A stretch of 64,000 bases of DNA from Burkholderiales bacterium (GTDB lineage: Bacteria > Pseudomonadota > Gammaproteobacteria > Burkholderiales > Burkholderiaceae_C), in the NCBI GenBank assembly GCA_030604135.1, contig JAUVWL010000001.1, forward strand, positions 186,001 through 250,000. The letters run 5' to 3'. The notes below the pieces were generated by a model. That model saw only the letters and a program-made list of their open reading frames with translations, had not been told where the DNA came from and ran no database searches. This document shows, piece after piece, positions 1 through 64,000 of this stretch; within the stretch, counting starts at the first letter, position 1; every line of letters starts with the position of its first letter. Position numbers and translations under genes: made by a program.

Positions 1-60
1 CTGGGCGTCGAGCCTGCCATGTTGGCCGCCTTGCGGGCACTGGTGGACCCATGTCGGTGA
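1..60 (+). CDS. C-terminal end of an unidentified upstream gene (partial)
   Basis: An open frame enters from the left edge and stops with TGA at 58-60, leaving only the last 19 codons (ending LRALVDPCR). It overlaps the next start codon by 10 bases, which suggests translational coupling in one operon. The residues are too few to identify a family. Given the neighbours it probably belongs to the PQQ-dehydrogenase-associated locus, but that is inference from context only. Confidence 0.55.
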   Translation: MGVEPAMLAALRALVDPCR

Positions 61-1112
61 TGAAGCTGCCTGGGGCTGCCCTGCTGGCCTTGTGCCTCTG
101 GCTGAGCGCTTGCGCAAGTCAGGTCGTCACCGGCGTCTCGGCCATCGCTGACGCCGACTGCGCCGGGCACGAAGCCATCGTATGGCAGCCAGCGGCGCCG
201 TCGATCTGGGTCTGGTTGCCGGCGGCCGAGGTCGAGTTGGCCGAGGCCAATGGCGGCCACGTGGCCCCCACCGCGGTGGTGGTCGACGGGGAGCAGGCCC
301 TGGTGGTCGACCCAGGGCCCAGCCACCGCCACGGGCTGCGTGTGCGCGAGTCCTTGCGCTGCCAGTTCGGTGCCCGGGTCACCTGGGTGGTCAACACACA
401 CGCGCATGCCGAGAACGTGCTGGCCAACTCGGCCTTTGCCGACCTTCAATCGGCCGGCCAGCTTCGCATAGGGGCCAGCCAGGCCACCCGCGATGGCATG
501 ACCCGTCGATGCCCGGATTGCCTGGCCAGCCTGATCCGGCGCGTGGGCGAAGCGGCCATGGAAGACACCCGCATCGTGCTGCCTGACGTGACCCTGGAGA
601 CCGGCACCGTGCTGCGCGTGGGCCAGCGCGAACTGACCGTCTGGGCGGTGGAGCAGGGGCACACCGAAGGTGACCTGGTGCTTTGGGATGCGAGCCATGG
701 CGTGCTGTTTGCAGGTGGGCTGGTCTACGGCCAGCGCATTCCCGAACTGGCGCAGGGACAGGTGGATGCGTGGCTGGCCGCTCTGGAGCGGATGGCGGCT
801 TTACCGGTTCGCGAAGTGATCGGGTCCACCTGGTCCAGCGGCAGCGCCGGTCAACTCCCCCCCGCCATGGAATCGACGCGTGGCTACCTGAGCGCCTTGC
901 GCTCGGGCGTCTTGCGCGCCATGGACGAGGGGGCCATGGCACAAGACACCAGCGCCGTGCCTTTGCCCGCCTACAGCCACTGGGCGGGCTACAGTGAGCG
1001 CCACGGCTTCAACGTGTTGCGGGCCTGGCGCGAGCTGGAGCCGGTCTGGATGGAGCAGGATGCCGCGCCACCCGTCAGCATGCCAGGCTCAGTCGAGCAG
1101 CCCCGGCGGTAA
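51..1112 (+). CDS. Quinoprotein-associated zinc metallohydrolase, MBL-fold lipoprotein
   Basis: Predicted exported metallo-beta-lactamase-fold hydrolase of 353 residues. The N-terminus is a lipoprotein signal with lipobox LSAC (Cys about 21). The metal site reads NTHAHAEN (about residues 115-122), so the usual HxHxDH is HxHxEN; a later GHTEGD supplies another His/Asp group. Proteins of this type sit beside PQQ-dependent dehydrogenases and c-type cytochromes (the quinoprotein relay system metallohydrolase families), but their substrate is unknown. The gene overlaps the preceding gene by 10 bases. Its 3' end overlaps the convergent sigma-54 regulator gene by 24 bases. Fold and export are clear; the quinoprotein role rests on family knowledge and neighbours. 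Confidence 0.75.
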   Translation: MSVMKLPGAALLALCLWLSACASQVVTGVSAIADADCAGHEAIVWQPAAPSIWVWLPAAEVELAEANGGHVAPTAVVVDGEQALVVDPGPSHRHGLRVRESLRCQFGARVTWVVNTHAHAENVLANSAFADLQSAGQLRIGASQATRDGMTRRCPDCLASLIRRVGEAAMEDTRIVLPDVTLETGTVLRVGQRELTVWAVEQGHTEGDLVLWDASHGVLFAGGLVYGQRIPELAQGQVDAWLAALERMAALPVREVIGSTWSSGSAGQLPPAMESTRGYLSALRSGVLRAMDEGAMAQDTSAVPLPAYSHWAGYSERHGFNVLRAWRELEPVWMEQDAAPPVSMPGSVEQPRR

Positions 1113-3293
1113 CAGGTGCTTCTTGCGGTAGATGGTGTTGCGTGACACGCCCAGCGCCTTGGCGGCGGCCGACACATTGCCGCCGTGCTGACGCAGGGCC
1201 TGGGCCATGGCGGTCACCGCCACGTCCTGCAGGCGCTGGCCTTCCGGAGCCTCGGCAGCGACCTGAACGACCTCTGCCGGGGTCGCTTGAAACGGGGTGG
1301 CTGCGGAAGCTGCCACCGACTCGGTGGGGGCGGGGGGCTGAGGCGTGCGCTGCGCTGCATCGGGTTGCTCGATCTCTTCGAGGAAGTCGTCGGGCAGGTG
1401 CATTTTCGTGATGCTGCCTTCACAGCCGACCATCACCACCGCCGTTCGGAGCAGGTTGTGCAATTGACGGAAGTTGCCCGGCCAGTGGTAGGCCTTGAAC
1501 AAGGCCATGACCTCGTCCGAAATGCCGACGTTCTGACCGTTTTCGCACAGACTCTTGAGGATCTTGCGCACCACAAACTCGAAGTCGGTGCGTTCGCGCA
1601 AGGCGGGCAGGCGCACCACCAGGCCGTTGAGCCGGTAGTACAGGTCTTCCCGGAAGCTGCCATCGGCGATCATGGCCTTGGGGTTCTTGTGGGTGGCACT
1701 GATGACGGCCACGTCCACTTCAACCTCCTTGCCGGCACCCAGGGGGCTCACCTTGCGTTCCTGCAACACCCGAAGCAGGCGGGCCTGCAGGTGCTTGGGC
1801 ATGTCGCCGATCTCGTCCAGGAACAGCGTGCCGCCATTGGCCTGCAGGATCTTGCCCATCGACCCCTTCTTGCGGGCCCCGGTGAACGCCCCTTCTTCGT
1901 ATCCGAACAGCTCCGACTCGATCAATGTGTCTGGAATGGAGGCGCAATTGACCGACACGAACGGGCCCCCGCTGCGTTGCGAGTCACCGTGAATCGCCTG
2001 GGCCAGCAGGTCCTTGCCGGTGCCGGTCTCGCCCAGAACCATGACCGGGATGTCACGACCGGACACCATGCGCAGCTTGTGAATCACCGCCGACACCTGC
2101 GGGTCACCGGTGTCCAGGTACTGCAGGGTGGAAAAGTGGGCCTTGCGCTGAACAGGTCTGGATGCGACCGGTGGGGTGGGCGAGCCGTTGGCAGCACTGG
2201 CGGCTTCAGCGGGAGGTGGCGCATCGGTGGCCGGCGCCCCTGGTGCCATGCCGGGCACGGTCCAGGGCGCGGCGGTCTTGATCTTCGCCCGGCACCAGAC
2301 CGAAACCCCGTTGTGCATGCACAGCTGTTTGGGGTTGGGCATGGCCCCGCGGAACAGGTCCACCAGCGCAGAGACGGGTATGCCGAACAGCGACGAAAAG
2401 GTGTGGGCCTTGAGCGCGCTGAATGGCAGGCCCAGCTGGAACTGGGCGCTGCGGTTGGCCGATATGAAGCGCCCCTCGGGTGAGAACACCGCGATCCCCT
2501 CGACGAGCGTACCCAAGAACTCGGAGCGGGTGTGAAAGTGCAGCCGGATCGCCTTCGGGAAGATGTCGGCGAACATGTGGTTCTCGATCATCTGCGCCGA
2601 CATGCGCACCAGCGCCAGCGTGTGGTGGTGGAAGCTGCGGTGGTCTCCGGTCACGTCCAGCGCACCGATCACCTGCCCATACGGGTCGTAAATGGGGGCG
2701 CAGGAGCAGGTCAGGAACTGGTTGGCCGCCAGGTAGTGCTGCCCGCCATGCACCGTCAGGGCTTCTTCTTCGGTCAATGCGGTGCCAATGGCGTTGGTGC
2801 CCTTGCTGCGTTCGGACCAGTCCATACCCGGCATCAGGGCCACTTGCTGGGCTTTCTCCAGAAAGTCGGTGTCGCCCAGCGAGTGCAACACCATGCCCGA
2901 GGCCGAAGTCAGCAACACCATGCTGTGGGTGTTGACGATCTGATCATAGAGGGTCTCCATGACGGGTGCGGCGTGCTGGAACAGGAATCGGTTCTCTTCC
3001 AGGGCGTCGTTCAGCTGTCCCCGTGCCGGGCTGCTGAAGTCGGGTGCATCGCCGGAGGACAGACCGAACGCGCGGGACCGTTTGTGTGATTCGCTGATCA
3101 CACCTGCGTCGGTGCCTGCGGTGGCGCCCGGTGGCTGGCCGGTTCTGGCGCGGCCCATGCCATGCATCTGCATCCCGCCGTTCATGTTGTCTCCTGCTTC
3201 CGGGGACAGGCTGTCCCAGGGGTCCAGACCCCATGGCAGCATCTCCTGAGAAACAGCTGCCGCGGGCGGACCGTCGTTGTGGCTTTCGTTCAT
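1089..3293 (-). CDS. Sigma-54-dependent Fis-family activator with GAF domain (AcoR type)
   Basis: A 734-residue bacterial enhancer-binding protein. In order: a GAF-type sensor (about 100-245), a PAS-like segment (about 255-320), an AAA+ domain with Walker A GETGTGKD (421-428), the sigma-54-contact loop GAFTGA (468-473) and Walker B LFLDEIG (490-496), then a C-terminal Fis helix-turn-helix (AAAKALGVSRNTIYRKK). It should activate RNA polymerase-sigma-54 at -24/-12 promoters in response to a small ligand. AcoR-type relatives control acetoin, alcohol and quinoprotein dehydrogenase genes. It is divergent from the cytochrome c gene at 3631, which has a good -24/-12 element, so that gene is the likely target. 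The ligand cannot be read from sequence. Confidence 0.9.
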   Translation of the reverse strand: MNESHNDGPPAAAVSQEMLPWGLDPWDSLSPEAGDNMNGGMQMHGMGRARTGQPPGATAGTDAGVISESHKRSRAFGLSSGDAPDFSSPARGQLNDALEENRFLFQHAAPVMETLYDQIVNTHSMVLLTSASGMVLHSLGDTDFLEKAQQVALMPGMDWSERSKGTNAIGTALTEEEALTVHGGQHYLAANQFLTCSCAPIYDPYGQVIGALDVTGDHRSFHHHTLALVRMSAQMIENHMFADIFPKAIRLHFHTRSEFLGTLVEGIAVFSPEGRFISANRSAQFQLGLPFSALKAHTFSSLFGIPVSALVDLFRGAMPNPKQLCMHNGVSVWCRAKIKTAAPWTVPGMAPGAPATDAPPPAEAASAANGSPTPPVASRPVQRKAHFSTLQYLDTGDPQVSAVIHKLRMVSGRDIPVMVLGETGTGKDLLAQAIHGDSQRSGGPFVSVNCASIPDTLIESELFGYEEGAFTGARKKGSMGKILQANGGTLFLDEIGDMPKHLQARLLRVLQERKVSPLGAGKEVEVDVAVISATHKNPKAMIADGSFREDLYYRLNGLVVRLPALRERTDFEFVVRKILKSLCENGQNVGISDEVMALFKAYHWPGNFRQLHNLLRTAVVMVGCEGSITKMHLPDDFLEEIEQPDAAQRTPQPPAPTESVAASAATPFQATPAEVVQVAAEAPEGQRLQDVAVTAMAQALRQHGGNVSAAAKALGVSRNTIYRKKHLLPPGLLD

Positions 3294-3446
3294 GTCATTG
3301 TCCTCGCAACTGTGTCATCGATCAACACAGGCTTTCCCTTGTTTGTTCCACGGTGGTACGCGGTGGCGCGTCTGCCAAGCAATTTGCTCGCCATGGGCCT
3401 GATCCCGGGGCGAATGGGTGTCACCTCTGCCGGATTGACACAGGTC

Positions 3447-3470
3447 TGCTGCAATCTGCAACACCGGTGT
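3447..3470. promoter_or_regulatory. Candidate upstream activator sites (two overlapping palindromes)
   Basis: TGCTGCA-ATC-TGCAACA (3447-3463) is an inverted repeat with one mismatch per arm. It abuts and overlaps the perfect palindrome ACACCGGTGT (3461-3470). They lie about 85-105 bases upstream of the -24 element, the usual distance for an enhancer-binding protein site. That the 1089-3293 regulator binds them is inference. Confidence 0.45.
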
Positions 3471-3552
3471 CCCACCCTCGGCTCCGATGCCGTTGGCGCG
3501 CTGCGGGGCCCATGCAGGCTTTCAGCCCTGCCTCAAGGCAAAGGCGTCGTCT

Positions 3553-3567
3553 TGGCCTGCATATTGC
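3553..3567 (+). promoter_or_regulatory. Sigma-54 (-24/-12) promoter of the cytochrome c gene
   Basis: TGGCCTGCATATTGC matches the consensus TGGCACG-N4-TTGC at the invariant GG (3554-3555) and GC (3566-3567), with exactly ten bases between them. Transcription would start near 3579, leaving a leader of about 50 bases. A sigma-54 activator gene is divergent next door, which supports the call. Confidence 0.75.
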
Positions 3568-3630
3568 TTTTTGGGTTGCAGCCGGGGCTTTTGCCCCTTG
3601 TCGCAGCCTTCAGATACCGGAGACAAACCC

Positions 3631-4128
3631 ATGAAGCGCAAACCCCTTTTTCGTCAGCCTTCCCTGGGGCGATGGGTGCTCGCCGCCGCCCTCAGTGCCG
3701 GACTCGCCGCCATCGTGCACGCCCACGGAGACGTCACACCGCAGGCGGTGGACACCAGCAGCCTGCCGAAGCTTGGCGAGAAGTGGCTGACCAGCAACCC
3801 CTACACGCCGGATGTGCCCGAGTACAAGGAAGCGCTTCGCATCGGCACTTCGGCGTACACCCAGAATTGCGCGCGTTGTCATGGGCTTGAGGCCATCTCC
3901 GGCGGCATTTCACCCGACCTGCGCAAGTTCGACCAGGAGTGCACCGGGCTCGCCGACGAAGGCAAGAAGAAGGAGTGCTTCAAGGAAATGGATGAGTACT
4001 ACCTGGCCACCGTCAGGCGGGGCAGGGTGCGAGACGGTCGTGTCTACATGCCCCCATACGAAGGTATCCTGTCGCAAGAAGCGATCTGGACCATCAAGAC
4101 CTACCTGGAGACGCGCCGCGAGCCGTGA
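3631..4128 (+). CDS. Periplasmic cytochrome c-550 of the PedF type
   Basis: A 165-residue exported c-type cytochrome. It has a Sec signal peptide (cleavage after AHA, about residue 30) and one haem-binding motif CARCH. An axial Met is available in VYMPPYEG near the C-terminus. PedF-like cytochromes take electrons from PQQ-dependent alcohol dehydrogenases and pass them to the respiratory chain. I chose ATG 3631 because a GGAG precedes it at 3619-3622; the frame is open further upstream. The gene has its own sigma-54 promoter. No quinoprotein dehydrogenase is in the window, so it must lie elsewhere, possibly left of position 1. Confidence 0.85.
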   Translation: MKRKPLFRQPSLGRWVLAAALSAGLAAIVHAHGDVTPQAVDTSSLPKLGEKWLTSNPYTPDVPEYKEALRIGTSAYTQNCARCHGLEAISGGISPDLRKFDQECTGLADEGKKKECFKEMDEYYLATVRRGRVRDGRVYMPPYEGILSQEAIWTIKTYLETRREP

Positions 4129-4178
4129 TCTGCGGCCGGGCCAAGCGCTTGCGCCCTGTGCCACAGCCGGTGGCCATG

Positions 4179-4208
4179 GGCCGTGATCAGCGCTTGCTGG
4201 TCACGGCC
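4179..4208 (+). terminator. Strong hairpin after the cytochrome c gene
   Basis: GGCCGTGATCAGC (4179-4191) pairs with GCTGGTCACGGCC (4196-4208), with one G-U pair and a GCTT loop: 13 pairs. No T-run follows, so it may be a weak terminator, a 3' mRNA stabiliser or a processing site between the cytochrome and binding-protein genes. Confidence 0.55.
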
Positions 4209-4250
4209 GTCTTCAGGACGCCCTAGCCGAGATGACAAGGAGAATGACCG

Positions 4251-5171
4251 GTGAGCAAGAAACGGAAATACGCAACGTCGCCGTTGCCCGAATCGTCCCC
4301 GCCAAGCCCACTGCGCCGTCGGGTCCTGGCCGCCAGCGCCATGGCTGCGCTGGCGCCGATGGCCATGGCCCAGCGCCCCGACGATGGTGAACCCTCCGAG
4401 TTCGAAATCATTCAGCGGCGAGGGTCGCTGGTGGTGGCCGTCTACAAGGACAACGAGCCGTACTCGTTCGGTCCGCCCAGCGACATGCGCGGGCTGGACA
4501 TCGACATTGCCCGCGCCCTCACCCGCGAGATGGGGCTGGGACTGTCCTTGCTCCCCTTCCAGGCTGCCGAAGACATGCATGGCGACCTGCGCAACATGGT
4601 CACCCGCGGGCATTACCTGGGGTATGGGCCCGCCGATCTGATGATGCGCGCGCCAGTGGACATGCACCTGATGATGGCCAACCGGCTGGCCTTGATTTTT
4701 GGCACCTACCAGAAGGAGGTTCCGGTCTTGCTGTTTGATCGTCGCCGAATCGAGCGCCTGGACACCCCGGATGACCTCAAAGGTCATGCTTTGGCGGGCG
4801 AGCGCGGCATGGGCCTGACCTCGGCTCTGATGGGCTACGGTGGCGGCTTGCTCAAAGAACAGATTCGCCTGTTCGACACCAGTGTCCAGGCCGCCGAGGC
4901 GGTGGTGGCGGGGCAGGTGGCCGCAGCCTATGTCACCCGGGCGCAGGCCGAGTATGTGCTGGCCCAGCAGGCTGTTCAGCAGGAGCACATCGTCATCGAG
5001 GACATCAAGCTGGGCAACCTGGTTGACCGGGGCTGGCCTGTGGGCGTGGCCATCAAGTCACGCAACCGAGAACTGCGTCTGCTGGTTGAAGAGTCGTTCC
5101 GACGCCTGCACGCCTCGGGTGAAATGCTGGCCATTTTCAGGCAGCACAAGCTGACCCTCACCACGGCCTGA
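4251..5171 (+). CDS. Quinoprotein-dehydrogenase-associated periplasmic solute-binding protein
   Basis: A 306-residue exported protein of the SBP_bac_3 fold. The N-terminal RRRVLAASAMAALAP segment resembles a twin-arginine signal, with cleavage after AMA. The GSLVVAVYKDNEPYSF strand and GLDIDIARAL helix are the ligand-lobe signatures. Such proteins are often encoded beside PQQ alcohol dehydrogenases and their cytochromes with no ABC permease nearby, as here. Their role (cofactor, metal or substrate delivery) is not settled. The GTG start at 4251 is supported by AAGGAGA seven bases upstream; the ATG at 4244 is in another frame. Confidence 0.75.
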   Translation: MSKKRKYATSPLPESSPPSPLRRRVLAASAMAALAPMAMAQRPDDGEPSEFEIIQRRGSLVVAVYKDNEPYSFGPPSDMRGLDIDIARALTREMGLGLSLLPFQAAEDMHGDLRNMVTRGHYLGYGPADLMMRAPVDMHLMMANRLALIFGTYQKEVPVLLFDRRRIERLDTPDDLKGHALAGERGMGLTSALMGYGGGLLKEQIRLFDTSVQAAEAVVAGQVAAAYVTRAQAEYVLAQQAVQQEHIVIEDIKLGNLVDRGWPVGVAIKSRNRELRLLVEESFRRLHASGEMLAIFRQHKLTLTTA

Positions 5172-5189
5172 TGCAAGGCCCGGCGGAAC

Positions 5190-5206
5190 GGGGCAGGCTT
5201 TGCCCC
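5190..5206. terminator. Hairpin between convergent genes
   Basis: GGGGCA-GGCTT-TGCCCC forms a six-pair stem in the 45-base gap between two convergent genes. It could end transcription from either side. There is no clear T-run. Confidence 0.4.
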
Positions 5207-5216
5207 GGCTCGCTGG

Positions 5217-6329
5217 TCAGCTGCCCGGTCGTTTGCGCCCCAGCTTGCGGTAGACGGTCGCCCGGCTGATGCCCAGTGCCCGGGCCGCTTCCATCACGTT
5301 GCCCCGAGCGTCTTCCACCGCCTTGCGGATCAGGGCGGTTTCGACATCCTTGAGTGGAACGGCGTGGTGCGAGAGTGCGGTGTCGGGCGAGCGCCTGACG
5401 TCCTGGGCCAGTACCTGCAGCCGCAGACCGCTCCACAGCGGCACCTCCACCGGGCCGCTGTGGTGGCGCGCCGCATCGAACAGACTGCTCAGCGGCACGG
5501 CCAGGTGGGTGCTGGCATGGCCAGCCGACGCCTGGGCAGGCAACCCCAGCATGTCGGCTGCCGGTCGGTTCAGGCCGGTGACGTGACCATCTTCGTCCAG
5601 CGAAATCAGGCCGTCGCTGTCGTCGCCCAGCACCCGGCCCGGCCAGTTCATCCGCAGCAGCACGCGGTGAGGGCGGGCCAGCACAAGGGCATTCTCGATA
5701 CTGCGTGCCGCCTGCGAAACCAGGTGTTTGAGCGCCGGCTGCTCCGGCACGTCGACGCCGGTGAGGTCGAGCATGCCCACACAATGCCCGTCCGGTCCCC
5801 AGATGGGCGCACCGGCGCAACTGAATATGCTGTTGTCGCGGAAGAAATGCTCGCCCCGGTGCAGCCAGAGCGCCTGTGTCTCCGCCAGGACGGTACCGAT
5901 GGCGGTGGTACCGACAGCCCTTTCCGACAGGTCAACGCCCACGCGGGCAATGGCGGCCGCCGCCCGGTGGTGCCGGTCGACCGGTCCATTGACCTCGATC
6001 ACGATGCCTTGCGCGTCGGTCAGAATGGCAAAGTAACGGGTGTGCAGCATGGCCCGGGACATCGAGCGGATCACCGGGGCTGCCGCCTGCTGCAGCGGCA
6101 TGCTGGCTTCAAGGGCGCGGCGCCGGGATGATTCGGTCACCGGCTCGAACTGCACGCGTGACCCAGGTTCCAGTCCCATGTCCAGGCAGCGTCGCCATGA
6201 GCGGTCGATAGGTGCCGCCAGCCAGGGGCAGGCCACCGGGTCGCGTACATCCAGCACGGCACGGCGGGCCTGCTCGATCTGGGCCAGCCGGTGGCCGGAC
6301 GTCAATCCCTCTTGCGTCGTGTGCGTCAC
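5217..6329 (-). CDS. GAF/Fis-HTH transcriptional regulator lacking the AAA+ domain
   Basis: A 370-residue regulator built like the AcoR family but without its motor. It has a GAF-type sensor (about 70-215), a PAS-like segment (about 230-300), then directly a Fis helix-turn-helix (about 326-365, AARALGISRATVYRKLG). No Walker A or GAFTGA motif is present anywhere, so it cannot remodel sigma-54 polymerase. It should act at an ordinary sigma-70 promoter, as activator or repressor. It is divergent from the aor operon, with two palindromes in the shared 354-base gap, so it is the probable aldehyde- or alcohol-responsive regulator of aor. The domain reading is firm; the target is inferred. Confidence 0.82.
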   Translation of the reverse strand: MTHTTQEGLTSGHRLAQIEQARRAVLDVRDPVACPWLAAPIDRSWRRCLDMGLEPGSRVQFEPVTESSRRRALEASMPLQQAAAPVIRSMSRAMLHTRYFAILTDAQGIVIEVNGPVDRHHRAAAAIARVGVDLSERAVGTTAIGTVLAETQALWLHRGEHFFRDNSIFSCAGAPIWGPDGHCVGMLDLTGVDVPEQPALKHLVSQAARSIENALVLARPHRVLLRMNWPGRVLGDDSDGLISLDEDGHVTGLNRPAADMLGLPAQASAGHASTHLAVPLSSLFDAARHHSGPVEVPLWSGLRLQVLAQDVRRSPDTALSHHAVPLKDVETALIRKAVEDARGNVMEAARALGISRATVYRKLGRKRPGS

Positions 6330-6391
6330 CTGTTCTTGTCTCCGTGTGGGCCAGTGCCGTCAAGTTTACGGGTGCTTGGTGGTCGCCGTGT

Positions 6392-6408
6392 TGTTCCATA
6401 TCGGAACA
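6392..6408. promoter_or_regulatory. Candidate operator TGTTCC-N5-GGAACA
   Basis: Perfect inverted repeat with six-base arms and a five-base spacer, 63 bases upstream of the regulator start and about 280 upstream of aorA. Its position suggests autoregulation of the 5217-6329 gene. Confidence 0.45.
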
Positions 6409-6538
6409 CCCCATGGCCGAACCCCCTCGCTCCCCGGTCATGTGATGCTTGTCCTGACTGGATGCGCAAGTCGCGTGCCACCACCAGCTGCAGCCGTGCC
6501 GTCTCATGGGTTTGCCAGCTGATACCGGTTCGCATCCT

Positions 6539-6553
6539 GTCTCAAGCTGAGAC
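6539..6553. promoter_or_regulatory. Candidate operator GTCTCA-N3-TGAGAC
   Basis: Perfect inverted repeat with six-base arms about 130 bases upstream of aorA, with an extra GTCTCA half-site 38 bases before it. It is a plausible binding site for the Fis-HTH regulator at the aor promoter. Confidence 0.45.
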
Positions 6554-6683
6554 TTTGTCGCATTGAAATCGGGGTTCGCAGGGTTAACCCTTAACAATGC
6601 CACGGCCGGCTTCGCAACAATGCTATGCAACCACGAACACAAGCCCCGCGATGGCCGGCGTGGTCCTTCAACCGGAGACACAC

Positions 6684-7157
6684 ATGCAGAAAACCCTCCA
6701 TATCAACGCCGACAAATGCACCGGATGCCTCCAGTGCGAAATGGCCTGCTCCTTCGAGAACTACGGCACCTACGCCACCTCGAAGTCGCGCATCAAGGTC
6801 TTTGACTTCCACCACACCGGCAAGAAGGTACCCTACACCTGCACCCAGTGTGATGAAGCCTGGTGTTTGCATGCCTGCCCGGTCGAGGCCATCACGGTCG
6901 ACAAGGCCACCGGCGCCAAGGTGGTCAATGAAACCACCTGTGTGGGCTGCAAGGTGTGCACCATCAGCTGCCCTTTCGGCACCATCAACTACGTGCAGGA
7001 AACCGGCAAGGTCCAGAAGTGCGACCTGTGCGGTGGCGACCCGGCCTGTGCCGACGCCTGCCCGACCGGCGCCATCACCTTTGTCGATGCCAACTGGACC
7101 GGCATGGACAAGATGAAGCAGTGGGCCGACAAGCTGGGCAACCAGGCGGCCGCCTGA
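6684..7157 (+). CDS. aorA: Aldehyde oxidoreductase polyferredoxin subunit AorA
   Basis: A 157-residue electron-transfer subunit with 16 cysteines in four groups: CTGCLQCEMAC (12-22), CTQC-N4-CLHAC, CVGCKVCTISC and CDLC-N4-CADAC. That is enough for four [4Fe-4S] clusters. It has no signal peptide, so it is cytoplasmic. In the Aromatoleum Aor enzyme this subunit carries electrons between AorB and AorC and polymerises into a wire decorated with AorB. It is the first gene of the operon, 28 bases before aorB. The ATG at 6684 follows CGGAGA; the frame is open further upstream but without a comparable site. Confidence 0.9.
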   Translation: MQKTLHINADKCTGCLQCEMACSFENYGTYATSKSRIKVFDFHHTGKKVPYTCTQCDEAWCLHACPVEAITVDKATGAKVVNETTCVGCKVCTISCPFGTINYVQETGKVQKCDLCGGDPACADACPTGAITFVDANWTGMDKMKQWADKLGNQAAA

Positions 7158-7185
7158 TCCCCCAACACATACAAGGAGCATCATC

Positions 7186-9033
7186 ATGTCTTGGGCTGGA
7201 AAAATCCTCCGCGTCAACCTGACCGCGGGCACCGTCACATCCGAACCGCTGAACATGGAGTGGGCCCGCGCCTACCTGGGTTCACGTGGTCTCGCCGCCA
7301 AATACCTCACCACCGAGATCGACCCCAAGGTCGACCCACTGTCGCCGGACAACAAGATCATTTGGGCCACCGGCCCGCTGACCGGCACCATGGCCTCCAC
7401 CGGCGGTCGCTACACCGTCTCCACCAAGGGTCCGCTGACCGGCGCCATCGCCTGCTCCAACTCGGGCGGCTACTGGGGTGCCGAGCTCAAGATGGCCGGC
7501 TGGGACATGATCATCTTCGAGGGTAAGAGCGCCAAACCGGTCTACCTCTACATCAACGACGATGTGGCCGAACTGCGTGACGCCTCCCACCTGTGGGGCC
7601 AGAGTGTCTGGAAGACCGAGGAAGCCCTCAAGACCAGCCTGCAAGATCCCCTGCTGCGCATTTCCAGCATTGGAAAGGCCGGCGAGAACGGATGCCTCTA
7701 CGCCGCGGTGGTGAATGACCTGCACCGCGCCGCCGGTCGCTCGGGCGTTGGCACTGTCATGGGCAGCAAGAACCTCAAGGCCATTGCCGTGCGTGGCACC
7801 AAGGGCGTGGGCAACATCCGCGATCCGAAGGCCTTCATGGCTGCCGCCAAGGCCGCCAAGAAGGTGCTGGCAGACAACGCCGTGACAGGTCAGGGCCTGC
7901 CCACCTACGGCACCCAGGTGCTGATGAACGTGATCAACGAGGTCGGCGCACTGCCCACCCGCAACCACCGCGACGTGCAGTTCGAAGGTGCCAAGGACAT
8001 CTCGGCCGAAGCCATGGCCACACCGCGCGCCACCGATGGCAAGAAGCACTTGGTGACCAACCAGGCCTGCTTTGGCTGCACCATTGCCTGCGGGCGCATC
8101 TCCAAGATCGACGAGGGCCATTTCTCGGTGCAGAACAAGCCCGAGTACTGGGGTGCTTCCGGTGGTCTCGAATACGAAGCCGCCTGGGCCCTGGGTGCCG
8201 CCAATGGCGTCAACGACCTGGAAGCCCTGCAGTTCGCCAACCTGATCTGCAACGAAGAGGGCATGGACCCGATCAGCTTCGGTGCCACCATCGGTGCCGT
8301 CATGGAGCTGTATGAGATGGGCGTGCTGACCAAGGAGCAGATCGGCATCGAGGCACCGTTCGGCTCGGCCAAGGCCCTGTGCGAGCTGGCCGTCATGACC
8401 GCCCGCGGTGAAGGCTTCGGCAAGGAAATCGGCATGGGCTCCAAGCGCCTGACCGCCAAATACGGTCACCCCGACCTGTCCATGAGCGTCAAGGGCCAGG
8501 AGTTCCCGGCCTACGACGGTCGCGTGGTGCAGGGCATCGGTCTCGCCTACGCCACTTCCAACCGCGGCGCCTGCCACCTGCGCGGCTACACCATCGCTTC
8601 AGAAGTGCTGGGCATTCCGGTCAAGACCGAACCCACCGAGCACGAGGGCAAGCCCGAGCTGGTCAAGGCATTCCAGGACGCCACCGCCGCCTTCGACTCG
8701 GCCGGCATCTGTGTGTTCACCAGCTTTGCCTGGACCCTGGCCGACGTGGCCCCCCAGGTGCAAGCCGCCTGTGGCGAAGAGTTCACCATGGAGCAGCTCA
8801 ACCACATCGGCGAGCGCATCTGGAACATGGAGCGCGAGTTCAACAACGCCGCTGGCTTCACCAAGGCCGACGACAGCCTGCCCAAACGCCTGCTGACCGA
8901 AGCCGCCAAGACCGGCCCGGGCAAGGGCGTGGTCAGCAAGCTGCCCGAGATGCTGCCCAAGTACTATGAGGTGCGCGGCTGGGACAGCGAAGGCCGTCCG
9001 ACCGCTGACACCAAGGCTCGACTGGGCCTCTGA
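7186..9033 (+). CDS. aorB: Tungsten-type aldehyde oxidoreductase large subunit AorB
   Basis: A 615-residue catalytic subunit of the AOR family, which oxidises aldehydes to carboxylic acids at a bis-metallopterin tungsten (or molybdenum) site. The N-terminal AOR domain (about 1-205) has the usual GRYTVSTKGPLTG. The [4Fe-4S] ligands are Cys295, Cys298 and Cys302 (CFGCTIAC) and Cys509 (SAGICVF). GLEYEAAW and GACHLRGY are the conserved Glu and His neighbourhoods of the active site. AAGGAG stands nine bases before the ATG. The neighbours aorA and aorC place it in the three-subunit AorABC subfamily rather than the archaeal single-subunit type. Tungsten is inferred from family; sequence alone does not separate W from Mo. 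Confidence 0.93.
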   Translation: MSWAGKILRVNLTAGTVTSEPLNMEWARAYLGSRGLAAKYLTTEIDPKVDPLSPDNKIIWATGPLTGTMASTGGRYTVSTKGPLTGAIACSNSGGYWGAELKMAGWDMIIFEGKSAKPVYLYINDDVAELRDASHLWGQSVWKTEEALKTSLQDPLLRISSIGKAGENGCLYAAVVNDLHRAAGRSGVGTVMGSKNLKAIAVRGTKGVGNIRDPKAFMAAAKAAKKVLADNAVTGQGLPTYGTQVLMNVINEVGALPTRNHRDVQFEGAKDISAEAMATPRATDGKKHLVTNQACFGCTIACGRISKIDEGHFSVQNKPEYWGASGGLEYEAAWALGAANGVNDLEALQFANLICNEEGMDPISFGATIGAVMELYEMGVLTKEQIGIEAPFGSAKALCELAVMTARGEGFGKEIGMGSKRLTAKYGHPDLSMSVKGQEFPAYDGRVVQGIGLAYATSNRGACHLRGYTIASEVLGIPVKTEPTEHEGKPELVKAFQDATAAFDSAGICVFTSFAWTLADVAPQVQAACGEEFTMEQLNHIGERIWNMEREFNNAAGFTKADDSLPKRLLTEAAKTGPGKGVVSKLPEMLPKYYEVRGWDSEGRPTADTKARLGL

Positions 9034-9060
9034 TCCCAAGCCCTGGGGACTGAGCGCAAG

Positions 9061-9090
9061 AAGAAGCGGTCCCTGTGACCGCTTCTTTCT
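9061..9090 (+). terminator. Perfect 11-bp hairpin with T-rich tail between aorB and aorC
   Basis: AAGAAGCGGTC (9061-9071) pairs exactly with GACCGCTTCTT (9077-9087) around the loop CCTGT and is followed by TCTTT. It looks like a leaky intrinsic terminator or mRNA stabiliser inside the operon. It would favour aorA-aorB over aorC. Confidence 0.7.
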
Positions 9091-9112
9091 TTCCGAACTG
9101 GAGAACACGAAC

Positions 9113-10468
9113 ATGACCCATCACGTCATCCTTGGCGCCGGCCCGGCCGGTGTCATTGCGGCCGAAACCATCCGCAAGCACGCCCCGAACGACGCGATCA
9201 CGGTGGTCGGGGATGAAAACGAGTCGCCTTATTCCCGTATGGCCATTCCCTACCTGCTGATCGGCAAGGTCGGCGAGGAGGGCACACACCTGCGGCACAC
9301 ACCGGGGCATTTCGAGGCCCTGGGCATCAAGGTGTTGCGCGGGGTACGCGCCAAGTCGGTTGATGCGCAAGGCCGACGCATCGCACTGAGCGATGGCAAC
9401 ACCCTGTCTTTCGACAAACTGCTCATCGCCACCGGTTCGTCGCCCGCCACACCACCGATTCCCGGCATCGACGGGCCCGGTGTCCACAGCTGCTGGACGC
9501 TGGCCGACGCACGCGCCATTGCCGATCTGGCCAAGCCGGGAGCCAAGGTGTTGCAGATGGGCGCTGGCTTCATCGGCTGCATCATCATGGAGTCCCTGCA
9601 GCAGCGGGGTGTCGAACTGTCCGTGGTGGAAATGGGCGACCGCATGGTGCCCCGCATGATGGGGCCCACCGCCGGCGGCATGATCAAGGGCTGGTGCGAG
9701 GCCAAGGGCGTCAAGGTTTACACCGGCGCCAAGGTCGAGGCCATCGAGCGCGGGCCCGCCAAAGAGCCCGGCTTGCTGGGCAAGATCGCCGAGGTCGTCG
9801 GCATCGGTTCTTCGGAGCCGGCCGGTGGCCCCATGCGCGTGCGCCTGTCGACCGGGCAGACCCTGGAGGCCGACCTGGTCATCAGCGCCACAGGCGTGCG
9901 ACCCAACATCGCCTTTCTGGAGAACTCGGGCATCCGCTGCCTGGTGGGCGTGCTGACCGATGAACACCTGCAGACCAGCGTGCCCGGCATCTACGCCGCT
10001 GGCGACTGCGCAGAGGCCTTCGACAAGGTGTCTGGCAAGACCATCGTCAGCGCCATCCAGCCCAACGCCGCCGAGCAGGCGCGGGTGGCCGCCCTCAACA
10101 TGGTGGGGCAGACGGCCGAACTGCAGGGCGTGACGCAGATCAACGTGCTCGACACCCTTGGCCTGATTTCCAGCAGCTTTGGCAACTGGGAGGGCCTGCC
10201 GGGTGGTCAGCATGTGGAGCTGACCGACGAGGCCAACCACAAGCACCTGAGCCTGCAGTTCAAGGACGACCTCATGGTGGGCTGCAACAGCGTCGGCTGG
10301 ACGGACCACGTGGGCGTGATGCGGGGTCTGGTCGAAGGCCAGGTCAGGCTGGGTGAATGGAAGGACCGCCTGCTGGCCGACCCGACCCGCCTGATGGATG
10401 CCTACCTGGCATCCGCGCAAGGGCAGGGCCACTGGAGCGGCGCGGCCGACGAGCGGCGGCGGGCCTGA
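9113..10468 (+). CDS. aorC: FAD/NAD-dependent oxidoreductase subunit AorC
   Basis: A 451-residue two-dinucleotide-binding flavoprotein. The N-terminal FAD motif is ILGAGPAGVIAAE (about 5-17). The NAD site is LQMGAGFIGCIIME in the middle, and the closing FAD motif is GIYAAGDCAEAF. In AorABC this subunit couples aldehyde oxidation to NAD+ reduction. ATG 9113 has CTGGAG upstream, just past the 9061-9090 hairpin; the open frame upstream runs back into that hairpin and is not used. It is followed by a second terminator-like hairpin before the MoaD-like gene. Confidence 0.88.
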   Translation: MTHHVILGAGPAGVIAAETIRKHAPNDAITVVGDENESPYSRMAIPYLLIGKVGEEGTHLRHTPGHFEALGIKVLRGVRAKSVDAQGRRIALSDGNTLSFDKLLIATGSSPATPPIPGIDGPGVHSCWTLADARAIADLAKPGAKVLQMGAGFIGCIIMESLQQRGVELSVVEMGDRMVPRMMGPTAGGMIKGWCEAKGVKVYTGAKVEAIERGPAKEPGLLGKIAEVVGIGSSEPAGGPMRVRLSTGQTLEADLVISATGVRPNIAFLENSGIRCLVGVLTDEHLQTSVPGIYAAGDCAEAFDKVSGKTIVSAIQPNAAEQARVAALNMVGQTAELQGVTQINVLDTLGLISSSFGNWEGLPGGQHVELTDEANHKHLSLQFKDDLMVGCNSVGWTDHVGVMRGLVEGQVRLGEWKDRLLADPTRLMDAYLASAQGQGHWSGAADERRRA

Positions 10469-10489
10469 ACGTCCGTCCTGTCCTGGCAC

Positions 10490-10531
10490 AGGCCCCTTGC
10501 CCTTTCACAGGCCAGGGGCCTTTACTTTTTT
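10490..10531 (+). terminator. Intrinsic terminator after aorC
   Basis: AGGCCCCT (10490-10497) pairs with AGGGGCCT (10514-10521), followed by TTACTTTTTT. It should end much of the aorABC transcript before the MoaD-like gene, which has its own -10-like element at 10533. Confidence 0.7.
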
Positions 10532-10532
10532 G

Positions 10533-10538
10533 CACAAT
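10533..10538 (+). promoter_or_regulatory. Candidate -10 element of a leaderless MoaD-like gene
   Basis: CACAAT lies seven bases before the ATG at 10546, directly after the terminator T-run. No Shine-Dalgarno sequence is visible and the -35 is weak. Confidence 0.35.
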
Positions 10539-10545
10539 CTGGTCC

Positions 10546-10800
10546 ATGAAGATCACCTTCAAACTGTTTGCCACCCTGACCGATTACCTGCCGGCCGATG
10601 CGCGCCGCAGCAACCAGGTCGAACTCGATGTGGCACCCGACACACCCATCAGCCAGATCATCGAGCCCTTCGGTCTGCCTCCCAAGCTGGTCCATCTGGT
10701 GCTGGTCAACGGCAAGTACGTCGAACCCGATCAGCGCATGAGCGCCACCCTGTCCGAAGGCGATGTGCTGGCCATCTGGCCACCCATTGCCGGCGGCTGA
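10546..10800 (+). CDS. MoaD/ThiS-like small sulfur-carrier protein of the aor cluster
   Basis: An 84-residue ubiquitin-fold protein ending in the GG dipeptide (WPPIAGG). In MoaD this tail is thiocarboxylated to deliver sulfur for molybdopterin. AOR operons often carry their own MoaD paralogue, and in Aromatoleum the equivalent gene follows aorC. It probably serves the W-pterin cofactor of AorB, but no other moa or moe gene is in the window. It lies between a terminator-like hairpin and a small downstream gene. It appears leaderless. Confidence 0.85.
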   Translation: MKITFKLFATLTDYLPADARRSNQVELDVAPDTPISQIIEPFGLPPKLVHLVLVNGKYVEPDQRMSATLSEGDVLAIWPPIAGG

Positions 10801-10809
10801 AAGCGTTCT

Positions 10810-11118
10810 GTGCAGTCGTCCTACCCGGAAGCTTTCGAGCGCGACATGGCCACCAGCGAGGCCGAATGGATCGCGTCCTTGCCGCGCGCCATCGCTGCTG
10901 CACGAGCCAGCTGGCGCTTCGACGGTCCGCGGCAGGCTGTGGTCAGCCTGCCGTGTGGTCACCTGCTCATCAGCTGGGAGCCCTTGCCCGAGCGTCGCAT
11001 CGCTTTGCTGGTGATGAAGCGGCTGCTGGTGAGGTTCCGGTTCGAGGGCGCCGACGAGGGTCAACGTCTGGCGTTCATGAAACCCTTTGATCTCACCCTG
11101 CAACGGGGGGGCGGCTAG
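10810..11118 (+). CDS. Small conserved protein at the end of the aor cluster, function unknown
   Basis: A 102-residue soluble protein read from GTG at 10810, ten bases after the MoaD-like gene. No cysteine cluster or membrane segment is present apart from one PCGH. The C-terminal half is rich in Arg and Phe (RFRFEGADEGQRLAFMKPFDL). I do not recognise the family. Its tight position behind the MoaD-like gene suggests a role in making or assembling the aldehyde oxidoreductase, as with the last gene of other aor clusters, but nothing in the sequence proves that. Confidence 0.6.
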   Translation: MQSSYPEAFERDMATSEAEWIASLPRAIAAARASWRFDGPRQAVVSLPCGHLLISWEPLPERRIALLVMKRLLVRFRFEGADEGQRLAFMKPFDLTLQRGGG

Positions 11119-11176
11119 CCGGTTCTGCGCCTGCGTCCGTGCTCGACAAACTCGCCGACCGGGGGCATCATGCCCC

Positions 11177-11800
11177 ATGGACATGGCAGCCCATATGCTG
11201 TGGGTCGGTGCTGCGCTGGTGGCGCTGTCCCGGCGCACCAAAGTCTCTGCCGGCGCGGCACAACCGTCTGATGCGGCAGCGCCTGGGCTGGGTGTTGACA
11301 GGCGGCTGATCGGGCTGAGCCTCGGTTTTTCGATTCTGCCCGATCTGGTGCATCTGTTGCCAGTGTTTGCCTGGGCGCTGACCGGTGGAGGCTGGGGTGG
11401 GTTGCAGGCCTACGTCTTGGCGCTGCCGGGCCAGGAGCCTGACATGCCCTCATGGGCTGAGCAAGGGGCCCATCATCTGCATTGCCTGTTTCACAGCGGT
11501 CTGGTCCTGTTGGCACTCCACCTGGCGGTGCTGCTTGTCTGGCGATTGGAGGGGGGCAAGAGGTGGCGGCCGGCCGACCTTCCGAGGGGTCTGGCATGGC
11601 CCCTTTGGGCGTGGTGGTCACATGTGCTGATTGACGTATTGACCCACTCGGATGATTTCTATCCCTCGCCTGTGCTGTACCCGCTCACCTACGCCGGCTT
11701 TGACGGAGTGGCTTGGAACCGCCCCGGATTCATGGTGCTGAACTACGTGGCGCTTGGCCTGACCTGGGCCTGGCTGTTCAGACCCTGGCGCAAGCCGTGA
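11177..11800 (+). CDS. Membrane-bound metal-dependent hydrolase-like protein
   Basis: A 207-residue integral membrane protein with about four hydrophobic segments. It has a polar His/Asp signature WWSHVLIDVLTHSDDF and two more histidines (HHLHCLFHS), like the YdjM-type membrane-bound metal-dependent hydrolase family (DUF457-like). The substrate is unknown. I chose ATG 11177 because the hydrophobic segment starts there; the open frame reaches back into the previous gene. It runs convergently into the DUF5368-type gene, nine bases away. The family call is moderate. Confidence 0.55.
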   Translation: MDMAAHMLWVGAALVALSRRTKVSAGAAQPSDAAAPGLGVDRRLIGLSLGFSILPDLVHLLPVFAWALTGGGWGGLQAYVLALPGQEPDMPSWAEQGAHHLHCLFHSGLVLLALHLAVLLVWRLEGGKRWRPADLPRGLAWPLWAWWSHVLIDVLTHSDDFYPSPVLYPLTYAGFDGVAWNRPGFMVLNYVALGLTWAWLFRPWRKP

Positions 11801-11809
11801 CAGTGAAGG

Positions 11810-12169
11810 TCAGGTGTGTGACGCCTGTGCCTTATCGGACAACCATCCCATGATCGCATAAGTCAGGACGGTGGTCGCGACCAAGCCTACACCGTAGACG
11901 AGGGCAATCAGGAACCAGTCCGCCGGGCCACCGGCGTCGGTGAATCCGGACGACGACACCTGAGCCATGATGACCAGCGCCACCACACCGCCCAGCAGGC
12001 CCAGCAACTCAGCCCTCACCAGGCGCCGGGAGACGATGCCCCGCTCACGGACCAGCAGGGCGACAAACGCCGCGACAGCGAGCACAGCGGCCAGCAGCAT
12101 GACCCACAGCATGGGGCCGAGCATTTCCTGGAACACCGCCAGGAACACCATCGGATCGAGTTCTTTCAT
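11810..12169 (-). CDS. DUF5368-type membrane protein downstream of sulfide:quinone reductase
   Basis: A 119-residue protein with three hydrophobic segments (about 15-38, 53-70 and 84-107). The start MKELDPMVFLAVFQEMLGP is typical of a small family I know as DUF5368, function unknown. It lies 26 bases after the sulfide:quinone-reductase-like gene on the same strand and has GGAGAAAAG before its ATG. The two genes therefore form an operon, and it may be a membrane partner of that flavoprotein. The family name is from memory. Confidence 0.7.
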   Translation of the reverse strand: MKELDPMVFLAVFQEMLGPMLWVMLLAAVLAVAAFVALLVRERGIVSRRLVRAELLGLLGGVVALVIMAQVSSSGFTDAGGPADWFLIALVYGVGLVATTVLTYAIMGWLSDKAQASHT

Positions 12170-12195
12170 GTCTTTTCTCCGCTTCGTTCAGCTAC

Positions 12196-13557
12196 TCATG
12201 CGCGACCGCGCAGCATGCTCAGGTAGGTGGGCTTGAGGGCCATGGTCTTCATCACCCAGCTGATCCACAGCTCTTCGAGCGGGGCAATCACGCCGGGGAA
12301 GGACTGGATCAGGTTGTCCTTGTAGTCGAACTCGATCAGCATGGCCTGGCCGAGCCGGGTGATCAGAGGGCAGCTGGTGTAGCCGTTGTAGACCTCGTCG
12401 GAGGTCTTGCCCGCGATTTCGGCCACCAGGTGGTCAAGTGCCACCGGCACCTGCCACTTCACGCTGGCGGCCGTCTTGCCTTTGGGCACACCGGCAATGT
12501 CGCCCACCCCGAAGACGTTGGGAAAACGTTTGTGGCGCAGGGTGTCGCGGTCCACTTCCATCCAGCCGTCGGGTGCAAAGGGACCTTCGGTCCAGGGCAG
12601 AGGGCTGTTGCGGACCACCTCGGGCGCGCGCATGGGCGGCACCACGTTGATGAAGTCGTAGCCCTGTTCGGCGGTGCCGGTGGGTGTTCTGTAGGTGGCG
12701 ATGCGGCGGTCAAGGTCGATGGACTGCAACACATGTTCGTGGTTGACCTTCACGCCCCGGTCCTGATACAGCATGCGCACCTTCTCGGCCACGATGGGCA
12801 CACCGAACAGGCTCTTGCTCTGTGCCATGTAGATCAGCTCGGCCTTGCTCCGGTTGCCCGCGCGGCGCAGGCGATCGTCGGTGATGAAGGTGTATTTCAG
12901 GGGCGCGCCGGCGCACTTCATTTCACCCAGCGGGCGACCGAACAGACCCGTGCCGCCCTTGTCGACAAACGCCGACATGGCCTGCCAGGTGGCCGCCGCT
13001 CCTTGCGGGCTGTGGTAGATGCTGCCCATGCCGTTCTGGCCGATGCGGGCGGTGTCCATACCCTCAATGGCCGCGTAGTCCAGCTCCAGCCCAGTGGCCA
13101 CGATGAGGTAGTCGTAGGGCAGGGTTCGGCCACCGGCCGTCACCACCTTGTTGCCCTCAGGATCGATTTCCGCCACCGCTTCGCTGACCCACTCGACACC
13201 GCGCGGCACGTATTCGCGCGTCTGAGATACCACGTAGTCCTGTGGCTTGATGCCCGCCGCGACAAGGGTGAAACCGGGCTGGTACCAGTGTTCCTTGCGG
13301 CCGTCGATCACCGTGATGGTGGCGCCGTCCAGTGCCACGGCCAATCTGGACGCGGCGGTCAGGCCGGCCGCCCCGCCACCGGCGATGACGATACGGACCT
13401 GGGTCTTCAGGGGTGACTTGGCCTGCGCAGGGGCGCTGGTCAGGGCGCTGCCCACCGCGCCGGTGAGTGGCAGGGCACCCAGGCCTGCCAGAAGACGTCT
13501 GCGCATGGCATCCGCAGGCAGCTGGCTGCGTGAAAAGAGCTGGGGGTCGGGCTTCAT
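12196..13557 (-). CDS. Sulfide:quinone reductase-like flavoprotein
   Basis: A 453-residue FAD enzyme. A twin-arginine-like leader (MRRRLLAGLGALPL, about 18-31) precedes the FAD motif VIAGGGAAGLTAA. The SQR signature residues are Cys215 (KCAGAPLKY) and Cys396 (YTSCPLI), the pair that forms the trisulfide bridge. The third cysteine of type I SQRs is absent, so only two cysteines exist in the protein, as in the two-cysteine types. The second FAD motif is VFGVGDIAGVP. It likely oxidises sulfide to persulfide or polysulfide and reduces quinone at the periplasmic face. The upstream TACCCC-AA-GGGGTA element suggests control by a CsoR/CstR-family persulfide sensor. A flavocytochrome c flavin subunit is a less likely alternative. 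Confidence 0.8.
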   Translation of the reverse strand: MKPDPQLFSRSQLPADAMRRRLLAGLGALPLTGAVGSALTSAPAQAKSPLKTQVRIVIAGGGAAGLTAASRLAVALDGATITVIDGRKEHWYQPGFTLVAAGIKPQDYVVSQTREYVPRGVEWVSEAVAEIDPEGNKVVTAGGRTLPYDYLIVATGLELDYAAIEGMDTARIGQNGMGSIYHSPQGAAATWQAMSAFVDKGGTGLFGRPLGEMKCAGAPLKYTFITDDRLRRAGNRSKAELIYMAQSKSLFGVPIVAEKVRMLYQDRGVKVNHEHVLQSIDLDRRIATYRTPTGTAEQGYDFINVVPPMRAPEVVRNSPLPWTEGPFAPDGWMEVDRDTLRHKRFPNVFGVGDIAGVPKGKTAASVKWQVPVALDHLVAEIAGKTSDEVYNGYTSCPLITRLGQAMLIEFDYKDNLIQSFPGVIAPLEELWISWVMKTMALKPTYLSMLRGRA

Positions 13558-13598
13558 GGTGGTCTCCTGTGCATGCCGTCTGGGTGTTGCAGGCTATA

Positions 13599-13612
13599 TA
13601 CCCCAAGGGGTA
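13599..13612. promoter_or_regulatory. CsoR/CstR-like operator upstream of the SQR gene
   Basis: TACCCC-AA-GGGGTA is a perfect inverted repeat 42 bases upstream of the SQR start. On the minus strand it abuts the -10-like TATATA. G/C-tract palindromes of this form are the operators of CsoR-family repressors, including the persulfide sensor CstR. No CsoR-family gene is in the window. Confidence 0.6.
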
Positions 13613-13627
13613 CCGGCATCATGCCGG
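13613..13627. repeat. Second palindrome CCGGCAT-C-ATGCCGG next to the SQR operator
   Basis: Perfect seven-base arms around a single base, directly adjoining the TACCCC palindrome. It could extend the operator or form a hairpin in the DNA or the crcB transcript. Confidence 0.45.
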
Positions 13628-13640
13628 CAAAACAACGGGC

Positions 13641-13664
13641 AGACTTTGAGATTTGTCAAAGTCT
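13641..13664. promoter_or_regulatory. 9-bp inverted repeat between crcB and the SQR gene
   Basis: AGACTTTGA-GATTTG-TCAAAGTCT has perfect nine-base arms and a six-base spacer. It lies 84-107 bases upstream of the SQR start and 131 bases past the crcB stop. It may be a second regulator site or a hairpin; no T-run follows on the minus strand. On that strand it includes TTGACA. Confidence 0.45.
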
Positions 13665-13794
13665 CGGTCTGTGCAGGAAACGACCGGTGGCCATCGCGGT
13701 GGTCAGGCGCTCGACCAGCGATCGGGCGCAGGCTTCGGCGCCATGTCTGGTGATGGACGGTGTTGGCGCCGCGCCCTTTGTGGAGACGGTGCCG

Positions 13795-14175
13795 TCAGGT
13801 ATCCAGTACCGCAGTGGCGATCTTCATACCCAGCAAGGTGAGAGCCAGCGAGCCGACCAGGTGCAAGGCGGCGTTGGCGGTGGCCAGCAGCACCCGTCCG
13901 TGCTGCAGCATGGCCACGACTTCAACCGAGAAGGTCGAGAACGTGGTCAGTGCCCCCAACAGGCCAGTGACAATGAACAGGCGCCAGGCCGGGTCCAGCT
14001 GGGGCTGGCTCTGGAAGAACACCACGGCCATGCCCACCAGCCAGGCACCGACCCAGTTGGCCGCCAGTGTGCCCCAGGGCAACAGGGCCGCCGGCTGGTT
14101 CAGCCACAGCCCCAGTTGCCAGCGGGACAGGGCGCCCACGCAGGCGCCGATGCAGATGGCGATGGCAGTGAGCAT
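13795..14175 (-). CDS. crcB: Fluoride exporter CrcB (Fluc channel)
   Basis: A 126-residue four-helix membrane protein. It forms dual-topology dimeric channels that let fluoride leave the cell. Family signatures visible are GACVGALSRW near the N-terminus, GTLAANWVGAWLVG in helix 2 and the TTFSTFS phenylalanine-box region. The length is typical of single-domain CrcB. It starts 21 bases after rdgC on the same strand, so it is probably co-transcribed, and there is no room for a fluoride riboswitch directly upstream. Confidence 0.93.
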   Translation of the reverse strand: MLTAIAICIGACVGALSRWQLGLWLNQPAALLPWGTLAANWVGAWLVGMAVVFFQSQPQLDPAWRLFIVTGLLGALTTFSTFSVEVVAMLQHGRVLLATANAALHLVGSLALTLLGMKIATAVLDT

Positions 14176-14196
14176 GGTTGTGCCTGTTCAGGTGGA

Positions 14197-15258
14197 TCAG
14201 AAAGGCGGGCCGTCTTCGGCTGACGACCAGTCCGCACCGGCCAGCGACTCGGCCTGGGGGGCTGACCGGCCGGTGGTCCGCGGGGGGCTTGCCGAGCGGG
14301 AGGGGGCGGGCGCCGCGTTGGCGGCCGCCGATTGCGCCGCCGCCGTCATCGCATCGGGTGAAAGCTCGCCGCCCAGGGCGTCGATCAGCGCCGGAATCAG
14401 CTGGCGCAGCTCTCCGGTGGACAGGGCAACATCGGTGTCGAAGGCATCCTCGCCTTCGGCACTGGTGCGCTCGTCGAACACCCCTTCCAGGAAACTGATT
14501 TTCTTGAGCTGCATCGACTCGGTCAGCACGAAGCCGACTCGCCCTTCCCAGCTCATGGCCAGGCGGGTGGGCAGCTTGCCCTCGCTGATGTGTTTGCGCA
14601 CCTCGTCGTTGAGCAGGTGGTGCCGCGTGAACCTGACCACCGATTTTTCCTCGTCGTGGGATTTCAGTTCGCACTCGCGCTCGACCGACAGGCCGGCCGG
14701 CCATTCGTCGTTCGTCTCGGCCATCAGCCACTGGGTCATGGCGGTCTGCGGGGTCATGGCGGTGTTCAGCAAGGCCATGGCGAGTCCGTCAAAGGCACGC
14801 ACCAGGGCGGTCACCACCTCGTCGTTCTTGCCCTGGCTGCTGGCGTCCGTCACCAGCCAGCCGTTGTCGGGGTCGATCCAGACCCAGACATGGCTTTGCC
14901 GCTCGAAGGCCTGCGGCAGCAGGGCCAGCAGGGCATCTTCGCGCAGTGCCTTGGTTTCCTTCTTGCCCGGTTTGCGGCCGGTGGTGGCTTCGATGTGATC
15001 GGCGGCCTCCTGAGCTTTCTTGCGAACCACCGAGCCGGGCACGGCCTTGCTTTCGATCTGCAATCGCAGAATGCGTTGACCGTTGATCGACTCGACCAGC
15101 GCCCCATGCCCCTGTCCCCGGGGTTCGACCCAGCCCACCGACTTGTCCTGGGTGGCACCGCAAGGCACAAAACGGCCGGCGTCGAGGGCCGCTTCCATGC
15201 TGTCGAGGGTGGGGGACCAGCCGGGCTGAAGACGGTAAAGCGTGAGGTTCTTGAACAT
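14197..15258 (-). CDS. rdgC: Recombination-associated protein RdgC
   Basis: A 353-residue DNA-binding protein of the RdgC family, which forms a ring dimer on double-stranded DNA and restrains RecA. The conserved start MFKNLTLYRL, the GWVEPRGQ segment and the central SVVRKKAQEAADHIEATTGRKPGKKETK region identify it when read as separate family blocks. The length is slightly above the usual 300-310 residues because of an Ala/Ser-rich C-terminal tail. It is probably leaderless: TACACT stands six bases before the ATG. It is followed by crcB. Confidence 0.93.
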   Translation of the reverse strand: MFKNLTLYRLQPGWSPTLDSMEAALDAGRFVPCGATQDKSVGWVEPRGQGHGALVESINGQRILRLQIESKAVPGSVVRKKAQEAADHIEATTGRKPGKKETKALREDALLALLPQAFERQSHVWVWIDPDNGWLVTDASSQGKNDEVVTALVRAFDGLAMALLNTAMTPQTAMTQWLMAETNDEWPAGLSVERECELKSHDEEKSVVRFTRHHLLNDEVRKHISEGKLPTRLAMSWEGRVGFVLTESMQLKKISFLEGVFDERTSAEGEDAFDTDVALSTGELRQLIPALIDALGGELSPDAMTAAAQSAAANAAPAPSRSASPPRTTGRSAPQAESLAGADWSSAEDGPPF

Positions 15259-15264
15259 GAACCG

Positions 15265-15270
15265 AGTGTA
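15265..15270 (-). promoter_or_regulatory. -10 element of a probably leaderless rdgC
   Basis: On the minus strand TACACT is followed by six bases and then the rdgC ATG. No ribosome-binding site fits between. Confidence 0.45.
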
Positions 15271-15421
15271 TCGGCTTCATTCCTGCCGGCTCCCGTGCAT
15301 GCGCTAGCATCGGTGCATCTCTGGTCAACAGCGTTGGCCAGCCTTTCCCTTCAGTTGCACCGCTTGAGTCCATGAAGCCACAGCCATCGGATCGGTTGCT
15401 CGTCAGTTTGTCGGGGCAAGC

Positions 15422-16675
15422 TTGAGCCAGCGCTCCTTTGCCGTGCTCGGTGCCGGCATGGTGGGTGTCTGCTGTGCGCTGGAGCTGCAGGCGCGCGGTC
15501 ACCGTGTCACCCTGTTCGAGCGGGGAGAACCAGGCGGCGAAACCTCGTCAGGCAATGCCGGCGTGGCGGCGCGCAGCTCGCTGGTGCCCCTGAACCATCC
15601 CGGTCTGTGGCAGTCGCTGCCCTCTCTTTTGGGCAACCGCGGTGGCGCCTTGCGTTACGGCCCTGCCTATGCGCTACGGCGTGCGGGCCGGCTGGCTGCC
15701 TTTCTCCTGCAGGCCCGCCAGCAGCCGTTCGAGCGCACCACGGCCGCGCTGGATGCACTGATCGTCCATTCGCGGCAGCGACACCGCCACTGGGCGTCCG
15801 AAGCCCGCGCGCAGCACCTCTGGCGCAGCGACGGCTGGTTTTACCTGTACCGTTCACAGCAGGCCTATGCGGCAGCCCATCCCATCCGGGCAAGCTGGTC
15901 GCGTTTTGGTGTGGCGCACGAGACGCTGGACGCCCATGCACTGCGATCGGTCGAGCCCGGGCTGGGCACCGCTTATCCGGTGGCTGTGTGGGTGCGCGAC
16001 GCCGATGCCGCCTGCGACCCCCGACAGGTCGTGCAGGCCTACGCCTCGCTTTTTGTCGGCAACGGCGGGCGCCTGTTGCAGGCGACTGTCCAACACCTGT
16101 CCCCAGCGCCAGGCCAGGGCTGGCTGGTGCACGCGGCGGACCGACCGGAAGAGCAGGTGGACGAGGTGGTGGTGGCGCTGGGCCCCTGGTCTCCTGGTTT
16201 GCTCGCGGGCCTGGGCCTGAAGGTGCCCATGCTGTACGAGCGGGGCTACCACATGCACTACAGCTGGAACGGCACTCAACCCCTTTTGCGACCGGTGTAC
16301 GACACCGGTGCCGCCTGTGTGCTGGCACCCATGGCGGGCGGCCTGCGCCTGAGCACGGGGGTGGAGCTGAACGAACTCGACGCGCCTGCGTCGTTGGCCC
16401 AGCTGGACATGGCCGAGCGTGCCGTGCGAACTTGCCTGCCCCTGGGGGCACGGCTGGATACGCAGGCCTGGAAGGGGGCCAGGCCGACCCTGCCCGACAG
16501 CCGGCCCGCCATTGGGCCATCCGCTCGATTGCCGGGCCTGTGGCTGGCGCTGGGGCACCAGCACATCGGCTTCAGCACCGGGCCCGGCACGGCGGCCTTG
16601 CTGGGCAGCCTGGTTGACGGGGAGCCGGCTCCCTTTGATCCCTCGCCGTTCTCTCCCGGCCGTTTCAGGCTTTGA
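15422..16675 (+). CDS. FAD-dependent D-amino-acid dehydrogenase-like oxidoreductase
   Basis: A 417-residue flavoprotein of the DAO/DadA family. The FAD-binding motif AVLGAGMVGVCCALEL begins at residue 6, followed by ERGEPGGETSSGNAG, the DadA-type N-terminal signature. The C-terminal GLWLALGHQHIGFSTGPG is the closing FAD-contact region. It likely oxidises a D-amino acid or related amine and feeds electrons to the quinone pool. I use TTG 15422 because no in-frame ATG fits before the FAD motif. It is convergent with the TRAP operon 20 bases away. The substrate is unknown, and it lacks a racemase neighbour. Confidence 0.75.
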   Translation: MSQRSFAVLGAGMVGVCCALELQARGHRVTLFERGEPGGETSSGNAGVAARSSLVPLNHPGLWQSLPSLLGNRGGALRYGPAYALRRAGRLAAFLLQARQQPFERTTAALDALIVHSRQRHRHWASEARAQHLWRSDGWFYLYRSQQAYAAAHPIRASWSRFGVAHETLDAHALRSVEPGLGTAYPVAVWVRDADAACDPRQVVQAYASLFVGNGGRLLQATVQHLSPAPGQGWLVHAADRPEEQVDEVVVALGPWSPGLLAGLGLKVPMLYERGYHMHYSWNGTQPLLRPVYDTGAACVLAPMAGGLRLSTGVELNELDAPASLAQLDMAERAVRTCLPLGARLDTQAWKGARPTLPDSRPAIGPSARLPGLWLALGHQHIGFSTGPGTAALLGSLVDGEPAPFDPSPFSPGRFRL

Positions 16676-16694
16676 CCGCCTGCTTCCTTACGCC

Positions 16695-17990
16695 TCACAT
16701 GCGCGAGGGCAGCCACAGCGCGATCTGCGGGAAGCTGTAGAGCAGGGCCAGCGCCAGCGCCATGAGCAGGAAATAGGGTGCGGTGACGCGCGCAATCCAG
16801 GTGATCTGGCGCTGGGTCATGCCTTGCAGCACGAACAGGTTGAACCCGACCGGCGGGGTGATCTGCGCCATCTCCACCACGATCACCACAAAGATGCCGA
16901 ACCAGATCAGGTCGATGCCGGCAGCGGCCACCGTGGGCAGGATCACGCCCATGGTCAGCACGATCATCGAAATGCCATCGAGGAAGCAGCCCAGCAGCAT
17001 GTAGAACAGGGCCAGCGCCAGGATCAGTACCACCGGCGACAGATTCATGCCGGTCACCCATTCGGCCAGGTGGCGCGGCAGGCCGATATAGCCCATGGAC
17101 AGGGTCAGGAACGCGGCTCCCGCCAGGATGAGTGCGATCATGCAGTACAGGCGCGTGGCGCCGATAAGCGCATCGAGGAAGGTGCGCACATTGAGGGATC
17201 CTTGCACCGCCGACAGGATGAGCGCACCCACCACCCCGATGGCCGCCGCTTCGGTGGCCGTGGCCACTCCGCTGTAGATGGAGCCGATGACACCCCCGAT
17301 CAGGGCCACCACCGGAATCAGGTGACGCGACTCGTAGAGCTTGCGCCCGAAGGTGGCTGCAGCCTCGGCGCGTGGGACTTTCGTCGGGTTGAGCAGGGCC
17401 CAGATCATGAGGTAGCCGCTGAACAGCGCGGCCAGCATGAGGCCGGGGAGCACGCCGGCCATGAACAGCTTGGCAATCGACACTTCGGCGGCCACACCGT
17501 AGACGATCATGATGATGGAGGGCGGAATCAGCAGGCCCAGTGTGCTGGCGCCGCCGAGCGAGCCCACGATCTTGTCGGCCGGGTAGCCGCGCTGGCTCAG
17601 CTCGGGCATGCTCATCTTGCCCACGGTGGCGCAGGTGGCCGCTGACGACCCGGACACCGCCGCAAAAATGGTGCAGCCCAGAATGTTGGTGTGGAGCAGG
17701 CGGCCGGGCAATGCGTTCACCCAGGGTGCAAGGCCCCGGAACATGCTCTCCGACAGCTTGGTCCGGAACAGGATTTCGCCCATCCAGACAAACAGGGGCA
17801 GTGCGGTCAGCGTCCAGCTGCTGGACGCGCCCCAGATGGTCAGCGCCATGGCGTCACCGGCCGGGCGCGAGGAAAACAGCTGCATGCCGATCCAGGCCAC
17901 GCCGGCCAGGGTCAGACCAATCCAGACCCCGCTGCCCAGCAGGGCAAACAGCGACAACACCAGCAAGGAAGTGATCCACATGTCACTCAT
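16695..17990 (-). CDS. dctM: TRAP transporter large permease (DctM family)
   Basis: A 431-residue membrane protein with about a dozen hydrophobic segments, the large subunit that carries the solute across the inner membrane in TRAP systems. Family stretches include LPLFVWMGEILFRT, FAAVSGSSAATCATVG and SLGGASTLGLLIPPS. The start is ATG 17990, overlapping the dctQ stop by eight bases. The longer open frame upstream just runs through dctQ. Order on the minus strand is dctP-dctQ-dctM. Confidence 0.93.
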   Translation of the reverse strand: MSDMWITSLLVLSLFALLGSGVWIGLTLAGVAWIGMQLFSSRPAGDAMALTIWGASSSWTLTALPLFVWMGEILFRTKLSESMFRGLAPWVNALPGRLLHTNILGCTIFAAVSGSSAATCATVGKMSMPELSQRGYPADKIVGSLGGASTLGLLIPPSIIMIVYGVAAEVSIAKLFMAGVLPGLMLAALFSGYLMIWALLNPTKVPRAEAAATFGRKLYESRHLIPVVALIGGVIGSIYSGVATATEAAAIGVVGALILSAVQGSLNVRTFLDALIGATRLYCMIALILAGAAFLTLSMGYIGLPRHLAEWVTGMNLSPVVLILALALFYMLLGCFLDGISMIVLTMGVILPTVAAAGIDLIWFGIFVVIVVEMAQITPPVGFNLFVLQGMTQRQITWIARVTAPYFLLMALALALLYSFPQIALWLPSRM

Positions 17991-18489
17991 GGCCAAGCTC
18001 CCCTGCGGTACGGGTGCGCCGACCCATGAGTTCCAGCACCCATTCGTCCAGCAAGGCAATCAGCAGCACGGTGGTGCCAACCCCCATCATGATCTGCGGG
18101 ATCCACAGGGGCGTGGCATCGGCGGAGGTCGAGATGTCGTGGAACAGGTGCGATTGCCAGGCCAGTCGCCAGGCGTAGAAGCACAACACGCCGGCCAGCA
18201 GCGCCGACACGCTCAGGGCCCACAGCTCCAGTCCTTTGCGCGCTTTCCCGGCAAACCGGCTGATGATGAGCGTGACCCGGATGTGCTCCCCGTGCTTGAG
18301 CGTGTGCGCCAGGGCCAGAAAGCCCGCGCCCGCCATGGCATAACCGGCATAGGCGTCGGTGCCCGGTACGTAAAAGCTCATCAGCCGGGAGACGATGGAC
18401 AGCAGGACCATGGCGAGCACACCCACCATGCACAAGGCGGCCAGCCAGGCGGCGCTCAGGTAAAGCCAATCCAGGGATTTTCTTAGCAT
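17983..18489 (-). CDS. dctQ: TRAP transporter small permease (DctQ family)
   Basis: A 168-residue protein with four hydrophobic segments and the DctQ signature region (HTLKHGEHIRVTL, about residues 62-74). It is the small membrane subunit that pairs with DctM. Its stop overlaps the dctM start (ATGAGTGA), a sign of translational coupling. It lies 95 bases after dctP; that gap holds a GC-rich stretch with no clear terminator. Confidence 0.9.
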   Translation of the reverse strand: MLRKSLDWLYLSAAWLAALCMVGVLAMVLLSIVSRLMSFYVPGTDAYAGYAMAGAGFLALAHTLKHGEHIRVTLIISRFAGKARKGLELWALSVSALLAGVLCFYAWRLAWQSHLFHDISTSADATPLWIPQIMMGVGTTVLLIALLDEWVLELMGRRTRTAGELGHE

Positions 18490-18584
18490 AGGTCACGCAA
18501 GAGGGAAATGTGGCCTGGCCACAGCAGGCCCCGGGGGGCGCATCAGATCACGACACGCCCACCCGGGGGGCAGCAGAAGAAGAC

Positions 18585-19559
18585 TTACTTGCGGTAAGCG
18601 TCGAGCAGGGCCTGGCCTTCGGGGCCCGCCTTCTCCAGCCATTCCTTGACCAGGGTCTCGCCCACCTTGAGCATGTCGGCCTTCAGTGCCTCCGACGGCG
18701 GTGCCACGGTGACCCCATTGGCACGCAGCGTGTTCAGGCTGTCGGTGTTGACCTTCTTCGAGGCTTCCCAGCCGCGGACTTCTGCATCGGCCGCTGCCTT
18801 GAGCACCGCGTCCTGCGTGGCCTTGTCCAGGGCGTTGAAGGCACGCAGATTGACCACGACCGCGTTCTTGGGCAGCCAGGCCTGGGTGTCATAGTAGAAC
18901 TTCAGGTGTTCGTAGGTCTTGGTGTCGACCCCGGTGGACCCGGACGACATGTAGGACTCGACCACGCCGGTGGCCATGGCCTGGCTCAGTTCGGCGGCCT
19001 GCACGGTCACCGGCTGGGCACCCACGAGCTCGGCGATGCGCGAAGTGGCGGGGCTGTAGGCCCGCCACTTCACGCCGCGCAGATCGGCGGCCGAGTTGAT
19101 GGGTTTCTTGGCGTAAATGCCTTGGGGAGGCCAGGCCACGGCATACAGCAGCTTCATGCCCTGTTCGCCCAGCTTCTTGTCCAGGAAGGGTTTCTGTGCC
19201 TGGTACAGCTTCATGGCGTCGTCGTAGCTGGTGGCCAGGAAGGGCAGACCATCGGTACCGAACAGCTGCCATTCGTTCTGGAAGTTCACCAGCAGAATCT
19301 CGCCGATCTGGGCCTGTCCGCCCTGGACGGCCCGCTTGATTTCCGGCGCCTTGAACAGCGAAGCACCTGCGTGCACCGTGATGTTCAGCTTGCCTGCGGA
19401 GGCCTTGGCGACGTCTTCGGCGAACTGGGTCAGGTTCACCGAATGGAAGTTGGTGGCTGGATAGGCGGCCGGCAGGTCCCACTTGGTCTGGGCCATGACG
19501 GGAAAGCTCAGAGCCACAGCGGTGGTGGCCAGCGACAGGCTGAAGATGCGACGTTTCAT
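18585..19559 (-). CDS. dctP: TRAP transporter solute-binding protein (DctP family)
   Basis: A 324-residue periplasmic binding protein. The signal peptide MKRRIFSLSLATTAVALSFPVMA is processed before QTKWDLP. DctP hallmarks include the FLDKKLGEQGMKLL segment, the RGVKWRAYSP strand and the conserved Arg that binds a carboxylate. The start at 19559 gives a normal signal peptide; the open frame extends upstream without one. It heads the TRAP operon, divergent from a MarR-type regulator and a 5-oxoprolinase gene. That context suggests 5-oxoproline, a hydantoin or another cyclic amide or carboxylate as ligand, which is inference. Confidence 0.9.
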   Translation of the reverse strand: MKRRIFSLSLATTAVALSFPVMAQTKWDLPAAYPATNFHSVNLTQFAEDVAKASAGKLNITVHAGASLFKAPEIKRAVQGGQAQIGEILLVNFQNEWQLFGTDGLPFLATSYDDAMKLYQAQKPFLDKKLGEQGMKLLYAVAWPPQGIYAKKPINSAADLRGVKWRAYSPATSRIAELVGAQPVTVQAAELSQAMATGVVESYMSSGSTGVDTKTYEHLKFYYDTQAWLPKNAVVVNLRAFNALDKATQDAVLKAAADAEVRGWEASKKVNTDSLNTLRANGVTVAPPSEALKADMLKVGETLVKEWLEKAGPEGQALLDAYRK

Positions 19560-19683
19560 GTGGACGACTCCATTGGGTTGAAGGACTCGGGGCGGCCGCG
19601 GTGCACGACACCTTTCGACACCAACCCGGGCGAAAGGCATTCTCGCGGCACACTGGCAGAGTGTGATCGGTGTTTTCCCTTAA

Positions 19684-19726
19684 TGTCAACAAATCGTTGG
19701 TAAATCGTTGGCAAGATGAATACACT
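19684..19726. promoter_or_regulatory. Divergent promoters with tandem repeats AAATCGTTGG
   Basis: AAATCGTTGG occurs twice in tandem (19691-19700 and 19702-19711), 11 bases apart, about one helical turn. On the plus strand TTGGTA (19697), an 18-base spacer and TACACT (19721) form a candidate promoter for the MarR-type gene. On the minus strand TTGACA (19689-19684) is a perfect -35 for the TRAP operon. A regulator bound to the repeats would touch both. Confidence 0.55.
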
Positions 19727-19765
19727 GCGCACCAGATCGGACATCATTGGGGGCACCGGCACGAC

Positions 19766-20311
19766 ATGAGCAAACCCAAAGCAAGCACCAAGCCAGGCAC
19801 AGCCAGCAGTGGACACCCCATCGTGTCGTCGGCCCACCTGGTGTCACCGCGCAGTGCCGAAATGAGCGAATTCGAATTCGGCCTGATCGTGGCAGGCAAC
19901 GCCTTCCACCGCTGGATCACGCACTGCATGAGTGCAGCGGGCCTCAAGGACCTGACGGCGCTGGATGTGCTGGTCCTGCACCACGTGACCCATCGGGCCC
20001 GGGACAAACGTTTGTCCGACATCGCCTTCATCATGAACGTCGAAGACACCCACCTGATCAACTATTCCCTGAAGAAACTGCAGGGGCTGGGTGTTGTGGT
20101 CTCCAGCAAGAACGGCAAAGAGGTGACCTATGCACCCACCGAAGCCGGCAAGGCGTATGTGGATCGTTATCGGGACATCCGTGAAGCCTGCCTGATCGAT
20201 GCCCTCAAGGCCGACGACGCCCTCAATCACGACATCGGACAGCTCGCGCGCCTGCTGCGCGTGCTCTCCGGCATCTACGACCAGGCCGCCCGCTCGGCGG
20301 CCTCCCTCTGA
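19766..20311 (+). CDS. MarR-family winged-helix regulator
   Basis: A 181-residue protein with a disordered Lys/Ser/Thr-rich N-terminal 30 residues and a winged-helix core (about 45-150). [12 protein letters not shown] forms the first helices and [26 protein letters not shown] the recognition region, read as separate parts of one domain. It is divergent from the TRAP operon and 23 bases ahead of the oxoprolinase gene, so it likely controls both in response to the transported solute. ATG 19766 is chosen from protein context; the frame is open upstream. The family call is good; the ligand is unknown. Confidence 0.8.
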
Positions 20312-20334
20312 ACATCACGCATCTGAACACCGTC

Positions 20335-23300
20335 ATGCAGACCCAACCCGAACAGCGCTGGCAATTCTGGATCGACCGGGGAGGCACTTTCACGGACATC
20401 GTGGGCCGCAAACCCGATGGCTCGCTGGTCACCCACAAGCTCCTGTCCGAGAACCCGGAACACTACCGCGATGCGGCGGTGGCAGGCATTCGCCACCTGC
20501 TGGGACTGGCGCCTGGCGTGCCCATCTCACCGGAGCGGGTGGAGTGCGTCAAGATGGGCACCACCGTGGCCACCAATGCGCTGCTGGAGCGCAAAGGCGA
20601 GCCCACCCTGCTGGTGACCACCCGGGGTTTCCGGGATGCCCTGCGCATCGCCTACCAGAACCGCCCCCGCCTGTTCGACCGCCACATCGTTCTGCCCGAA
20701 CTGCTGTACAGCCGGGTGGTCGAGGCCCAGGAGCGCATGGACCCCAATGGCACCGAGTTGCAGGCGCTTAATGAGGACCACCTGCGCGAGCGCCTGTGGG
20801 CCGCCTTCGACGCCGGTCTGCGCAGCGTGGCCATCGTGTTCATGCACGCCTGGCGCTACCCGGCACACGAGCAGGTCGCGGCACGCATCGCGCGCGAGGT
20901 TGGCTTCACCCAGGTCAGCACTTCGCACGAGACCAGCCCGATGATGAAGTTCGTCAGCCGCGGGGACACCACGGTGGTCGACGCCTATCTCTCTCCCATC
21001 CTGCGCCGCTATGTCGAGCAGGTGGCCGCCGAGATGCCCGGCGTGAAGCTGTTCTTCATGCAGTCCTCAGGCGGATTGACCGACGCGAAGGTGTTCCAGG
21101 GCAAGGATGCCATCCTCTCAGGCCCGGCCGGGGGCATTGTTGGCATGGCCCGCACCGCAGGCCTGGCCGGACATGACAGGGTGATCGGTTTCGACATGGG
21201 GGGCACCTCCACCGACGTGTCGCACTATGCGGGAGCCTTCGAACGCGAGTTCGAGACCCAGGTGGCTGGCGTGCGCATGCGCGCGCCCATGATGAGCATC
21301 CACACGGTGGCCGCTGGTGGTGGCTCCATCCTGGGCTTTGACGGTTCGCGCTTTCGGGTCGGCCCGGAGAGTGCCGGGGCCAACCCCGGGCCGGCCAGCT
21401 ACCGCCGCGGCGGTCCGCTGGCCGTCACCGATGCCAACGTCATGCTGGGCAAGATCCAGCCGGCCCACTTTCCTCGTGTCTTCGGCCCCACGGCCGACCA
21501 GCCCATGGATGAGGCGGTCGTTCGTGAGCGGTTCCAGACCCTGGCCGGCCAGGTCGGGCGCACGCCCGAAGATGTGGCCGAAGGTTTCCTGCAGATCGCG
21601 GTACAGCAGATGGCCAACGCGATCAAGAAGATCTCGGTGGCCCGAGGCTACGATGTCACGCGCTACACGCTGCAGTGTTTCGGTGGTGCCGGTGGGCAGC
21701 ACGCCTGCCTGGTGGCCGACGCCCTGGGCATGAGCCGGGTGTTTGTGCACCCGCTGGCCGGTGTGCTCAGCGCCTACGGCATGGGTCTGGCCGACCAGAA
21801 CGTCATACGGGAGCAGGCGGTGGAGCTGCCCCTGGCGGCCGATTCGATGCCGACCATCGCGAAGGTGCTGGACCAGCTGGCCGACGCGGCTTCGCAGGAA
21901 CTGCAGCGGCAACAGGTCAGCCGGGGCCTTGCCCTGGTGCATCGTCGTGTGCATGTGCGCTATGAGGGCAGTGACTCGGCCCTCGTTGTGCCTCACGGTG
22001 ACGTGACCCAGATCCACGCCGCGTTTGAAAGTGCCTACCGCCAGCGCTTTGCCTTCCTCATGCAGGGCAAAAGGCTGATCGTCGAAGCGGTGTCGGTCGA
22101 GGCCGTGGTGCCGGGCGACGCGCCGGCCGAACCGCGCCTGCCCCTGCACGAACCGCGCGAGGTACCGCGCCGCGAGACGGTGCGCATGTATGGCGATGGC
22201 CGCTGGCTGGATGCCGCCCTGGTGGTGCGCGAGGACATGCGCCCCGGCGACCGCGTTCCCGGCCCGGCCATCATTGCCGAGAAAAACGCCACCACCGTGG
22301 TCGAGCCGGGCTGGGAAGCCGAGCTCACCGAACTCGACCACCTGGTGCTGGAGCGCCGGGTCCCCCGGGTGGTGCGCCATGCAGCCGGAACCCAGGTCGA
22401 TCCGGTGCTGCTGGAGGTGTTCAACAACCTGTTCATGAACATCGCCGAGCAGATGGGCCTGCAGCTGCAGAACACCGCCTACTCGGTCAACATCAAGGAG
22501 CGCCTGGATTTTTCCTGTGCCCTGTTCGATGCCGAAGGCAACCTGATCGCCAACGCCCCCCACATGCCGGTGCACCTGGGCAGCATGGGCGAGAGCATCA
22601 AGACCGTCATCCGCGAAAACGCGGGCCGCATGCAGCCCGGCGACGTCTACGTGCTCAACGACCCCTACCACGGTGGCACGCACCTGCCCGACGTCACCGT
22701 CATCACCCCGGTCTACCTGCCTGACCATGAGCAACCCATGTTCTACGTGGGCAGCCGGGGCCACCACGCCGACATCGGCGGCACCACACCCGGATCCATG
22801 CCGCCGTTCTCGACCCGCATCGAGGAAGAGGGCGTGCAGATCAACAACGTCAAGCTGGTCGACCGGGGCGTGCTGCAGGAAGAGGCCATGCTGGGCTTGC
22901 TGGCCTCCGGTACCTATCCCTCCCGCAATCCGCAGCAGAACCTGGCCGATCTGAAGGCCCAGATTGCGGCCAACGAGAAGGGCGTTCAGGAGTTGCGCCG
23001 CATGGTCGACCAGTACGGACTGGATGTGGTGCAGGCCTACATGCGGCATGTGCAGGACAACGCCGAAGAGTCGGTGCGCCGTGTCATCACCCGGCTCAAG
23101 GACGGGGAGTTCACCCTGCCGCTGGACAATGGTGCGCAGATCCGCGTGGCCATCCGGGTTGACTCGGCCAGTCGCAGCGCCACCATCGACTTCACCGGCA
23201 CCTCACCCCAGCAGACCAACAACTTCAACGCGCCCACGGCGGTGTGCATGGCTGCGGTGCTCTACGTGTTCCGCTCGCTGGTGGACGACGACATACCGCT

Positions 23301-23958
23301 CAACGCCGGCTGCCTCAAGCCCCTGCAAGTCATCATTCCGCCCGGGTCCATGCTCAACCCCAACCCGCCGGCCTCGGTGGTGGCGGGCAATGTGGAGACC
23401 TCGACCTGCATCACCAACGCCCTGTTCGGCGCGCTCGGCGTGATGGCTGGCTCGCAGCCGACCATGAACAACTTCACCTTTGGCAACGATCGGCACCAGT
23501 ACTACGAGACCATCTCGGGCGGCAGCGGCGCCGGTGGCACCTTCGATGCCCATGGGGTTCTGGTGGGCGGCTTCGATGGCACCAGCGTGGTCCAGACCCA
23601 CATGACCAACTCCCGGCTGACCGACCCCGAGGTGCTGGAGTTCCGCTTCCCGGTGCGGCTGGAAAGCTACGAGATCCGCAAGGGTTCAGGCGGGGCGGGT
23701 CGCTTCAAGGGTGGGGACGGAGGCGTGCGTCGCGTGCGTTTCCTGGAGCCCATGACCGCCAGCATCCTGTCCAACGGCCGCCTTCACCCCGCTTTCGGCA
23801 TGGCTGGCGGTCAGTCTGGCGCACCCGGCATCAACCGCGTCGTGCGCGCCAATGGCCAGACCGAAGAACTCGCCCACATCGGCCAGGCCGAGATGCAGGT
23901 GGGCGACATCTTCGAGATCCACACCCCCGGTGGAGGTGGCTTCGGCACATCTGAATGA
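20335..23958 (+). CDS. 5-oxoprolinase / hydantoinase (HyuA-HyuB fusion)
   Basis: A 1207-residue ATP-dependent cyclic-amide hydrolase. The N-terminal half is HyuA-like, with [11 protein letters not shown] at about residue 14 and the phosphate-binding [12 protein letters not shown] near residue 285. The second half (from about 685) is HyuB-like, with [35 protein letters not shown] and a Gly-rich C-terminal GGGGFG. The full-length fusion matches 5-oxoprolinase (pyroglutamate to glutamate) rather than split N-methylhydantoinase. No clear Shine-Dalgarno sequence precedes the ATG. It likely acts on what the divergent TRAP system imports. The exact substrate is not provable from sequence. Confidence 0.85.
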
Positions 23959-23984
23959 TTTGCGTGCAGCCGATTTGCTCGGCG

Positions 23985-24101
23985 GCGGAATGCGCTGAGG
24001 CGTCGGAGCCCAGTCCAGGACACCGCGGAACCGGCTTTGCCGGGCCGCAGGTGTCGCCCCTTTGAGGGGGTGACGCACCGTCGGTGCGGCGCAGGGGTGG
24101 G
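23985..24101. repeat. Interspersed GC-rich palindromic repeat between convergent genes
   Basis: Three hairpins in a row: CCGGC-TTT-GCCGG (24031-24043), CCCC-TTTGA-GGGG (24057-24069) and CGCACCG-T-CGGTGCG (24074-24088). I recall very similar intergenic sequences in other Comamonadaceae genomes, where they occur in many copies. It fills the gap between the convergent oxoprolinase and lapB genes and may serve as a two-way terminator. Only one copy is seen in this window. Confidence 0.6.
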
Positions 24102-25247
24102 TCAAATCTCTTCCACCCGCCGAGCCGGGTAGCTGTCCCAGGCCTGGCAGCCCGGGCAGTGCCAGAAATGCTGGCGGGCCTCGAAGCCGCAAGCAGCGCA
24201 TCGGTAGCGACGCAAAGGGGCGCTGGCCTGTTCCAGTGCCGCCTGCACCCTCTCCTTGGCCAGCGGATCGCTCAAGGGTTCTTCCTTGAGCCAGTGAGCG
24301 GCCAAAACCAGGGATTTTTCACGTGCCAGGTGATTCAGGTAGCGCTGGCGCGCCTGATCGGGGTCCTTGGCCAGCTGGGCCAGGGCCTCCGTCACATCGA
24401 TGGAGGGAGCACGCTCGTCAAAGGTCTCCAGCAGCCGGACGGCCTCGGCCTGTCTGCCGCATTGTTTGGCCAGGTCGACCAGCGTGCTCGCGGCCAGCGG
24501 CAAGGCCTGAGGCGCATGCGTGGCCAGTTGGGTCAGCGCCTCGTAGGCGCCGCTGGTGTCCCCCGTCTGTGCACGCAGGGCCGACAGCGCCACCCAGCCC
24601 CGGGCCACCTGGGGGGCCCGTCGCACCGCTTCCTCAAGGTGTGTGCGGGCCGTGGCTGGGTCGCCTGAGCGTTGTGCCTGCTCCGCCTCTTCGCACAGAT
24701 GGTGGGCAATGCGGGGTGCGAAGCTGCCCTGTTCCACCTCGTCCAGCCGGATGGCAATGGCCTTGGCCTGCGACCAGTCTCGGGCGCGCTCGTAGATGGC
24801 CAGCAAAGCGAGAAAGGCCTCTGACTCGAAGGCCGAGCCCTGCAATTTCAGCAGCGCGGCCTCAGCGCGGTCGAGTAGCCCTGCCTTGAGAAAGTCCAGC
24901 GCCAGTGCGTGCTGCGCACGGTCCCTGTCCTTCCGGTTCAGGTCGTCTCGTGAGAGCAGGTGTTCGTGCACGCGCACCGCACGGTCGTAGTCACCACGCC
25001 GCCGGAACAGGTTGCCCAGGGCGAAATGGAGTTCAGCGGTCTCCGGGTCACCTTGCACGGCTTCAATGAAGGCATCGATGGCCTGGTCCTGCTGTTCGTT
25101 GAGCAGGTGGTTCAGGCCTCGGAAATAGGCTTTGGGCGCCTGTCTTGATTCAATGCGCCACTGGCGCAGGTCCAGTCGGGATGCGATCCAGCCCAGTCCG
25201 AATGCGACGGGCAGACCCCACAGCAACCAGGTGAAGTCAAAGTCCAT
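24102..25247 (-). CDS. lapB: Lipopolysaccharide assembly protein LapB (YciM)
   Basis: A 381-residue protein with one N-terminal membrane helix (about 5-22), a long array of TPR repeats (about 40-320) and a C-terminal rubredoxin-like metal knuckle with two CxxC pairs (CAAC and CPGC). LapB links FtsH to LpxC turnover and coordinates LPS synthesis at the inner membrane. Length and architecture match the family. It overlaps the lapA stop by 11 bases and ends the long housekeeping operon. Confidence 0.95.
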   Translation of the reverse strand: MDFDFTWLLWGLPVAFGLGWIASRLDLRQWRIESRQAPKAYFRGLNHLLNEQQDQAIDAFIEAVQGDPETAELHFALGNLFRRRGDYDRAVRVHEHLLSRDDLNRKDRDRAQHALALDFLKAGLLDRAEAALLKLQGSAFESEAFLALLAIYERARDWSQAKAIAIRLDEVEQGSFAPRIAHHLCEEAEQAQRSGDPATARTHLEEAVRRAPQVARGWVALSALRAQTGDTSGAYEALTQLATHAPQALPLAASTLVDLAKQCGRQAEAVRLLETFDERAPSIDVTEALAQLAKDPDQARQRYLNHLAREKSLVLAAHWLKEEPLSDPLAKERVQAALEQASAPLRRYRCAACGFEARQHFWHCPGCQAWDSYPARRVEEI

Positions 25248-25584
25248 GGGAAGAGGGTTTCACCGCCGGTGGGGGTTCGATATCGGGGGCCATCGGTCCG
25301 ACCGGTGCTGGCGTCGTAGAAGGCGTGTGGTTGTCGGCTGCTTCGGCAGGTGTCCGAGTCGGTGCTGTCAATCGGCCGCGGCGTGCGCGCCACCACAGGG
25401 GCAGCATCAGCAGCACGCCCAGTGTCACCCCAGCCAGCAGGGTCAGCAACAACACCAGCACCAGAGGTGCCTGCGAGGTTGCCCCGAAGAACCAGTGCAG
25501 CGTGACGGCCTCCTGGTTGTTCAGCGCGAAGGCGAAGAGGACGAAAAAAATGGCTGCCTTGAGCAGCCACATCAGGTATTTCAA
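25237..25584 (-). CDS. lapA: LapA-domain membrane protein
   Basis: A 115-residue protein with two membrane helices (about 5-22 and 38-62) flanking NNQEAVTLHWFF, the LapA (DUF1049) signature, and a Pro/Ala/Thr-rich cytoplasmic tail. LapA partners LapB in LPS assembly control. I favour TTG 25584, which gives the usual start (M)KYLMWLLK and has AGGGA upstream. ATG 25572 is the alternative. It lies between ihfB and lapB and overlaps lapB by 11 bases. Confidence 0.8.
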   Translation of the reverse strand: MKYLMWLLKAAIFFVLFAFALNNQEAVTLHWFFGATSQAPLVLVLLLTLLAGVTLGVLLMLPLWWRARRGRLTAPTRTPAEAADNHTPSTTPAPVGPMAPDIEPPPAVKPSSHGL

Positions 25585-25643
25585 ATCGTGATCCCTGTGT
25601 GGTTCAACGATTGTAGCGACCACCCGCCCGCAGGCGGGGGTGC

Positions 25644-25949
25644 TCACTGACGACCGAGCATTTCGGCCGTTCGGGCATCCACCTGCTCACGCAGTGCCTT
25701 GCCCGGTTTGAAATGGGGCACCCGCTTCTCGGGAATCATGACGCTCTCACCGGATCGAGGATTGCGGCCCACACGCGGTGCACGTCGATTGACCGAGAAA
25801 CTGCCAAACCCACGGATCTCGATACGGTGCCCCTTGACCAGCGCATCGCCCATGGCGTCGAGGATGGCCTTGACGGCCACTTCCGCATCACGGTGCGTGA
25901 GCTGTCCGAAGCGGGCGGCCAGGGCTTCAACAAGATCTGATCGGGTCAT
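25644..25949 (-). CDS. ihfB: Integration host factor beta subunit
   Basis: A 101-residue HU/IHF-family DNA-bending protein. The start [14 protein letters not shown], the [11 protein letters not shown] strand and the arm region [15 protein letters not shown] are diagnostic of IHF-beta. It pairs with IHF-alpha. It sits 84 bases after rpsA on the same strand, the order seen in many proteobacteria. IHF commonly assists sigma-54 activators such as the one at 1089-3293. Confidence 0.96.
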
Positions 25950-26033
25950 GGTGGAGGCGGTGGTGCGGGCGCTGATTCAGGCAACGGGAACGGAAGCTTC
26001 CGTCACCGCCGCCCGATGCGCTGTCGCGTCAGA

Positions 26034-27710
26034 TCAGTTGTTGTTGTCCAGCTTGGCACGCAGCAGGGCGCCCAGGCTTGTTGTGCCGGCGTTGCCGGTG
26101 TTCTGGGCCAAGCTGGCCATGGCTTCGTTCTGGTCGGCCATGTCCTTGGCCTTGATCGACAGCTGGATGTTGCGGGTCTTGCGATCCACATTCACCACGA
26201 CCGAGGTCACTTCGTCACCTTCCTTGAGCACGTTGCGGGCGTCTTCCACGCGGTCGCGGGAGATTTCCGAAGCGCGCAGGTAGCCGATCACGTCTTCGCC
26301 CAGGTCGATTTCAGCGCCCTTGGCATCCACGGTCTTGACCTTGCCGGTCACCACGGATCCCTTGTCGTTGACCGACACGAAGGTGCTGAACGGGTCACCG
26401 TCGAGCTGCTTGATACCCAGGGAGATGCGCTCGCGCTCGACGTCGATGGCCAGTACGATGGCGTCGACTTCCTGGCCCTTCTTGAAATTGCGCACGGCGG
26501 CTTCGCCGGTCTCGTTCCAGGACAGGTCGGACAGGTGCACCAGACCGTCGATGCCGGCGGCCAGACCCACGAACACGCCAAAGTCGGTGATGGACTTGAT
26601 CGGACCCTTGACCCGGTCACCGCGCTTGGTGTTCTCGGCAAACTCGTGCCAGGGGTTGGCGCGGCACTGCTTCATGCCCAGTGAGATGCGGCGCTTGTCT
26701 TCGTCGATGTCCAGCACCATGACCTCGACTTCGTCACCCAGCGACACCAGCTTGGAAGGGGCCACGTTCTTGTTGGTCCAGTCCATTTCGGAAACGTGCA
26801 CCAGGCCTTCGATGCCGGGCTCGAGTTCCACGAACGCGCCGTAGTCGGCGATGTTGGTGACCTTGCCGAACATGCGGGTGCCTTGCGGGTAGCGGCGGCT
26901 CACGCCCATCCAGGGGTCATCACCCATTTGCTTGAGACCCAGCGACACGCGCTGCTTTTCGACGTCGAACTTGAGGATCTTGGCTGTGATTTCCTGGCCG
27001 GCCTGCACCACTTCGCTCGGGTGACGGACACGACGCCAGGCCATGTCGGTGATGTGCAGCAGACCATCGATGCCGCCCAAGTCGACGAACGCACCGTACT
27101 CGGTGATGTTCTTGACCACGCCCTGCACGATGGCGCCTTCCTTGAGGGTCTCCATCAGCTTGGCGCGCTCTTCGCCCATCGAGGCTTCGACCACGGCACG
27201 ACGGGACAGCACCACGTTGTTGCGCTTGCGGTCGAGCTTGATGACCTTGAACTCCATGGTCTTGTTCTCGTAGGGCGTCAGGTCCTTGGTGGGACGGCTG
27301 TCGACCAGCGAGCCTGGCAGGAAGGCGCTGATGCCGTTGACCATGACCTTCAGGCCGCCCTTGACCTTGTTGGTGGTGGTGCCGGTGACGAAGTCGCCGG
27401 ATTCCAGGGCCTTTTCCAGGGCCATCCACGAAGCCAGGCGCTTGGCCTTGTCGCGCGACAGGAGCGTGTCGCCGAAGCCGTTTTCGACGGAGTCGATGGC
27501 CACGGAGACGAAATCGCCCACCTGGACTTCGAGTTCGCCCTGGTCGTTCTTGAATTCGTTCAGAGGCACATAGGCCTCGGACTTCAGTCCGGCGTTGACC
27601 ACCACGTGGCTGTGCTCGATGCGCACGACCTCGGCGGTGATGACTTCGCCCGAGCGCATTTCAGCGCGCTTGAGGGACTCTTCGAACAGGGCGGCAAAAG
27701 ATTCAGACAT
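26034..27710 (-). CDS. rpsA: 30S ribosomal protein S1
   Basis: A 558-residue protein with six S1 OB-fold repeats, the normal length for proteobacterial S1. It binds mRNA and the ribosome for initiation. Repeats with V-(x)-G-x-V-x-x-I-x-x-Y-G-A-F are clear in the central part ([39 protein letters not shown]). It lies between aroA-cmk and ihfB, the classic arrangement. Confidence 0.98.
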
Positions 27711-27888
27711 TGGGTTTCCTAAGGCTGTTCAGCGTCATTGCGCATCACCCTGGTCAGGGCAGCGAAGATCGTGACGGATGGACAGCTTTGACATTGCGGT
27801 GCGCACACCGCGGGGTTGGTTGACAGATCCTTCAGGCCTGCGGGCAGGGAACGCCCGGCGGGGCCTTCAGGGCCAGGGGGTGGTGCCC
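27711..27888 (-). promoter_or_regulatory. Leader region of rpsA
   Basis: This 178-base gap on the minus strand has no gene. It contains a hairpin GCGGTG-N4-CACCGC (plus-strand 27797-27812) and two copies of CCTGAAGG. In other bacteria the rpsA leader binds S1 and mediates autogenous control, so it may do so here. No strong Shine-Dalgarno sequence precedes the ATG, as is usual for rpsA. Confidence 0.4.
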
Positions 27889-29907
27889 TCAGCGGGCGGA
27901 GAACACCGTTTTGCCATGCCACCAGTCCAGCACCTGCTGCACCGATGCATCGATGCCCAGATGTGAGTTGTCCAGCAGCAAAGCGTCTTCTGCGGGCTTC
28001 AAAGGCGCAACGGCCCGGTTGGAGTCCCGTTCGTCGCGCACCTTCAAGTCAAGCAGAAGGTCGTCGAGTTTAGCAGGATTCCCTTTTGAAATCAATTGTC
28101 TATAGCGGCGTTCGGCTCGCTGCTCGGCACTGGCTGTAAGGTAGACCTTCAGTTGAGCATTGGGAAAGACCACGGTCCCCATGTCGCGACCGTCTGCGAC
28201 CAGGCCAGGCAGGCGCCGAAACCCAACTTGCAGGCCATGCAGGGCCTGCCGTACAGCGGGGTGACGCGATACCCGTGAGGCCATGCCACCGGTCGATTCG
28301 AGCCGCAATGGGTCGGTGATGTCCCGTCCCGCCAGCAGAACGCGCCGATCCTCGAAACTGACCGGCAGCCGGGCCGCGAGTGCCGCGACCGCCGCTTCAT
28401 CATCCAGGTCCACACCGGCGTCGTGCGCCGCCAGGGCCGTCGCGCGGTAGAGCGCGCCCGAATCCAGCAAGTGGTAACCCAGGCGTTGCGCCACCTCGGC
28501 CGCCAGGGTGCCTTTGCCCGAGGCCGTGGGACCGTCGATGCAGATCACGGGAACGGCATCCGGGTGTGCCTGGCAGACGTCAAACAGAGTTTCGAAATAG
28601 TCCGGAAAGGTCTTGGCCACACATTTTGGGTCTTCGATGCGCACGGGCAGCCTGGCCGGGTTGAAGGCGGCAAGCGAGAAGCACATGGCGACGCGGTGAT
28701 CGTCGTAGGTGTGGATGGATCCGGTTGCCCACTTTGCAGGAGGTGTGATGCGGATGAAGTCCGCGCCTTCTTCCACCGTGGCGCCGAACTTGCGGCATTC
28801 GGTGGCCATGGCCGCGATTCGGTCGGTTTCCTTCACCCGCCAGCTGGCGATGTTGCGCAGCGTGCTGGGGCCGTCGGCGTACAGGGCCATCACCGCCAGT
28901 GTCATGGCGGCGTCGGGGATGTGATTGCAGTCCAGGTCGATGGCCTTCAGTGGCCAGGCGCCCCGCCGAATGTGCAGGCGGTTGGCTTCCCCGGTGACCT
29001 CGGCGCCCATCAGGCGGGCCGCTTCGATGAACCGGATGTCGCCCTGGATGGAGGTCAGCCCCACGCCCTCGATGGTGATGCCGTCGTGTCCAGACGTGGG
29101 GGCGGCCAAGGCGCCGAGCGCCACGAAATAGCTGGCCGACGAGGCATCGCCCTCGACCGGTATGCTGACCGGTGAGGTATAGCGGCTGCCTGCCGGAATG
29201 GTGAAGCGTTCCCAGCCATCGCGGCGAACGTCGACCCCGAAGCGCGCCAAGAGGTTAAGGGTGATTTCGATGTAGGGGCGCGAGATCAGCTCGCCGACCA
29301 CCTCGATCACCACGTCCTTCTTGGTCGCGGCCAGGGGCAGGGCCAGCAGGAGCGCCGTCAGGAACTGGCTGGAGACGTCACCCCGCACCCGTACCGGCAT
29401 GTCCAGAGCCAGCGGCTGTGTCGATCCGTTGCCAATGGCCAGGGGGGGATAGCCGTCCTGACCCAGGTATTCGATGGGGCACCCCAACTGGCGCAGTGCC
29501 TGCACCAGGTCTCCAATGGGACGCTCATGCATGCGGGGAACACCGCTGAGTTCGTAGCGCCCGCCGTTGATGCAGGCCCAGATGGCCAGTGCGGCGGTCA
29601 GCGGGCGCATGGCCGTGCCGGCATTGCCCAGGAACAGCTTGGCGCTGGCTGCCGGCAGGCGGCCGCCGAGCCCGTGCACGCGGACTTCGCTGGTCGCGGG
29701 GTGCTCGATCCGGCAACCCAGCAGTGCCAGGGCATCGAGCATCACACGCGTGTCGTCCGAGTCGAGCAGGTCGGTGATGGTGGTTTCACCCTCACTCAGT
29801 GCGGCCAGCAGCAGCACGCGGTTGGAGATGCTCTTGGAGCCGGGCAAACGAACGGTGCCGCCGGCGCTGGCCAGCGGAGGAACGTCAAGAAAGGTGGTCT
29901 GGTACAT
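27889..29907 (-). CDS. aroA-cmk: Fused EPSP synthase / cytidylate kinase
   Basis: A 672-residue bifunctional protein. Residues 1 to about 440 are 3-phosphoshikimate 1-carboxyvinyltransferase (shikimate pathway), with the substrate-binding PGSKSISNR at about 22-30. Residues from about 450 are cytidylate kinase (CMP/dCMP phosphorylation), with the P-loop [10 protein letters not shown] and [13 protein letters not shown]. The two are separate neighbours in many proteobacteria; the fused form is known from Comamonadaceae. ATG 29907 matches the usual AroA N-terminus; the open frame extends into tyrA but is not needed. It lies 43 bases after tyrA. Confidence 0.95.
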
Positions 29908-29950
29908 CGGTGGGCGGGACGGCAGCGGCTTGCGCCTGCACGATGGCCTG

Positions 29951-30844
29951 TCAGTTTTTGGGCTTGACCGCCGACATGCGCCAGTGCGCACGGGCGTCGC
30001 TGGCTTTTTCGATCAGGGCTTCCAGCGCATCGGGGTCGCTGGTGTTCATGGCGGTCTCCAGCTGGTGCAGGGCACGCAGGAAATGCCGCGACTGGGCAAT
30101 CAGCTCTTCGCGGTTCGACATGAGGATGTCTCGCCAGACGGAAGGTTCGCTGGCCGCTATGCGGGTGAAATCCCGAAAGCCCGGACCCGCCAGCGAGAGA
30201 AACTCGTCGGCTTTGTCCTGCGACTGGATGCCATTCATCAAGGCAAACGCAATCAGGTGCGGCAGGTGGCTCACCGCCGCGTAGGCCGCGTCGTGGGCCT
30301 CCGGCGACATCTGTTTGACATGGCAGCCCAGGGCACTCCAGACGTACTTGGCTTTGTCCAGTTGCTCTGTCAGGGTGCGCTCGATCGGCGTGAGAATCAC
30401 CTGGCGGCCGGTGTACAAATCGGGGTCGGCGTGCTCGACTCCGGCCAGTTCCTTGCCGGTGATGGGGTGGGCCGGCACAAAGACCCCCACCTGGTCTCGC
30501 AGCACCCGCCGGGCCGCGTCGATCACTTCGCGCTTGGTCGAGCCCACATCCATGATCAGCGTGTTCTTCGTCACCAGGTGTCGGATGGCCTTGAACGAGG
30601 CTTCCGTAGCCGCCACCGGAACCGCCAGCAGCACCAGATCGGCGCCCGAGACAGCCAGCAGGGCGGAAGGCGCTTCAACGTCGATCACACCCATCTGCCG
30701 GGCGCGTTCCGTGGTCGACGGCGACTTGCTGTAGCCCACCACCCGCTTGACCAGACCGGCTTTCTTCAGGGCGAGGGCAAAAGAGCCCCCCATCAGGCCG
30801 CATCCGATCAGGCCGAGTTGTTCGAATTTCGGGGTTCCGTTCAT
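29951..30844 (-). CDS. tyrA: Prephenate dehydrogenase
   Basis: A 297-residue NAD(P)-dependent enzyme that oxidises prephenate to 4-hydroxyphenylpyruvate for tyrosine synthesis. The Rossmann motif [16 protein letters not shown] lies right at the N-terminus. The catalytic His region is [16 protein letters not shown] 30844 gives the family-typical distance to the Rossmann motif. A GTG at 30886 that overlaps the pheA stop is a possible earlier start. It is part of the gyrA-to-lapB operon. Confidence 0.93.
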
Positions 30845-30878
30845 GGCCGTTTCTGTTCTGGGCTGGGCAGTGAATACA

Positions 30879-31985
30879 TCACTCACTCACCGGGTAGGCA
30901 CCCAGCACCTTGTAGAACGCACACAAGGCCTTGAGCTCGTCCAGCGCAGTGGCCACATGCGGCTCACTGGGGTGACCGGCGATGTCGATGTAGAAAAAGT
31001 ACTCCCACTGGCCTGACTTGGCCGGACGGGACTCGAAGCGGGTCATGGACACACCGTGCCTCTTCAGTGGGACCAGCAGGTCGTGCACCGCGCCAGGCCG
31101 GTTGGGCACCGACACCACCAGGCTGGTGCAGTCGCGCCCGGAGGCGGGCGGCATGGCCATGGTCTGCGGCAGGCAGATGACGGCGAAGCGCGTGCGGTTG
31201 TAGGCCTCATCCTGAATGGCGTGGGAGACGATGTGCAGGGCGAACTGGGCCGCGGCCCGCTCGCTGGCAATCGCCGCCCAGGCCGGGTTGGTGGCCGCGA
31301 GGCGGGCGCCTTCTGCGTTGCTGGAAACAGCGCGGCGCTCGGCGTGTGGCAGGTGCTGCGTGAGCCAGTTCTGACACTGGGCAAGGGCCTGTGGATGGGC
31401 CATGACCACATCCACCCCGCCCAGTTCGTTGACCTGGCGCAGCAGGTTATGGCGCACCAGCAGGCTGACCTCGCCCACGACGTGCACTGGCGAACGCAGG
31501 AACAGGTCGAGCGAGCGTGCGACGACGCCCTCGGTGGAGTTTTCCATGCCCACCACCCCATACTGGGCGGTGCCCGCGGCCGTGGCGTGGAACACCTCGT
31601 CGAAGTTGGCGCAGTAGATCATGTTGGCTGCGCTACCAAAAAACTCGATCGCAGCCTGTTCGCAAAAGGTGCCCTGCGGCCCGAGCACGGCCACACGCTG
31701 CGGTGCCTCCAGCGCCAGGCAGGCCGACATGATCTCGCGCCAGATGGCGGCCACGTGCTGGTTGAGCAAGGGCCCCTGGTTGGCAGACTGGATTTTCTCG
31801 ATCACCTGCGCCACCCGGTCCGGGCGGAAGAAAGGCGAGCCTTCGGCGCGCTTGATCTCACCGACCTGTTCGGCCACACGGGCACGCTGGTTGAGCAGCG
31901 AAAGCAGCTGCTGGTCGATGCTGTCGATCTGGACGCGCAGGGCACCCAGGGCTTCGGACTGGACGGGCTGCTTGGGTTCGCTCAT
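30879..31985 (-). CDS. pheA: Chorismate mutase / prephenate dehydratase (P-protein)
   Basis: A 368-residue bifunctional enzyme of phenylalanine synthesis. An AroQ chorismate mutase helix domain (about 12-95, [20 protein letters not shown]) is followed by prephenate dehydratase (about 98-280, [12 protein letters not shown]) and a C-terminal ACT domain with the Phe-binding ESRP motif (RFESRPAK). The ACT domain implies feedback inhibition by phenylalanine. Its start overlaps the serC stop by four bases (ATGA). Confidence 0.97.
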
Positions 31986-33087
31986 GCCAGGGTCTTCTCG
32001 AATTCGCGCATGTAGTCGACCAGCGCCTGCACACCGGCCAGGGGCATGGCGTTGTACAGGCTGGCGCGCATGCCACCCACCGACTTGTGGCCCTTGAGCT
32101 GCAGCAGACCGCGTTCCCTGGCGCCAGCCAGAAAAGCCTCGTTGCGTGACTCGTCGTGCAGGAAAAATGGAATGTTCATGCGCGAGCGGCAGTTCTTGGC
32201 CACTTTGTTGACGTAGAAGCCGGATGCATCAATGAAGTCGTACAGCAGGCGGGCTTTTTCCATGTTGCGCGCTTCCATGGCGGCAACGCCGGTGAGTACG
32301 CCTTCGCGCTGGCGCTTGAGCCACTGGAAGGTCAACCCCGCCATGTAGATACCATAGGTTGGTGGCGTGTTGTACATGGAGGCGTTGTCGGCCACGGTAC
32401 GGTAGTCGAAGGCGCTTGGACAGATGGGCATGGCATGCCCGAGCAGATCCTCGCGCACCACCACCAGGGTCACGCCAGCCGGTCCCAGGTTCTTCTGGGC
32501 ACCACCAAAGGCCAGTCCCACACGGCTCCAGTCCACCGGACGCGAAGCCACGTGAGACGAGAAGTCGATCACCAGGGGCGCATCGCTACCCAACGCCCGC
32601 AGGTCGGGCAACTCGTGAAACTCGATGCCGTGGATGGTCTCGTTGCTGCAAATGTGCACATAGCTGGTACCCGGCTTGAGGCGCCAGGTGGCTGGCGCGG
32701 GCAGGGCGGTGTGGCCGTTCGCCTCATTGCTGGCGGCCACATTCACCAGGGCGTACTTGCTGGCTTCCGCGGCCGACTTCCGGCTCCAGCCGCCGGTGAC
32801 CACCACGTCCACCGTACCGCCCCGACTGAGATTCAGAGGCACGATGGCGTTCTCGGCCAGCCCACCCCCCTGCATGAACAGGATGCGGAACTCGGCGGGG
32901 ACGGCCAACAGTTCACGAAGGTCGTTCTCGGCCTGGCTGGCGATGGACATGAACTCCTTGCCGCGGTGGCTCATTTCCATCACGCCCATGCCGCAGCCGT
33001 GCCAGTCCAGCATTTCGGCGGCGGCCTGCTGCAGCACTTCTTCCGGCATCGCGGCCGGCCCGGCCGAGAAGTTGTAGGGGCGGACGG

Positions 33088-33091
<4 letters not shown>
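31982..33091 (-). CDS. serC: Phosphoserine aminotransferase
   Basis: A 369-residue PLP enzyme of serine and pyridoxal-phosphate synthesis. The N-terminus [15 protein letters not shown] and the Schiff-base lysine region [12 protein letters not shown] are diagnostic. It overlaps gyrA upstream and pheA downstream by four bases each, so it is translationally coupled on both sides. Confidence 0.97.
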
Positions 33092-35718
<2,627 letters not shown>

Positions 35719-35992
35719 GGGAGATGAGGGCCGCAGCGGGCGCAGTCTGGAGAAGGCAACCCCGCATTTTAGTCCCTAGGTTCTCAACGACATGGCTCCG
35801 GTCGTGGATGATGCGCCGTTGTATGGGCGCAACGAATAAGCGGCGCTGTGTGTTCTGGTTACAAGTGAGTCGCCCCTTGTATGGGCCGCTATGGCCCTTA
35901 TGGCACAATTAATTTCAGCGTTTCAGGTGGTGGTCACCTGCGGCGTCCATATTTCTTACGCATATCGTTTGCGTCCAACCAAGAGGAATACC
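35719..35992. promoter_or_regulatory. Divergent promoter region of gyrA and the OmpA-like gene
   Basis: No gene is seen in these 274 bases. On the minus strand TAAAAT (35771-35766) is a good -10 for gyrA. On the plus strand CACAAT (35904-35909) is a candidate -10 for the OmpA-like gene, leaving a leader of about 75 bases. A perfect direct repeat TTGTATGGGC occurs at 35819-35828 and 35877-35886. AGAGGAA precedes the OmpA start. Confidence 0.5.
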
Positions 35993-36643
35993 ATGAAGAA
36001 GTTGAACAAAGTGGCAATGTTGTTCGCTGCTGTTGCCGTCGCCGGCGCCGCTGGTGCCCAGACCGTCGACAACTGGCGTGCTTCCGATGGCACCGTCTGG
36101 AAGAACGGCAGCAATGAGCTGTGCTGGCGCAACGCCGGCTGGACGCCTGCCACCGCAGCCGAAGGCTGCGACGGCGCCATCGTCCCCCAACCCGCTCCGG
36201 CCCCGGCTCCTGCTCCGGCCGCCGATGCTCCTGCACCTGCCCCCGCTGCTGCTCCCGCACCGGCACCGGCTCCTGCCGAAGCCGCCGCTGCCAAGGTGAC
36301 CTACGCAGCCGACGCCTTCTTCGACTTCGACCGTGCCGTGCTCAAGCCTGAAGGCCGTGCCAAGCTCGATGACCTGGTTGAGAAAGTCAAGGGCATCAAC
36401 CTGGAGGTGGTGATCGCTGTGGGACACACCGACTCGACCGGTCCGGCCGACTACAACCAGCGCTTGTCCGTGCGTCGCGCCGAAGCCGTCAAGGCTTACC
36501 TGGTGAGCAAGGGCATCGACGCCAACCGCATCTACACCGAAGGCAAGGGCCTGACCCAGCCTATCGCCGACAACCGCACGCGCGAAGGCCGCGCGCGCAA
36601 CCGTCGCGTGGAAGTGGAAGTGGTGGGCACCCGCGCCAACTGA
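35993..36643 (+). CDS. OmpA-family outer-membrane/peptidoglycan-binding protein
   Basis: A 216-residue exported protein. The signal peptide ends in AGAAGAQ (about residue 23). A short domain of about 40 residues with two cysteines (ELCWRNAGW, AEGCDG) precedes a Pro-Ala linker of about 40 residues (about 65-103). The OmpA C-terminal domain (about 105-210) has the peptidoglycan-contact motif GHTDSTGPADYNQRLSVRR. There is no N-terminal beta-barrel. AGAGGAA precedes the ATG and a strong terminator follows, so it is likely an abundant single-gene transcript. Confidence 0.92.
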   Translation: MKKLNKVAMLFAAVAVAGAAGAQTVDNWRASDGTVWKNGSNELCWRNAGWTPATAAEGCDGAIVPQPAPAPAPAPAADAPAPAPAAAPAPAPAPAEAAAAKVTYAADAFFDFDRAVLKPEGRAKLDDLVEKVKGINLEVVIAVGHTDSTGPADYNQRLSVRRAEAVKAYLVSKGIDANRIYTEGKGLTQPIADNRTREGRARNRRVEVEVVGTRAN

Positions 36644-36664
36644 TCGGCCTTTCCTGACCAAAAG

Positions 36665-36691
36665 AAAACCGCGCCCTGGCGCGGTTTTTTT
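36665..36691 (+). terminator. Rho-independent terminator of the OmpA-like gene
   Basis: AAAACCGCGCC pairs with GGCGCGGTTTT around a two-base gap, followed by a run of seven T. It is a strong intrinsic terminator, 11 bases before the ubiG -10 element. Confidence 0.93.
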
Positions 36692-36701
36692 CTGGGCTGG
36701 T

Positions 36702-36707
36702 CATAAT
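36702..36707 (+). promoter_or_regulatory. -10 element of a probably leaderless ubiG
   Basis: CATAAT stands seven bases before the ubiG ATG, right after the upstream terminator. No Shine-Dalgarno sequence fits in the gap. Confidence 0.45.
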
Positions 36708-36714
36708 CTAAGCC

Positions 36715-37425
36715 ATGGACAACAAGCTCAATGCGGACCCGGCCGAATTGGCCAAATTCTCAGAACTCGCCCACCGCTGGTGGGACCCTGAAAGCGAGTT
36801 TCGCCCGTTGCACCAGATCAATCCGTTGCGCCTGGATTGGATTGACAGCCTGGCCGGTCTGGCTGGCAAGCAGGTGTTGGACGTGGGCTGCGGTGGCGGC
36901 ATCCTGTCCGACTCGATGGCACGAAAAGGCGCCACCGTCACCGGTATCGACCTGTCGGTCAAGGCACTGCGGGTGGCCCAGTTGCACGCCATGGAGGTGG
37001 GCACCCCCAATCTCAGCTTCCGTGAGGTCAGTGCCGAAGACATGGCGCGCGAGCAACCCGCGGCCTTCGATGTCGTCACCTGCATGGAGATGCTGGAGCA
37101 CGTGCCCGACCCGGCCTCAGTGGTCAAGGCATGTAGCACCCTGGTCAAGCCCGGCGGCTGGGTGTTCTTTTCCACCATCAACCGCAATTCCAAGTCATTT
37201 CTGTTTGCCATCGTCGGTGCCGAGTACGTGTTGAATCTATTGCCCAGGGGCACCCACGAATACGCCAAACTCATCCGCCCGAGTGAGCTGGGCAGCTACT
37301 GCCGATCGGCAGGGCTGGATTTGCAGCAGACCCGGGGCATGGCTTACAACCCGCTGACACAGCGCTGCTGGCTCAACCAGGACACCAGCGTGAACTACCT
37401 GTTTGCCACGCGCAAGGTCGCTTGA
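36715..37425 (+). CDS. ubiG: Ubiquinone biosynthesis O-methyltransferase
   Basis: A 236-residue SAM-dependent methyltransferase that performs the two O-methylations of ubiquinone synthesis. UbiG hallmarks are [11 protein letters not shown] near the N-terminus, the SAM motif [12 protein letters not shown] (about 56-67) and the membrane-association region near [12 protein letters not shown]. It is followed after two bases by the phosphatase gene. Probably leaderless. Confidence 0.96.
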
Positions 37426-37427
37426 CG

Positions 37428-38099
37428 ATGACCCGTTTCAACGGCATTCAGGCGGTGTTGTTCGACCTGGACGGAACGCTGCTCGACAGTGCACCGGATC
37501 TGGCCGCAGCTGCCGAGCGCATGCGCGCCAGGAGGGGCATGCCGCCACTGGGCCTGCCCGCCTACCGGGCGCTGGCCAGCTCCGGCGCCCGCGGCATGTT
37601 GCACATGGCATTTGGGCTGGGGCCCGATGACGAGGGGTTCGATACCCTTCGGCACGAGTTCTTCACCGAATACGAGTCGAGCATGACCGAGCACTCCAAG
37701 ATATTCGACGAGGTCGAGGAGTTGCTGACCAGTCTGCTGGACGTGGGCCTTCGCTGGGGGGTGGTGACCAACAAGTCGGAGCGTTTCACACGGCCCCTGA
37801 TCCGTTCGATGGCCTTGTTCGAAACCGCAGAAACCGTGATCAGCGGTGACACGACCGCGCACGCCAAACCGCACCCGGCGCCGCTGTTCGAAGCTGCGCG
37901 ACAGATGCGCCTGCCGACACAGGCCTGCATCTACGTGGGCGATGACTTGCGTGACATCCTGGCCGGTCGTTCGGCCGGCATGGGCACGGTGGCGGCGCTG
38001 TACGGTTATCTGGGTACGGGCCCCCACGTGAGCACCTGGGGGGCCGACGCCGAGGTGGATTCTCCGTTGCAGGTCTTGAAATTGCTCGAACTGCCTTAA
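37428..38099 (+). CDS. gph: Phosphoglycolate phosphatase (HAD family)
   Basis: A 223-residue HAD-superfamily hydrolase. The nucleophile motif is FDLDGTLLDS (about 12-21), motif II is VVTNKS and motif IV is YVGDDLRDI. The UbiG-Gph pairing is common in betaproteobacteria, where the enzyme removes 2-phosphoglycolate. The MurNAc-6-phosphate phosphatase MupP is a close relative and cannot be excluded. ATG 37428 lies two bases after the ubiG stop. The stop codon overlaps the ssrA -10 element. Confidence 0.88.
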   Translation: MTRFNGIQAVLFDLDGTLLDSAPDLAAAAERMRARRGMPPLGLPAYRALASSGARGMLHMAFGLGPDDEGFDTLRHEFFTEYESSMTEHSKIFDEVEELLTSLLDVGLRWGVVTNKSERFTRPLIRSMALFETAETVISGDTTAHAKPHPAPLFEAARQMRLPTQACIYVGDDLRDILAGRSAGMGTVAALYGYLGTGPHVSTWGADAEVDSPLQVLKLLELP

Positions 38100-38102
38100 G
38101 AT
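38074..38102 (+). promoter_or_regulatory. Promoter of ssrA
   Basis: TCTTGA (38074-38079), a 17-base spacer and TAAGAT (38097-38102) lie within the end of gph. The -10 contains the gph stop codon. The tmRNA 5' end is 11 bases downstream. Confidence 0.55.
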
Positions 38103-38112
38103 AGGCCACTCA

Positions 38113-38489
38113 GGGGCTGCACTGGTTTCGACGTGGGTTCGGGCACGCAGCAGGGCATGTCGAGGTTCTGTCACCTCGTAAAACCGCAGAAAAAAACTAA
38201 CTGCAAACGACGAACGTTTCGCACTCGCCGCTTAATCCGGTGAGCCTTGCAACAGCAGGCCGATAGGCTGGGCAAGGGCGGTCGCAAGACTGTCCAGGCT
38301 GCAAGGGAATTTTTATCGGCTGGCTTCGCGTCGGGTACCTTGGCGCGGAGTGAGACCAAAGGGTGCTGGTTGCCTGCGTAGCGTGTCGCTGCGCGACGCG
38401 GGCGGCGAGATCCAAATCAGACGACTACACATGTAGAACTGCGCGAAGAAGGCTTGCGGACGGGGGTTCAAATCCCCCCAGCTCCACCA
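38113..38489 (+). ncRNA. ssrA: Transfer-messenger RNA
   Basis: One-piece tmRNA that rescues stalled ribosomes. The 5' end GGGGCTG pairs with the 3' CAGCTCC before an encoded CCA, including a G-U at the third pair as in tRNA-Ala. The 3' TTCAAAT T-loop lies in CGGGGGTTCAAATCCCCC. The tag frame at 38203-38235 encodes ANDERFALAA and stops with TAA, a typical betaproteobacterial tag. The stretch between tag and 3' end has the usual pseudoknot-forming GC-rich segments. Confidence 0.98.
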
Positions 38490-38500
38490 TACCTCATGAC

Positions 38501-38540
38501 AAAGGCCGCCAGAACTGAATTTCTGGTGGCCTTTTTCTTT
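38501..38540 (+). terminator. Rho-independent terminator of ssrA
   Basis: AAAGGCCGCCAGAA pairs with TTCTGGTGGCCTTT, with one G-U pair, around the loop CTGAAT and is followed by TTCTTT. Confidence 0.93.
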
Positions 38541-38568
38541 GGACGTTTACATCGCTACAGGGCTGTGC

Positions 38569-39972
38569 ATGCCGAGTCTGGACCAATCGGAACCGCTGTC
38601 CGCTTCAAACGAGCTGGCTGACGCAGCAAGTCACCTGGGAGCCCGTGTGGTGGAGTGCTGCCTGGCGGACTTCTCTTCGGTTGCCCGCGGCAAGCGGCTG
38701 ACCACGCAGGAATGGGTCGCTCAAGCGGGCTGCAAGCTGCCTTCGGTCCTGCTGGGCATGACCATCACCGGCGGTTCGCCCAGCCAGGTGTTTGGCCCTC
38801 TGTTGCCGGCCGGCTATGTCGATCTGCAGCTGGTGCCCGACCTCGGGACCCTGGTTGCCCGGCCGGGTCGACCCGGCGAGGCCACGGTGCTCTGCGACCC
38901 TTCAGGTTCCTGGTGGTCGGCGCCTTTGGGGCGAGCGGTTCACGCGAGCGAGTTCTCCCCCCGGGCCGCCTTGAAGCGGGTGGTCCAGGCCTACGAGGCT
39001 CAAGGTCTGCGCGCCACGGTGGCGCCGGAGCTGGAGCTGTTCCTGTTGCAGTGCGAGCCCGATGGCCGCGCCGTCGGCAGTGCCAGGCCCAGCACTTTTT
39101 CTCCCGTGCGGGAGCGGGCCTGCGATGCGTATTCCCTGGAGCGCTGCAGCCATTTCGAACCCTATTTCGACGAGCTTTGGCAGGCGTGCGAGAGCTGGGG
39201 CATTCCGGTTTCGGGCTACCTGCACGAGGCCGCGCTGTCACAGTTCGAGGTGAACTTCCTGCCCGGTGCGCCATTGGAACAGGCGGACGCGGTGTTCCGG
39301 TTCAAGCGCCTGGCCAGGGAAATTGCCGCCCGCCACGGGTTTCTGGCCAGCTTTGCGGCCAAGCCTTTCCTGGACCAGCCGGGCACCGGCATGCACTGGC
39401 ATTTCAGTGTGCAGCGCACCCATTCCGATCGGGACTGGCCGCACCTGTTTGCCACACCCAAGGGTGCACCCAGTCCGCAGCTGATGCATTTCATCGCCGG
39501 TTTGCAGCGGCACACGCCATCGGCCATGGCCCTGTATGCCCCGTTCGACATGTCGTTCGACCGGATTGCATTGAGCGACGCATCGCCCACCCACGCGGAC
39601 TGGGCGCATGATGACCGGCAGGTGGCCTTTCGAATTCCCGCGTCGGGTCCGCAGTCGGTGCGGGTGGAGAACCGGCTCCCGGGAGGTGATGCGAACCCCT
39701 ACCTGACGGTGGCTTCAACACTGGCTTTTGGCCTGTCGGGTCTCAATGCATCGCTGCTTCCGGTGGACAGCAAGCCTGACGAGCTGGTTTTGCCACGACA
39801 GTTGCCCGATGCACTTACAGCGCTGGAGTCCAGCGGGGCTGTTCGCGACATGCTGGGCGCACCCTTGATCGACCTGTTTGTGGCGCTCAAGCGCCACGAG
39901 CACCAGGAGCGCGCAGGGCTGGACCAGCCTCGGTTGGACTGGGACCTGAGGCACCTCATCGAGCTGGCATGA
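38569..39972 (+). CDS. Glutamine synthetase-family ligase (gamma-glutamylamide synthetase type), copy 1
   Basis: A 467-residue GS-fold enzyme, likely a gamma-glutamyl-amine ligase (ATP + glutamate + amine), like PuuA, IpuC or AtdA1, not the housekeeping GlnA. The GS motifs are degenerate but in order: APELELFLL (Glu metal ligands), FEVNFLPG, KPFLDQPGTGMHWHFS and the glutamate-binding VENRLPGGDANPYL. The TTG at 38539 is inside the ssrA terminator, so ATG 38569 is preferred. It overlaps the methyltransferase gene by four bases. A second paralogue lies at 41031-42521. The substrate is unknown. Confidence 0.82.
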   Translation: MPSLDQSEPLSASNELADAASHLGARVVECCLADFSSVARGKRLTTQEWVAQAGCKLPSVLLGMTITGGSPSQVFGPLLPAGYVDLQLVPDLGTLVARPGRPGEATVLCDPSGSWWSAPLGRAVHASEFSPRAALKRVVQAYEAQGLRATVAPELELFLLQCEPDGRAVGSARPSTFSPVRERACDAYSLERCSHFEPYFDELWQACESWGIPVSGYLHEAALSQFEVNFLPGAPLEQADAVFRFKRLAREIAARHGFLASFAAKPFLDQPGTGMHWHFSVQRTHSDRDWPHLFATPKGAPSPQLMHFIAGLQRHTPSAMALYAPFDMSFDRIALSDASPTHADWAHDDRQVAFRIPASGPQSVRVENRLPGGDANPYLTVASTLAFGLSGLNASLLPVDSKPDELVLPRQLPDALTALESSGAVRDMLGAPLIDLFVALKRHEHQERAGLDQPRLDWDLRHLIELA

Positions 39973-40673
39973 AGGGCGTTGGATTGAACGACGCTGGGGT
40001 GGGGCAAGCATCCGTGAGCGAGAGCCATAAAGGTCCACATTGCCCGGTCTGCCTGACACAGGGCAGCAACTGGTTTGCCGCGCCGCGTGCGCGCACCTAC
40101 TGGCGCTGCGTGCACTGCGAGGCCACGTTCATGGATCCTTCGGCCAGGCCTGCCCCGTTGGTCGAAGAGGCCGAGTATCGACTGCATGTCAACGCGGTCG
40201 ATGACCCGGGTTACCGCCGCTTTCTTGCGCGCCTGGCCGAACCCTTGCTGGCGCGACTGCCGCCGGGCAGCGCAGGGCTTGACTTCGGTTGCGGGCCTGG
40301 CCCGGCGCTGGCGGCCATGCTGAGGGAGGCGGGGCACGCCGTGGCCTTGTACGACCCGCTGTTTTTTGATGACCCGCGGGTGCTGTCGCAAAGCTACGAC
40401 TTTGTGTGCTGCAGTGAGGTGGCCGAACACTTCCACCGGCCGGCCGAGGCGTTTGACCGCCTGGACAGGCTGATGCGCCCTGGGGCCTGGCTGGGTGTGA
40501 TGACCGGCTTTCTGGACGACGGGGTCGACTTCGAACGCTGGCACTACCGGCGCGACCCGACCCACGTGGTCTTCTACCGTGAACAGACCTTCCGGGTTCT
40601 GGCGCAGCGCCACGGCTGGTGGTGCGAGTTTCCGGCCAACAACGTGGCCCTGATGCGCAAGCCGGTTGCCTGA
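39969..40673 (+). CDS. Zinc-ribbon class I SAM methyltransferase
   Basis: A 234-residue protein. Cys25, Cys28, Cys47 and Cys50 form a zinc ribbon (CPVC and CVHC). A Rossmann methyltransferase fold follows with motif I LDFGCGPGPALAA (about 104-116) and FVCCSEVAEHF. The start overlaps the GS-like stop (ATGA), so the two are coupled. The acceptor is unknown. In context it could modify the same amine or its glutamyl product. It is convergent with the ferredoxin gene. Confidence 0.75.
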   Translation: MKGVGLNDAGVGQASVSESHKGPHCPVCLTQGSNWFAAPRARTYWRCVHCEATFMDPSARPAPLVEEAEYRLHVNAVDDPGYRRFLARLAEPLLARLPPGSAGLDFGCGPGPALAAMLREAGHAVALYDPLFFDDPRVLSQSYDFVCCSEVAEHFHRPAEAFDRLDRLMRPGAWLGVMTGFLDDGVDFERWHYRRDPTHVVFYREQTFRVLAQRHGWWCEFPANNVALMRKPVA

Positions 40674-40686
40674 GCCGGAGAGGCGG

Positions 40687-41010
40687 TCAGTGCTGGCTGG
40701 CGGGCAGGTGCACCACCATGCCGTCGAGCTCCGGCTTGAGCAAGACCTGGCAGCTCAGACGGCTGCTGGGCTGGACCGGGCTGGCCGCGAAATCGAGCAT
40801 GTCGGCCTCGTCGCGACTCGGTGGCGGCAGTTGCTCTGCCCAGGGGGCGCCGATCATGACATGGCAGGTAGCGCAGGTGAGTGTGCCGCCGCAGTCGGCT
40901 TCGATGCCGGTGATGTTGGCGTCGACGGCGGCCTTCATCAGGCTCTGGTCCGGGGTGGCCCGCAGGGTCTGTTCGCTGCCGTCGGCGGCGATGAATCGGA
41001 TCGAGATCAT
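40687..41010 (-). CDS. [2Fe-2S] ferredoxin
   Basis: A 107-residue plant/adrenodoxin-type ferredoxin with ligands Cys40, Cys46, Cys49 (CGGTLTCATC) and Cys87 (LSCQVL). It lies 20 bases after the second GS-like gene on the same strand, downstream of the Rieske oxygenase. It therefore probably carries electrons to that oxygenase. No ferredoxin reductase gene is nearby, so a shared one must serve. Confidence 0.92.
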   Translation of the reverse strand: MISIRFIAADGSEQTLRATPDQSLMKAAVDANITGIEADCGGTLTCATCHVMIGAPWAEQLPPPSRDEADMLDFAASPVQPSSRLSCQVLLKPELDGMVVHLPASQH

Positions 41011-41030
41011 GGTGCTGTGTTCTGTCAGGT

Positions 41031-42521
41031 TCAGATGCGGCTGAAGTACTCGCGGCGGTCGAATTCGAGCTTGTCTTCGGCTTCGGCATGGCGCGCCGCC
41101 TCGGCACGCTTGATGCGCAGGAAGTGTGCCGTGGCGGCTGGCCCGAGGCCGCTGGCGAGCACGGTGTCAGCCTGCAAGGCATCGAGGGCAGCCCCGAGTG
41201 TGGCAGGGATGTGGGGGTGGCCGGGGTCGTAGGGGTCTTCACTGGCTCCCGGTGGTGTCAGTGCCTTCTCGATGCCGTCCAGGCCGGCGGCAATCTGTGA
41301 GGCCATGTAGAGGTAAGGGTTGGCGGCGGGTTCGCCCAGGCGGTTTTCGATGCGGGTGGCGGGGTCGCCCGGTGCGCCGACGACGCGAAGCATGGCACCT
41401 CGGTTGTCTCGGCCCCAGACCGCTGCCTTGGGCGCCAGGGCGTTGGGCCGGAAGCGTCCGAAGCCGTTGGCGGTGGGTGTGCACAGGCAGGCCAGGGCAT
41501 CGGCATGAGCCAGCAGGCCGGCCAGCCACTGGCAACCCATGTCGGAGAGGGTGTGGCTGGCGGCCAGGCCGTCGCTACCGGGTGCAGGGGCCGGGCGGGC
41601 AAAGACGTTGCTGCCGTCGTCCAGCCGGACCAGCGACTGGTGCAGGTGCCAGCCGCTGGACATGATGTTGGGGAATGGCGGGCGGCACATGAAGGTGGCC
41701 AGGTAGCCGGCCCGCCGCAGCGCCTGGCGAACGCCGTTGCGGAACAGCACCATCTGGTCGGCCGCGGTCAGGGCATCGGTGGCGTCGAACACGGCCTCGA
41801 TCTGGCTGGGGCCGAGTTCGATTTCCAGTGACTGCAGCGGCAGCCCCAGGGCCTGGGCCGTGTCCTGCACGATGCGCATCACCGGTTCGGCCATGTCGGT
41901 CATGGCCTCACCCTGCAGCTGATAGCCGGGGTGGATCATCTCGACGCGTGGGGGTTGGCCGGGCCAGGCCGCCAGCTCGGGGTCGAGCTGGGGGCTGGCG
42001 TCGAGCAGGCGGTAGACGTGGAACTCGACTTCCAGACCCACTTTCAGACCGTGGCCGGTACGGGCCAGTCGGGCCAGCGCATCCTGCAGAACGCGCCGGC
42101 TGTCCATGGGCACCGGGGTTCCGTCCTGGAACCAGGGCTGGCAGCGCAGCCACGCGGTGCCCGGTGACCAGGGCAGCATCAGCAGGCTGTCCGGGTCTGG
42201 CAAGAGCATCAGGTTGGCCGCGCCGGCAAAGCCGGGGATGTCGTCGGTGGCACCGCGCTCGAACACCTTCCAGGCGGTGCGATCGGCATGGTCCTTGAGC
42301 ATCAGGGTGCCGACCATGCCGACCCCTTCGCGCAAGGCGCGTGCGGCTGCGGCGGGCATCAGCGTCTTGCCTCGCAGCAGGCCGTGCGCGTCGCACCAGC
42401 TCAGGCGAACCCGCTCGACGCCGGCGTCTTCCATCTGTCGCAGGGCGCGCTCGCAGGCGGCTTCACGTGCCGGGTCGTGGATGCCGCAGCGGGCGGCAAA
42501 ACTGTCGGTCCAGTCGCTCAC
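41031..42521 (-). CDS. Glutamine synthetase-family ligase, copy 2
   Basis: A 496-residue GS-fold enzyme. Motifs in order are GLEVEFHVYRL, IELGPSQIEAVFD, MSSGWHLHQSL and the NRLGEPAANPYLYMA loop. The IELGPSQ and HLHQSL motifs are closer to classical GS than those of copy 1. The start is GTG 42521 (MSDWTDS), whose GTGA overlaps the Rieske stop by four bases; the open frame upstream lies within the Rieske gene. Being coupled to a Rieske oxygenase suggests gamma-glutamylation of an amine before or after oxidation, as in aniline degradation (AtdA1). This is inference. Confidence 0.82.
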   Translation of the reverse strand: MSDWTDSFAARCGIHDPAREAACERALRQMEDAGVERVRLSWCDAHGLLRGKTLMPAAAARALREGVGMVGTLMLKDHADRTAWKVFERGATDDIPGFAGAANLMLLPDPDSLLMLPWSPGTAWLRCQPWFQDGTPVPMDSRRVLQDALARLARTGHGLKVGLEVEFHVYRLLDASPQLDPELAAWPGQPPRVEMIHPGYQLQGEAMTDMAEPVMRIVQDTAQALGLPLQSLEIELGPSQIEAVFDATDALTAADQMVLFRNGVRQALRRAGYLATFMCRPPFPNIMSSGWHLHQSLVRLDDGSNVFARPAPAPGSDGLAASHTLSDMGCQWLAGLLAHADALACLCTPTANGFGRFRPNALAPKAAVWGRDNRGAMLRVVGAPGDPATRIENRLGEPAANPYLYMASQIAAGLDGIEKALTPPGASEDPYDPGHPHIPATLGAALDALQADTVLASGLGPAATAHFLRIKRAEAARHAEAEDKLEFDRREYFSRI

Positions 42522-43909
42522 GGCTTGACCACCTCTGCGGGTGCTGACGTGGTGCCGCGGTGGGGGTTTTGCCAGGGGGCTCCGGTGCGGCGGCGCTGCA
42601 CGGCGTCTTGCCACCAGCCGGACCAGCCGGCTGCGGGCGCGATGCCGTCGACCGTGTCGGGGCCGGTGATGAGGCTGTACAAGGAGGGGTCGGCAATGCC
42701 GGGCGGGGTCCCGCCGGCGGCCACGGTGTCCATGGCCTGCAGCAGCAGGCGGCGGTTGGCCATGATGACCTTGTCGGTGGTGCCCAGGTGTTCACGGGTG
42801 CGGTCCTGGATGGCGCCCATGCTCTCGCAGGCCCATTGGTCGTGCACGTTGATGTCGTCTTCCCCCATGCCCAGGTAGGTGCGGGACTGCTGTTCTTCGG
42901 GGTTGAACCCCCAGTGGTTGTGCCGGCCGGCCTTGGGGATGTAGCCGGGCAGGGTGACGGCAGGCAGGCGCTGCTTGCGCATGGTGTCCTTGTCCACCGG
43001 GGTGTCGAAGCTGGTGAAGAAGGCGTACCAGTAGTTGTGCGTGTCATCCACCGGCACATGCATCTGGGTGATGGTCATTGTGGGCGACAGTGGGATGACA
43101 AAGGTCTGCGGGAAGACAGCGTTGGTGATGCGCACGTGCATGAGCTCTTCCGTCATGCGCCTGAGCGCGGTGAGGCGGATACCCCAGGGCATGGCTTCGT
43201 GGCTGATGTCGGGCTGTCCGAATTCACGCATGACACGGGTCATGGGCCAGTGTTCGCCATCTTTTTCGCCCAGGCTGGCGCCGCGGAACTGCTTGCCGTA
43301 GCTGTCCTCCAGCGAAGCGTCGTTGAAAAAGCGGTGCAGGTAGGACGCGTGGGCGGGGTCGATGCCGACCTCGAAAGCCTGCAACCAATTGCAGTGCCAC
43401 AGGCCCTTGAAGGCAAAGCTGTGCGAGTCGGGCGCCTCGAAGCAGTCCAGGGCAGGCAGCGGTGGCGGGGTGGATCCCTCCGGCCCCAGCCAGGCAAACA
43501 GCACGCCGGCCCGGGTCTGCAGCGGGTAGCTGCGCTGACGGATGCGCTGGCACAGGGTGCTGCCGGTCGGTTCGGCCGGGGTCTCGGTGCACTGGCCGCT
43601 GATGTCGAACTTCCAGCCGTGAAAAGGGCAGCGCAGGCCATCGCCCTCGTTGCGGCCGTAGGCCAGATCGGCGCCGCGGTGCGGGCAGTCGCGGTCGAGC
43701 AGACCGAACTGGCCCTCGGCGTCCTTGAACAGCACCAGGTCCTGACCCAGCAGTCGGACCGCCTTCACAGGGCGGGTGGCCATGGCCGGGTCGAAGCGTG
43801 GGTCGAACTCGTCAAGCAGGGCCACGGGTTGCCAGTACCGGCGCAGCAGTTCACCTCCGGGTGTACCCGGTCCGACCCGGGTGAGTTTGTCGTTCTGTTC
43901 GGCTTTCAT
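42518..43909 (-). CDS. Rieske non-haem iron oxygenase, alpha subunit
   Basis: A 463-residue ring-hydroxylating/demethylating oxygenase of the phthalate-dioxygenase type. The Rieske cluster ligands are Cys75-His77 (CPHRGADL) and Cys94-His97 (CPFHGWKF). The mononuclear iron site is EVGIDPAHASYLH, with Asp184, His187 and His192. No beta subunit is encoded, so it is probably a homotrimer. ATG 43909 precedes the usual N-terminus (GGELLRRYWQPVAL). It is first in an operon with the GS-like ligase and ferredoxin, divergent from a GntR regulator. The substrate is unknown. Confidence 0.9.
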   Translation of the reverse strand: MKAEQNDKLTRVGPGTPGGELLRRYWQPVALLDEFDPRFDPAMATRPVKAVRLLGQDLVLFKDAEGQFGLLDRDCPHRGADLAYGRNEGDGLRCPFHGWKFDISGQCTETPAEPTGSTLCQRIRQRSYPLQTRAGVLFAWLGPEGSTPPPLPALDCFEAPDSHSFAFKGLWHCNWLQAFEVGIDPAHASYLHRFFNDASLEDSYGKQFRGASLGEKDGEHWPMTRVMREFGQPDISHEAMPWGIRLTALRRMTEELMHVRITNAVFPQTFVIPLSPTMTITQMHVPVDDTHNYWYAFFTSFDTPVDKDTMRKQRLPAVTLPGYIPKAGRHNHWGFNPEEQQSRTYLGMGEDDINVHDQWACESMGAIQDRTREHLGTTDKVIMANRRLLLQAMDTVAAGGTPPGIADPSLYSLITGPDTVDGIAPAAGWSGWWQDAVQRRRTGAPWQNPHRGTTSAPAEVVKP

Positions 43910-43936
43910 GGCATGGCCTAGGTTAGGAACTATGGG

Positions 43937-43952
43937 AAACGGTATACCGTTT
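43937..43952. promoter_or_regulatory. Perfect 16-bp palindromic operator of the GntR regulator
   Basis: AAACGGTATACCGTTT is exactly self-complementary and centred between two divergent genes, 27 bases from the Rieske start and 26 from the GntR start. GTATAC-centred palindromes are typical of FCD-type GntR regulators. It probably controls both directions. Confidence 0.75.
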
Positions 43953-43965
43953 TGAAGTTTCAGTG

Positions 43966-43971
43966 TACAGT
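43966..43971 (+). promoter_or_regulatory. -10 element of a possibly leaderless GntR gene
   Basis: TACAGT lies seven bases before the ATG at 43979, next to the palindromic operator, so a bound repressor would block the promoter. Confidence 0.4.
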
Positions 43972-43978
43972 CGATGGC

Positions 43979-44698
43979 ATGAGCTTGCAAGAATCCGTGT
44001 TGATGCAGTTGCGTGACCTCATCCTCAGCGGTGCGTTTCCGCCCGGGCAGCACCTGGCCGAGCAACAGCTGGCCCAGCGCCTGGGGGCTTCACGCACGCC
44101 GGTGCGGGCGGCACTGGTGCAGCTCGAACAGGAAGGGCTGCTGGAGGCCACCGAGACCGGCAAGCTGCAGGTGCGGCCCCACACCGCGCAGGAGGTCTGT
44201 GATGCCATTGCGGTGCGCGGTCACCTGGAGGGCATGGCGGCACGGCTGGTGGCCGAGCACGGCGTGTCACGGGCACTGCAGGGCGACTTGCAGGCCTGTC
44301 TGGACGAGGGCGACCGGCTGCTGTCCGCCCAGGCGCTGGACATCGACAGCTACGCCGACTATGCGCGCATGAACGACCGCTTCCACGCGCTCATCCTTCA
44401 GGCTTGCGGCAACCGCGCGCTGCAGCGGGCCGTGGCCCAGAACGACCGGCTGCCGTTTGCGCCGGCGTCGGCCATGCTGCCGATGCAGGGCACACTGGAC
44501 AAGGACCTCGACTGGATGCGCTATGCGCACCGCCAGCACCACATGCTGGTTGACGCCCTGCGCCGGGGGGAAGGCGCTCGCGCCCAGGCCCTGGCCACCG
44601 AGCACACCGAGGTGGCCCAGATGAACATGCGCCTGGCGCTGGAGCGGCGCAGCGAGTCACAGGCGGTGTTGCCGGCCATCCGGCTGGTGGTGGGGTAA
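43979..44698 (+). CDS. GntR-family regulator with FCD domain
   Basis: A 239-residue regulator. The N-terminal winged helix (about 5-70) has LAQRLGASRTPVRAALVQLEQEGLL. The all-helical FCD ligand domain (about 80-220) has the metal-binding pattern with ARMNDRFHALILQACGN. The FCD domain usually binds a carboxylate. It is divergent from the Rieske operon around a perfect palindrome and 42 bases ahead of the phosphorylase gene. It may control both groups. The start at 43979 is supported by family N-termini; a TTG at 43952 is rejected because it falls in the operator. Confidence 0.9.
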   Translation: MSLQESVLMQLRDLILSGAFPPGQHLAEQQLAQRLGASRTPVRAALVQLEQEGLLEATETGKLQVRPHTAQEVCDAIAVRGHLEGMAARLVAEHGVSRALQGDLQACLDEGDRLLSAQALDIDSYADYARMNDRFHALILQACGNRALQRAVAQNDRLPFAPASAMLPMQGTLDKDLDWMRYAHRQHHMLVDALRRGEGARAQALATEHTEVAQMNMRLALERRSESQAVLPAIRLVVG

Positions 44699-44728
44699 GC
44701 GCCAGCGACCACCGGAGCCAGGTCGGTG

Positions 44729-44734
44729 TATCGT
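44729..44734 (+). promoter_or_regulatory. -10 element of a probably leaderless phosphorylase gene
   Basis: TATCGT is followed by six bases and the ATG at 44741. No Shine-Dalgarno sequence is present. Confidence 0.4.
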
Positions 44735-44740
44735 TGCCGG

Positions 44741-46306
44741 ATGTCCAGCGAACACACCAACCATGCCACCGGCACGTTGCGCCTGCGCCGGGTGGGCATC
44801 GATACCTACCACGAGAACGTCGCCTACCTGCACCGCGACTGCGCCATCTACCGGGCCGAGGGCTTTCAGGCCCTGTCCAAGGTGGAAGTGCGGGCCAATG
44901 GCCGGCGCATCCTGGCCACGCTGAATGTGGTGGACGACGAGCGCATCGTCGGCTGCGATGAGCTGGGTGTGTCTGAAGATGCGTTTGCCCAGTTGCAGGT
45001 GCCCGACGGGCACCTGGCCACGGTCTCGCAGGCCGAGCCCCCGGAGTCGATTCCGGCCCTGTTTCGCAAAATCAATGGCGAGCGCCTGGGCCGCGAGGAT
45101 TTTCGGGCCATCGTTCGCGACATCGCAGACCTGCGCTATTCCAAGATCGAATTGACCGCCTTTGTGGTGGCCTGCAACCGCAGCGAACTGGACCGGGAGG
45201 AGGTCTACTTCCTGACCGAGGCCATGGTGGCATCGGGCCGTCAGCTGGACTGGCACGAACCGCTGGTGGTGGACAAGCACTGCATCGGAGGCATTCCGGG
45301 CAACCGCACGTCGATGCTGGTGGTGCCCATCGTGGCAGCCTATGGCCTGGTGTTTCCAAAGACTTCGTCGCGGGCCATCACCTCGCCGGCCGGTACGGCC
45401 GACACCATGGAGGTGCTGGCCAATGTCGAACTGCCGTTCGACCACCTGACCGACATCGTGCGGGCCCACCGGGGCTGTCTGGCCTGGGGGGGCACGGCCG
45501 ACCTGTCGCCGGCCGATGACGTGCTGATCTCGGTCGAGCGCCCCCTGTCCATCGACTCGCCGGGACAGATGGTGGCCTCCATCCTGTCCAAGAAGATCGC
45601 GGCCGGTGCGACCCATCTGGTGCTGGACATCCCGATCGGGCCGACCGCCAAGGTGCGCTCCATGCCCGAGGCCCAACGCCTGCGCCGCCTGTTCGAGTAT
45701 GTGGCGCAGCGTATGCACCTGTCGCTGGACGTGGTGATCACCGATGGCCGCCAGCCCATCGGGCGCGGTATCGGCCCCATGCTGGAGGCGCGCGACGTGA
45801 TGCAGGTGCTGGAAAACGACCCGGCGGCGCCGGATGACCTGCGGCAGAAATCGCTGCGCCTGGCCGGCCGCATCATTGAATGCAGCCCGGATGTGCGGGG
45901 TGGCGACGGCTTTCATATCGCGCGCGACATCCTGGACTCGGGTCGGGCGCTGGCCCGCATGCGGGCCATCATCGAGGCCCAGGGCGGGCGCGGCTTCAAT
46001 CACCAGCATCCCCCTTTGGGGGCGCTGAGCTTCGATGTGGCGGCGGATGCCGACGGCACCGTCATCGGCATCGACAACCTGCAGGTGGCGCAGATTGCCC
46101 GCCTGGCGGGAGCGCCCAAGGTCAAGGCCGCCGGGGTCGACCTGCTGCGCAAGCTGGGCGAGACGGTGCGGCGGGGCGAGCCCCTGTATCGGGTGCACGC
46201 CGCCTACCCGTCGGACCTGGAATTTGCGCGCCAGGCCTGTTTGCGCCACAGCGGCTATCGCATCGGGTCACCTGAGCAGATGCCGCAGGTGTTTGTGGAG
46301 TTCTGA
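44741..46306 (+). CDS. AMP phosphorylase / thymidine phosphorylase-family protein
   Basis: A 521-residue enzyme of the nucleoside phosphorylase II family. An N-terminal extension (about 1-85) precedes the domain with the phosphate-binding [12 protein letters not shown] and [18 protein letters not shown]. Length and N-terminal domain match archaeal AMP phosphorylase (NMP + Pi to ribose-1,5-bisphosphate + base) rather than the shorter bacterial DeoA. It is followed after three bases by a PRPP-synthetase paralogue. The two likely work in one nucleotide-ribose pathway. Which nucleotide it uses is not known. Confidence 0.85.
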
Positions 46307-46309
46307 TTC

Positions 46310-47203
46310 ATGCATCCATCTCGTGAGACCGGTGGTGCGCTGCTGTACGTCCCCGAGGAGCAGGCCATTGCCACGACGGTGGCCCGTTCGGCCGGATTGT
46401 CGGCGCTGGCCATCGAACGCCACCGCTTCCCGGACGGCGAGCTGCGCCTGTGCCTGCCGCCTGCGTTGCCGGCCCGGGTGGTGGTCTGGCGTGGTCTGCA
46501 GCAGCCGAACGAAAAGCTGGTCGAACTGTTGCTGGTGGCGCAGACGGCGCGGGATCTGGGCGCCCGAGAGCTGACCCTGGTGGCCCCTTACCTGGGCTAC
46601 ATGCGCCAGGACATGCCCTTCCGGCCGGGCGAGGCGGTGAGCCAGCGCATTGTCGGGCGCTTTCTGGCTGGGTTGTTCGACGCGGTGATCACGGTCGACC
46701 CCCATTTGCATCGCGTAGCCACCCTGCAGGAGGCGGTGCCGGTGGCGCGCGCCGTGGTGCTCAGTGGTGCGCCACTGCTGGCCGAGCACATCGCGCGTGA
46801 GCGCGGACCGGTGGTGCTGCTGGGTCCTGACGAAGAGTCCCTGCAATGGGTGGCCAGCGCGGCGCGTCCGCATGGCTGGGCGCATGCGGTCTGTCACAAG
46901 ACCCGCCATGGCGACCGGGAGGTCGACATCGTGCTGCCCGAGATGGCGCTGGCCGGCGAGGCGGTGGTCCTGATCGATGACGTGGCCAGTTCCGGTCAGA
47001 CCCTGGTGCGGGCTGCCGAGCTGCTCAAATCCGCTGGCGCCCGCTCGGTCGACGTGGCGGTGACCCATGCCCTGCTGGACGAGGCCGCGCTGGCGCGGAT
47101 ACACCAGGCCGGGGCGGGCGCGTTCTGGAGCACCGATGCCGTGGCACACCCGACCAACGCGGTGAGCATTGCAGCCGCTGTTGCGGGGGCATTGCGGGGG
47201 TGA
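46310..47203 (+). CDS. Ribose-phosphate pyrophosphokinase paralogue
   Basis: A 297-residue member of the PRPP synthetase family. The N-terminal region has FPDGELRLCLPP and APYLGYMRQDMPFRPGE. The C-terminal PRPP loop is VVLIDDVASSGQTLVRAA (about 221-238). It is shorter and more divergent than the housekeeping Prs (about 315 residues), and the flexible catalytic loop reads KTRHGDREV. It is coupled to the AMP-phosphorylase-like gene. It may make PRPP from ribose phosphates released by the partner, or use ribose-1,5-bisphosphate in another way; this is inference. Confidence 0.82.
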   Translation: MHPSRETGGALLYVPEEQAIATTVARSAGLSALAIERHRFPDGELRLCLPPALPARVVVWRGLQQPNEKLVELLLVAQTARDLGARELTLVAPYLGYMRQDMPFRPGEAVSQRIVGRFLAGLFDAVITVDPHLHRVATLQEAVPVARAVVLSGAPLLAEHIARERGPVVLLGPDEESLQWVASAARPHGWAHAVCHKTRHGDREVDIVLPEMALAGEAVVLIDDVASSGQTLVRAAELLKSAGARSVDVAVTHALLDEAALARIHQAGAGAFWSTDAVAHPTNAVSIAAAVAGALRG

Positions 47204-47266
47204 CAGACAGGTGCCAATGGTGGCGGACACAATGCGCCCACCATTGACTCTGCCCACCCTCTGCCC

Positions 47267-48367
47267 ATGAGCGAATTGTTTGAGCCGGTCAGCGCCGGCG
47301 CCCTGAGCCTGTCCAACCGCATCGTGATGGCACCCCTGACGCGCAACCGCGCCCCTGGCGCGGTGCCCACAAGCGCCATGGCGACCTACTACCGCCAGCG
47401 CGCGAGCGCCGGCCTGATCATCACGGAAGCCACGGCCATCAGCCACCAGGGACAGGGCTATGCGGACGTGCCGGGGCTATACGCGCCTGAACAGGTGACG
47501 GGCTGGCAGCAAGTGACCGGTGCGGTGCATGAGGCTGGCGGACGGATCGTGACCCAGCTCTGGCATGTGGGCCGCGTGTCGCACAATGAATTGCAGCCTG
47601 GTGGCGGCGCGCCGGTGGCTCCGTCGGCCATTCGTGCCAACACCAAGACCGTGCTGATCCGCGGCGGTGTGCCGACCTTTGTCGACACGTCGGAGCCCCG
47701 GGCTCTGTCCATTGACGAGTTGCCGGGTATCGTCGATGACTACCGGCGCGCGGCGCTGGCCGCCGTCGAAGCAGGTTTCGACGGCGTCGAGGTGCACGCG
47801 GCCAACGGCTACCTGCTGGACCAGTTCCTCAAGACCGGCAGCAACCACCGCACCGACGCTTACGGAGGTTCCATAGAGAACCGGGCCCGCCTGTTGCTGG
47901 AGGTGATGCAGGCGGTGACGCAAGCCATCGGTGGCGGACGGGTGGGTATCCGCCTGTCACCGGTGACGCCGGCCAACGACGTGGTCGATGCCGACCCTCA
48001 GCCCTTGTTCGAATACTTGGTACGTCAGTTGGGCCCCCTGGAATTGGCCTATGTGCATGTGATCGAAGGCGCAACCGGCGGCCCGCGCGAGTTGCCTGAT
48101 CGACCGTTCGACTACCCGGCGCTGCGCGCGGCCTGGCGAGCCGCTGGTGGACAGGGCGCCTGGATGGTCAACAACGGCTACGACCTGACGCTGGCCCGCC
48201 AGGCCCTGAGCGAGGGTGCCGATCTGGTGGCTTTCGGCAAGCCCTTCATCGCCAACCCGGACCTGGTCGAGCGGCTGAGGCGCGGCGGACCGTTCAACGC
48301 CCCCGATCGCAGGACCTTCTATGGCGGTGGCGAGCAGGGCTACACCGACTACCCAATGCTGGCCTGA
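47267..48367 (+). CDS. Old yellow enzyme-family alkene reductase (NemA-like)
   Basis: A 366-residue FMN enzyme with a TIM-barrel fold that reduces activated C=C bonds with NAD(P)H. OYE motifs are RIVMAPLTRNRA, the substrate-binding HAANGYLLDQFLK and the C-terminal FMN-binding VAFGKPFIANPDL. The closest known class is N-ethylmaleimide reductase/glycerol trinitrate reductase. CACAAT about 34 bases upstream is a candidate -10. A hairpin follows. It is not obviously tied to its neighbours. Confidence 0.9.
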   Translation: MSELFEPVSAGALSLSNRIVMAPLTRNRAPGAVPTSAMATYYRQRASAGLIITEATAISHQGQGYADVPGLYAPEQVTGWQQVTGAVHEAGGRIVTQLWHVGRVSHNELQPGGGAPVAPSAIRANTKTVLIRGGVPTFVDTSEPRALSIDELPGIVDDYRRAALAAVEAGFDGVEVHAANGYLLDQFLKTGSNHRTDAYGGSIENRARLLLEVMQAVTQAIGGGRVGIRLSPVTPANDVVDADPQPLFEYLVRQLGPLELAYVHVIEGATGGPRELPDRPFDYPALRAAWRAAGGQGAWMVNNGYDLTLARQALSEGADLVAFGKPFIANPDLVERLRRGGPFNAPDRRTFYGGGEQGYTDYPMLA

Positions 48368-48406
48368 GCGGCTGGCCTGAGCGGGTTCGCTTATTGGAGG
48401 TGCTGG

Positions 48407-48423
48407 CCCGGGTTTGACCCGGG
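48407..48423 (+). terminator. Hairpin after the ene-reductase gene
   Basis: CCCGGGT-TTG-ACCCGGG is a perfect seven-pair stem 40 bases past the stop codon. There is no T-run, so termination strength is uncertain. Confidence 0.45.
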
Positions 48424-48536
48424 TCAGAGCCGGGCTGATTGTCCGCCCGATGGGCTGGACAAGCAAAGCCGGAAGGGGGACCATGTGCCTGAACAAGGGG
48501 TGAGGGATATCCACACCCTATGACAGGAGGCAGGTC

Positions 48537-49973
48537 TTGCAACGCAGTCCTAACCAAATCCTGGCGTCTCTTGGCTTGAGGCGTCTGCCTGGGCACCTGC
48601 TGACGGCGGTGCTGGTGTTGCTGTTCGCCATCGGGCTGGCAGCAGCCCAGCCTGCCAGGACCGCCGGCGTGCCCGTGCTGACGGTGGACGGGGCCATCGG
48701 GCCAGCCACCGCTGACTATGTGGTGCGTGGCATTGCACAGGCCGCGCGCGATGGTGCGCCACTGCTGGTTTTGCAGATGGACACGCCGGGTGGGCTGGAT
48801 CTGTCGATGCGCCAGATCATCCAGGCCATCTTGGCTTCCCCCGTGCCGGTGGTGAGCTACGTGACGCCAGCAGGTGCGCGGGCGGCCAGCGCCGGCACCT
48901 ACATTCTGTATGCCAGCCATGTGGCGGTCATGGCACCCGCCACCACCCTGGGTGCCGCCACGCCGGTGGCCATCGGCATGCCAGGTTCGCCGCAGCCGAC
49001 AGCGCCGGCCGGTGGCCAGGGTGATGAGAGCAAGGAAGAACCGGCGACGTCGCCTGTCGACGCCATGACCGCCAAGCAGATCAACGACGCGGCGGCTTAC
49101 ATCCGGGGCCTGGCCAAGGAACGCGGGCGCAACGCCGAGTGGGCCGAGCGTGCCGTGCGCGAGGCGGTCAGCCTGTCCGCAGCCGAAGCGCTGGAACAAG
49201 GCGTCATTGATCTGGTGGCCGTCGACCTGGCCGAACTGATGACTCAGCTTGATGGCCGAACGGTCAAGACCGCTCGCGGGGAAGTGACTCTGGCCACCAC
49301 AGGACTGACCATGCTCATGCAAGCACCCGACTGGCGCCACCGCTTGCTCGGAGTGATAGCCAACCCGAGCTTCGCGCTCATTTTGCTGATGATCGGTGTC
49401 TATGGGCTGATCTTCGAGTTTTCCTCACCCGGCTTCGGCATCCCGGGTACGGTGGGGGCCATCTGCCTGTTGCTGGCCATGTTTGCTTTGCAGATGTTGC
49501 CGGTCAACTACGCGGCCCTGGCGCTGATTCTGCTGGGGTTTGCCCTGCTGGCGGCGGAGTTGCTGACACCGGCCTTTGGTGTGCTCGGTGTGGGCGGCGT
49601 CATTGCCTTCATGGCTGGCGGTCTGTTGTTGTTTGACCGTGACGTGCCGGGCATGGGGGTGCCATTGCCGCTGCTGTTCGGCATTTCGCTCACCGCCGCC
49701 GCAGCGATGCTGCTGGGCGGTGGCATGGCTTTGCGCGCACGCAGGGCGCGTGTGGTCAGTGGCAGCGAAGCGCTGCTGGGTGCAACCGGACAGGTGACAT
49801 CGGTCGAAGGTGCCATTGCATGGGCGCAGGTGCAGGGGGAGCGCTGGCAGGTGGTCGCCGGGCCACCAATGGTTCCCGGTCAGCGGGTTCGCGTGCGAGC
49901 CGTTGACGGACTGGTTCTGCAGGTTGAGCTTCTGGACGGGACGGGATCCGACTTAGACAAGGAGAATACGTGA
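48537..49973 (+). CDS. NfeD-family membrane-bound ClpP-class serine protease
   Basis: A 478-residue protein. A signal/anchor helix (about 18-37) leads to a ClpP-like domain (about 45-230) with QMDTPGGLD and the catalytic Ser in GARAASAGTYIL. Four or five membrane helices (about 280-400) and a C-terminal soluble OB-fold (about 405-470) follow. Long NfeD proteins cleave the partner slipin/stomatin encoded next door. The TTG start is supported by a perfect AGGAGG at 48525-48530. It overlaps the slipin gene by one base (TGATG). Confidence 0.92.
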   Translation: MQRSPNQILASLGLRRLPGHLLTAVLVLLFAIGLAAAQPARTAGVPVLTVDGAIGPATADYVVRGIAQAARDGAPLLVLQMDTPGGLDLSMRQIIQAILASPVPVVSYVTPAGARAASAGTYILYASHVAVMAPATTLGAATPVAIGMPGSPQPTAPAGGQGDESKEEPATSPVDAMTAKQINDAAAYIRGLAKERGRNAEWAERAVREAVSLSAAEALEQGVIDLVAVDLAELMTQLDGRTVKTARGEVTLATTGLTMLMQAPDWRHRLLGVIANPSFALILLMIGVYGLIFEFSSPGFGIPGTVGAICLLLAMFALQMLPVNYAALALILLGFALLAAELLTPAFGVLGVGGVIAFMAGGLLLFDRDVPGMGVPLPLLFGISLTAAAAMLLGGGMALRARRARVVSGSEALLGATGQVTSVEGAIAWAQVQGERWQVVAGPPMVPGQRVRVRAVDGLVLQVELLDGTGSDLDKENT

Positions 49974-50764
49974 TGCTGGACTTCAACATCGGGTTGGGCG
50001 GCATTCTGCTGCCATTGGTGCTTGTGCTGCTGGGCGCCTCGTTCCGCATCCTGCGCGAGTACGAGCGGGGCGTGGTGTTCCAGCTCGGCCGCTTCTGGAA
50101 GGTCAAAGGGCCAGGTTTGGTGATCGTGGTGCCCGGCCTTCAGCAGATGGTGCGGGTCGACATGCGGGTGGTGACCATGGACGTGGAACCGCAGGACGTG
50201 ATCTCGCGCGACAACGTCTCGGTCAAGGTCAACGCGGTGGTGTTCTTCCGGGTCATCGACCCCCAGAAGGCCATCATCCAGGTCGAAAACTACCTCATGG
50301 CCACCAGCCAACTGGCCCAGACCACCCTGCGGGTGGTGCTGGGCAAGCACGAGCTTGACGAAATGCTGGCCGAACGCGAGCGCCTGAACCTGGACGTGCA
50401 GCAGATACTGGACTCCCAGACCGATGCCTGGGGCATCAAGGTCACGAACGTCGAGATCAAGCACATCGACCTGAACGAATCGATGGTCCGAGCGATTGCG
50501 CGTCAGGCCGAAGCCGAGCGTGAACGAAGGGCCAAGGTGATCCATGCCGAAGGCGAGAAGCAGGCGGCTGTCGCCTTGCTGGAGGCCGCGCAGATGTTGT
50601 CGGTGCAGCCCGAGGCCATGCAGCTGCGCTACCTGCAGACCATGACCCAGGTGGCTGGCGACCGTGCCTCCACGATCGTGTTTCCGTTGCCCATGGACTT
50701 GCTGGGACGCCTGTTGGCCAAGCAAAGTGAGGGGCCGGAGACGTCCCGCCCAACCCAGGTTTGA
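49973..50764 (+). CDS. Slipin (SPFH/Band 7 membrane protein)
   Basis: A 263-residue stomatin homologue. One N-terminal membrane helix (about 7-25) is followed by the Band 7 domain with REYERGVVFQLGRFWKVKGPG and the DVISRDNVSVKVNAVVFFRV core, split here as two blocks of one domain. A coiled coil (about 180-215) of alternating Glu/Arg/Ala drives oligomerisation. It is paired with NfeD as a membrane-microdomain system. ATG 49973 is preferred over GTG 49970 because of its spacing to AAGGAG. Confidence 0.93.
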   Translation: MLDFNIGLGGILLPLVLVLLGASFRILREYERGVVFQLGRFWKVKGPGLVIVVPGLQQMVRVDMRVVTMDVEPQDVISRDNVSVKVNAVVFFRVIDPQKAIIQVENYLMATSQLAQTTLRVVLGKHELDEMLAERERLNLDVQQILDSQTDAWGIKVTNVEIKHIDLNESMVRAIARQAEAERERRAKVIHAEGEKQAAVALLEAAQMLSVQPEAMQLRYLQTMTQVAGDRASTIVFPLPMDLLGRLLAKQSEGPETSRPTQV

Positions 50765-50841
50765 CCCCGCGCTGACAACCCGCCAGCCGGCCACTACACT
50801 GGCCGGATGTAGCAGCAACGGCGCCCGTCGCCCTCCTGGCC

Positions 50842-52170
50842 ATGCCCCTCTTTCCTCAAGACGCCCTCAAGCCCGGCGTGCGCAAGCGCGAGGTCTTCGG
50901 CTGGGCGATGTACGACTTCGCCAACTCCGGCTACACAACGGTCGTGTTGACCGCCGTGTTCAGCGCCTACTTCGTTGGCGGTGTCGCTGGCGGCGAGGCC
51001 TGGGGCACCCTGGCCTGGACCAGCGCGCTGGCCCTGTCCAGTCTGATCGTGATGTTCACCATGCCCGCCATCGGCGCCTACGCCGACCTGCGCGCGGCCA
51101 AAAAGCGCCTGCTGGTGCTCTCCACGCTCGGTTGTGTGGTGGCCACCGCCGGGCTGGCCGGCGCCGGGCCCGGGGATGTGGCCTGGGCGCTGGTGGCCAT
51201 TGTGCTTTCCAATGTCTTCTACACCTACGGCGAGTCCCTGATTGCCGCCTTCCTGCCCGAGCTGGCGCAAGAGGATCGCATGGGCAGTGTCTCGGGATGG
51301 GGCTGGAGCTTTGGCTACCTGGGGGGCATGCTCACGCTCGGGCTCAGCCTCTGGTACGTGATCTGGGCCCAGGGGCAGGGCCTGCCTGCCTCGCATTTTG
51401 TGCCGGTGACCATGCTGATCACCGCCGGCATCTTCGGTGCCTCGGCCTTGGTCACCTTTTCCCTGCTCAAGGAACGTGCCCGGCCACAGGTCAGGGCCAC
51501 CGAAGCGGCGGGTCTCAGAGCGTCACTGGCCCGGCTGCAGCGCACCTGGCGCGAGGCACGTTCGTTCCAGGACTTCACCGCACTGCTGGCCTGTTCGGTG
51601 GCCTACCAGGCCGGCATCTCCGTGGTGATCGCATTGGCGGCCGTATACGCCGAGCAGGTGCTGGCTTTCGAGCAGACCGAGACCATGATGCTGATCTTCC
51701 TGGTCAATATCGCCGCGGCATTGGGCGCCTTTGCCTGGGGTTATGTGCAGGACCTCATGGGACATCGGCCGGCGCTGGCCATCACCCTGGCCGGCTGGAT
51801 CGTCATGACCATGCTGGCGGCCGTGGCCACCGGGCCGGGCCTGTTCTGGGTGGCGGCCGTGATTGCCGGTCTTTGCATGGGCAGTAGCCAGTCGGCCGGT
51901 CGTGCACTGGCCGGTGTGCTGGCGCCCGAGCTGCGCCGCGCCGAGTTTTTTGGCCTGTGGATGTTTGCCGTGCGCCTGTCGGCCATTGTGGGACCCATGA
52001 CCTACGGGCTGGTGACCTGGCTGACCGACGGCAACCACCGGCTGGCCATCGTGTCCACCGGACTTTTCTTCGTGGCGGGCCTTTTGCTGCTGACGCTGGT
52101 CAACGTGCAGCGGGGCATCGCCGCTGCCGCCCATGCCAACCGCGAAGCCGATCAGATCCGGCTATCCTAA
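50842..52170 (+). CDS. UMF1-family MFS transporter
   Basis: A 442-residue membrane protein with about 12 hydrophobic segments. The start EVFGWAMYDFANSGYTTVV is the hallmark of the UMF1/Atg22-like branch of the major facilitator superfamily. A central loop (about 205-245) is charged. The substrate is unknown; some eukaryotic relatives export amino acids from vacuoles. A -10-like TACACT at 50795-50800 is followed six bases later by ATGTAG, a start-stop pair ahead of the real start. The maiA gene follows. Confidence 0.85.
   Translation: MPLFPQDALKPGVRKREVFGWAMYDFANSGYTTVVLTAVFSAYFVGGVAGGEAWGTLAWTSALALSSLIVMFTMPAIGAYADLRAAKKRLLVLSTLGCVVATAGLAGAGPGDVAWALVAIVLSNVFYTYGESLIAAFLPELAQEDRMGSVSGWGWSFGYLGGMLTLGLSLWYVIWAQGQGLPASHFVPVTMLITAGIFGASALVTFSLLKERARPQVRATEAAGLRASLARLQRTWREARSFQDFTALLACSVAYQAGISVVIALAAVYAEQVLAFEQTETMMLIFLVNIAAALGAFAWGYVQDLMGHRPALAITLAGWIVMTMLAAVATGPGLFWVAAVIAGLCMGSSQSAGRALAGVLAPELRRAEFFGLWMFAVRLSAIVGPMTYGLVTWLTDGNHRLAIVSTGLFFVAGLLLLTLVNVQRGIAAAAHANREADQIRLS
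52163..52168 (+). promoter_or_regulatory. -10 element of a possibly leaderless maiA
   Basis: TATCCT, overlapping the end of the MFS gene, is followed by six bases and the maiA ATG. No Shine-Dalgarno sequence is present. Confidence 0.4.
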
Positions 52171-52174
52171 CGCC

Positions 52175-52816
52175 ATGAAGCTCTACAACTACTTCCGATC
52201 CTCCGCGTCCTACCGCGTTCGTATTGCCCTGGCGATCAAAGGCATTGAGTACGAGTACCTGCCGGTGCACCTGGCCAAAGGCGAGCATCGCCAGCCGGGG
52301 TATGGCGACATCGCCGCAGACGGCCTGGTGCCGCTGCTGGAACTGCCCGACGGCACCCGGCTGTCGCAGTCCATGGCCATCATCGAGTGGCTGGACGAGA
52401 CCTACCCCGAGCCGCGTCTGCTGCCGGCCGATGCGCTGGGGCGCTCACGGGTACGGGCCCTGGCGCAGTCCATCGCCTGCGAAATCCACCCCATCAATAA
52501 CCTGCGGGTGCTCAAGTACCTCAGTGGCGTCCTGAAGGTGGACGAGGAAGCCAAGAACACCTGGTACCGTCACTGGGTCCGCACTGGCCTGGAGGCTTTT
52601 GAGCGGCAGCTGGCGCAGTTGCCTGCCGCCCCGTACTGCTTTGGCGAAACACCGACCCTGGCCGACTGCTGCCTGGTGCCACAGATCTTCAACGCGCGCC
52701 GTTTTGACACCCCGCTGGACGGACTGCCCCGCACCATGGCGGCCTTTGATGCCTGCATGGCCTTGCCGGCGTTTGCACGCACGCAACCTTCGGCCTGCCC
52801 GGACGCCGAAGCCTGA
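52175..52816 (+). CDS. maiA: Maleylacetoacetate isomerase (zeta-class GST)
   Basis: A 213-residue zeta-class glutathione transferase. The active-site motif RSSASYRVRIAL (about 8-19) and the SQSMAIIEWLDETYP glutathione-binding segment are diagnostic. It isomerises maleylacetoacetate or maleylpyruvate in aromatic-acid degradation. Its usual partner, fumarylacetoacetate hydrolase, is not in the window. The last base of its stop codon starts pgeF (TGATG). Confidence 0.9.
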   Translation: MKLYNYFRSSASYRVRIALAIKGIEYEYLPVHLAKGEHRQPGYGDIAADGLVPLLELPDGTRLSQSMAIIEWLDETYPEPRLLPADALGRSRVRALAQSIACEIHPINNLRVLKYLSGVLKVDEEAKNTWYRHWVRTGLEAFERQLAQLPAAPYCFGETPTLADCCLVPQIFNARRFDTPLDGLPRTMAAFDACMALPAFARTQPSACPDAEA

Positions 52817-53622
52817 TGGGACAGGGTTGGGAACGCCCGGCGGCCTGGATCTCACCTGACTGGCCGGTGTCCGACCGGGTGGGTGCCGTGTTCACCACGC
52901 GCCATGGCGGTGTGTCTCAGCCCCCCTATGACAGTTTCAATCTCGGAACCCATGTGGGCGACGAAGCCGGGCCGGTGTCCGTCAATCGGTGGCGTCTGGC
53001 GGATGCCATCGGCGCACGACCGGTGTTCCTGAACCAGGTTCACGGGCGGTCCGTGGTGCGACTGGACCCTGGATCGAGTGATGGGCTGCAAGCCGATGCC
53101 TGTGTCTGCACGGTGCCCGGTGTGGCTTGTGTCGTGATGGTGGCAGACTGCCTGCCCATCCTGTTGGCCGACCGACGGGGCAGGGCCGTGGCCGCGGTGC
53201 ACGCCGGCTGGCGCGGGCTGGCCGGCGGCGTGATCGAAGCCGCTGTGAACGCCATTGGTGAGTCCATGGTCGAAGCCGACGGTGCCGCAGCGCAACCCGC
53301 CGCAGACCTTATCGCCTGGCTGGGTCCGTGCATTGGCCCCGACGCATTTGAAGTGGGGGAAGACGTCCGGCAAGCGTTTCTGGCGGCCGACCACATGGCC
53401 AGCGCAGCGTTTCGGCCGCTGGGGCAGGGCAAGTACCTGGCCGATCTGCCGGTCCTGGCTCGGCAGCGCCTGCAGGCCCTGGGAGTCACCGACGTGTCCG
53501 GGCACGACGGGAGCGACCCGTGGTGTACGGTCAGCCAGTCTTCACGGTTCTTTTCCCACCGCCGCGATGCCCGCGCTCTCGGTGGCAGTGGTCGCATGGC
53601 CGCCTGTGTCTGGTTGCGTTGA
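52816..53622 (+). CDS. pgeF: Peptidoglycan editing factor PgeF (YfiH, laccase-domain)
   Basis: A 268-residue cytoplasmic protein of the YfiH/DUF152 family, which hydrolyses mis-synthesised UDP-MurNAc-L-Ser. The metal-site motifs are FLNQVHG, VMVADCLPI and AAVHAGWRGL, followed by WLGPCIGPDAFEVG. The length is normal. It overlaps maiA by one base. Its 3' end overlaps the convergent membrane-protein gene by 81 bases. Confidence 0.93.
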   Translation: MGQGWERPAAWISPDWPVSDRVGAVFTTRHGGVSQPPYDSFNLGTHVGDEAGPVSVNRWRLADAIGARPVFLNQVHGRSVVRLDPGSSDGLQADACVCTVPGVACVVMVADCLPILLADRRGRAVAAVHAGWRGLAGGVIEAAVNAIGESMVEADGAAAQPAADLIAWLGPCIGPDAFEVGEDVRQAFLAADHMASAAFRPLGQGKYLADLPVLARQRLQALGVTDVSGHDGSDPWCTVSQSSRFFSHRRDARALGGSGRMAACVWLR

Positions 53623-53850
53623 TCCCGCCAGTCGTGCGGCCATGGCCGCAGCGTGTTCCTCGGCTTCGCGCGCCTTGATGCGACGGCGCCGCTGTGGCGT
53701 GCCCATCAGGTAAACCACCAGTGCCAGCGGCATCAAACCGTAAAGAAAAAAGGTCACAATGGCCCCAAGGACGGTGCCATTGGCATTCGTCGCCTCGGCC
53801 ACAGCCATCATGAGCACCACATACATCCAGGCAATGACGACCAGATACAC
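53542..53850 (-). CDS. Small membrane protein, function unknown
   Basis: A 102-residue protein with two hydrophobic segments (about 2-20 and 27-47), then a basic stretch (PQRRRRIKAREAEEHAA) and a polar tail. I read it from GTG 53850 (MYLVVIAWMYVV), which has GAGGA eight bases upstream. The longer frame, running back over the PHA promoter, is unlikely. The last 27 codons lie antisense to the end of pgeF, an unusually deep overlap. I do not recognise a named family. Its divergence from phaC suggests no specific role. Confidence 0.6.
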   Translation of the reverse strand: MYLVVIAWMYVVLMMAVAEATNANGTVLGAIVTFFLYGLMPLALVVYLMGTPQRRRRIKAREAEEHAAAMAARLAGSTQPDTGGHATTATESAGIAAVGKEP

Positions 53851-53957
53851 GAACTTTCCTCGACAGGTGAAAGGACCGACAAGCGCAGATACCGTCAGCT
53901 TGCTGGAAGCGAGTCGGCGGATACTGGGGAAAACCCGGGTTCGCCGCACGGCACGCC

Positions 53958-53963
53958 CATAAT
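53958..53963 (+). promoter_or_regulatory. Candidate -10 of the phaCAB operon
   Basis: CATAAT lies 36 bases before the phaC ATG, with CAGGAGA as ribosome-binding site in between. The -35 is not obvious. Confidence 0.4.
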
Positions 53964-53993
53964 AAGCCCCAGGCAATACCTCAGGAGACAGAC

Positions 53994-55838
53994 ATGGCAA
54001 GCGGAAAAGCGCCCGACAACGACTGGATGGCGTCTGCGCAGCAGTTGCAGCAGCAGTTCATGAGCCAATGGACCCAGGCCCTGCAGGGCATGCCGTCGGC
54101 AACGCCAGGCATACCAGGCTTCGATCCCTCCAACCCCATGGCCGCTTTCGGCGCATTCATGCCCCAGGGGGCCATGAACCACCCACTGGGCATGCAGATG
54201 CCCATGGCCAATCCGGGGCAGATGGACATCTCCCAGATCTTCCAGAAAGCCGCAGGACACAAGGTCAGCATCGACCCGGCCCGCTGGCTGGAGATCCAGA
54301 ACAACTACCTCAAGGAAGCGGTCGAGATCTGGAACCAGGGCTTGCACGTCAGGCCCAAGGGTGACCGCCGTTTTGCCTCTGACGCCTGGGAAAGCAACCC
54401 GGTGGCCGCCTACATGGCGGCGGTCTATCTGCTCAACGCCCGCACGCTCATGGCCATGGCCGAGGCGGTCGAAGGCGATGCGAAGACCCGGGCACGGGTG
54501 CGGTTTGCGGTCCAGCAATGGATCGACGCCAGCGCACCGAGCAACTTCCTGGCTTTCAATGCCGAAGCGCAGAAGAAGGCCATCGAGACCCAGGGCGAAA
54601 GCATTGCCAAGGGGGTGGCCAACCTGCTGCACGACATCAAGCAGGGCCATGTGTCCATGACCGACGAGAGCGTGTTCGAGGTCGGCAAGAACGTGGCGAC
54701 CACCGAAGGGTCGGTGGTCTTTGAGAACGAGCTGTTCCAGCTCATCGAATACAAGCCGCTCACGGCCAAGGTCTACGAGCGGCCCTTCCTCCTGGTGCCG
54801 CCCTGCATCAACAAGTTCTACATCCTCGACCTCCAGCCCGAAAACTCGTTCATCCGCTACGCGGTCGAGCAGGGTCACCGCACCTTCGTGGTGAGCTGGC
54901 GCAATCCGGACGAATCGTTGGCCCAGAAAACCTGGGACAACTACATCGAGGATGCGGTCATCAAGGCCATTGGCGTCACCCAGGACATCACCGGCGCGCC
55001 CAAGATCAACGCCCTGGGCTTCTGTGTGGGCGGCACCATGCTGGGCACGGCCCTGGCGGTGCTGGCCGGTCGTGGAGAGGAACCGGTGCAAAGTGCGACC
55101 TTCCTGACCACGCTGCTGGATTTCACCGACACCGGCATCCTGGACGTGTTCATCGACGAGAACTTTGTCCAGTACCGCGAGATGCAGTTCGCCCAGGGCG
55201 GCCTGATGCCTGGCCGTGACCTGGCCACCACCTTCAGCTTCCTGCGGCCGAACGACCTGGTTTGGAACTATGTGGTGGGCAACTACCTCAAGGGCGAGAC
55301 ACCGCCACCGTTCGATTTGCTCTACTGGAACAGCGACAGCACCAACCTGCCCGGTCCCTACTACGCCTGGTACCTGCGCAACATGTACCTGGAGAACAAC
55401 CTGGTCAAGCCCGGCAAGACCACGGTCTGTGGCCAGAAGATCGACTTCCGCAAGGTCAAGCTGCCGGTGTACATCTATGGCTCGCGCGAGGACCACATCG
55501 TACCTATCGGCGGCGCGTACGCCAGCACGCAGCTGTTCCCGGGCAAGAAGCGTTTCGTCATGGGCGCTTCAGGTCACATCGCAGGCGTCATCAACCCGGC
55601 CAGCAAGGGCAAGCGCAGCCACTGGATCGGCTCGGGCACCCAGTTCCCGGCCAGTGTCAACGACTGGATCGCCAGCGCCACCGAACACCCCGGCAGCTGG
55701 TGGACCGACTGGTCCGACTGGCTCAAGAGCCACGCCGGCAAACAGATCGCCGCGCCCAAGACCTACGGCAAGGGCAAGCAGTACGCCGCGATCGAACCGG
55801 CGCCAGGCCGCTACGTCAAGGCCAAAGCCAAGCCCTGA
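53994..55838 (+). CDS. phaC: Class I poly(3-hydroxyalkanoate) synthase
   Basis: A 614-residue polymerase that joins 3-hydroxybutyryl-CoA into PHB at the granule surface. An N-terminal domain with a Met/Pro/Gln-rich stretch (about 30-80) leads to an alpha/beta-hydrolase core. The lipase-like box is GFCVGG with nucleophile Cys344. The triad Asp is in SREDHIVP and the His in GASGHIAG. The length fits class I enzymes, which need no PhaE. CAGGAGA precedes the ATG. It is first in phaC-phaA-phaB. Confidence 0.97.
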   Translation: MASGKAPDNDWMASAQQLQQQFMSQWTQALQGMPSATPGIPGFDPSNPMAAFGAFMPQGAMNHPLGMQMPMANPGQMDISQIFQKAAGHKVSIDPARWLEIQNNYLKEAVEIWNQGLHVRPKGDRRFASDAWESNPVAAYMAAVYLLNARTLMAMAEAVEGDAKTRARVRFAVQQWIDASAPSNFLAFNAEAQKKAIETQGESIAKGVANLLHDIKQGHVSMTDESVFEVGKNVATTEGSVVFENELFQLIEYKPLTAKVYERPFLLVPPCINKFYILDLQPENSFIRYAVEQGHRTFVVSWRNPDESLAQKTWDNYIEDAVIKAIGVTQDITGAPKINALGFCVGGTMLGTALAVLAGRGEEPVQSATFLTTLLDFTDTGILDVFIDENFVQYREMQFAQGGLMPGRDLATTFSFLRPNDLVWNYVVGNYLKGETPPPFDLLYWNSDSTNLPGPYYAWYLRNMYLENNLVKPGKTTVCGQKIDFRKVKLPVYIYGSREDHIVPIGGAYASTQLFPGKKRFVMGASGHIAGVINPASKGKRSHWIGSGTQFPASVNDWIASATEHPGSWWTDWSDWLKSHAGKQIAAPKTYGKGKQYAAIEPAPGRYVKAKAKP

Positions 55839-55865
55839 TTTTTTTGAAACCCGAGGAGACCTCAC

Positions 55866-57047
55866 ATGGAAGACATTGTCATCGTTTCGGCTGCCCGCAC
55901 CGCCGTGGGCAAGTTTGGCGGCTCGCTGGCCAAGACACCGGCCACCGACCTGGGCAGCATCGTCATCAAAGGTCTGCTGGCCCGCAGCGGCCTGCCCGCT
56001 GACGCGATCGGTGAGGTCATCATGGGCCAGGTGCTGGCCGCGGGTGTTGGCCAGAACCCTGCCCGTCAGGCCATGATGAAGGCGGGCCTGGCCAAGGAGA
56101 CCCCGGCGCTGACCATCAACGCCGTCTGCGGCTCCGGTCTGAAGGCCGTGATGCTGGCCGCCCAGGCCGTCGCCTGGGGCGACAGCGAAATCGTCATTGC
56201 CGGTGGTCAGGAGAACATGAGCGCCAGCCCGCACGTCCTCAACGGCAGCCGCGATGGCCAGCGCATGGGTGACTGGAAAATGGTGGATACCATGATCGTC
56301 GACGGCCTGTGGGACGTCTACAACCAGTACCACATGGGCATCACAGCCGAGAACGTGGCCAAGGCCCATGGCATCACCCGTGAAATGCAGGACGCGCTGG
56401 CGCTGGGCAGCCAGCAGAAGGCCTCTGCCGCGCAGGACGCCGGCAAGTTCAAGGACGAGATCGTCGACGTGGTGATCCCGCAGCGCAAGGGCGACCCGCT
56501 CGTGTTCAACACCGACGAGTTCATCAACAAAAAGACGAACGCCGAAGCGCTGGCCGGCTTGCGCCCCGCCTTCGACAAGGCGGGTACGGTCACCGCCGGC
56601 AACGCATCGGGCATCAACGACGGCGCTGCGGCCGTCATGGTCATGAGCGCAAAGAAGGCGGCCGCCCTGGGGCTGACGCCGCTGGCGCGCATCGCCGCCT
56701 TCGGCACCAGCGGGCTGGACCCGGCGACCATGGGCATGGGCCCGGTGCCGGCGTCCCAGAAGGCCCTGGCCCGCGCCGGCTGGAAGGCATCCGATGTCGA
56801 CCTGTTCGAGCTCAACGAAGCCTTCGCCGCGCAGGCCTGTGCCGTCAACCAGGCGCTGGATATCGATCCGGCCAAGGTCAACGTCAACGGTGGCGCCATT
56901 GCCATCGGCCACCCCATCGGTGCTTCCGGTTGCCGCATCCTGGTGACGCTGCTGCACGAAATGCAGCGCAGCGGGGCGAAGAAGGGCCTGGCCGCCCTGT
57001 GCATCGGTGGCGGCATGGGCGTTTCGCTGGCCGTTGAACGCGCCTGA
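55866..57047 (+). CDS. phaA: Acetyl-CoA acetyltransferase (beta-ketothiolase)
   Basis: A 393-residue thiolase that condenses two acetyl-CoA to acetoacetyl-CoA, the first step of PHB synthesis. The acyl-accepting Cys is in NAVCGSGLKA (about 89). The C-terminal His is in IAIGHPIGASGC and the base Cys in ALCIGGGMG. GAGGAG-type sequence precedes the ATG, 27 bases after phaC. Confidence 0.97.
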   Translation: MEDIVIVSAARTAVGKFGGSLAKTPATDLGSIVIKGLLARSGLPADAIGEVIMGQVLAAGVGQNPARQAMMKAGLAKETPALTINAVCGSGLKAVMLAAQAVAWGDSEIVIAGGQENMSASPHVLNGSRDGQRMGDWKMVDTMIVDGLWDVYNQYHMGITAENVAKAHGITREMQDALALGSQQKASAAQDAGKFKDEIVDVVIPQRKGDPLVFNTDEFINKKTNAEALAGLRPAFDKAGTVTAGNASGINDGAAAVMVMSAKKAAALGLTPLARIAAFGTSGLDPATMGMGPVPASQKALARAGWKASDVDLFELNEAFAAQACAVNQALDIDPAKVNVNGGAIAIGHPIGASGCRILVTLLHEMQRSGAKKGLAALCIGGGMGVSLAVERA

Positions 57048-57098
57048 TCACCCTTACTTTTTTTCATGGCGAAAGCCACCACCTAGAGGAGCATCACA

Positions 57099-57836
57099 AT
57101 GAGTCAGAAAGTCGCATACGTCACCGGCGGCATGGGCGGCATCGGAACCGCCATCTGTCAGCGCCTGCACAAGGAAGGTTTCAAGGTCATTGCCGGCTGT
57201 GGCCCGACCCGCGACTTCAACAAGTGGCTGGACGAGCAGAAAGCCCTGGGCTACACCTTCTACGCCTCCGTGGGCAACGTGGCCGACTGGAACTCCACGG
57301 TGGAAGCCTTCACCAAGGCCAAGGCCGAGCATGGCGTGATCGATGTGCTGGTGAACAACGCCGGCATCACCAAGGACCGCATGTTCCTGAAGATGACCAA
57401 GGAAGACTGGGACGCGGTGATGAGCACCAACCTGGACTCCATGTTCAATGTGACCAAGCAGGTCGTGCCCGACATGGTGGAGAAGGGCTGGGGCCGCATC
57501 ATCAACATCAGCTCGGTCAACGGTGAAAAAGGTCAGGCGGGCCAGACCAACTACTCCGCCGCCAAGGCCGGTATGCACGGATTCTCCATGGCCCTGGCGC
57601 AGGAGCTGGCCACCAAGGGCGTGACTGTGAATACCGTGAGTCCGGGCTACATCGGCACCGACATGGTCAACGCCATCCGGCCAGACGTGCTGGAAAAGAT
57701 CGTGGCCACCGTACCGGTCAAGCGCCTGGGCAAACCCAGCGAGATTGCCTCCATCATCGCCTGGCTGGCCAGCGAAGAGGGTGGTTATGCCACCGGTGCC
57801 GATTTCTCGGTCAACGGCGGCCTGCACATGGGCTGA
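57099..57836 (+). CDS. phaB: Acetoacetyl-CoA reductase
   Basis: A 245-residue short-chain dehydrogenase that reduces acetoacetyl-CoA to (R)-3-hydroxybutyryl-CoA with NADPH. The cofactor motif is VTGGMGGIGTAI (about 6-17) and the catalytic YSAAK lies near residue 150. PhaB-type blocks are NVADWNSTVEAF and NNAGITKDRMF. AGAGGAG precedes the ATG. It is last in the PHB operon, with a strong terminator after it. Confidence 0.97.
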   Translation: MSQKVAYVTGGMGGIGTAICQRLHKEGFKVIAGCGPTRDFNKWLDEQKALGYTFYASVGNVADWNSTVEAFTKAKAEHGVIDVLVNNAGITKDRMFLKMTKEDWDAVMSTNLDSMFNVTKQVVPDMVEKGWGRIINISSVNGEKGQAGQTNYSAAKAGMHGFSMALAQELATKGVTVNTVSPGYIGTDMVNAIRPDVLEKIVATVPVKRLGKPSEIASIIAWLASEEGGYATGADFSVNGGLHMG

Positions 57837-57856
57837 TCCTTCGGGTCCGCTGTCTC

Positions 57857-57881
57857 AACCCCGCTTCGGCGGGGTTTTTTT
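57857..57881 (+). terminator. Rho-independent terminator of phaCAB
   Basis: AACCCCGC-TTCG-GCGGGGTT with a stable UUCG tetraloop and a run of seven T. Confidence 0.95.
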
Positions 57882-57930
57882 GGGCCGCTTTTCCGGGGGT
57901 ATTTCGGGTATCGGTGTTGCTGGGAAAAGG

Positions 57931-57936
57931 TACATT
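57931..57936 (+). promoter_or_regulatory. -10 element of a probably leaderless HD-GYP-like gene
   Basis: TACATT is followed by exactly six bases and the ATG at 57943. There is no Shine-Dalgarno sequence. Confidence 0.45.
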
Positions 57937-57942
57937 TGCCTT

Positions 57943-59148
57943 ATGTACCAGTTGCTGTCTGCGGATGCGCTTGTTCTGAATCAGCCGGTTCCCGTCAACA
58001 TCTGGGATCCGAATGGCGTGCTGTTGCTGCGCAAAGGGGAAATGATCACATCGGAGAAGCACCGTGAGCAGATCATGTTGCATTCGCCCGGTGTGCTCGC
58101 CAGTGACTGGCAGGCGGTGAGCTACGGCTACACCACAGCGCTGGACCGGCTGGTGAGAAACAACGAATCCCTCAGCGAAATTGCCAAGCTCAGTGCCATG
58201 TCGGTTGAGTCGGACAGTTCAGGGCGTGCCCAGCAGCTGCCGGTCTCTGAAGCCTGGGCCGATCTGCATGCGATGCTGAGCACCCTTTTGCATCAGGGCA
58301 TCTCAGCCAGTCAGTTTCTGGACCGCGTGCGCCGGATTCACTGCGCGGGTGAGCTACTGTGGGAGCAGCAACCCGACAACAGCCTGCTGGTGCTGGTGCA
58401 GTTGCTGTTCGACCGCAACCTGTCCTACAGCACCACCCATGCCTTGCTGTGCAGTGGTTTGTGCCAGTTGGTCGGCGCCTCGGCGGAGATGACAGCAGAA
58501 GCCCGGCAGCGCCTGGGTCTGGCCGCCTTGACCATGAACCTGGGGATGACCCAGGCCCACGACGACCTGGCACGCCAGTCCGCCGCATTGACGGCAGCTC
58601 AGCGCAAGCTGGTCAGGGAGCACCCGCTGCGCAGCGCATCCATGTTGCGCGGCCTCGGTGTGAAGGACCTGGCCTGGCTTCGTCTGGTTGAACAGCACCA
58701 CGAACGCAGCGATGGCACAGGCTACCCGGCCGGCATCAAGGTGGAGGGAGCAGAACACCGCTTGCTGCAGATGGCGGACACCTATGTGGCCTGCATCAGC
58801 CCACGCGAGGGGCGTGGCTCCTTGCCGACGCAAGACCTGGCCCGTCAGCTGTACATGGGCTTCGGGCGTACACCGGACCGCTGGGGCGCCCTGTTCGTCA
58901 AGACCGTCGGCTTTTTTCCACCAGGCAGCTACGTGCGCCTGGTGCAGGGCGAGTGCGGCGTGGTCGTTCGGCGAGGGGGCAAGGCGAACGAGCCGAAGGT
59001 GATGGTGTTGACCGGTCGGCAAGGGCTGCCCTTGGGCGAGCCGGTGCTCAGGGATACCGCCGATCCGGCCTGGGCTGTACAGGCGGGGTTACCACCGGGT
59101 GAGGTCAAGGTGGTGGCCAATGTGGCGCGCCTGATCTCGCGTTGTTGA
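57943..59148 (+). CDS. Degenerate HD-GYP-domain protein
   Basis: A 401-residue cytoplasmic protein with an N-terminal region of about 130 residues and a central HD-GYP-like domain (about 150-320). HHERSDGTGYPAGI (252-265) keeps the GYP half. At the HD dyad position the sequence reads AALTMNLGM, with Met198-Asn199 in place of His-Asp, so the di-metal centre is incomplete. It probably does not hydrolyse cyclic di-GMP but may bind it or act as a scaffold. A C-terminal segment (about 320-395) has no family I recognise. It stands alone between the PHB terminator and a convergent kinase gene. Confidence 0.75.
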   Translation: MYQLLSADALVLNQPVPVNIWDPNGVLLLRKGEMITSEKHREQIMLHSPGVLASDWQAVSYGYTTALDRLVRNNESLSEIAKLSAMSVESDSSGRAQQLPVSEAWADLHAMLSTLLHQGISASQFLDRVRRIHCAGELLWEQQPDNSLLVLVQLLFDRNLSYSTTHALLCSGLCQLVGASAEMTAEARQRLGLAALTMNLGMTQAHDDLARQSAALTAAQRKLVREHPLRSASMLRGLGVKDLAWLRLVEQHHERSDGTGYPAGIKVEGAEHRLLQMADTYVACISPREGRGSLPTQDLARQLYMGFGRTPDRWGALFVKTVGFFPPGSYVRLVQGECGVVVRRGGKANEPKVMVLTGRQGLPLGEPVLRDTADPAWAVQAGLPPGEVKVVANVARLISRC

Positions 59149-59176
59149 GGTCCGGATAGCATCCCTCACGCGTTGG

Positions 59177-61099
59177 TCAACGGCCTTCAATCATCGGCTC
59201 AAGTGGCATCGGGCGGCTGAAGTCGCCGTCTGGCACATCGCCTGGCTGACCCGGCAGGGTGAACAGAAAGGTGGCGCCTTCGTTGGCCCGTGCGTGCGCC
59301 CAGATTCTTCCGCCGTGGCGCTGCACAATTCGGCGAACCGTGGCCAGACCGATGCCGTCGCCGGCAAACTCCCGGGACGAGTGCAACCTTGAGAAAGGCT
59401 GGAACAGCTGGGTCGCCTTGGCCATGTCGAAACCAGCGCCGTTGTCACGCACGAAAAAGACGGTGACGCCGGCCTTGCGCAGTGAGCCGACTTCAACACG
59501 CGCAGGCTGCCGGCCAGCACTGTATTTCACCGCATTGCCGATCAGATTCTGAAGCAGACTGCGCACCAGGTGTTCGTCGGCCCAAACACTCATGCCGGGT
59601 TGAACGCTGCATTGCAGCAGCTTGTGTCCCCGGTCGATTTCGTAGGCCTCGCACAGTTCGCGGGCCAGAGCGCTGAGATCGATCAAGCTGGCCTGGATCG
59701 GCATGTCAGCGATGCGGGACAGGTTCCGCAGGCTTTCGACCATGCTCGAGAGCTCTTTGGCCGAGCGGCGGGCACGTTCCAGCATGTCCTGAACACCCTG
59801 ACTCAGGTCGCCGCAAGCTTCTTCCATGGCCATGGTCAGGTACGCTTCCACCGCCCGAAGGGGCCCTCGCAGGTCGTGCGACACGGTGTAGTTGAATCGG
59901 CGCAATTCATCGACCGCCTGCTTCAAGGCATGCGTTCGCTCGGCCACCCGGGTCTCGAGTTGCTCGTTGGACTGACGAAGCGCGATTTCGGCCTGTTTGC
60001 GGGCGGACACGTCCCGGGCCAGAAGAATGACCTGGGGAACTGAAGGCGTGTTGCTCTCGCGGTCGGGGGGAAGATCGATCTTGGCGATCCGCGCTTCGAA
60101 CCAGTGGGACTGGCCCTGGGGATCCTCCACCATGGCCTCCATGGACTGGACCTGTCCGCTTTCTATCGCGCGTCGGATGGTGGCCAGGGAAGTCTGGGCC
60201 ACCTCGGCCGACCTGTGTTCCGCAATGGCCTGGCCCACGGGAACACGGGACGGAAATGCGTTCAAGGTGTTGCCCAGTTGCTCAATGACAATGCCGTCCT
60301 GGTCGACCACGTAGGCTATGTCGGGAACCGCGCTGGCGTAGGCCTTCAGGCGGGCCTGGCTGCGTCTGAGGGCCCGGAACGCGTTCACCACACGGGCCCA
60401 CATCCAGAACATCAGGTAAACCGAGAGACACAGAAGCGAGCCCACGGTGACCATCGTTGCCACATCCAGTCGACGGGTCATGAGGCGGTCTGCCTGAACC
60501 TGCGCGAGGATGTCCTGTTCGGCCAGCACCGCGCGGTTGAGCACCGCCTGCAGGGTTTCCTGTAGCTCCAGCCATTGTGGTGGGTCTCGCTCGACGCCAG
60601 GGTTGACCGCCTGACCGGCGGCTGAAGCCCGGGCGACGATCCACCGCATGTCGGCGGTCATGCGCTCGTTCAGCGGGGCCGAGGCGGGCAGGCCCGATGC
60701 CCCGCCGTGTCCGTCGAGCAACCGGCTTGCCGCGGCCTCAATGTTCCCGAGCAACTGCACAAATTCGCAAACAGTGGGAGGACCGACCTGTTGGCAACTC
60801 CCTGAAACCTGTTGTTCATCGGCCTGGGCTGCCAACAGGAGCGCCCTGGACGCGTGTCGCTGAATCAGGCTCAGTTCCTTCTGGGGTGCAATGCCCTGGC
60901 TGATGGCCCGGTCACTGAGGTTGGCACGCGCGACTTGAATGACGACCATGGCCACCCCAAACACCAACAAAGACAGCACGGCCAGCCGAAATGGCCACAG
61001 GGCCCGCCGTGCCAGGCTGGGGTCGGTTTCCAGCATGGCGCCTTCTTGAGCCGCTGGGCGACCCTCTGAGCGTCCTGGGCGCGACCCGGTCGCGCTCAC
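59177..61099 (-). CDS. Membrane sensor histidine kinase with PAS domain
   Basis: A 640-residue kinase. TM1 (about 37-56) and TM2 (about 213-235) enclose a periplasmic region with two cysteines (Cys102, Cys111). A PAS domain (about 250-365), a coiled coil, the phospho-acceptor His408 in NYTVSHDLRGPLRA and an ATPase domain with NLIGNAVKYS, DNGAGFDM and GDGIGLATVRRI follow. No HAMP domain or receiver is visible. It lies 22 bases after the binding-protein gene on the same strand, which may supply its ligand signal. No response regulator is adjacent. GTG 61099 is used, with GGAG upstream. Confidence 0.88.
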   Translation of the reverse strand: MSATGSRPGRSEGRPAAQEGAMLETDPSLARRALWPFRLAVLSLLVFGVAMVVIQVARANLSDRAISQGIAPQKELSLIQRHASRALLLAAQADEQQVSGSCQQVGPPTVCEFVQLLGNIEAAASRLLDGHGGASGLPASAPLNERMTADMRWIVARASAAGQAVNPGVERDPPQWLELQETLQAVLNRAVLAEQDILAQVQADRLMTRRLDVATMVTVGSLLCLSVYLMFWMWARVVNAFRALRRSQARLKAYASAVPDIAYVVDQDGIVIEQLGNTLNAFPSRVPVGQAIAEHRSAEVAQTSLATIRRAIESGQVQSMEAMVEDPQGQSHWFEARIAKIDLPPDRESNTPSVPQVILLARDVSARKQAEIALRQSNEQLETRVAERTHALKQAVDELRRFNYTVSHDLRGPLRAVEAYLTMAMEEACGDLSQGVQDMLERARRSAKELSSMVESLRNLSRIADMPIQASLIDLSALARELCEAYEIDRGHKLLQCSVQPGMSVWADEHLVRSLLQNLIGNAVKYSAGRQPARVEVGSLRKAGVTVFFVRDNGAGFDMAKATQLFQPFSRLHSSREFAGDGIGLATVRRIVQRHGGRIWAHARANEGATFLFTLPGQPGDVPDGDFSRPMPLEPMIEGR

Positions 61100-61121
61100 A
61101 GGGATGGTCTCCGTGCTGTGC

Positions 61122-61958
61122 TCATTGGTCCAGCTCCACTTTGGTCACGCCAAATCGTGCGACCAGCTCTTGGTGTTCGACAGATCCCAGATAGCGGGCC
61201 AATTCGGCATTGATGGCAACTCTGAGTGCATGGTCTTTTTGCCGAAAGGCAAATGCCGGGCGACCCGCAGGCTCGCCCTCCAGAACGTGGAACCTGAGTT
61301 CCATGGCATCCAGATCGGCCTGATGCTGTCTTGCGGTCAGGCCGGAGATGAAGAACCCGTCCACCTGAGCCTCCTGAAGAGCGCGAAAGGCACGCGTCAC
61401 ATGGGGCATACGCTGCAAGTGGGCCTCTGTCAGACCTTCCCGTTGCAGCCGCTCCTCTTCAAACGCACTGTTGAGCACTGCCCAGGTGCCATGCTCCAGC
61501 GCGACCAGGTCACGGAGATGCTGCACCCCCTCATACCGCTCCTTGTCGGTTTCGCGGTAGACGAGCGCCGGAAAGACGCGCGCGGTCGGTCGTGAGAACG
61601 CGACGATCTGCTCCCTCGCCTCGGTCACAAACAGCCCCGTGGCCACCACATCGACGCGACCGACCAACAGCTCGGGCAGCAGGCTGGCGAAGTCCATCCG
61701 AACCCAGTCGATGTCCCGGATCCCCACTCGGTCCGCCACCGCGCGGAACACCTCAGGCGCCTCACCGGTGACCCGTCCCGATTCGTCGAGATACGCATAG
61801 GGCGCTTCAATGGCATAGCCCACACGCAAGCCTTGCCACTGTGAAGGACGCGAAAGTGCATCGTCCGTGCGTGACGGCAGGATCGACCAGATGCCAAGCG
61901 CCGTTATGCTGGCTATGAACAGCAATACCACACCCAAGAGCTGCTGGAGCCGCGTCAT
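61122..61958 (-). CDS. Membrane-anchored SBP_bac_3-type binding protein
   Basis: A 278-residue protein. An N-terminal helix (about 6-24) anchors or exports it; no cleavage site is obvious. The binding fold (about 40-270) has LRVGYAIEAPYAYLDESGRVTGEAPEVF, shown here as two family blocks, and VDVVATGLFVTEARE. No ABC transporter is present. Being co-transcribed with a histidine kinase suggests it senses an amino acid or similar ligand for signalling. ATG 61958 has AGGACAGGG upstream and is preferred over ATG 61970. Confidence 0.8.
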   Translation of the reverse strand: MTRLQQLLGVVLLFIASITALGIWSILPSRTDDALSRPSQWQGLRVGYAIEAPYAYLDESGRVTGEAPEVFRAVADRVGIRDIDWVRMDFASLLPELLVGRVDVVATGLFVTEAREQIVAFSRPTARVFPALVYRETDKERYEGVQHLRDLVALEHGTWAVLNSAFEEERLQREGLTEAHLQRMPHVTRAFRALQEAQVDGFFISGLTARQHQADLDAMELRFHVLEGEPAGRPAFAFRQKDHALRVAINAELARYLGSVEHQELVARFGVTKVELDQ

Positions 61959-62062
61959 CCCTGTCCTCATTTTTGTTCGTGCAAGGACTATAGGGCCAAT
62001 TCTGCGGCCTCGGCGCCAGCACCTGCTGCCGGCAGTCGATCTCCCGCACCTGGATGTGCCGG

Positions 62063-62068
62063 GATAAT
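62063..62068 (+). promoter_or_regulatory. -10 element of a probably leaderless dusA
   Basis: GATAAT is followed by six bases and the dusA ATG. There is no Shine-Dalgarno sequence. Confidence 0.45.
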
Positions 62069-62074
62069 GCTGGC

Positions 62075-63121
62075 ATGTCTGAGCCAACGAACCAAGACCG
62101 CAGCCACTGGCGCCTGTCTGTCGCCCCCATGATGGACTGGACCGACCGGCACTGCCGGTTCTTTCACCGCCTGCTCACGCGACGCACCTTGCTCTACACC
62201 GAGATGGTGACCACAGGCGCGCTGATGCACGGCGACGTTCAGCGCCACCTTCGCTTCAACCCTGAAGAGCATCCGGTGGCACTGCAACTGGGGGGCAGCG
62301 AACCGGCCGATCTGGCCCACGCGGCACGCCTGGGCGAGCAGTGGGGCTATGACGAGATCAATCTCAATTGCGGATGTCCGAGCGAGCGGGTGCAGCGTGG
62401 CGCCTTCGGCGCCTGTCTCATGGCCGAGCCCGCCCTGGTGGCCGATGGGGTCAAGGCCATGCGCGATGCCGTGTCGGTGCCGGTGACGGTCAAGCACCGC
62501 ATCGGTATCGACCGCGAGGAAAGCTATGGGTTCGTGCGCGACTTCGTCGGACAGGTCAGCGAGGCCGGCTGTCGCGTCTTCATTGTGCACGCCCGAAATG
62601 CGTGGCTGCAGGGACTGAGCCCCAAGGAAAACCGGGAGATACCCCCGCTGCGCTACGAGATGGCCTACCGTTTGCGCCAGGACTTCCCGCACCTGATTAT
62701 TGTGGTCAATGGTGGCATCACCGAGACAGAACAGATGGCCCCCCACCTGGCCCAGGTCGATGGCGTGATGCTGGGTCGGGCCGCCTACCACCACCCCTGG
62801 ATGATGAGCGACTGGGACCACCGCTTCTTCGGCGATGCGAAGGCTTCACTTGACCGCGACACGGTTGAGCTGGCCATGGTGGACTACATGGAGCGTGCGT
62901 TTGAAGAGGATGGCTGCCCCTGGTACGCCATTGCCCGGCACATGCTGGGCTTGCGTCATGGTTTGCGGGGTGCGCGCCGCTGGAGGCAGGTGTGGAGTGA
63001 CCACCGGCTCAAGCCCCTTCCACCGCGCGAAGTCTGGGCCATGGCGCGGCAGCACGCTCAGCATGAAGAGCACCTGTTGGCGGTTGATCGTGCGGGGCTG
63101 GAGCAGGGTGCTCAGGCATGA
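62075..63121 (+). CDS. dusA: tRNA-dihydrouridine(20/20a) synthase DusA
   Basis: A 348-residue FMN enzyme that reduces uridine 20/20a in the tRNA D-loop. The N-terminus has SVAPMMDWTDRHCRFF. The catalytic Cys is in NLNCGCPSERVQ, with VKHRIGID and VVNGGI as FMN contacts. The DusA-specific HARNAWLQGLSPKENR is present. The length is normal for DusA. Its stop overlaps the next gene (ATGA). Confidence 0.96.
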   Translation: MSEPTNQDRSHWRLSVAPMMDWTDRHCRFFHRLLTRRTLLYTEMVTTGALMHGDVQRHLRFNPEEHPVALQLGGSEPADLAHAARLGEQWGYDEINLNCGCPSERVQRGAFGACLMAEPALVADGVKAMRDAVSVPVTVKHRIGIDREESYGFVRDFVGQVSEAGCRVFIVHARNAWLQGLSPKENREIPPLRYEMAYRLRQDFPHLIIVVNGGITETEQMAPHLAQVDGVMLGRAAYHHPWMMSDWDHRFFGDAKASLDRDTVELAMVDYMERAFEEDGCPWYAIARHMLGLRHGLRGARRWRQVWSDHRLKPLPPREVWAMARQHAQHEEHLLAVDRAGLEQGAQA

Positions 63122-64000
63122 TCGCTCAAGACCTGCCGCCTGCCATCGACGCGCCCAGGGTGTGGCTGAAGACGCCGGGTGGCCAGGTGGCGGTGTACCA
63201 GCATCGGCAAGAGGGCTCGGCGTTGCCGCCGCTCCTGCTGGTGCACAGTGTCAACGCGGCGGCGTCGGCCGCCGAGGTGCGGCCCCTGTTCGAACACGCT
63301 GCCTCAACCCGCACCGTTTGGGCCATGGATCTTCCTGGCTTCGGACATTCGGATCGGTCGGCCATGGAGCACACCCCGGCGTCGATGACCGAAGCGGTGT
63401 TGTCTGTGCTGGACACCCTGCGCCGGGAAACCGGTGTGCCACAGGTCGATCTGCTGGCCGTTTCACTGGGGTCCGAGTTCGCGGCCAGGGCTGCGCTCAC
63501 TGCGGCCGCCCCTGTGCGTCGGCTGGCCCTGGTCAGCCCGACCGGACTGTCGGCGCGTCAGCGCCGCCATGGCCCCCCCGGCACCACCCTGGTCATCCCG
63601 TGGCTGGACCGGTGGCTTCGCGATTCCGCCTGGGGTGATCGCATTTTTCGCTGGCTCACGCGACCCTCTGTGATTCGTTATTTTCTGCGCCGCACGTTTG
63701 GCCGGCGCGAGATCGATGAAACACTCTGGCGCCAGGCGGTGGCCACCGCGCGTCAGCCCGGTGCACGCCATGCCCCCTTGCGATTCGTGGCGGGCGCGCT
63801 GTTCAGTGCAGACGCGCTTGACCTGTACAAAGCCCTGCAGATGCCGGTCTGGGTGTCGATGCCCACCCGAGGTGACTTCACCGACTATGAGGGTCGCGGT
63901 GAACTGGCGCAGCGCGAGAACTGGCGGTTTCACCGTATGGAAGGCGGGGCCCTGCCGTACTTCGAAAGCGCCGACGGCTTTCACGCCATCCTTGACGACT
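63118..64000 (+). CDS. Alpha/beta hydrolase, 3' end cut off by the window
   Basis: An open frame from ATG 63118 runs off the right edge without a stop, giving at least 294 residues. It shows the alpha/beta-hydrolase pattern: LLLVHSVNAAA (oxyanion region), DLPGFGHSDRS, and the nucleophile elbow LAVSLGSEF, with Ala in place of the first Gly of GxSxG. It overlaps dusA by four bases, so it is co-translated. Substrate unknown. Confidence 0.8.
   Translation, partial: MIAQDLPPAIDAPRVWLKTPGGQVAVYQHRQEGSALPPLLLVHSVNAAASAAEVRPLFEHAASTRTVWAMDLPGFGHSDRSAMEHTPASMTEAVLSVLDTLRRETGVPQVDLLAVSLGSEFAARAALTAAAPVRRLALVSPTGLSARQRRHGPPGTTLVIPWLDRWLRDSAWGDRIFRWLTRPSVIRYFLRRTFGRREIDETLWRQAVATARQPGARHAPLRFVAGALFSADALDLYKALQMPVWVSMPTRGDFTDYEGRGELAQRENWRFHRMEGGALPYFESADGFHAILDD

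Follow-up and report, generated by a model that had tools for sequence, protein, structure and literature searches.

A probable sad-type Rieske oxygenase operon, putatively for glutamylation and oxidation of an arylamine, beside a separate, possibly PuuA-like ligase unit

Positions 38569-43909 of the window, the 64,000-nucleotide stretch of DNA that was analysed, hold two unrelated units, unit 1 on the minus strand and unit 2 on the plus strand. Unit 1, together with a divergent GntR regulator, is proposed to be a Hydrogenophaga sad-type operon in which a ligase of the glutamine synthetase (GS) family, GS2, glutamylates an arylamine that a Rieske oxygenase then oxidises, and the probability of this reading is put at roughly three in four. 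A set matching Rieske, GS2 and ferredoxin has already been described in print as the sad operon (dioxygenase, glutamine synthetase and ferredoxin; PMC5632844), and unit 1 is thus not "undescribed", as the original prediction had it.

Locus layout and relation to known systems

The features of the two units are as follows.

40687-43909, minus strand: unit 1, Rieske oxygenase, GS2 and [2Fe-2S] ferredoxin; a GntR regulator gene diverges from it
42518..43909, minus strand: SadA-like alpha subunit of a Rieske oxygenase (463 aa; Pfam Rieske and LigXa_C), putatively the terminal dioxygenase
41031..42521, minus strand: GS2, SadB-like GS-family ligase, 496 aa, putative gamma-glutamyl-arylamine synthetase (Gln-synt_C)
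40687..41010, minus strand: [2Fe-2S] ferredoxin (Pfam Fer2), which would supply the Rieske oxygenase with electrons
43979..44698, plus strand: GntR/FCD-family regulator, divergent from the Rieske gene (Pfam GntR and FCD)
43939..43971, minus strand: putative two-element operator, ACTGTACACTG-N12-GGTATACCGT, between the divergent Rieske and GntR genes
38569-40673, plus strand: unit 2, GS1 and methyltransferase
38569..39972, plus strand: GS1, GS-like ligase, putatively of a PuuA-like branch (Gln-synt_C; tree)
39969..40673, plus strand: Methyltransf_23 protein (Pfam) with an N-terminal CxxC...CxxC stretch recognised by eye

All five genes of the original prediction were found at the coordinates it had given, as were its two 4-base overlaps, ATGA between GS1 and the methyltransferase and GTGA between the Rieske gene and GS2, the start codon of which is GTG. 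The ferredoxin gene starts 20 nt past the GS2 gene, and the convergent methyltransferase and ferredoxin genes are separated by 13 nt. The coding genes accepted between 36 and 48 kb of the window are all assigned and include neither an oxygenase beta subunit nor an amidotransferase, and the module in the window contains no reductase or amidase.

In the sad operon of H. intermedia PBC, which encodes 4-aminobenzenesulfonate 3,4-dioxygenase (PMC5632844), the glutamine-synthase gene directly adjoins the dioxygenase gene (PMC3704786), and the operon is conserved in Hydrogenophaga (PMC5632844). Unit 1 shares with it the dioxygenase, glutamine synthetase and ferredoxin as well as the genus: its Rieske gene directly adjoins a GS-like gene accompanied by a ferredoxin gene, and the set is likewise conserved across Hydrogenophaga genomes. 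For 4-sulfocatechol, strain PBC carries in addition pcaH2G2, pcaB2 and 4SLH genes, found in that work only in H. intermedia strains, and the ferredoxin is termed sadC in its legend (PMC5632844). Putative orthology to SadA, SadB and SadD of PBC (WP_009515254.1, WP_009515256.1 and WP_009515258.1 in PMC5632844) is judged from gene order, genus and conservation. The gene names vary between sources, as Gan's 2012 abstract reportedly has sadD for the ferredoxin and sadC for a reductase.

The aniline and 1-naphthylamine systems (AtdA1-A5 and NpaA1-A5) resemble unit 1 in combining a GS-like ligase of a neighbouring branch with a Rieske dioxygenase; TdnQ and DcaQ also belong to such systems. However, the aniline-type clusters that were compared (L278-L280) have an amidotransferase-type gene and an oxygenase of alpha and beta subunits, whereas unit 1 has neither beta subunit nor amidase, which bears out the statement in the original prediction that this is not the known aniline cluster.

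The ligase and the oxygenase of unit 1

GS2 scores far below the cut-offs of the GlnA and PuuA models, and its best match in the PDB is the 1-naphthylamine glutamylase NpaA1 (E 5.6e-100). It is 37% identical to NpaA1 and 41% identical to the ligases of loci L278 and L280, and in the tree it adjoins NpaA1 and two arylamine-cluster ligases, in keeping with the kinship to aniline-type ligases predicted for it. A ligase of the isopropylamine (IpuC) type was considered and set aside given this position beside the arylamine-cluster ligases, in a tree built without IpuC. At the ammonia-site positions of GlnA, GS2 has V in place of D50 and L in place of E327, the latter being what we take, in our numbering, to be the GlnA flap residue. 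The residues of the metal and glutamate site, E129, E131, E212, E220, H269, R321, E357 and R359, are retained, and GS2 thus has the signature of the glutamyl-organic-amine synthetase (GoaS) class, in which the ammonia-site residues are lost and the metal/glutamate site is kept. The flap residue is printed as Glu357 elsewhere (PMC11335346), and the residue numbered E357 in the GS2 alignment is also kept in NpaA1.

The AlphaFold model of the Rieske oxygenase has a mean pLDDT of 80.5, with low values in parts. In a Foldseek search its best match was isophthalate dioxygenase 9ina (E 1.5e-35, TM by query length 0.77, 32% identity), with phthalate dioxygenase following after 7fhr (7fjl_A; E 3.3e-29, TM by query length 0.72, 29% identity). 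Residues C75, H77, C94, H97, D184, H187 and H192 are identical in 40 of 40 aligned rows (39 distinct) and are shared by both solved relatives. We know of no ligase partner for the isophthalate and phthalate dioxygenases. What these enzymes have in common with the window oxygenase, besides the fold, is the acid-binding arginine: the residue that binds the carboxylate, R234/R244 (PMC12445078), has its counterpart in R260, present in all 40 rows, as mapped by sequence alignment, while the second carboxylate anchor of isophthalate dioxygenase, H257, is replaced by Gln in all 40.

Glutamylation followed by oxidation, as originally predicted, remains the likely chemistry, but the demethylation offered there as its other outcome is not favoured. 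Isophthalate and phthalate dioxygenases fill ranks 1-16 of the fold search, despite the Pfam LigXa_C assignment, and the demethylases, namely the N-demethylase NdmA and a guaiacol O-demethylase, rank no higher than 38th (E ~3e-16), with no entry for DdmC among the 50 matches listed.

Conservation and putative operator

The Rieske gene (at least 59% identity) and GS2 (at least 45%) occur in an identical set of 33 of the 150 family genomes. Within the genus, the Rieske gene is found in 53 of 67 genomes and in 41 of the 44 good ones; of the 14 that lack it, 11 are less than 90% complete and three are not. Among the matches listed, the first four named ones of the Rieske gene are from Hydrogenophaga. 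The comparison covered 89 loci, in 83 of which the Rieske gene was called at a threshold of 50% identity. In 72 of these 83 the ligase gene is no more than 300 bp away from it and has the same orientation, a pairing far in excess of chance. A ferredoxin of the same type is present at 43 of 83 loci (8/8 in the genus) and a relative of the GntR/FCD regulator at 30 of 83, in each case no further than 10 kb from the called Rieske gene.

Both elements of the putative operator are present in all 14 aligned intergenic regions, that is, the window and 13 hand-picked loci. The exact pattern, which occurs once in the window, was found at 44 of 289 loci, distributed as 8/33 family, 7/8 genus and 16/80 named loci, and at none of the 35 order/phylum and 13 plasmid loci.

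The neighbouring GS1 unit

GS1 groups in the tree with EcPuuA and PuuA-like rows (an 18-row set, SH-aLRT 98), where EcPuuA sits on a long branch and the join is possibly false. It is 31% identical to EcPuuA and scores 129.9 against the GGputSyn cut-off of 650, and it is without the same two ammonia-site residues as PuuA. Since these two residues are missing from both GS1 and GS2, both ligases, judged from their sequences, probably use organic amines. In one genome (G011) a GS1 relative adjoins genes for a DAO, a PuuC-like protein and a 4-aminobutyrate transaminase, whereas no PuuB-, PuuC- or PuuD-type gene (oxidase, aldehyde dehydrogenase, PuuD) was found near GS1 at 36-48 kb of the window.

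The original prediction had joined both ligases, the oxygenase, the ferredoxin and the methyltransferase in one amine pathway, and this is now very improbable. The two units do lie side by side with only the short convergent gap between them, and a further genome, G198, holds both on two contigs and could have the same arrangement. Against this, GS1 and GS2 stand on different branches of the tree, the one with PuuA and the other with NpaA1, and an exact-pattern search of the window found no operator upstream of GS1. The co-occurrence of both ligases with the oxygenase, proposed as a check, did not hold, as GS1 at 50% identity or more is present at none of the 89 other module loci. GS1 was found in only 5 of 67 genus genomes versus 53 of 67 for the Rieske gene, and among the six of 150 family genomes that carry it (at least 47% identity) only two, the window's own and G061, belong to the 33 with the module. 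In the close relatives G212 (95% Rieske identity) and G176 (88%), moaE follows the ferredoxin gene instead.

The methyltransferase travels with GS1, not with the sad-type module, and in G198 a matching methyltransferase N-terminus again follows GS1, at a gyrA-ompA-ubiG-gph locus (L238). GS1 and the methyltransferase thus form a separate unit, probably for the gamma-glutamylation of another (poly)amine, and its position beside the module is probably the result of a rearrangement.

Proposed mechanism

In the sad-type operon, GS2 would attach glutamate, at the expense of ATP, to an acid-bearing aromatic amine through its amino group. Electrons would pass from a reductase encoded elsewhere to the ferredoxin and on to the Rieske oxygenase, which would add O2 across the amine-bearing carbon and the adjacent carbon, and the product would lose its nitrogen to give a catechol usable by ring cleavage. 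What is directly observed is the gene content, its conservation, the family placement and the replaced ammonia-site residues, while the order of the reactions is modelled on the aniline and 1-naphthylamine systems and the published sad operon. A search of the same genome for a SadC-like reductase gave a single hit at E <= 1e-40 (C47:6440-7642, 43% identity), located in a P450-ferredoxin cluster that has a second LigA/LigB pair nearby (L284), and this reductase could serve the module.

A different order, in which a GS2-type ligase removes the nitrogen after hydroxylation instead of glutamylating first, was put forward as a hypothesis for SadB after deletion and transposon experiments in PBC (PMC3704786). 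It appears improbable for GS2, in which the metal/glutamate site is kept and the two ammonia-site residues are lost, since with its relatives NpaA1 and AtdA1 glutamylation precedes oxidation, the free amine being no substrate for the dioxygenase (PMC11335346).

Native substrate

Sulfanilate being man-made, the question of what the sad operon naturally acts on was left open in 2013 (PMC3704786) and 2017 (PMC5632844). The neighbour genes in relatives point to an aminobenzoate, most likely 4-aminobenzoate. With confidence a little short of even, we suggest that the native function of the sad-type operon is that of a 4-aminobenzoate 3,4-dioxygenase system, with gamma-glutamylation followed by dioxygenation to protocatechuate, because relatives of the module lie beside 4-hydroxylaminobenzoate-lyase, pcaB/pcaDC and PcaK-like genes and the acid-binding arginine is invariant. 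The genome of the window has LigA, LigB and LigK matches over their cut-offs, all on one contig; as LigA is present in 62 of 67 genus genomes, these allow the pathway and do not single it out. PcaB is found within 10 kb of the module at one of the 83 called loci. PnbB is near the module at five of 13 plasmid loci (L137, L138 and L140 by annotation, L275 and L276 by BLAST), or three of 11 on a stricter count, these loci not being independent. In the phylum sample it occurs in 4 of 21 module-bearing genomes versus 3 of 377 others (Fisher p 1.8e-4, relatedness ignored). As a linked gene PnbB was rejected, none of the four phylum-sample copies lying within 10 kb of the module and the window's own genome having none. 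Among the papers listed, mostly from the openly accessible literature, no title or abstract opening names 4-aminobenzoate as a sad substrate, and the passages of PMC10754744 that were covered do not mention the operon.

Gentisate-type neighbours in other relatives call for caution. They would fit a module that acts on a different aminobenzoate, such as aminosalicylate or 3-aminobenzoate, with a product that enters gentisate-type rather than protocatechuate cleavage. At 11 of 83 called loci (8/32 family, 3/32 order/phylum) the 10 kb around the module include a gentisate-dioxygenase-type gene, which is thus a more frequent neighbour than PcaB, and an FAA hydrolase gene is found at 12 of 32 called family loci. 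A gentisate-dioxygenase-like cupin gene with the orientation of the Rieske gene runs into the start of the latter at L240 and L241, the L240 protein scoring 288.6 on TIGR02272, below the cut-off of 442.1. In loci of the window's own family, the neighbours include a MarR gene and genes for 3-hydroxybenzoate 6-monooxygenase and gentisate 1,2-dioxygenase (for either enzyme a single representative was scanned, and both were over their NCBIfam cut-offs), and five of eight genus loci have an FAA-hydrolase gene and TRAP genes within 10 kb. Gentisate-type dioxygenase matches (E <= 0.001) occur in 58 of 67 genus genomes, three of them over the cut-off; the window's own genome is among the 58, with its match on another contig than the module. 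Such a route is nevertheless unlikely: on chemical grounds, vicinal dioxygenation at the amine carbon of a simple aminobenzoate would not be expected to give gentisate, and, the comparison being among module-bearing genomes, the gentisate genes may be co-inherited chromosomal neighbours.

The neighbour genes in relatives thereby provide a concrete substrate candidate for the sad operon, 4-aminobenzoate. If this is correct, there would be a patchy and widely spread aerobic route for this folate precursor in Burkholderiales and Alphaproteobacteria, and PBC-type strains would have borrowed a 4-aminobenzoate operon for sulfanilate. A near-core Hydrogenophaga gene set, by the count in good genomes given above, would then consume a folate precursor, which would bear on the life of Hydrogenophaga with partners; two Hydrogenophaga strains depend on an external supply of this precursor, and the same is predicted for others (PMC5632844).

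Gene organization of the locus

The original prediction joined two glutamine synthetase (GS)-family ligases, a Rieske oxygenase, a ferredoxin and a methyltransferase (38569-43909) in one undescribed amine pathway. All five genes and both gene overlaps were found in the window, which comes from a 4.0 Mb genome, and they form two convergent units between gyrA-ompA-ubiG-gph-ssrA (gyrA assigned by eye) and a nucleoside phosphorylase/PRPP synthetase pair.

Features of the locus
38569-39972, plus strand, ligase 1, GS-like, plus-strand unit
39969-40673, plus strand, methyltransferase, ATGA overlap with ligase 1
40687-41010, minus strand, [2Fe-2S] ferredoxin, 20 nt past ligase 2
41031-42521, minus strand, ligase 2, GTGA overlap with the Rieske gene
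42518-43909, minus strand, Rieske oxygenase, head of the minus-strand unit
43979-44698, plus strand, GntR/FCD regulator, divergent from the Rieske gene

Upstream of ligase 1, and separated from it by 79 nt, is the tmRNA gene (38113-38489), with a hairpin resembling a terminator (38501-38534) behind it. Integration often occurs at ssrA, and no integrase was found among the assigned genes neighboring ssrA and ligase 1. The GntR gene is followed at 44741-47203 by an archaeal-type thymidine/AMP phosphorylase (NF003338, above cut-off) and PRPP synthetase, a pair that lies beside the oxygenase-ligase-ferredoxin module in 12 of 13 drawn loci (exception L234).

The minus-strand unit and the sad operon

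The first four named relatives of the Rieske protein, among the matches listed, are from Hydrogenophaga. The sad operon of H. intermedia PBC, which acts on 4-aminobenzenesulfonate (sulfanilate), is described as encoding a dioxygenase (sadA), a glutamine synthetase (sadB) and a ferredoxin, and as "fairly conserved" among the Hydrogenophaga genomes reported by then (PMC5632844), while PMC3704786 notes a glutamine synthase gene immediately beside that of the dioxygenase, an arrangement shared with strain PBC. The minus-strand unit is thus of a known kind, probably a sad-type operon. The sad cloning paper of Gan in 2012 reportedly dealt with sadABD in E. coli, with sadC said to be the reductase. 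Given that an operon of dioxygenase, glutamine synthetase and ferredoxin was already published (PMC5632844), this part of the locus can no longer be called undescribed. Another sulfanilate degrader is Novosphingobium resinovorum SA1 (PMC5632844), whose plasmid pSA3 carries a Rieske-ligase pair (56% and 42% identity); genes for a ferredoxin and an FAD oxidoreductase are found ∼4 kb beyond this pair.

A putative operator lies upstream of the Rieske gene. The element ACTGTACACTG followed, 12 nt on, by GG(G/T)ATACCGT is present in 14/14 aligned GntR-Rieske intergenic regions (the window and 13 hand-picked loci, for which the intergenic position was checked). The exact pattern occurs, with constant spacing, in 44 of 289 loci (family 8/33, genus 7/8, named 16/80, the remainder coming from shorter segments of these same regions), and in none of 35 order/phylum or 13 plasmid loci. 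Within the window the exact pair is found at 43939-43971 only; no site with up to two mismatches lies upstream of ligase 1, and a single two-mismatch match to the first element lies inside that gene, at 39405.

Distribution of the two units

The Rieske protein occurs at 59% identity or more in 33/150 family genomes (next best at most 39%, among the matches listed), and the identical 33 contain ligase 2 at 45% or more, the pair being split over different contigs in one of them (G009). Ligase 1 (at least 47%) is found in six of the 150, overlapping the Rieske set only in the source genome and G061, and among genus genomes the counts are 53/67 for the Rieske gene versus 5/67 for ligase 1. Neighborhoods were counted in 89 other module loci (33 family, 8 genus, 35 order/phylum, 13 plasmid), using gene calls from an in-house script that missed some genes and labels from BLAST matches to representatives, with loci of the same lineage being non-independent. 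In 83, termed called loci, the script called a Rieske gene that cleared an identity threshold of 50%; the other six were L121 (taken for ligase only), L142 (at the threshold) and L139, L248, L249 and L250 (mis-called). A co-oriented ligase gene lies no more than 300 bp from the Rieske gene in 72/83 called loci, and ligase 1 (at least 50% identity) is near the module in 0/89. Hence the two ligases do not co-occur as one pathway would have them do.

Genome G198 (Rieske 93% identity), which is outside the 89, has ligase 1 at gph-ubiG-ompA-gyrA, and a matching methyltransferase begins after it, where the contig ends (L238), so that ligase 1 and the methyltransferase travel together; its Rieske gene is on a different contig. 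In G212 (Rieske 95%) and G176 (88%), moaE comes after the ferredoxin instead. Because of this, and because the distributions differ, the side-by-side arrangement in the window is most simply explained as a local rearrangement.

Genome G186, from the genus, carries two module copies, on contigs C64 and C55 (L234). The Rieske identity is 83% for the usual copy and 61% for the other; the 61% copy has FAD reductase and Liv-type transporter genes alongside, as on the Polaromonas JS666 plasmid.

The two ligases

Both ligases score far under the NCBIfam cut-offs for GlnA and gamma-glutamylputrescine synthetase. In an alignment to E. coli GlnA, using its residue numbering and with the flap position taken as E327, D50 and E327 are gone in both, and E129, E131, E212, E220, H269, R321, E357 and R359 are retained. 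Loss of the catalytic Asp50 and the flap glutamate is described for glutamyl-organic-amine synthetases, with the latter printed as Glu357 (PMC11335346), unlike the E327 of this alignment, where E357 is retained in NpaA1 too. The best PDB match of ligase 2 is NpaA1 (8wwu, E 5.6e-100). In a 91-row tree it falls in a 67-row group (fork SH-aLRT 83) that joins NpaA1 and the ligases encoded in two arylamine clusters to make a group of 70 rows (SH-aLRT 99), and ligase 1 falls in an 18-row group with EcPuuA (SH-aLRT 98; long branches flagged by the tool). A ligase 1 relative in G011 adjoins DAO-type, PuuC-like and 4-aminobutyrate transaminase genes; another (L229, genome G153) has a P450-ferredoxin-reductase set on one side and genes for SelO, MOSC and gentisate-type proteins on the other.

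The Rieske oxygenase

The AlphaFold model of the oxygenase (mean pLDDT 80.5; low at 198-208, 349-351, 367-377 and the C-terminus) has isophthalate dioxygenase (IPDO, 9ina; TM 0.77, 32% identity) as its top fold match, followed by a Rieske oxygenase from Cupriavidus and by phthalate dioxygenase (PDO), and carbazole dioxygenase, SxtT and demethylases only beyond rank 16. The carboxylate-binding R234 of IPDO and R244 of PDO are described as equivalent, with H257 of IPDO holding the second carboxylate (PMC12445078). In a 40-row alignment (39 distinct), R260 of the window occupies the arginine column in 40/40 rows, the H257 column is Gln in 40/40, and the second arginine of PDO, R207, has no conserved counterpart (R in 19/40). 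With one acid anchor retained and the other swapped for an amide side chain, an acid-bearing aryl amide would fit as the substrate.

The native substrate

The original sad substrate was considered likely to be a natural compound near 4-aminobenzenesulfonate (PMC5632844), a question also raised in PMC3704786. We tentatively propose 4-aminobenzoate as the native substrate of the module, at somewhat below even odds (probability roughly 0.45). Five plasmid loci (L137, L138, L140, L275, L276) have near the module a gene of PF16155 (PnbB, 4-hydroxylaminobenzoate lyase; family name obtained for the L138 copy), with a LysR-type gene in 5/5, a nitroreductase in 4/5 (not L275) and a PcaK-like transporter in 4/5 (not L137), that of L138 scoring above the aromatic-acid symporter cut-off (TIGR00895) and under PcaK's own. 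In a phylum sample, PnbB occurs in 4/21 module-bearing genomes versus 3/377 others (Fisher p 1.8e-4, kinship ignored). Near the module on plasmids there are also an FAD reductase (8/11 called plasmid loci), a Peptidase C26 gene (4/11, BLAST) and, in plasmid locus L135, a class-I amidotransferase (annotation).

In L244, pcaB and a bifunctional pcaDC, each above an NCBIfam cut-off, are divergent from the Rieske gene; its TRAP genes are 53-74% identical to those near modules of the source's family, and its ligase is in a pair adjoining a mainly own-family group of the tree (support 94). The more distant L142 (Rieske 46% identity) has pcaB, pcaD, pcaG and pcaH past the ligase on the opposite strand. 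Since PcaC removes a carboxyl group, these neighbors point to protocatechuate rather than 4-sulfocatechol as the product. Judged from its gene content, the source genome could use protocatechuate because LigA, LigB and LigK are present, above cut-offs and all on one contig; LigA is found in 62/67 genus genomes and therefore its presence does not discriminate.

Contrary to 4-aminobenzoate, the module might be linked to gentisate-type ring cleavage, which we consider unlikely. A gentisate-dioxygenase-type gene is near the module in 11/83 called loci versus PcaB in 1/83, one resembling gentisate dioxygenase overlaps the Rieske gene in L240 and L241, and the source genome has a gentisate-type cluster elsewhere, its dioxygenase being under the TIGR02272 cut-off. 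Also, the 4-aminobenzoate requirement of two Hydrogenophaga strains, predicted for others (PMC5632844), sits oddly with consumption of this compound.

In L240 and L241 (∼9594-11883; two genomes of another Burkholderiales family), the gentisate-dioxygenase-like cupin, Rieske and ligase genes form one overlapping run, perhaps a variant of the module that acts on another substrate. Elsewhere in the source genome (L284, contig C47, 6416-12466), genes for a P450, a ferredoxin and an FAD reductase are grouped with a second LigA/LigB pair, and L285, L286 and L287 have a set that resembles this by eye.
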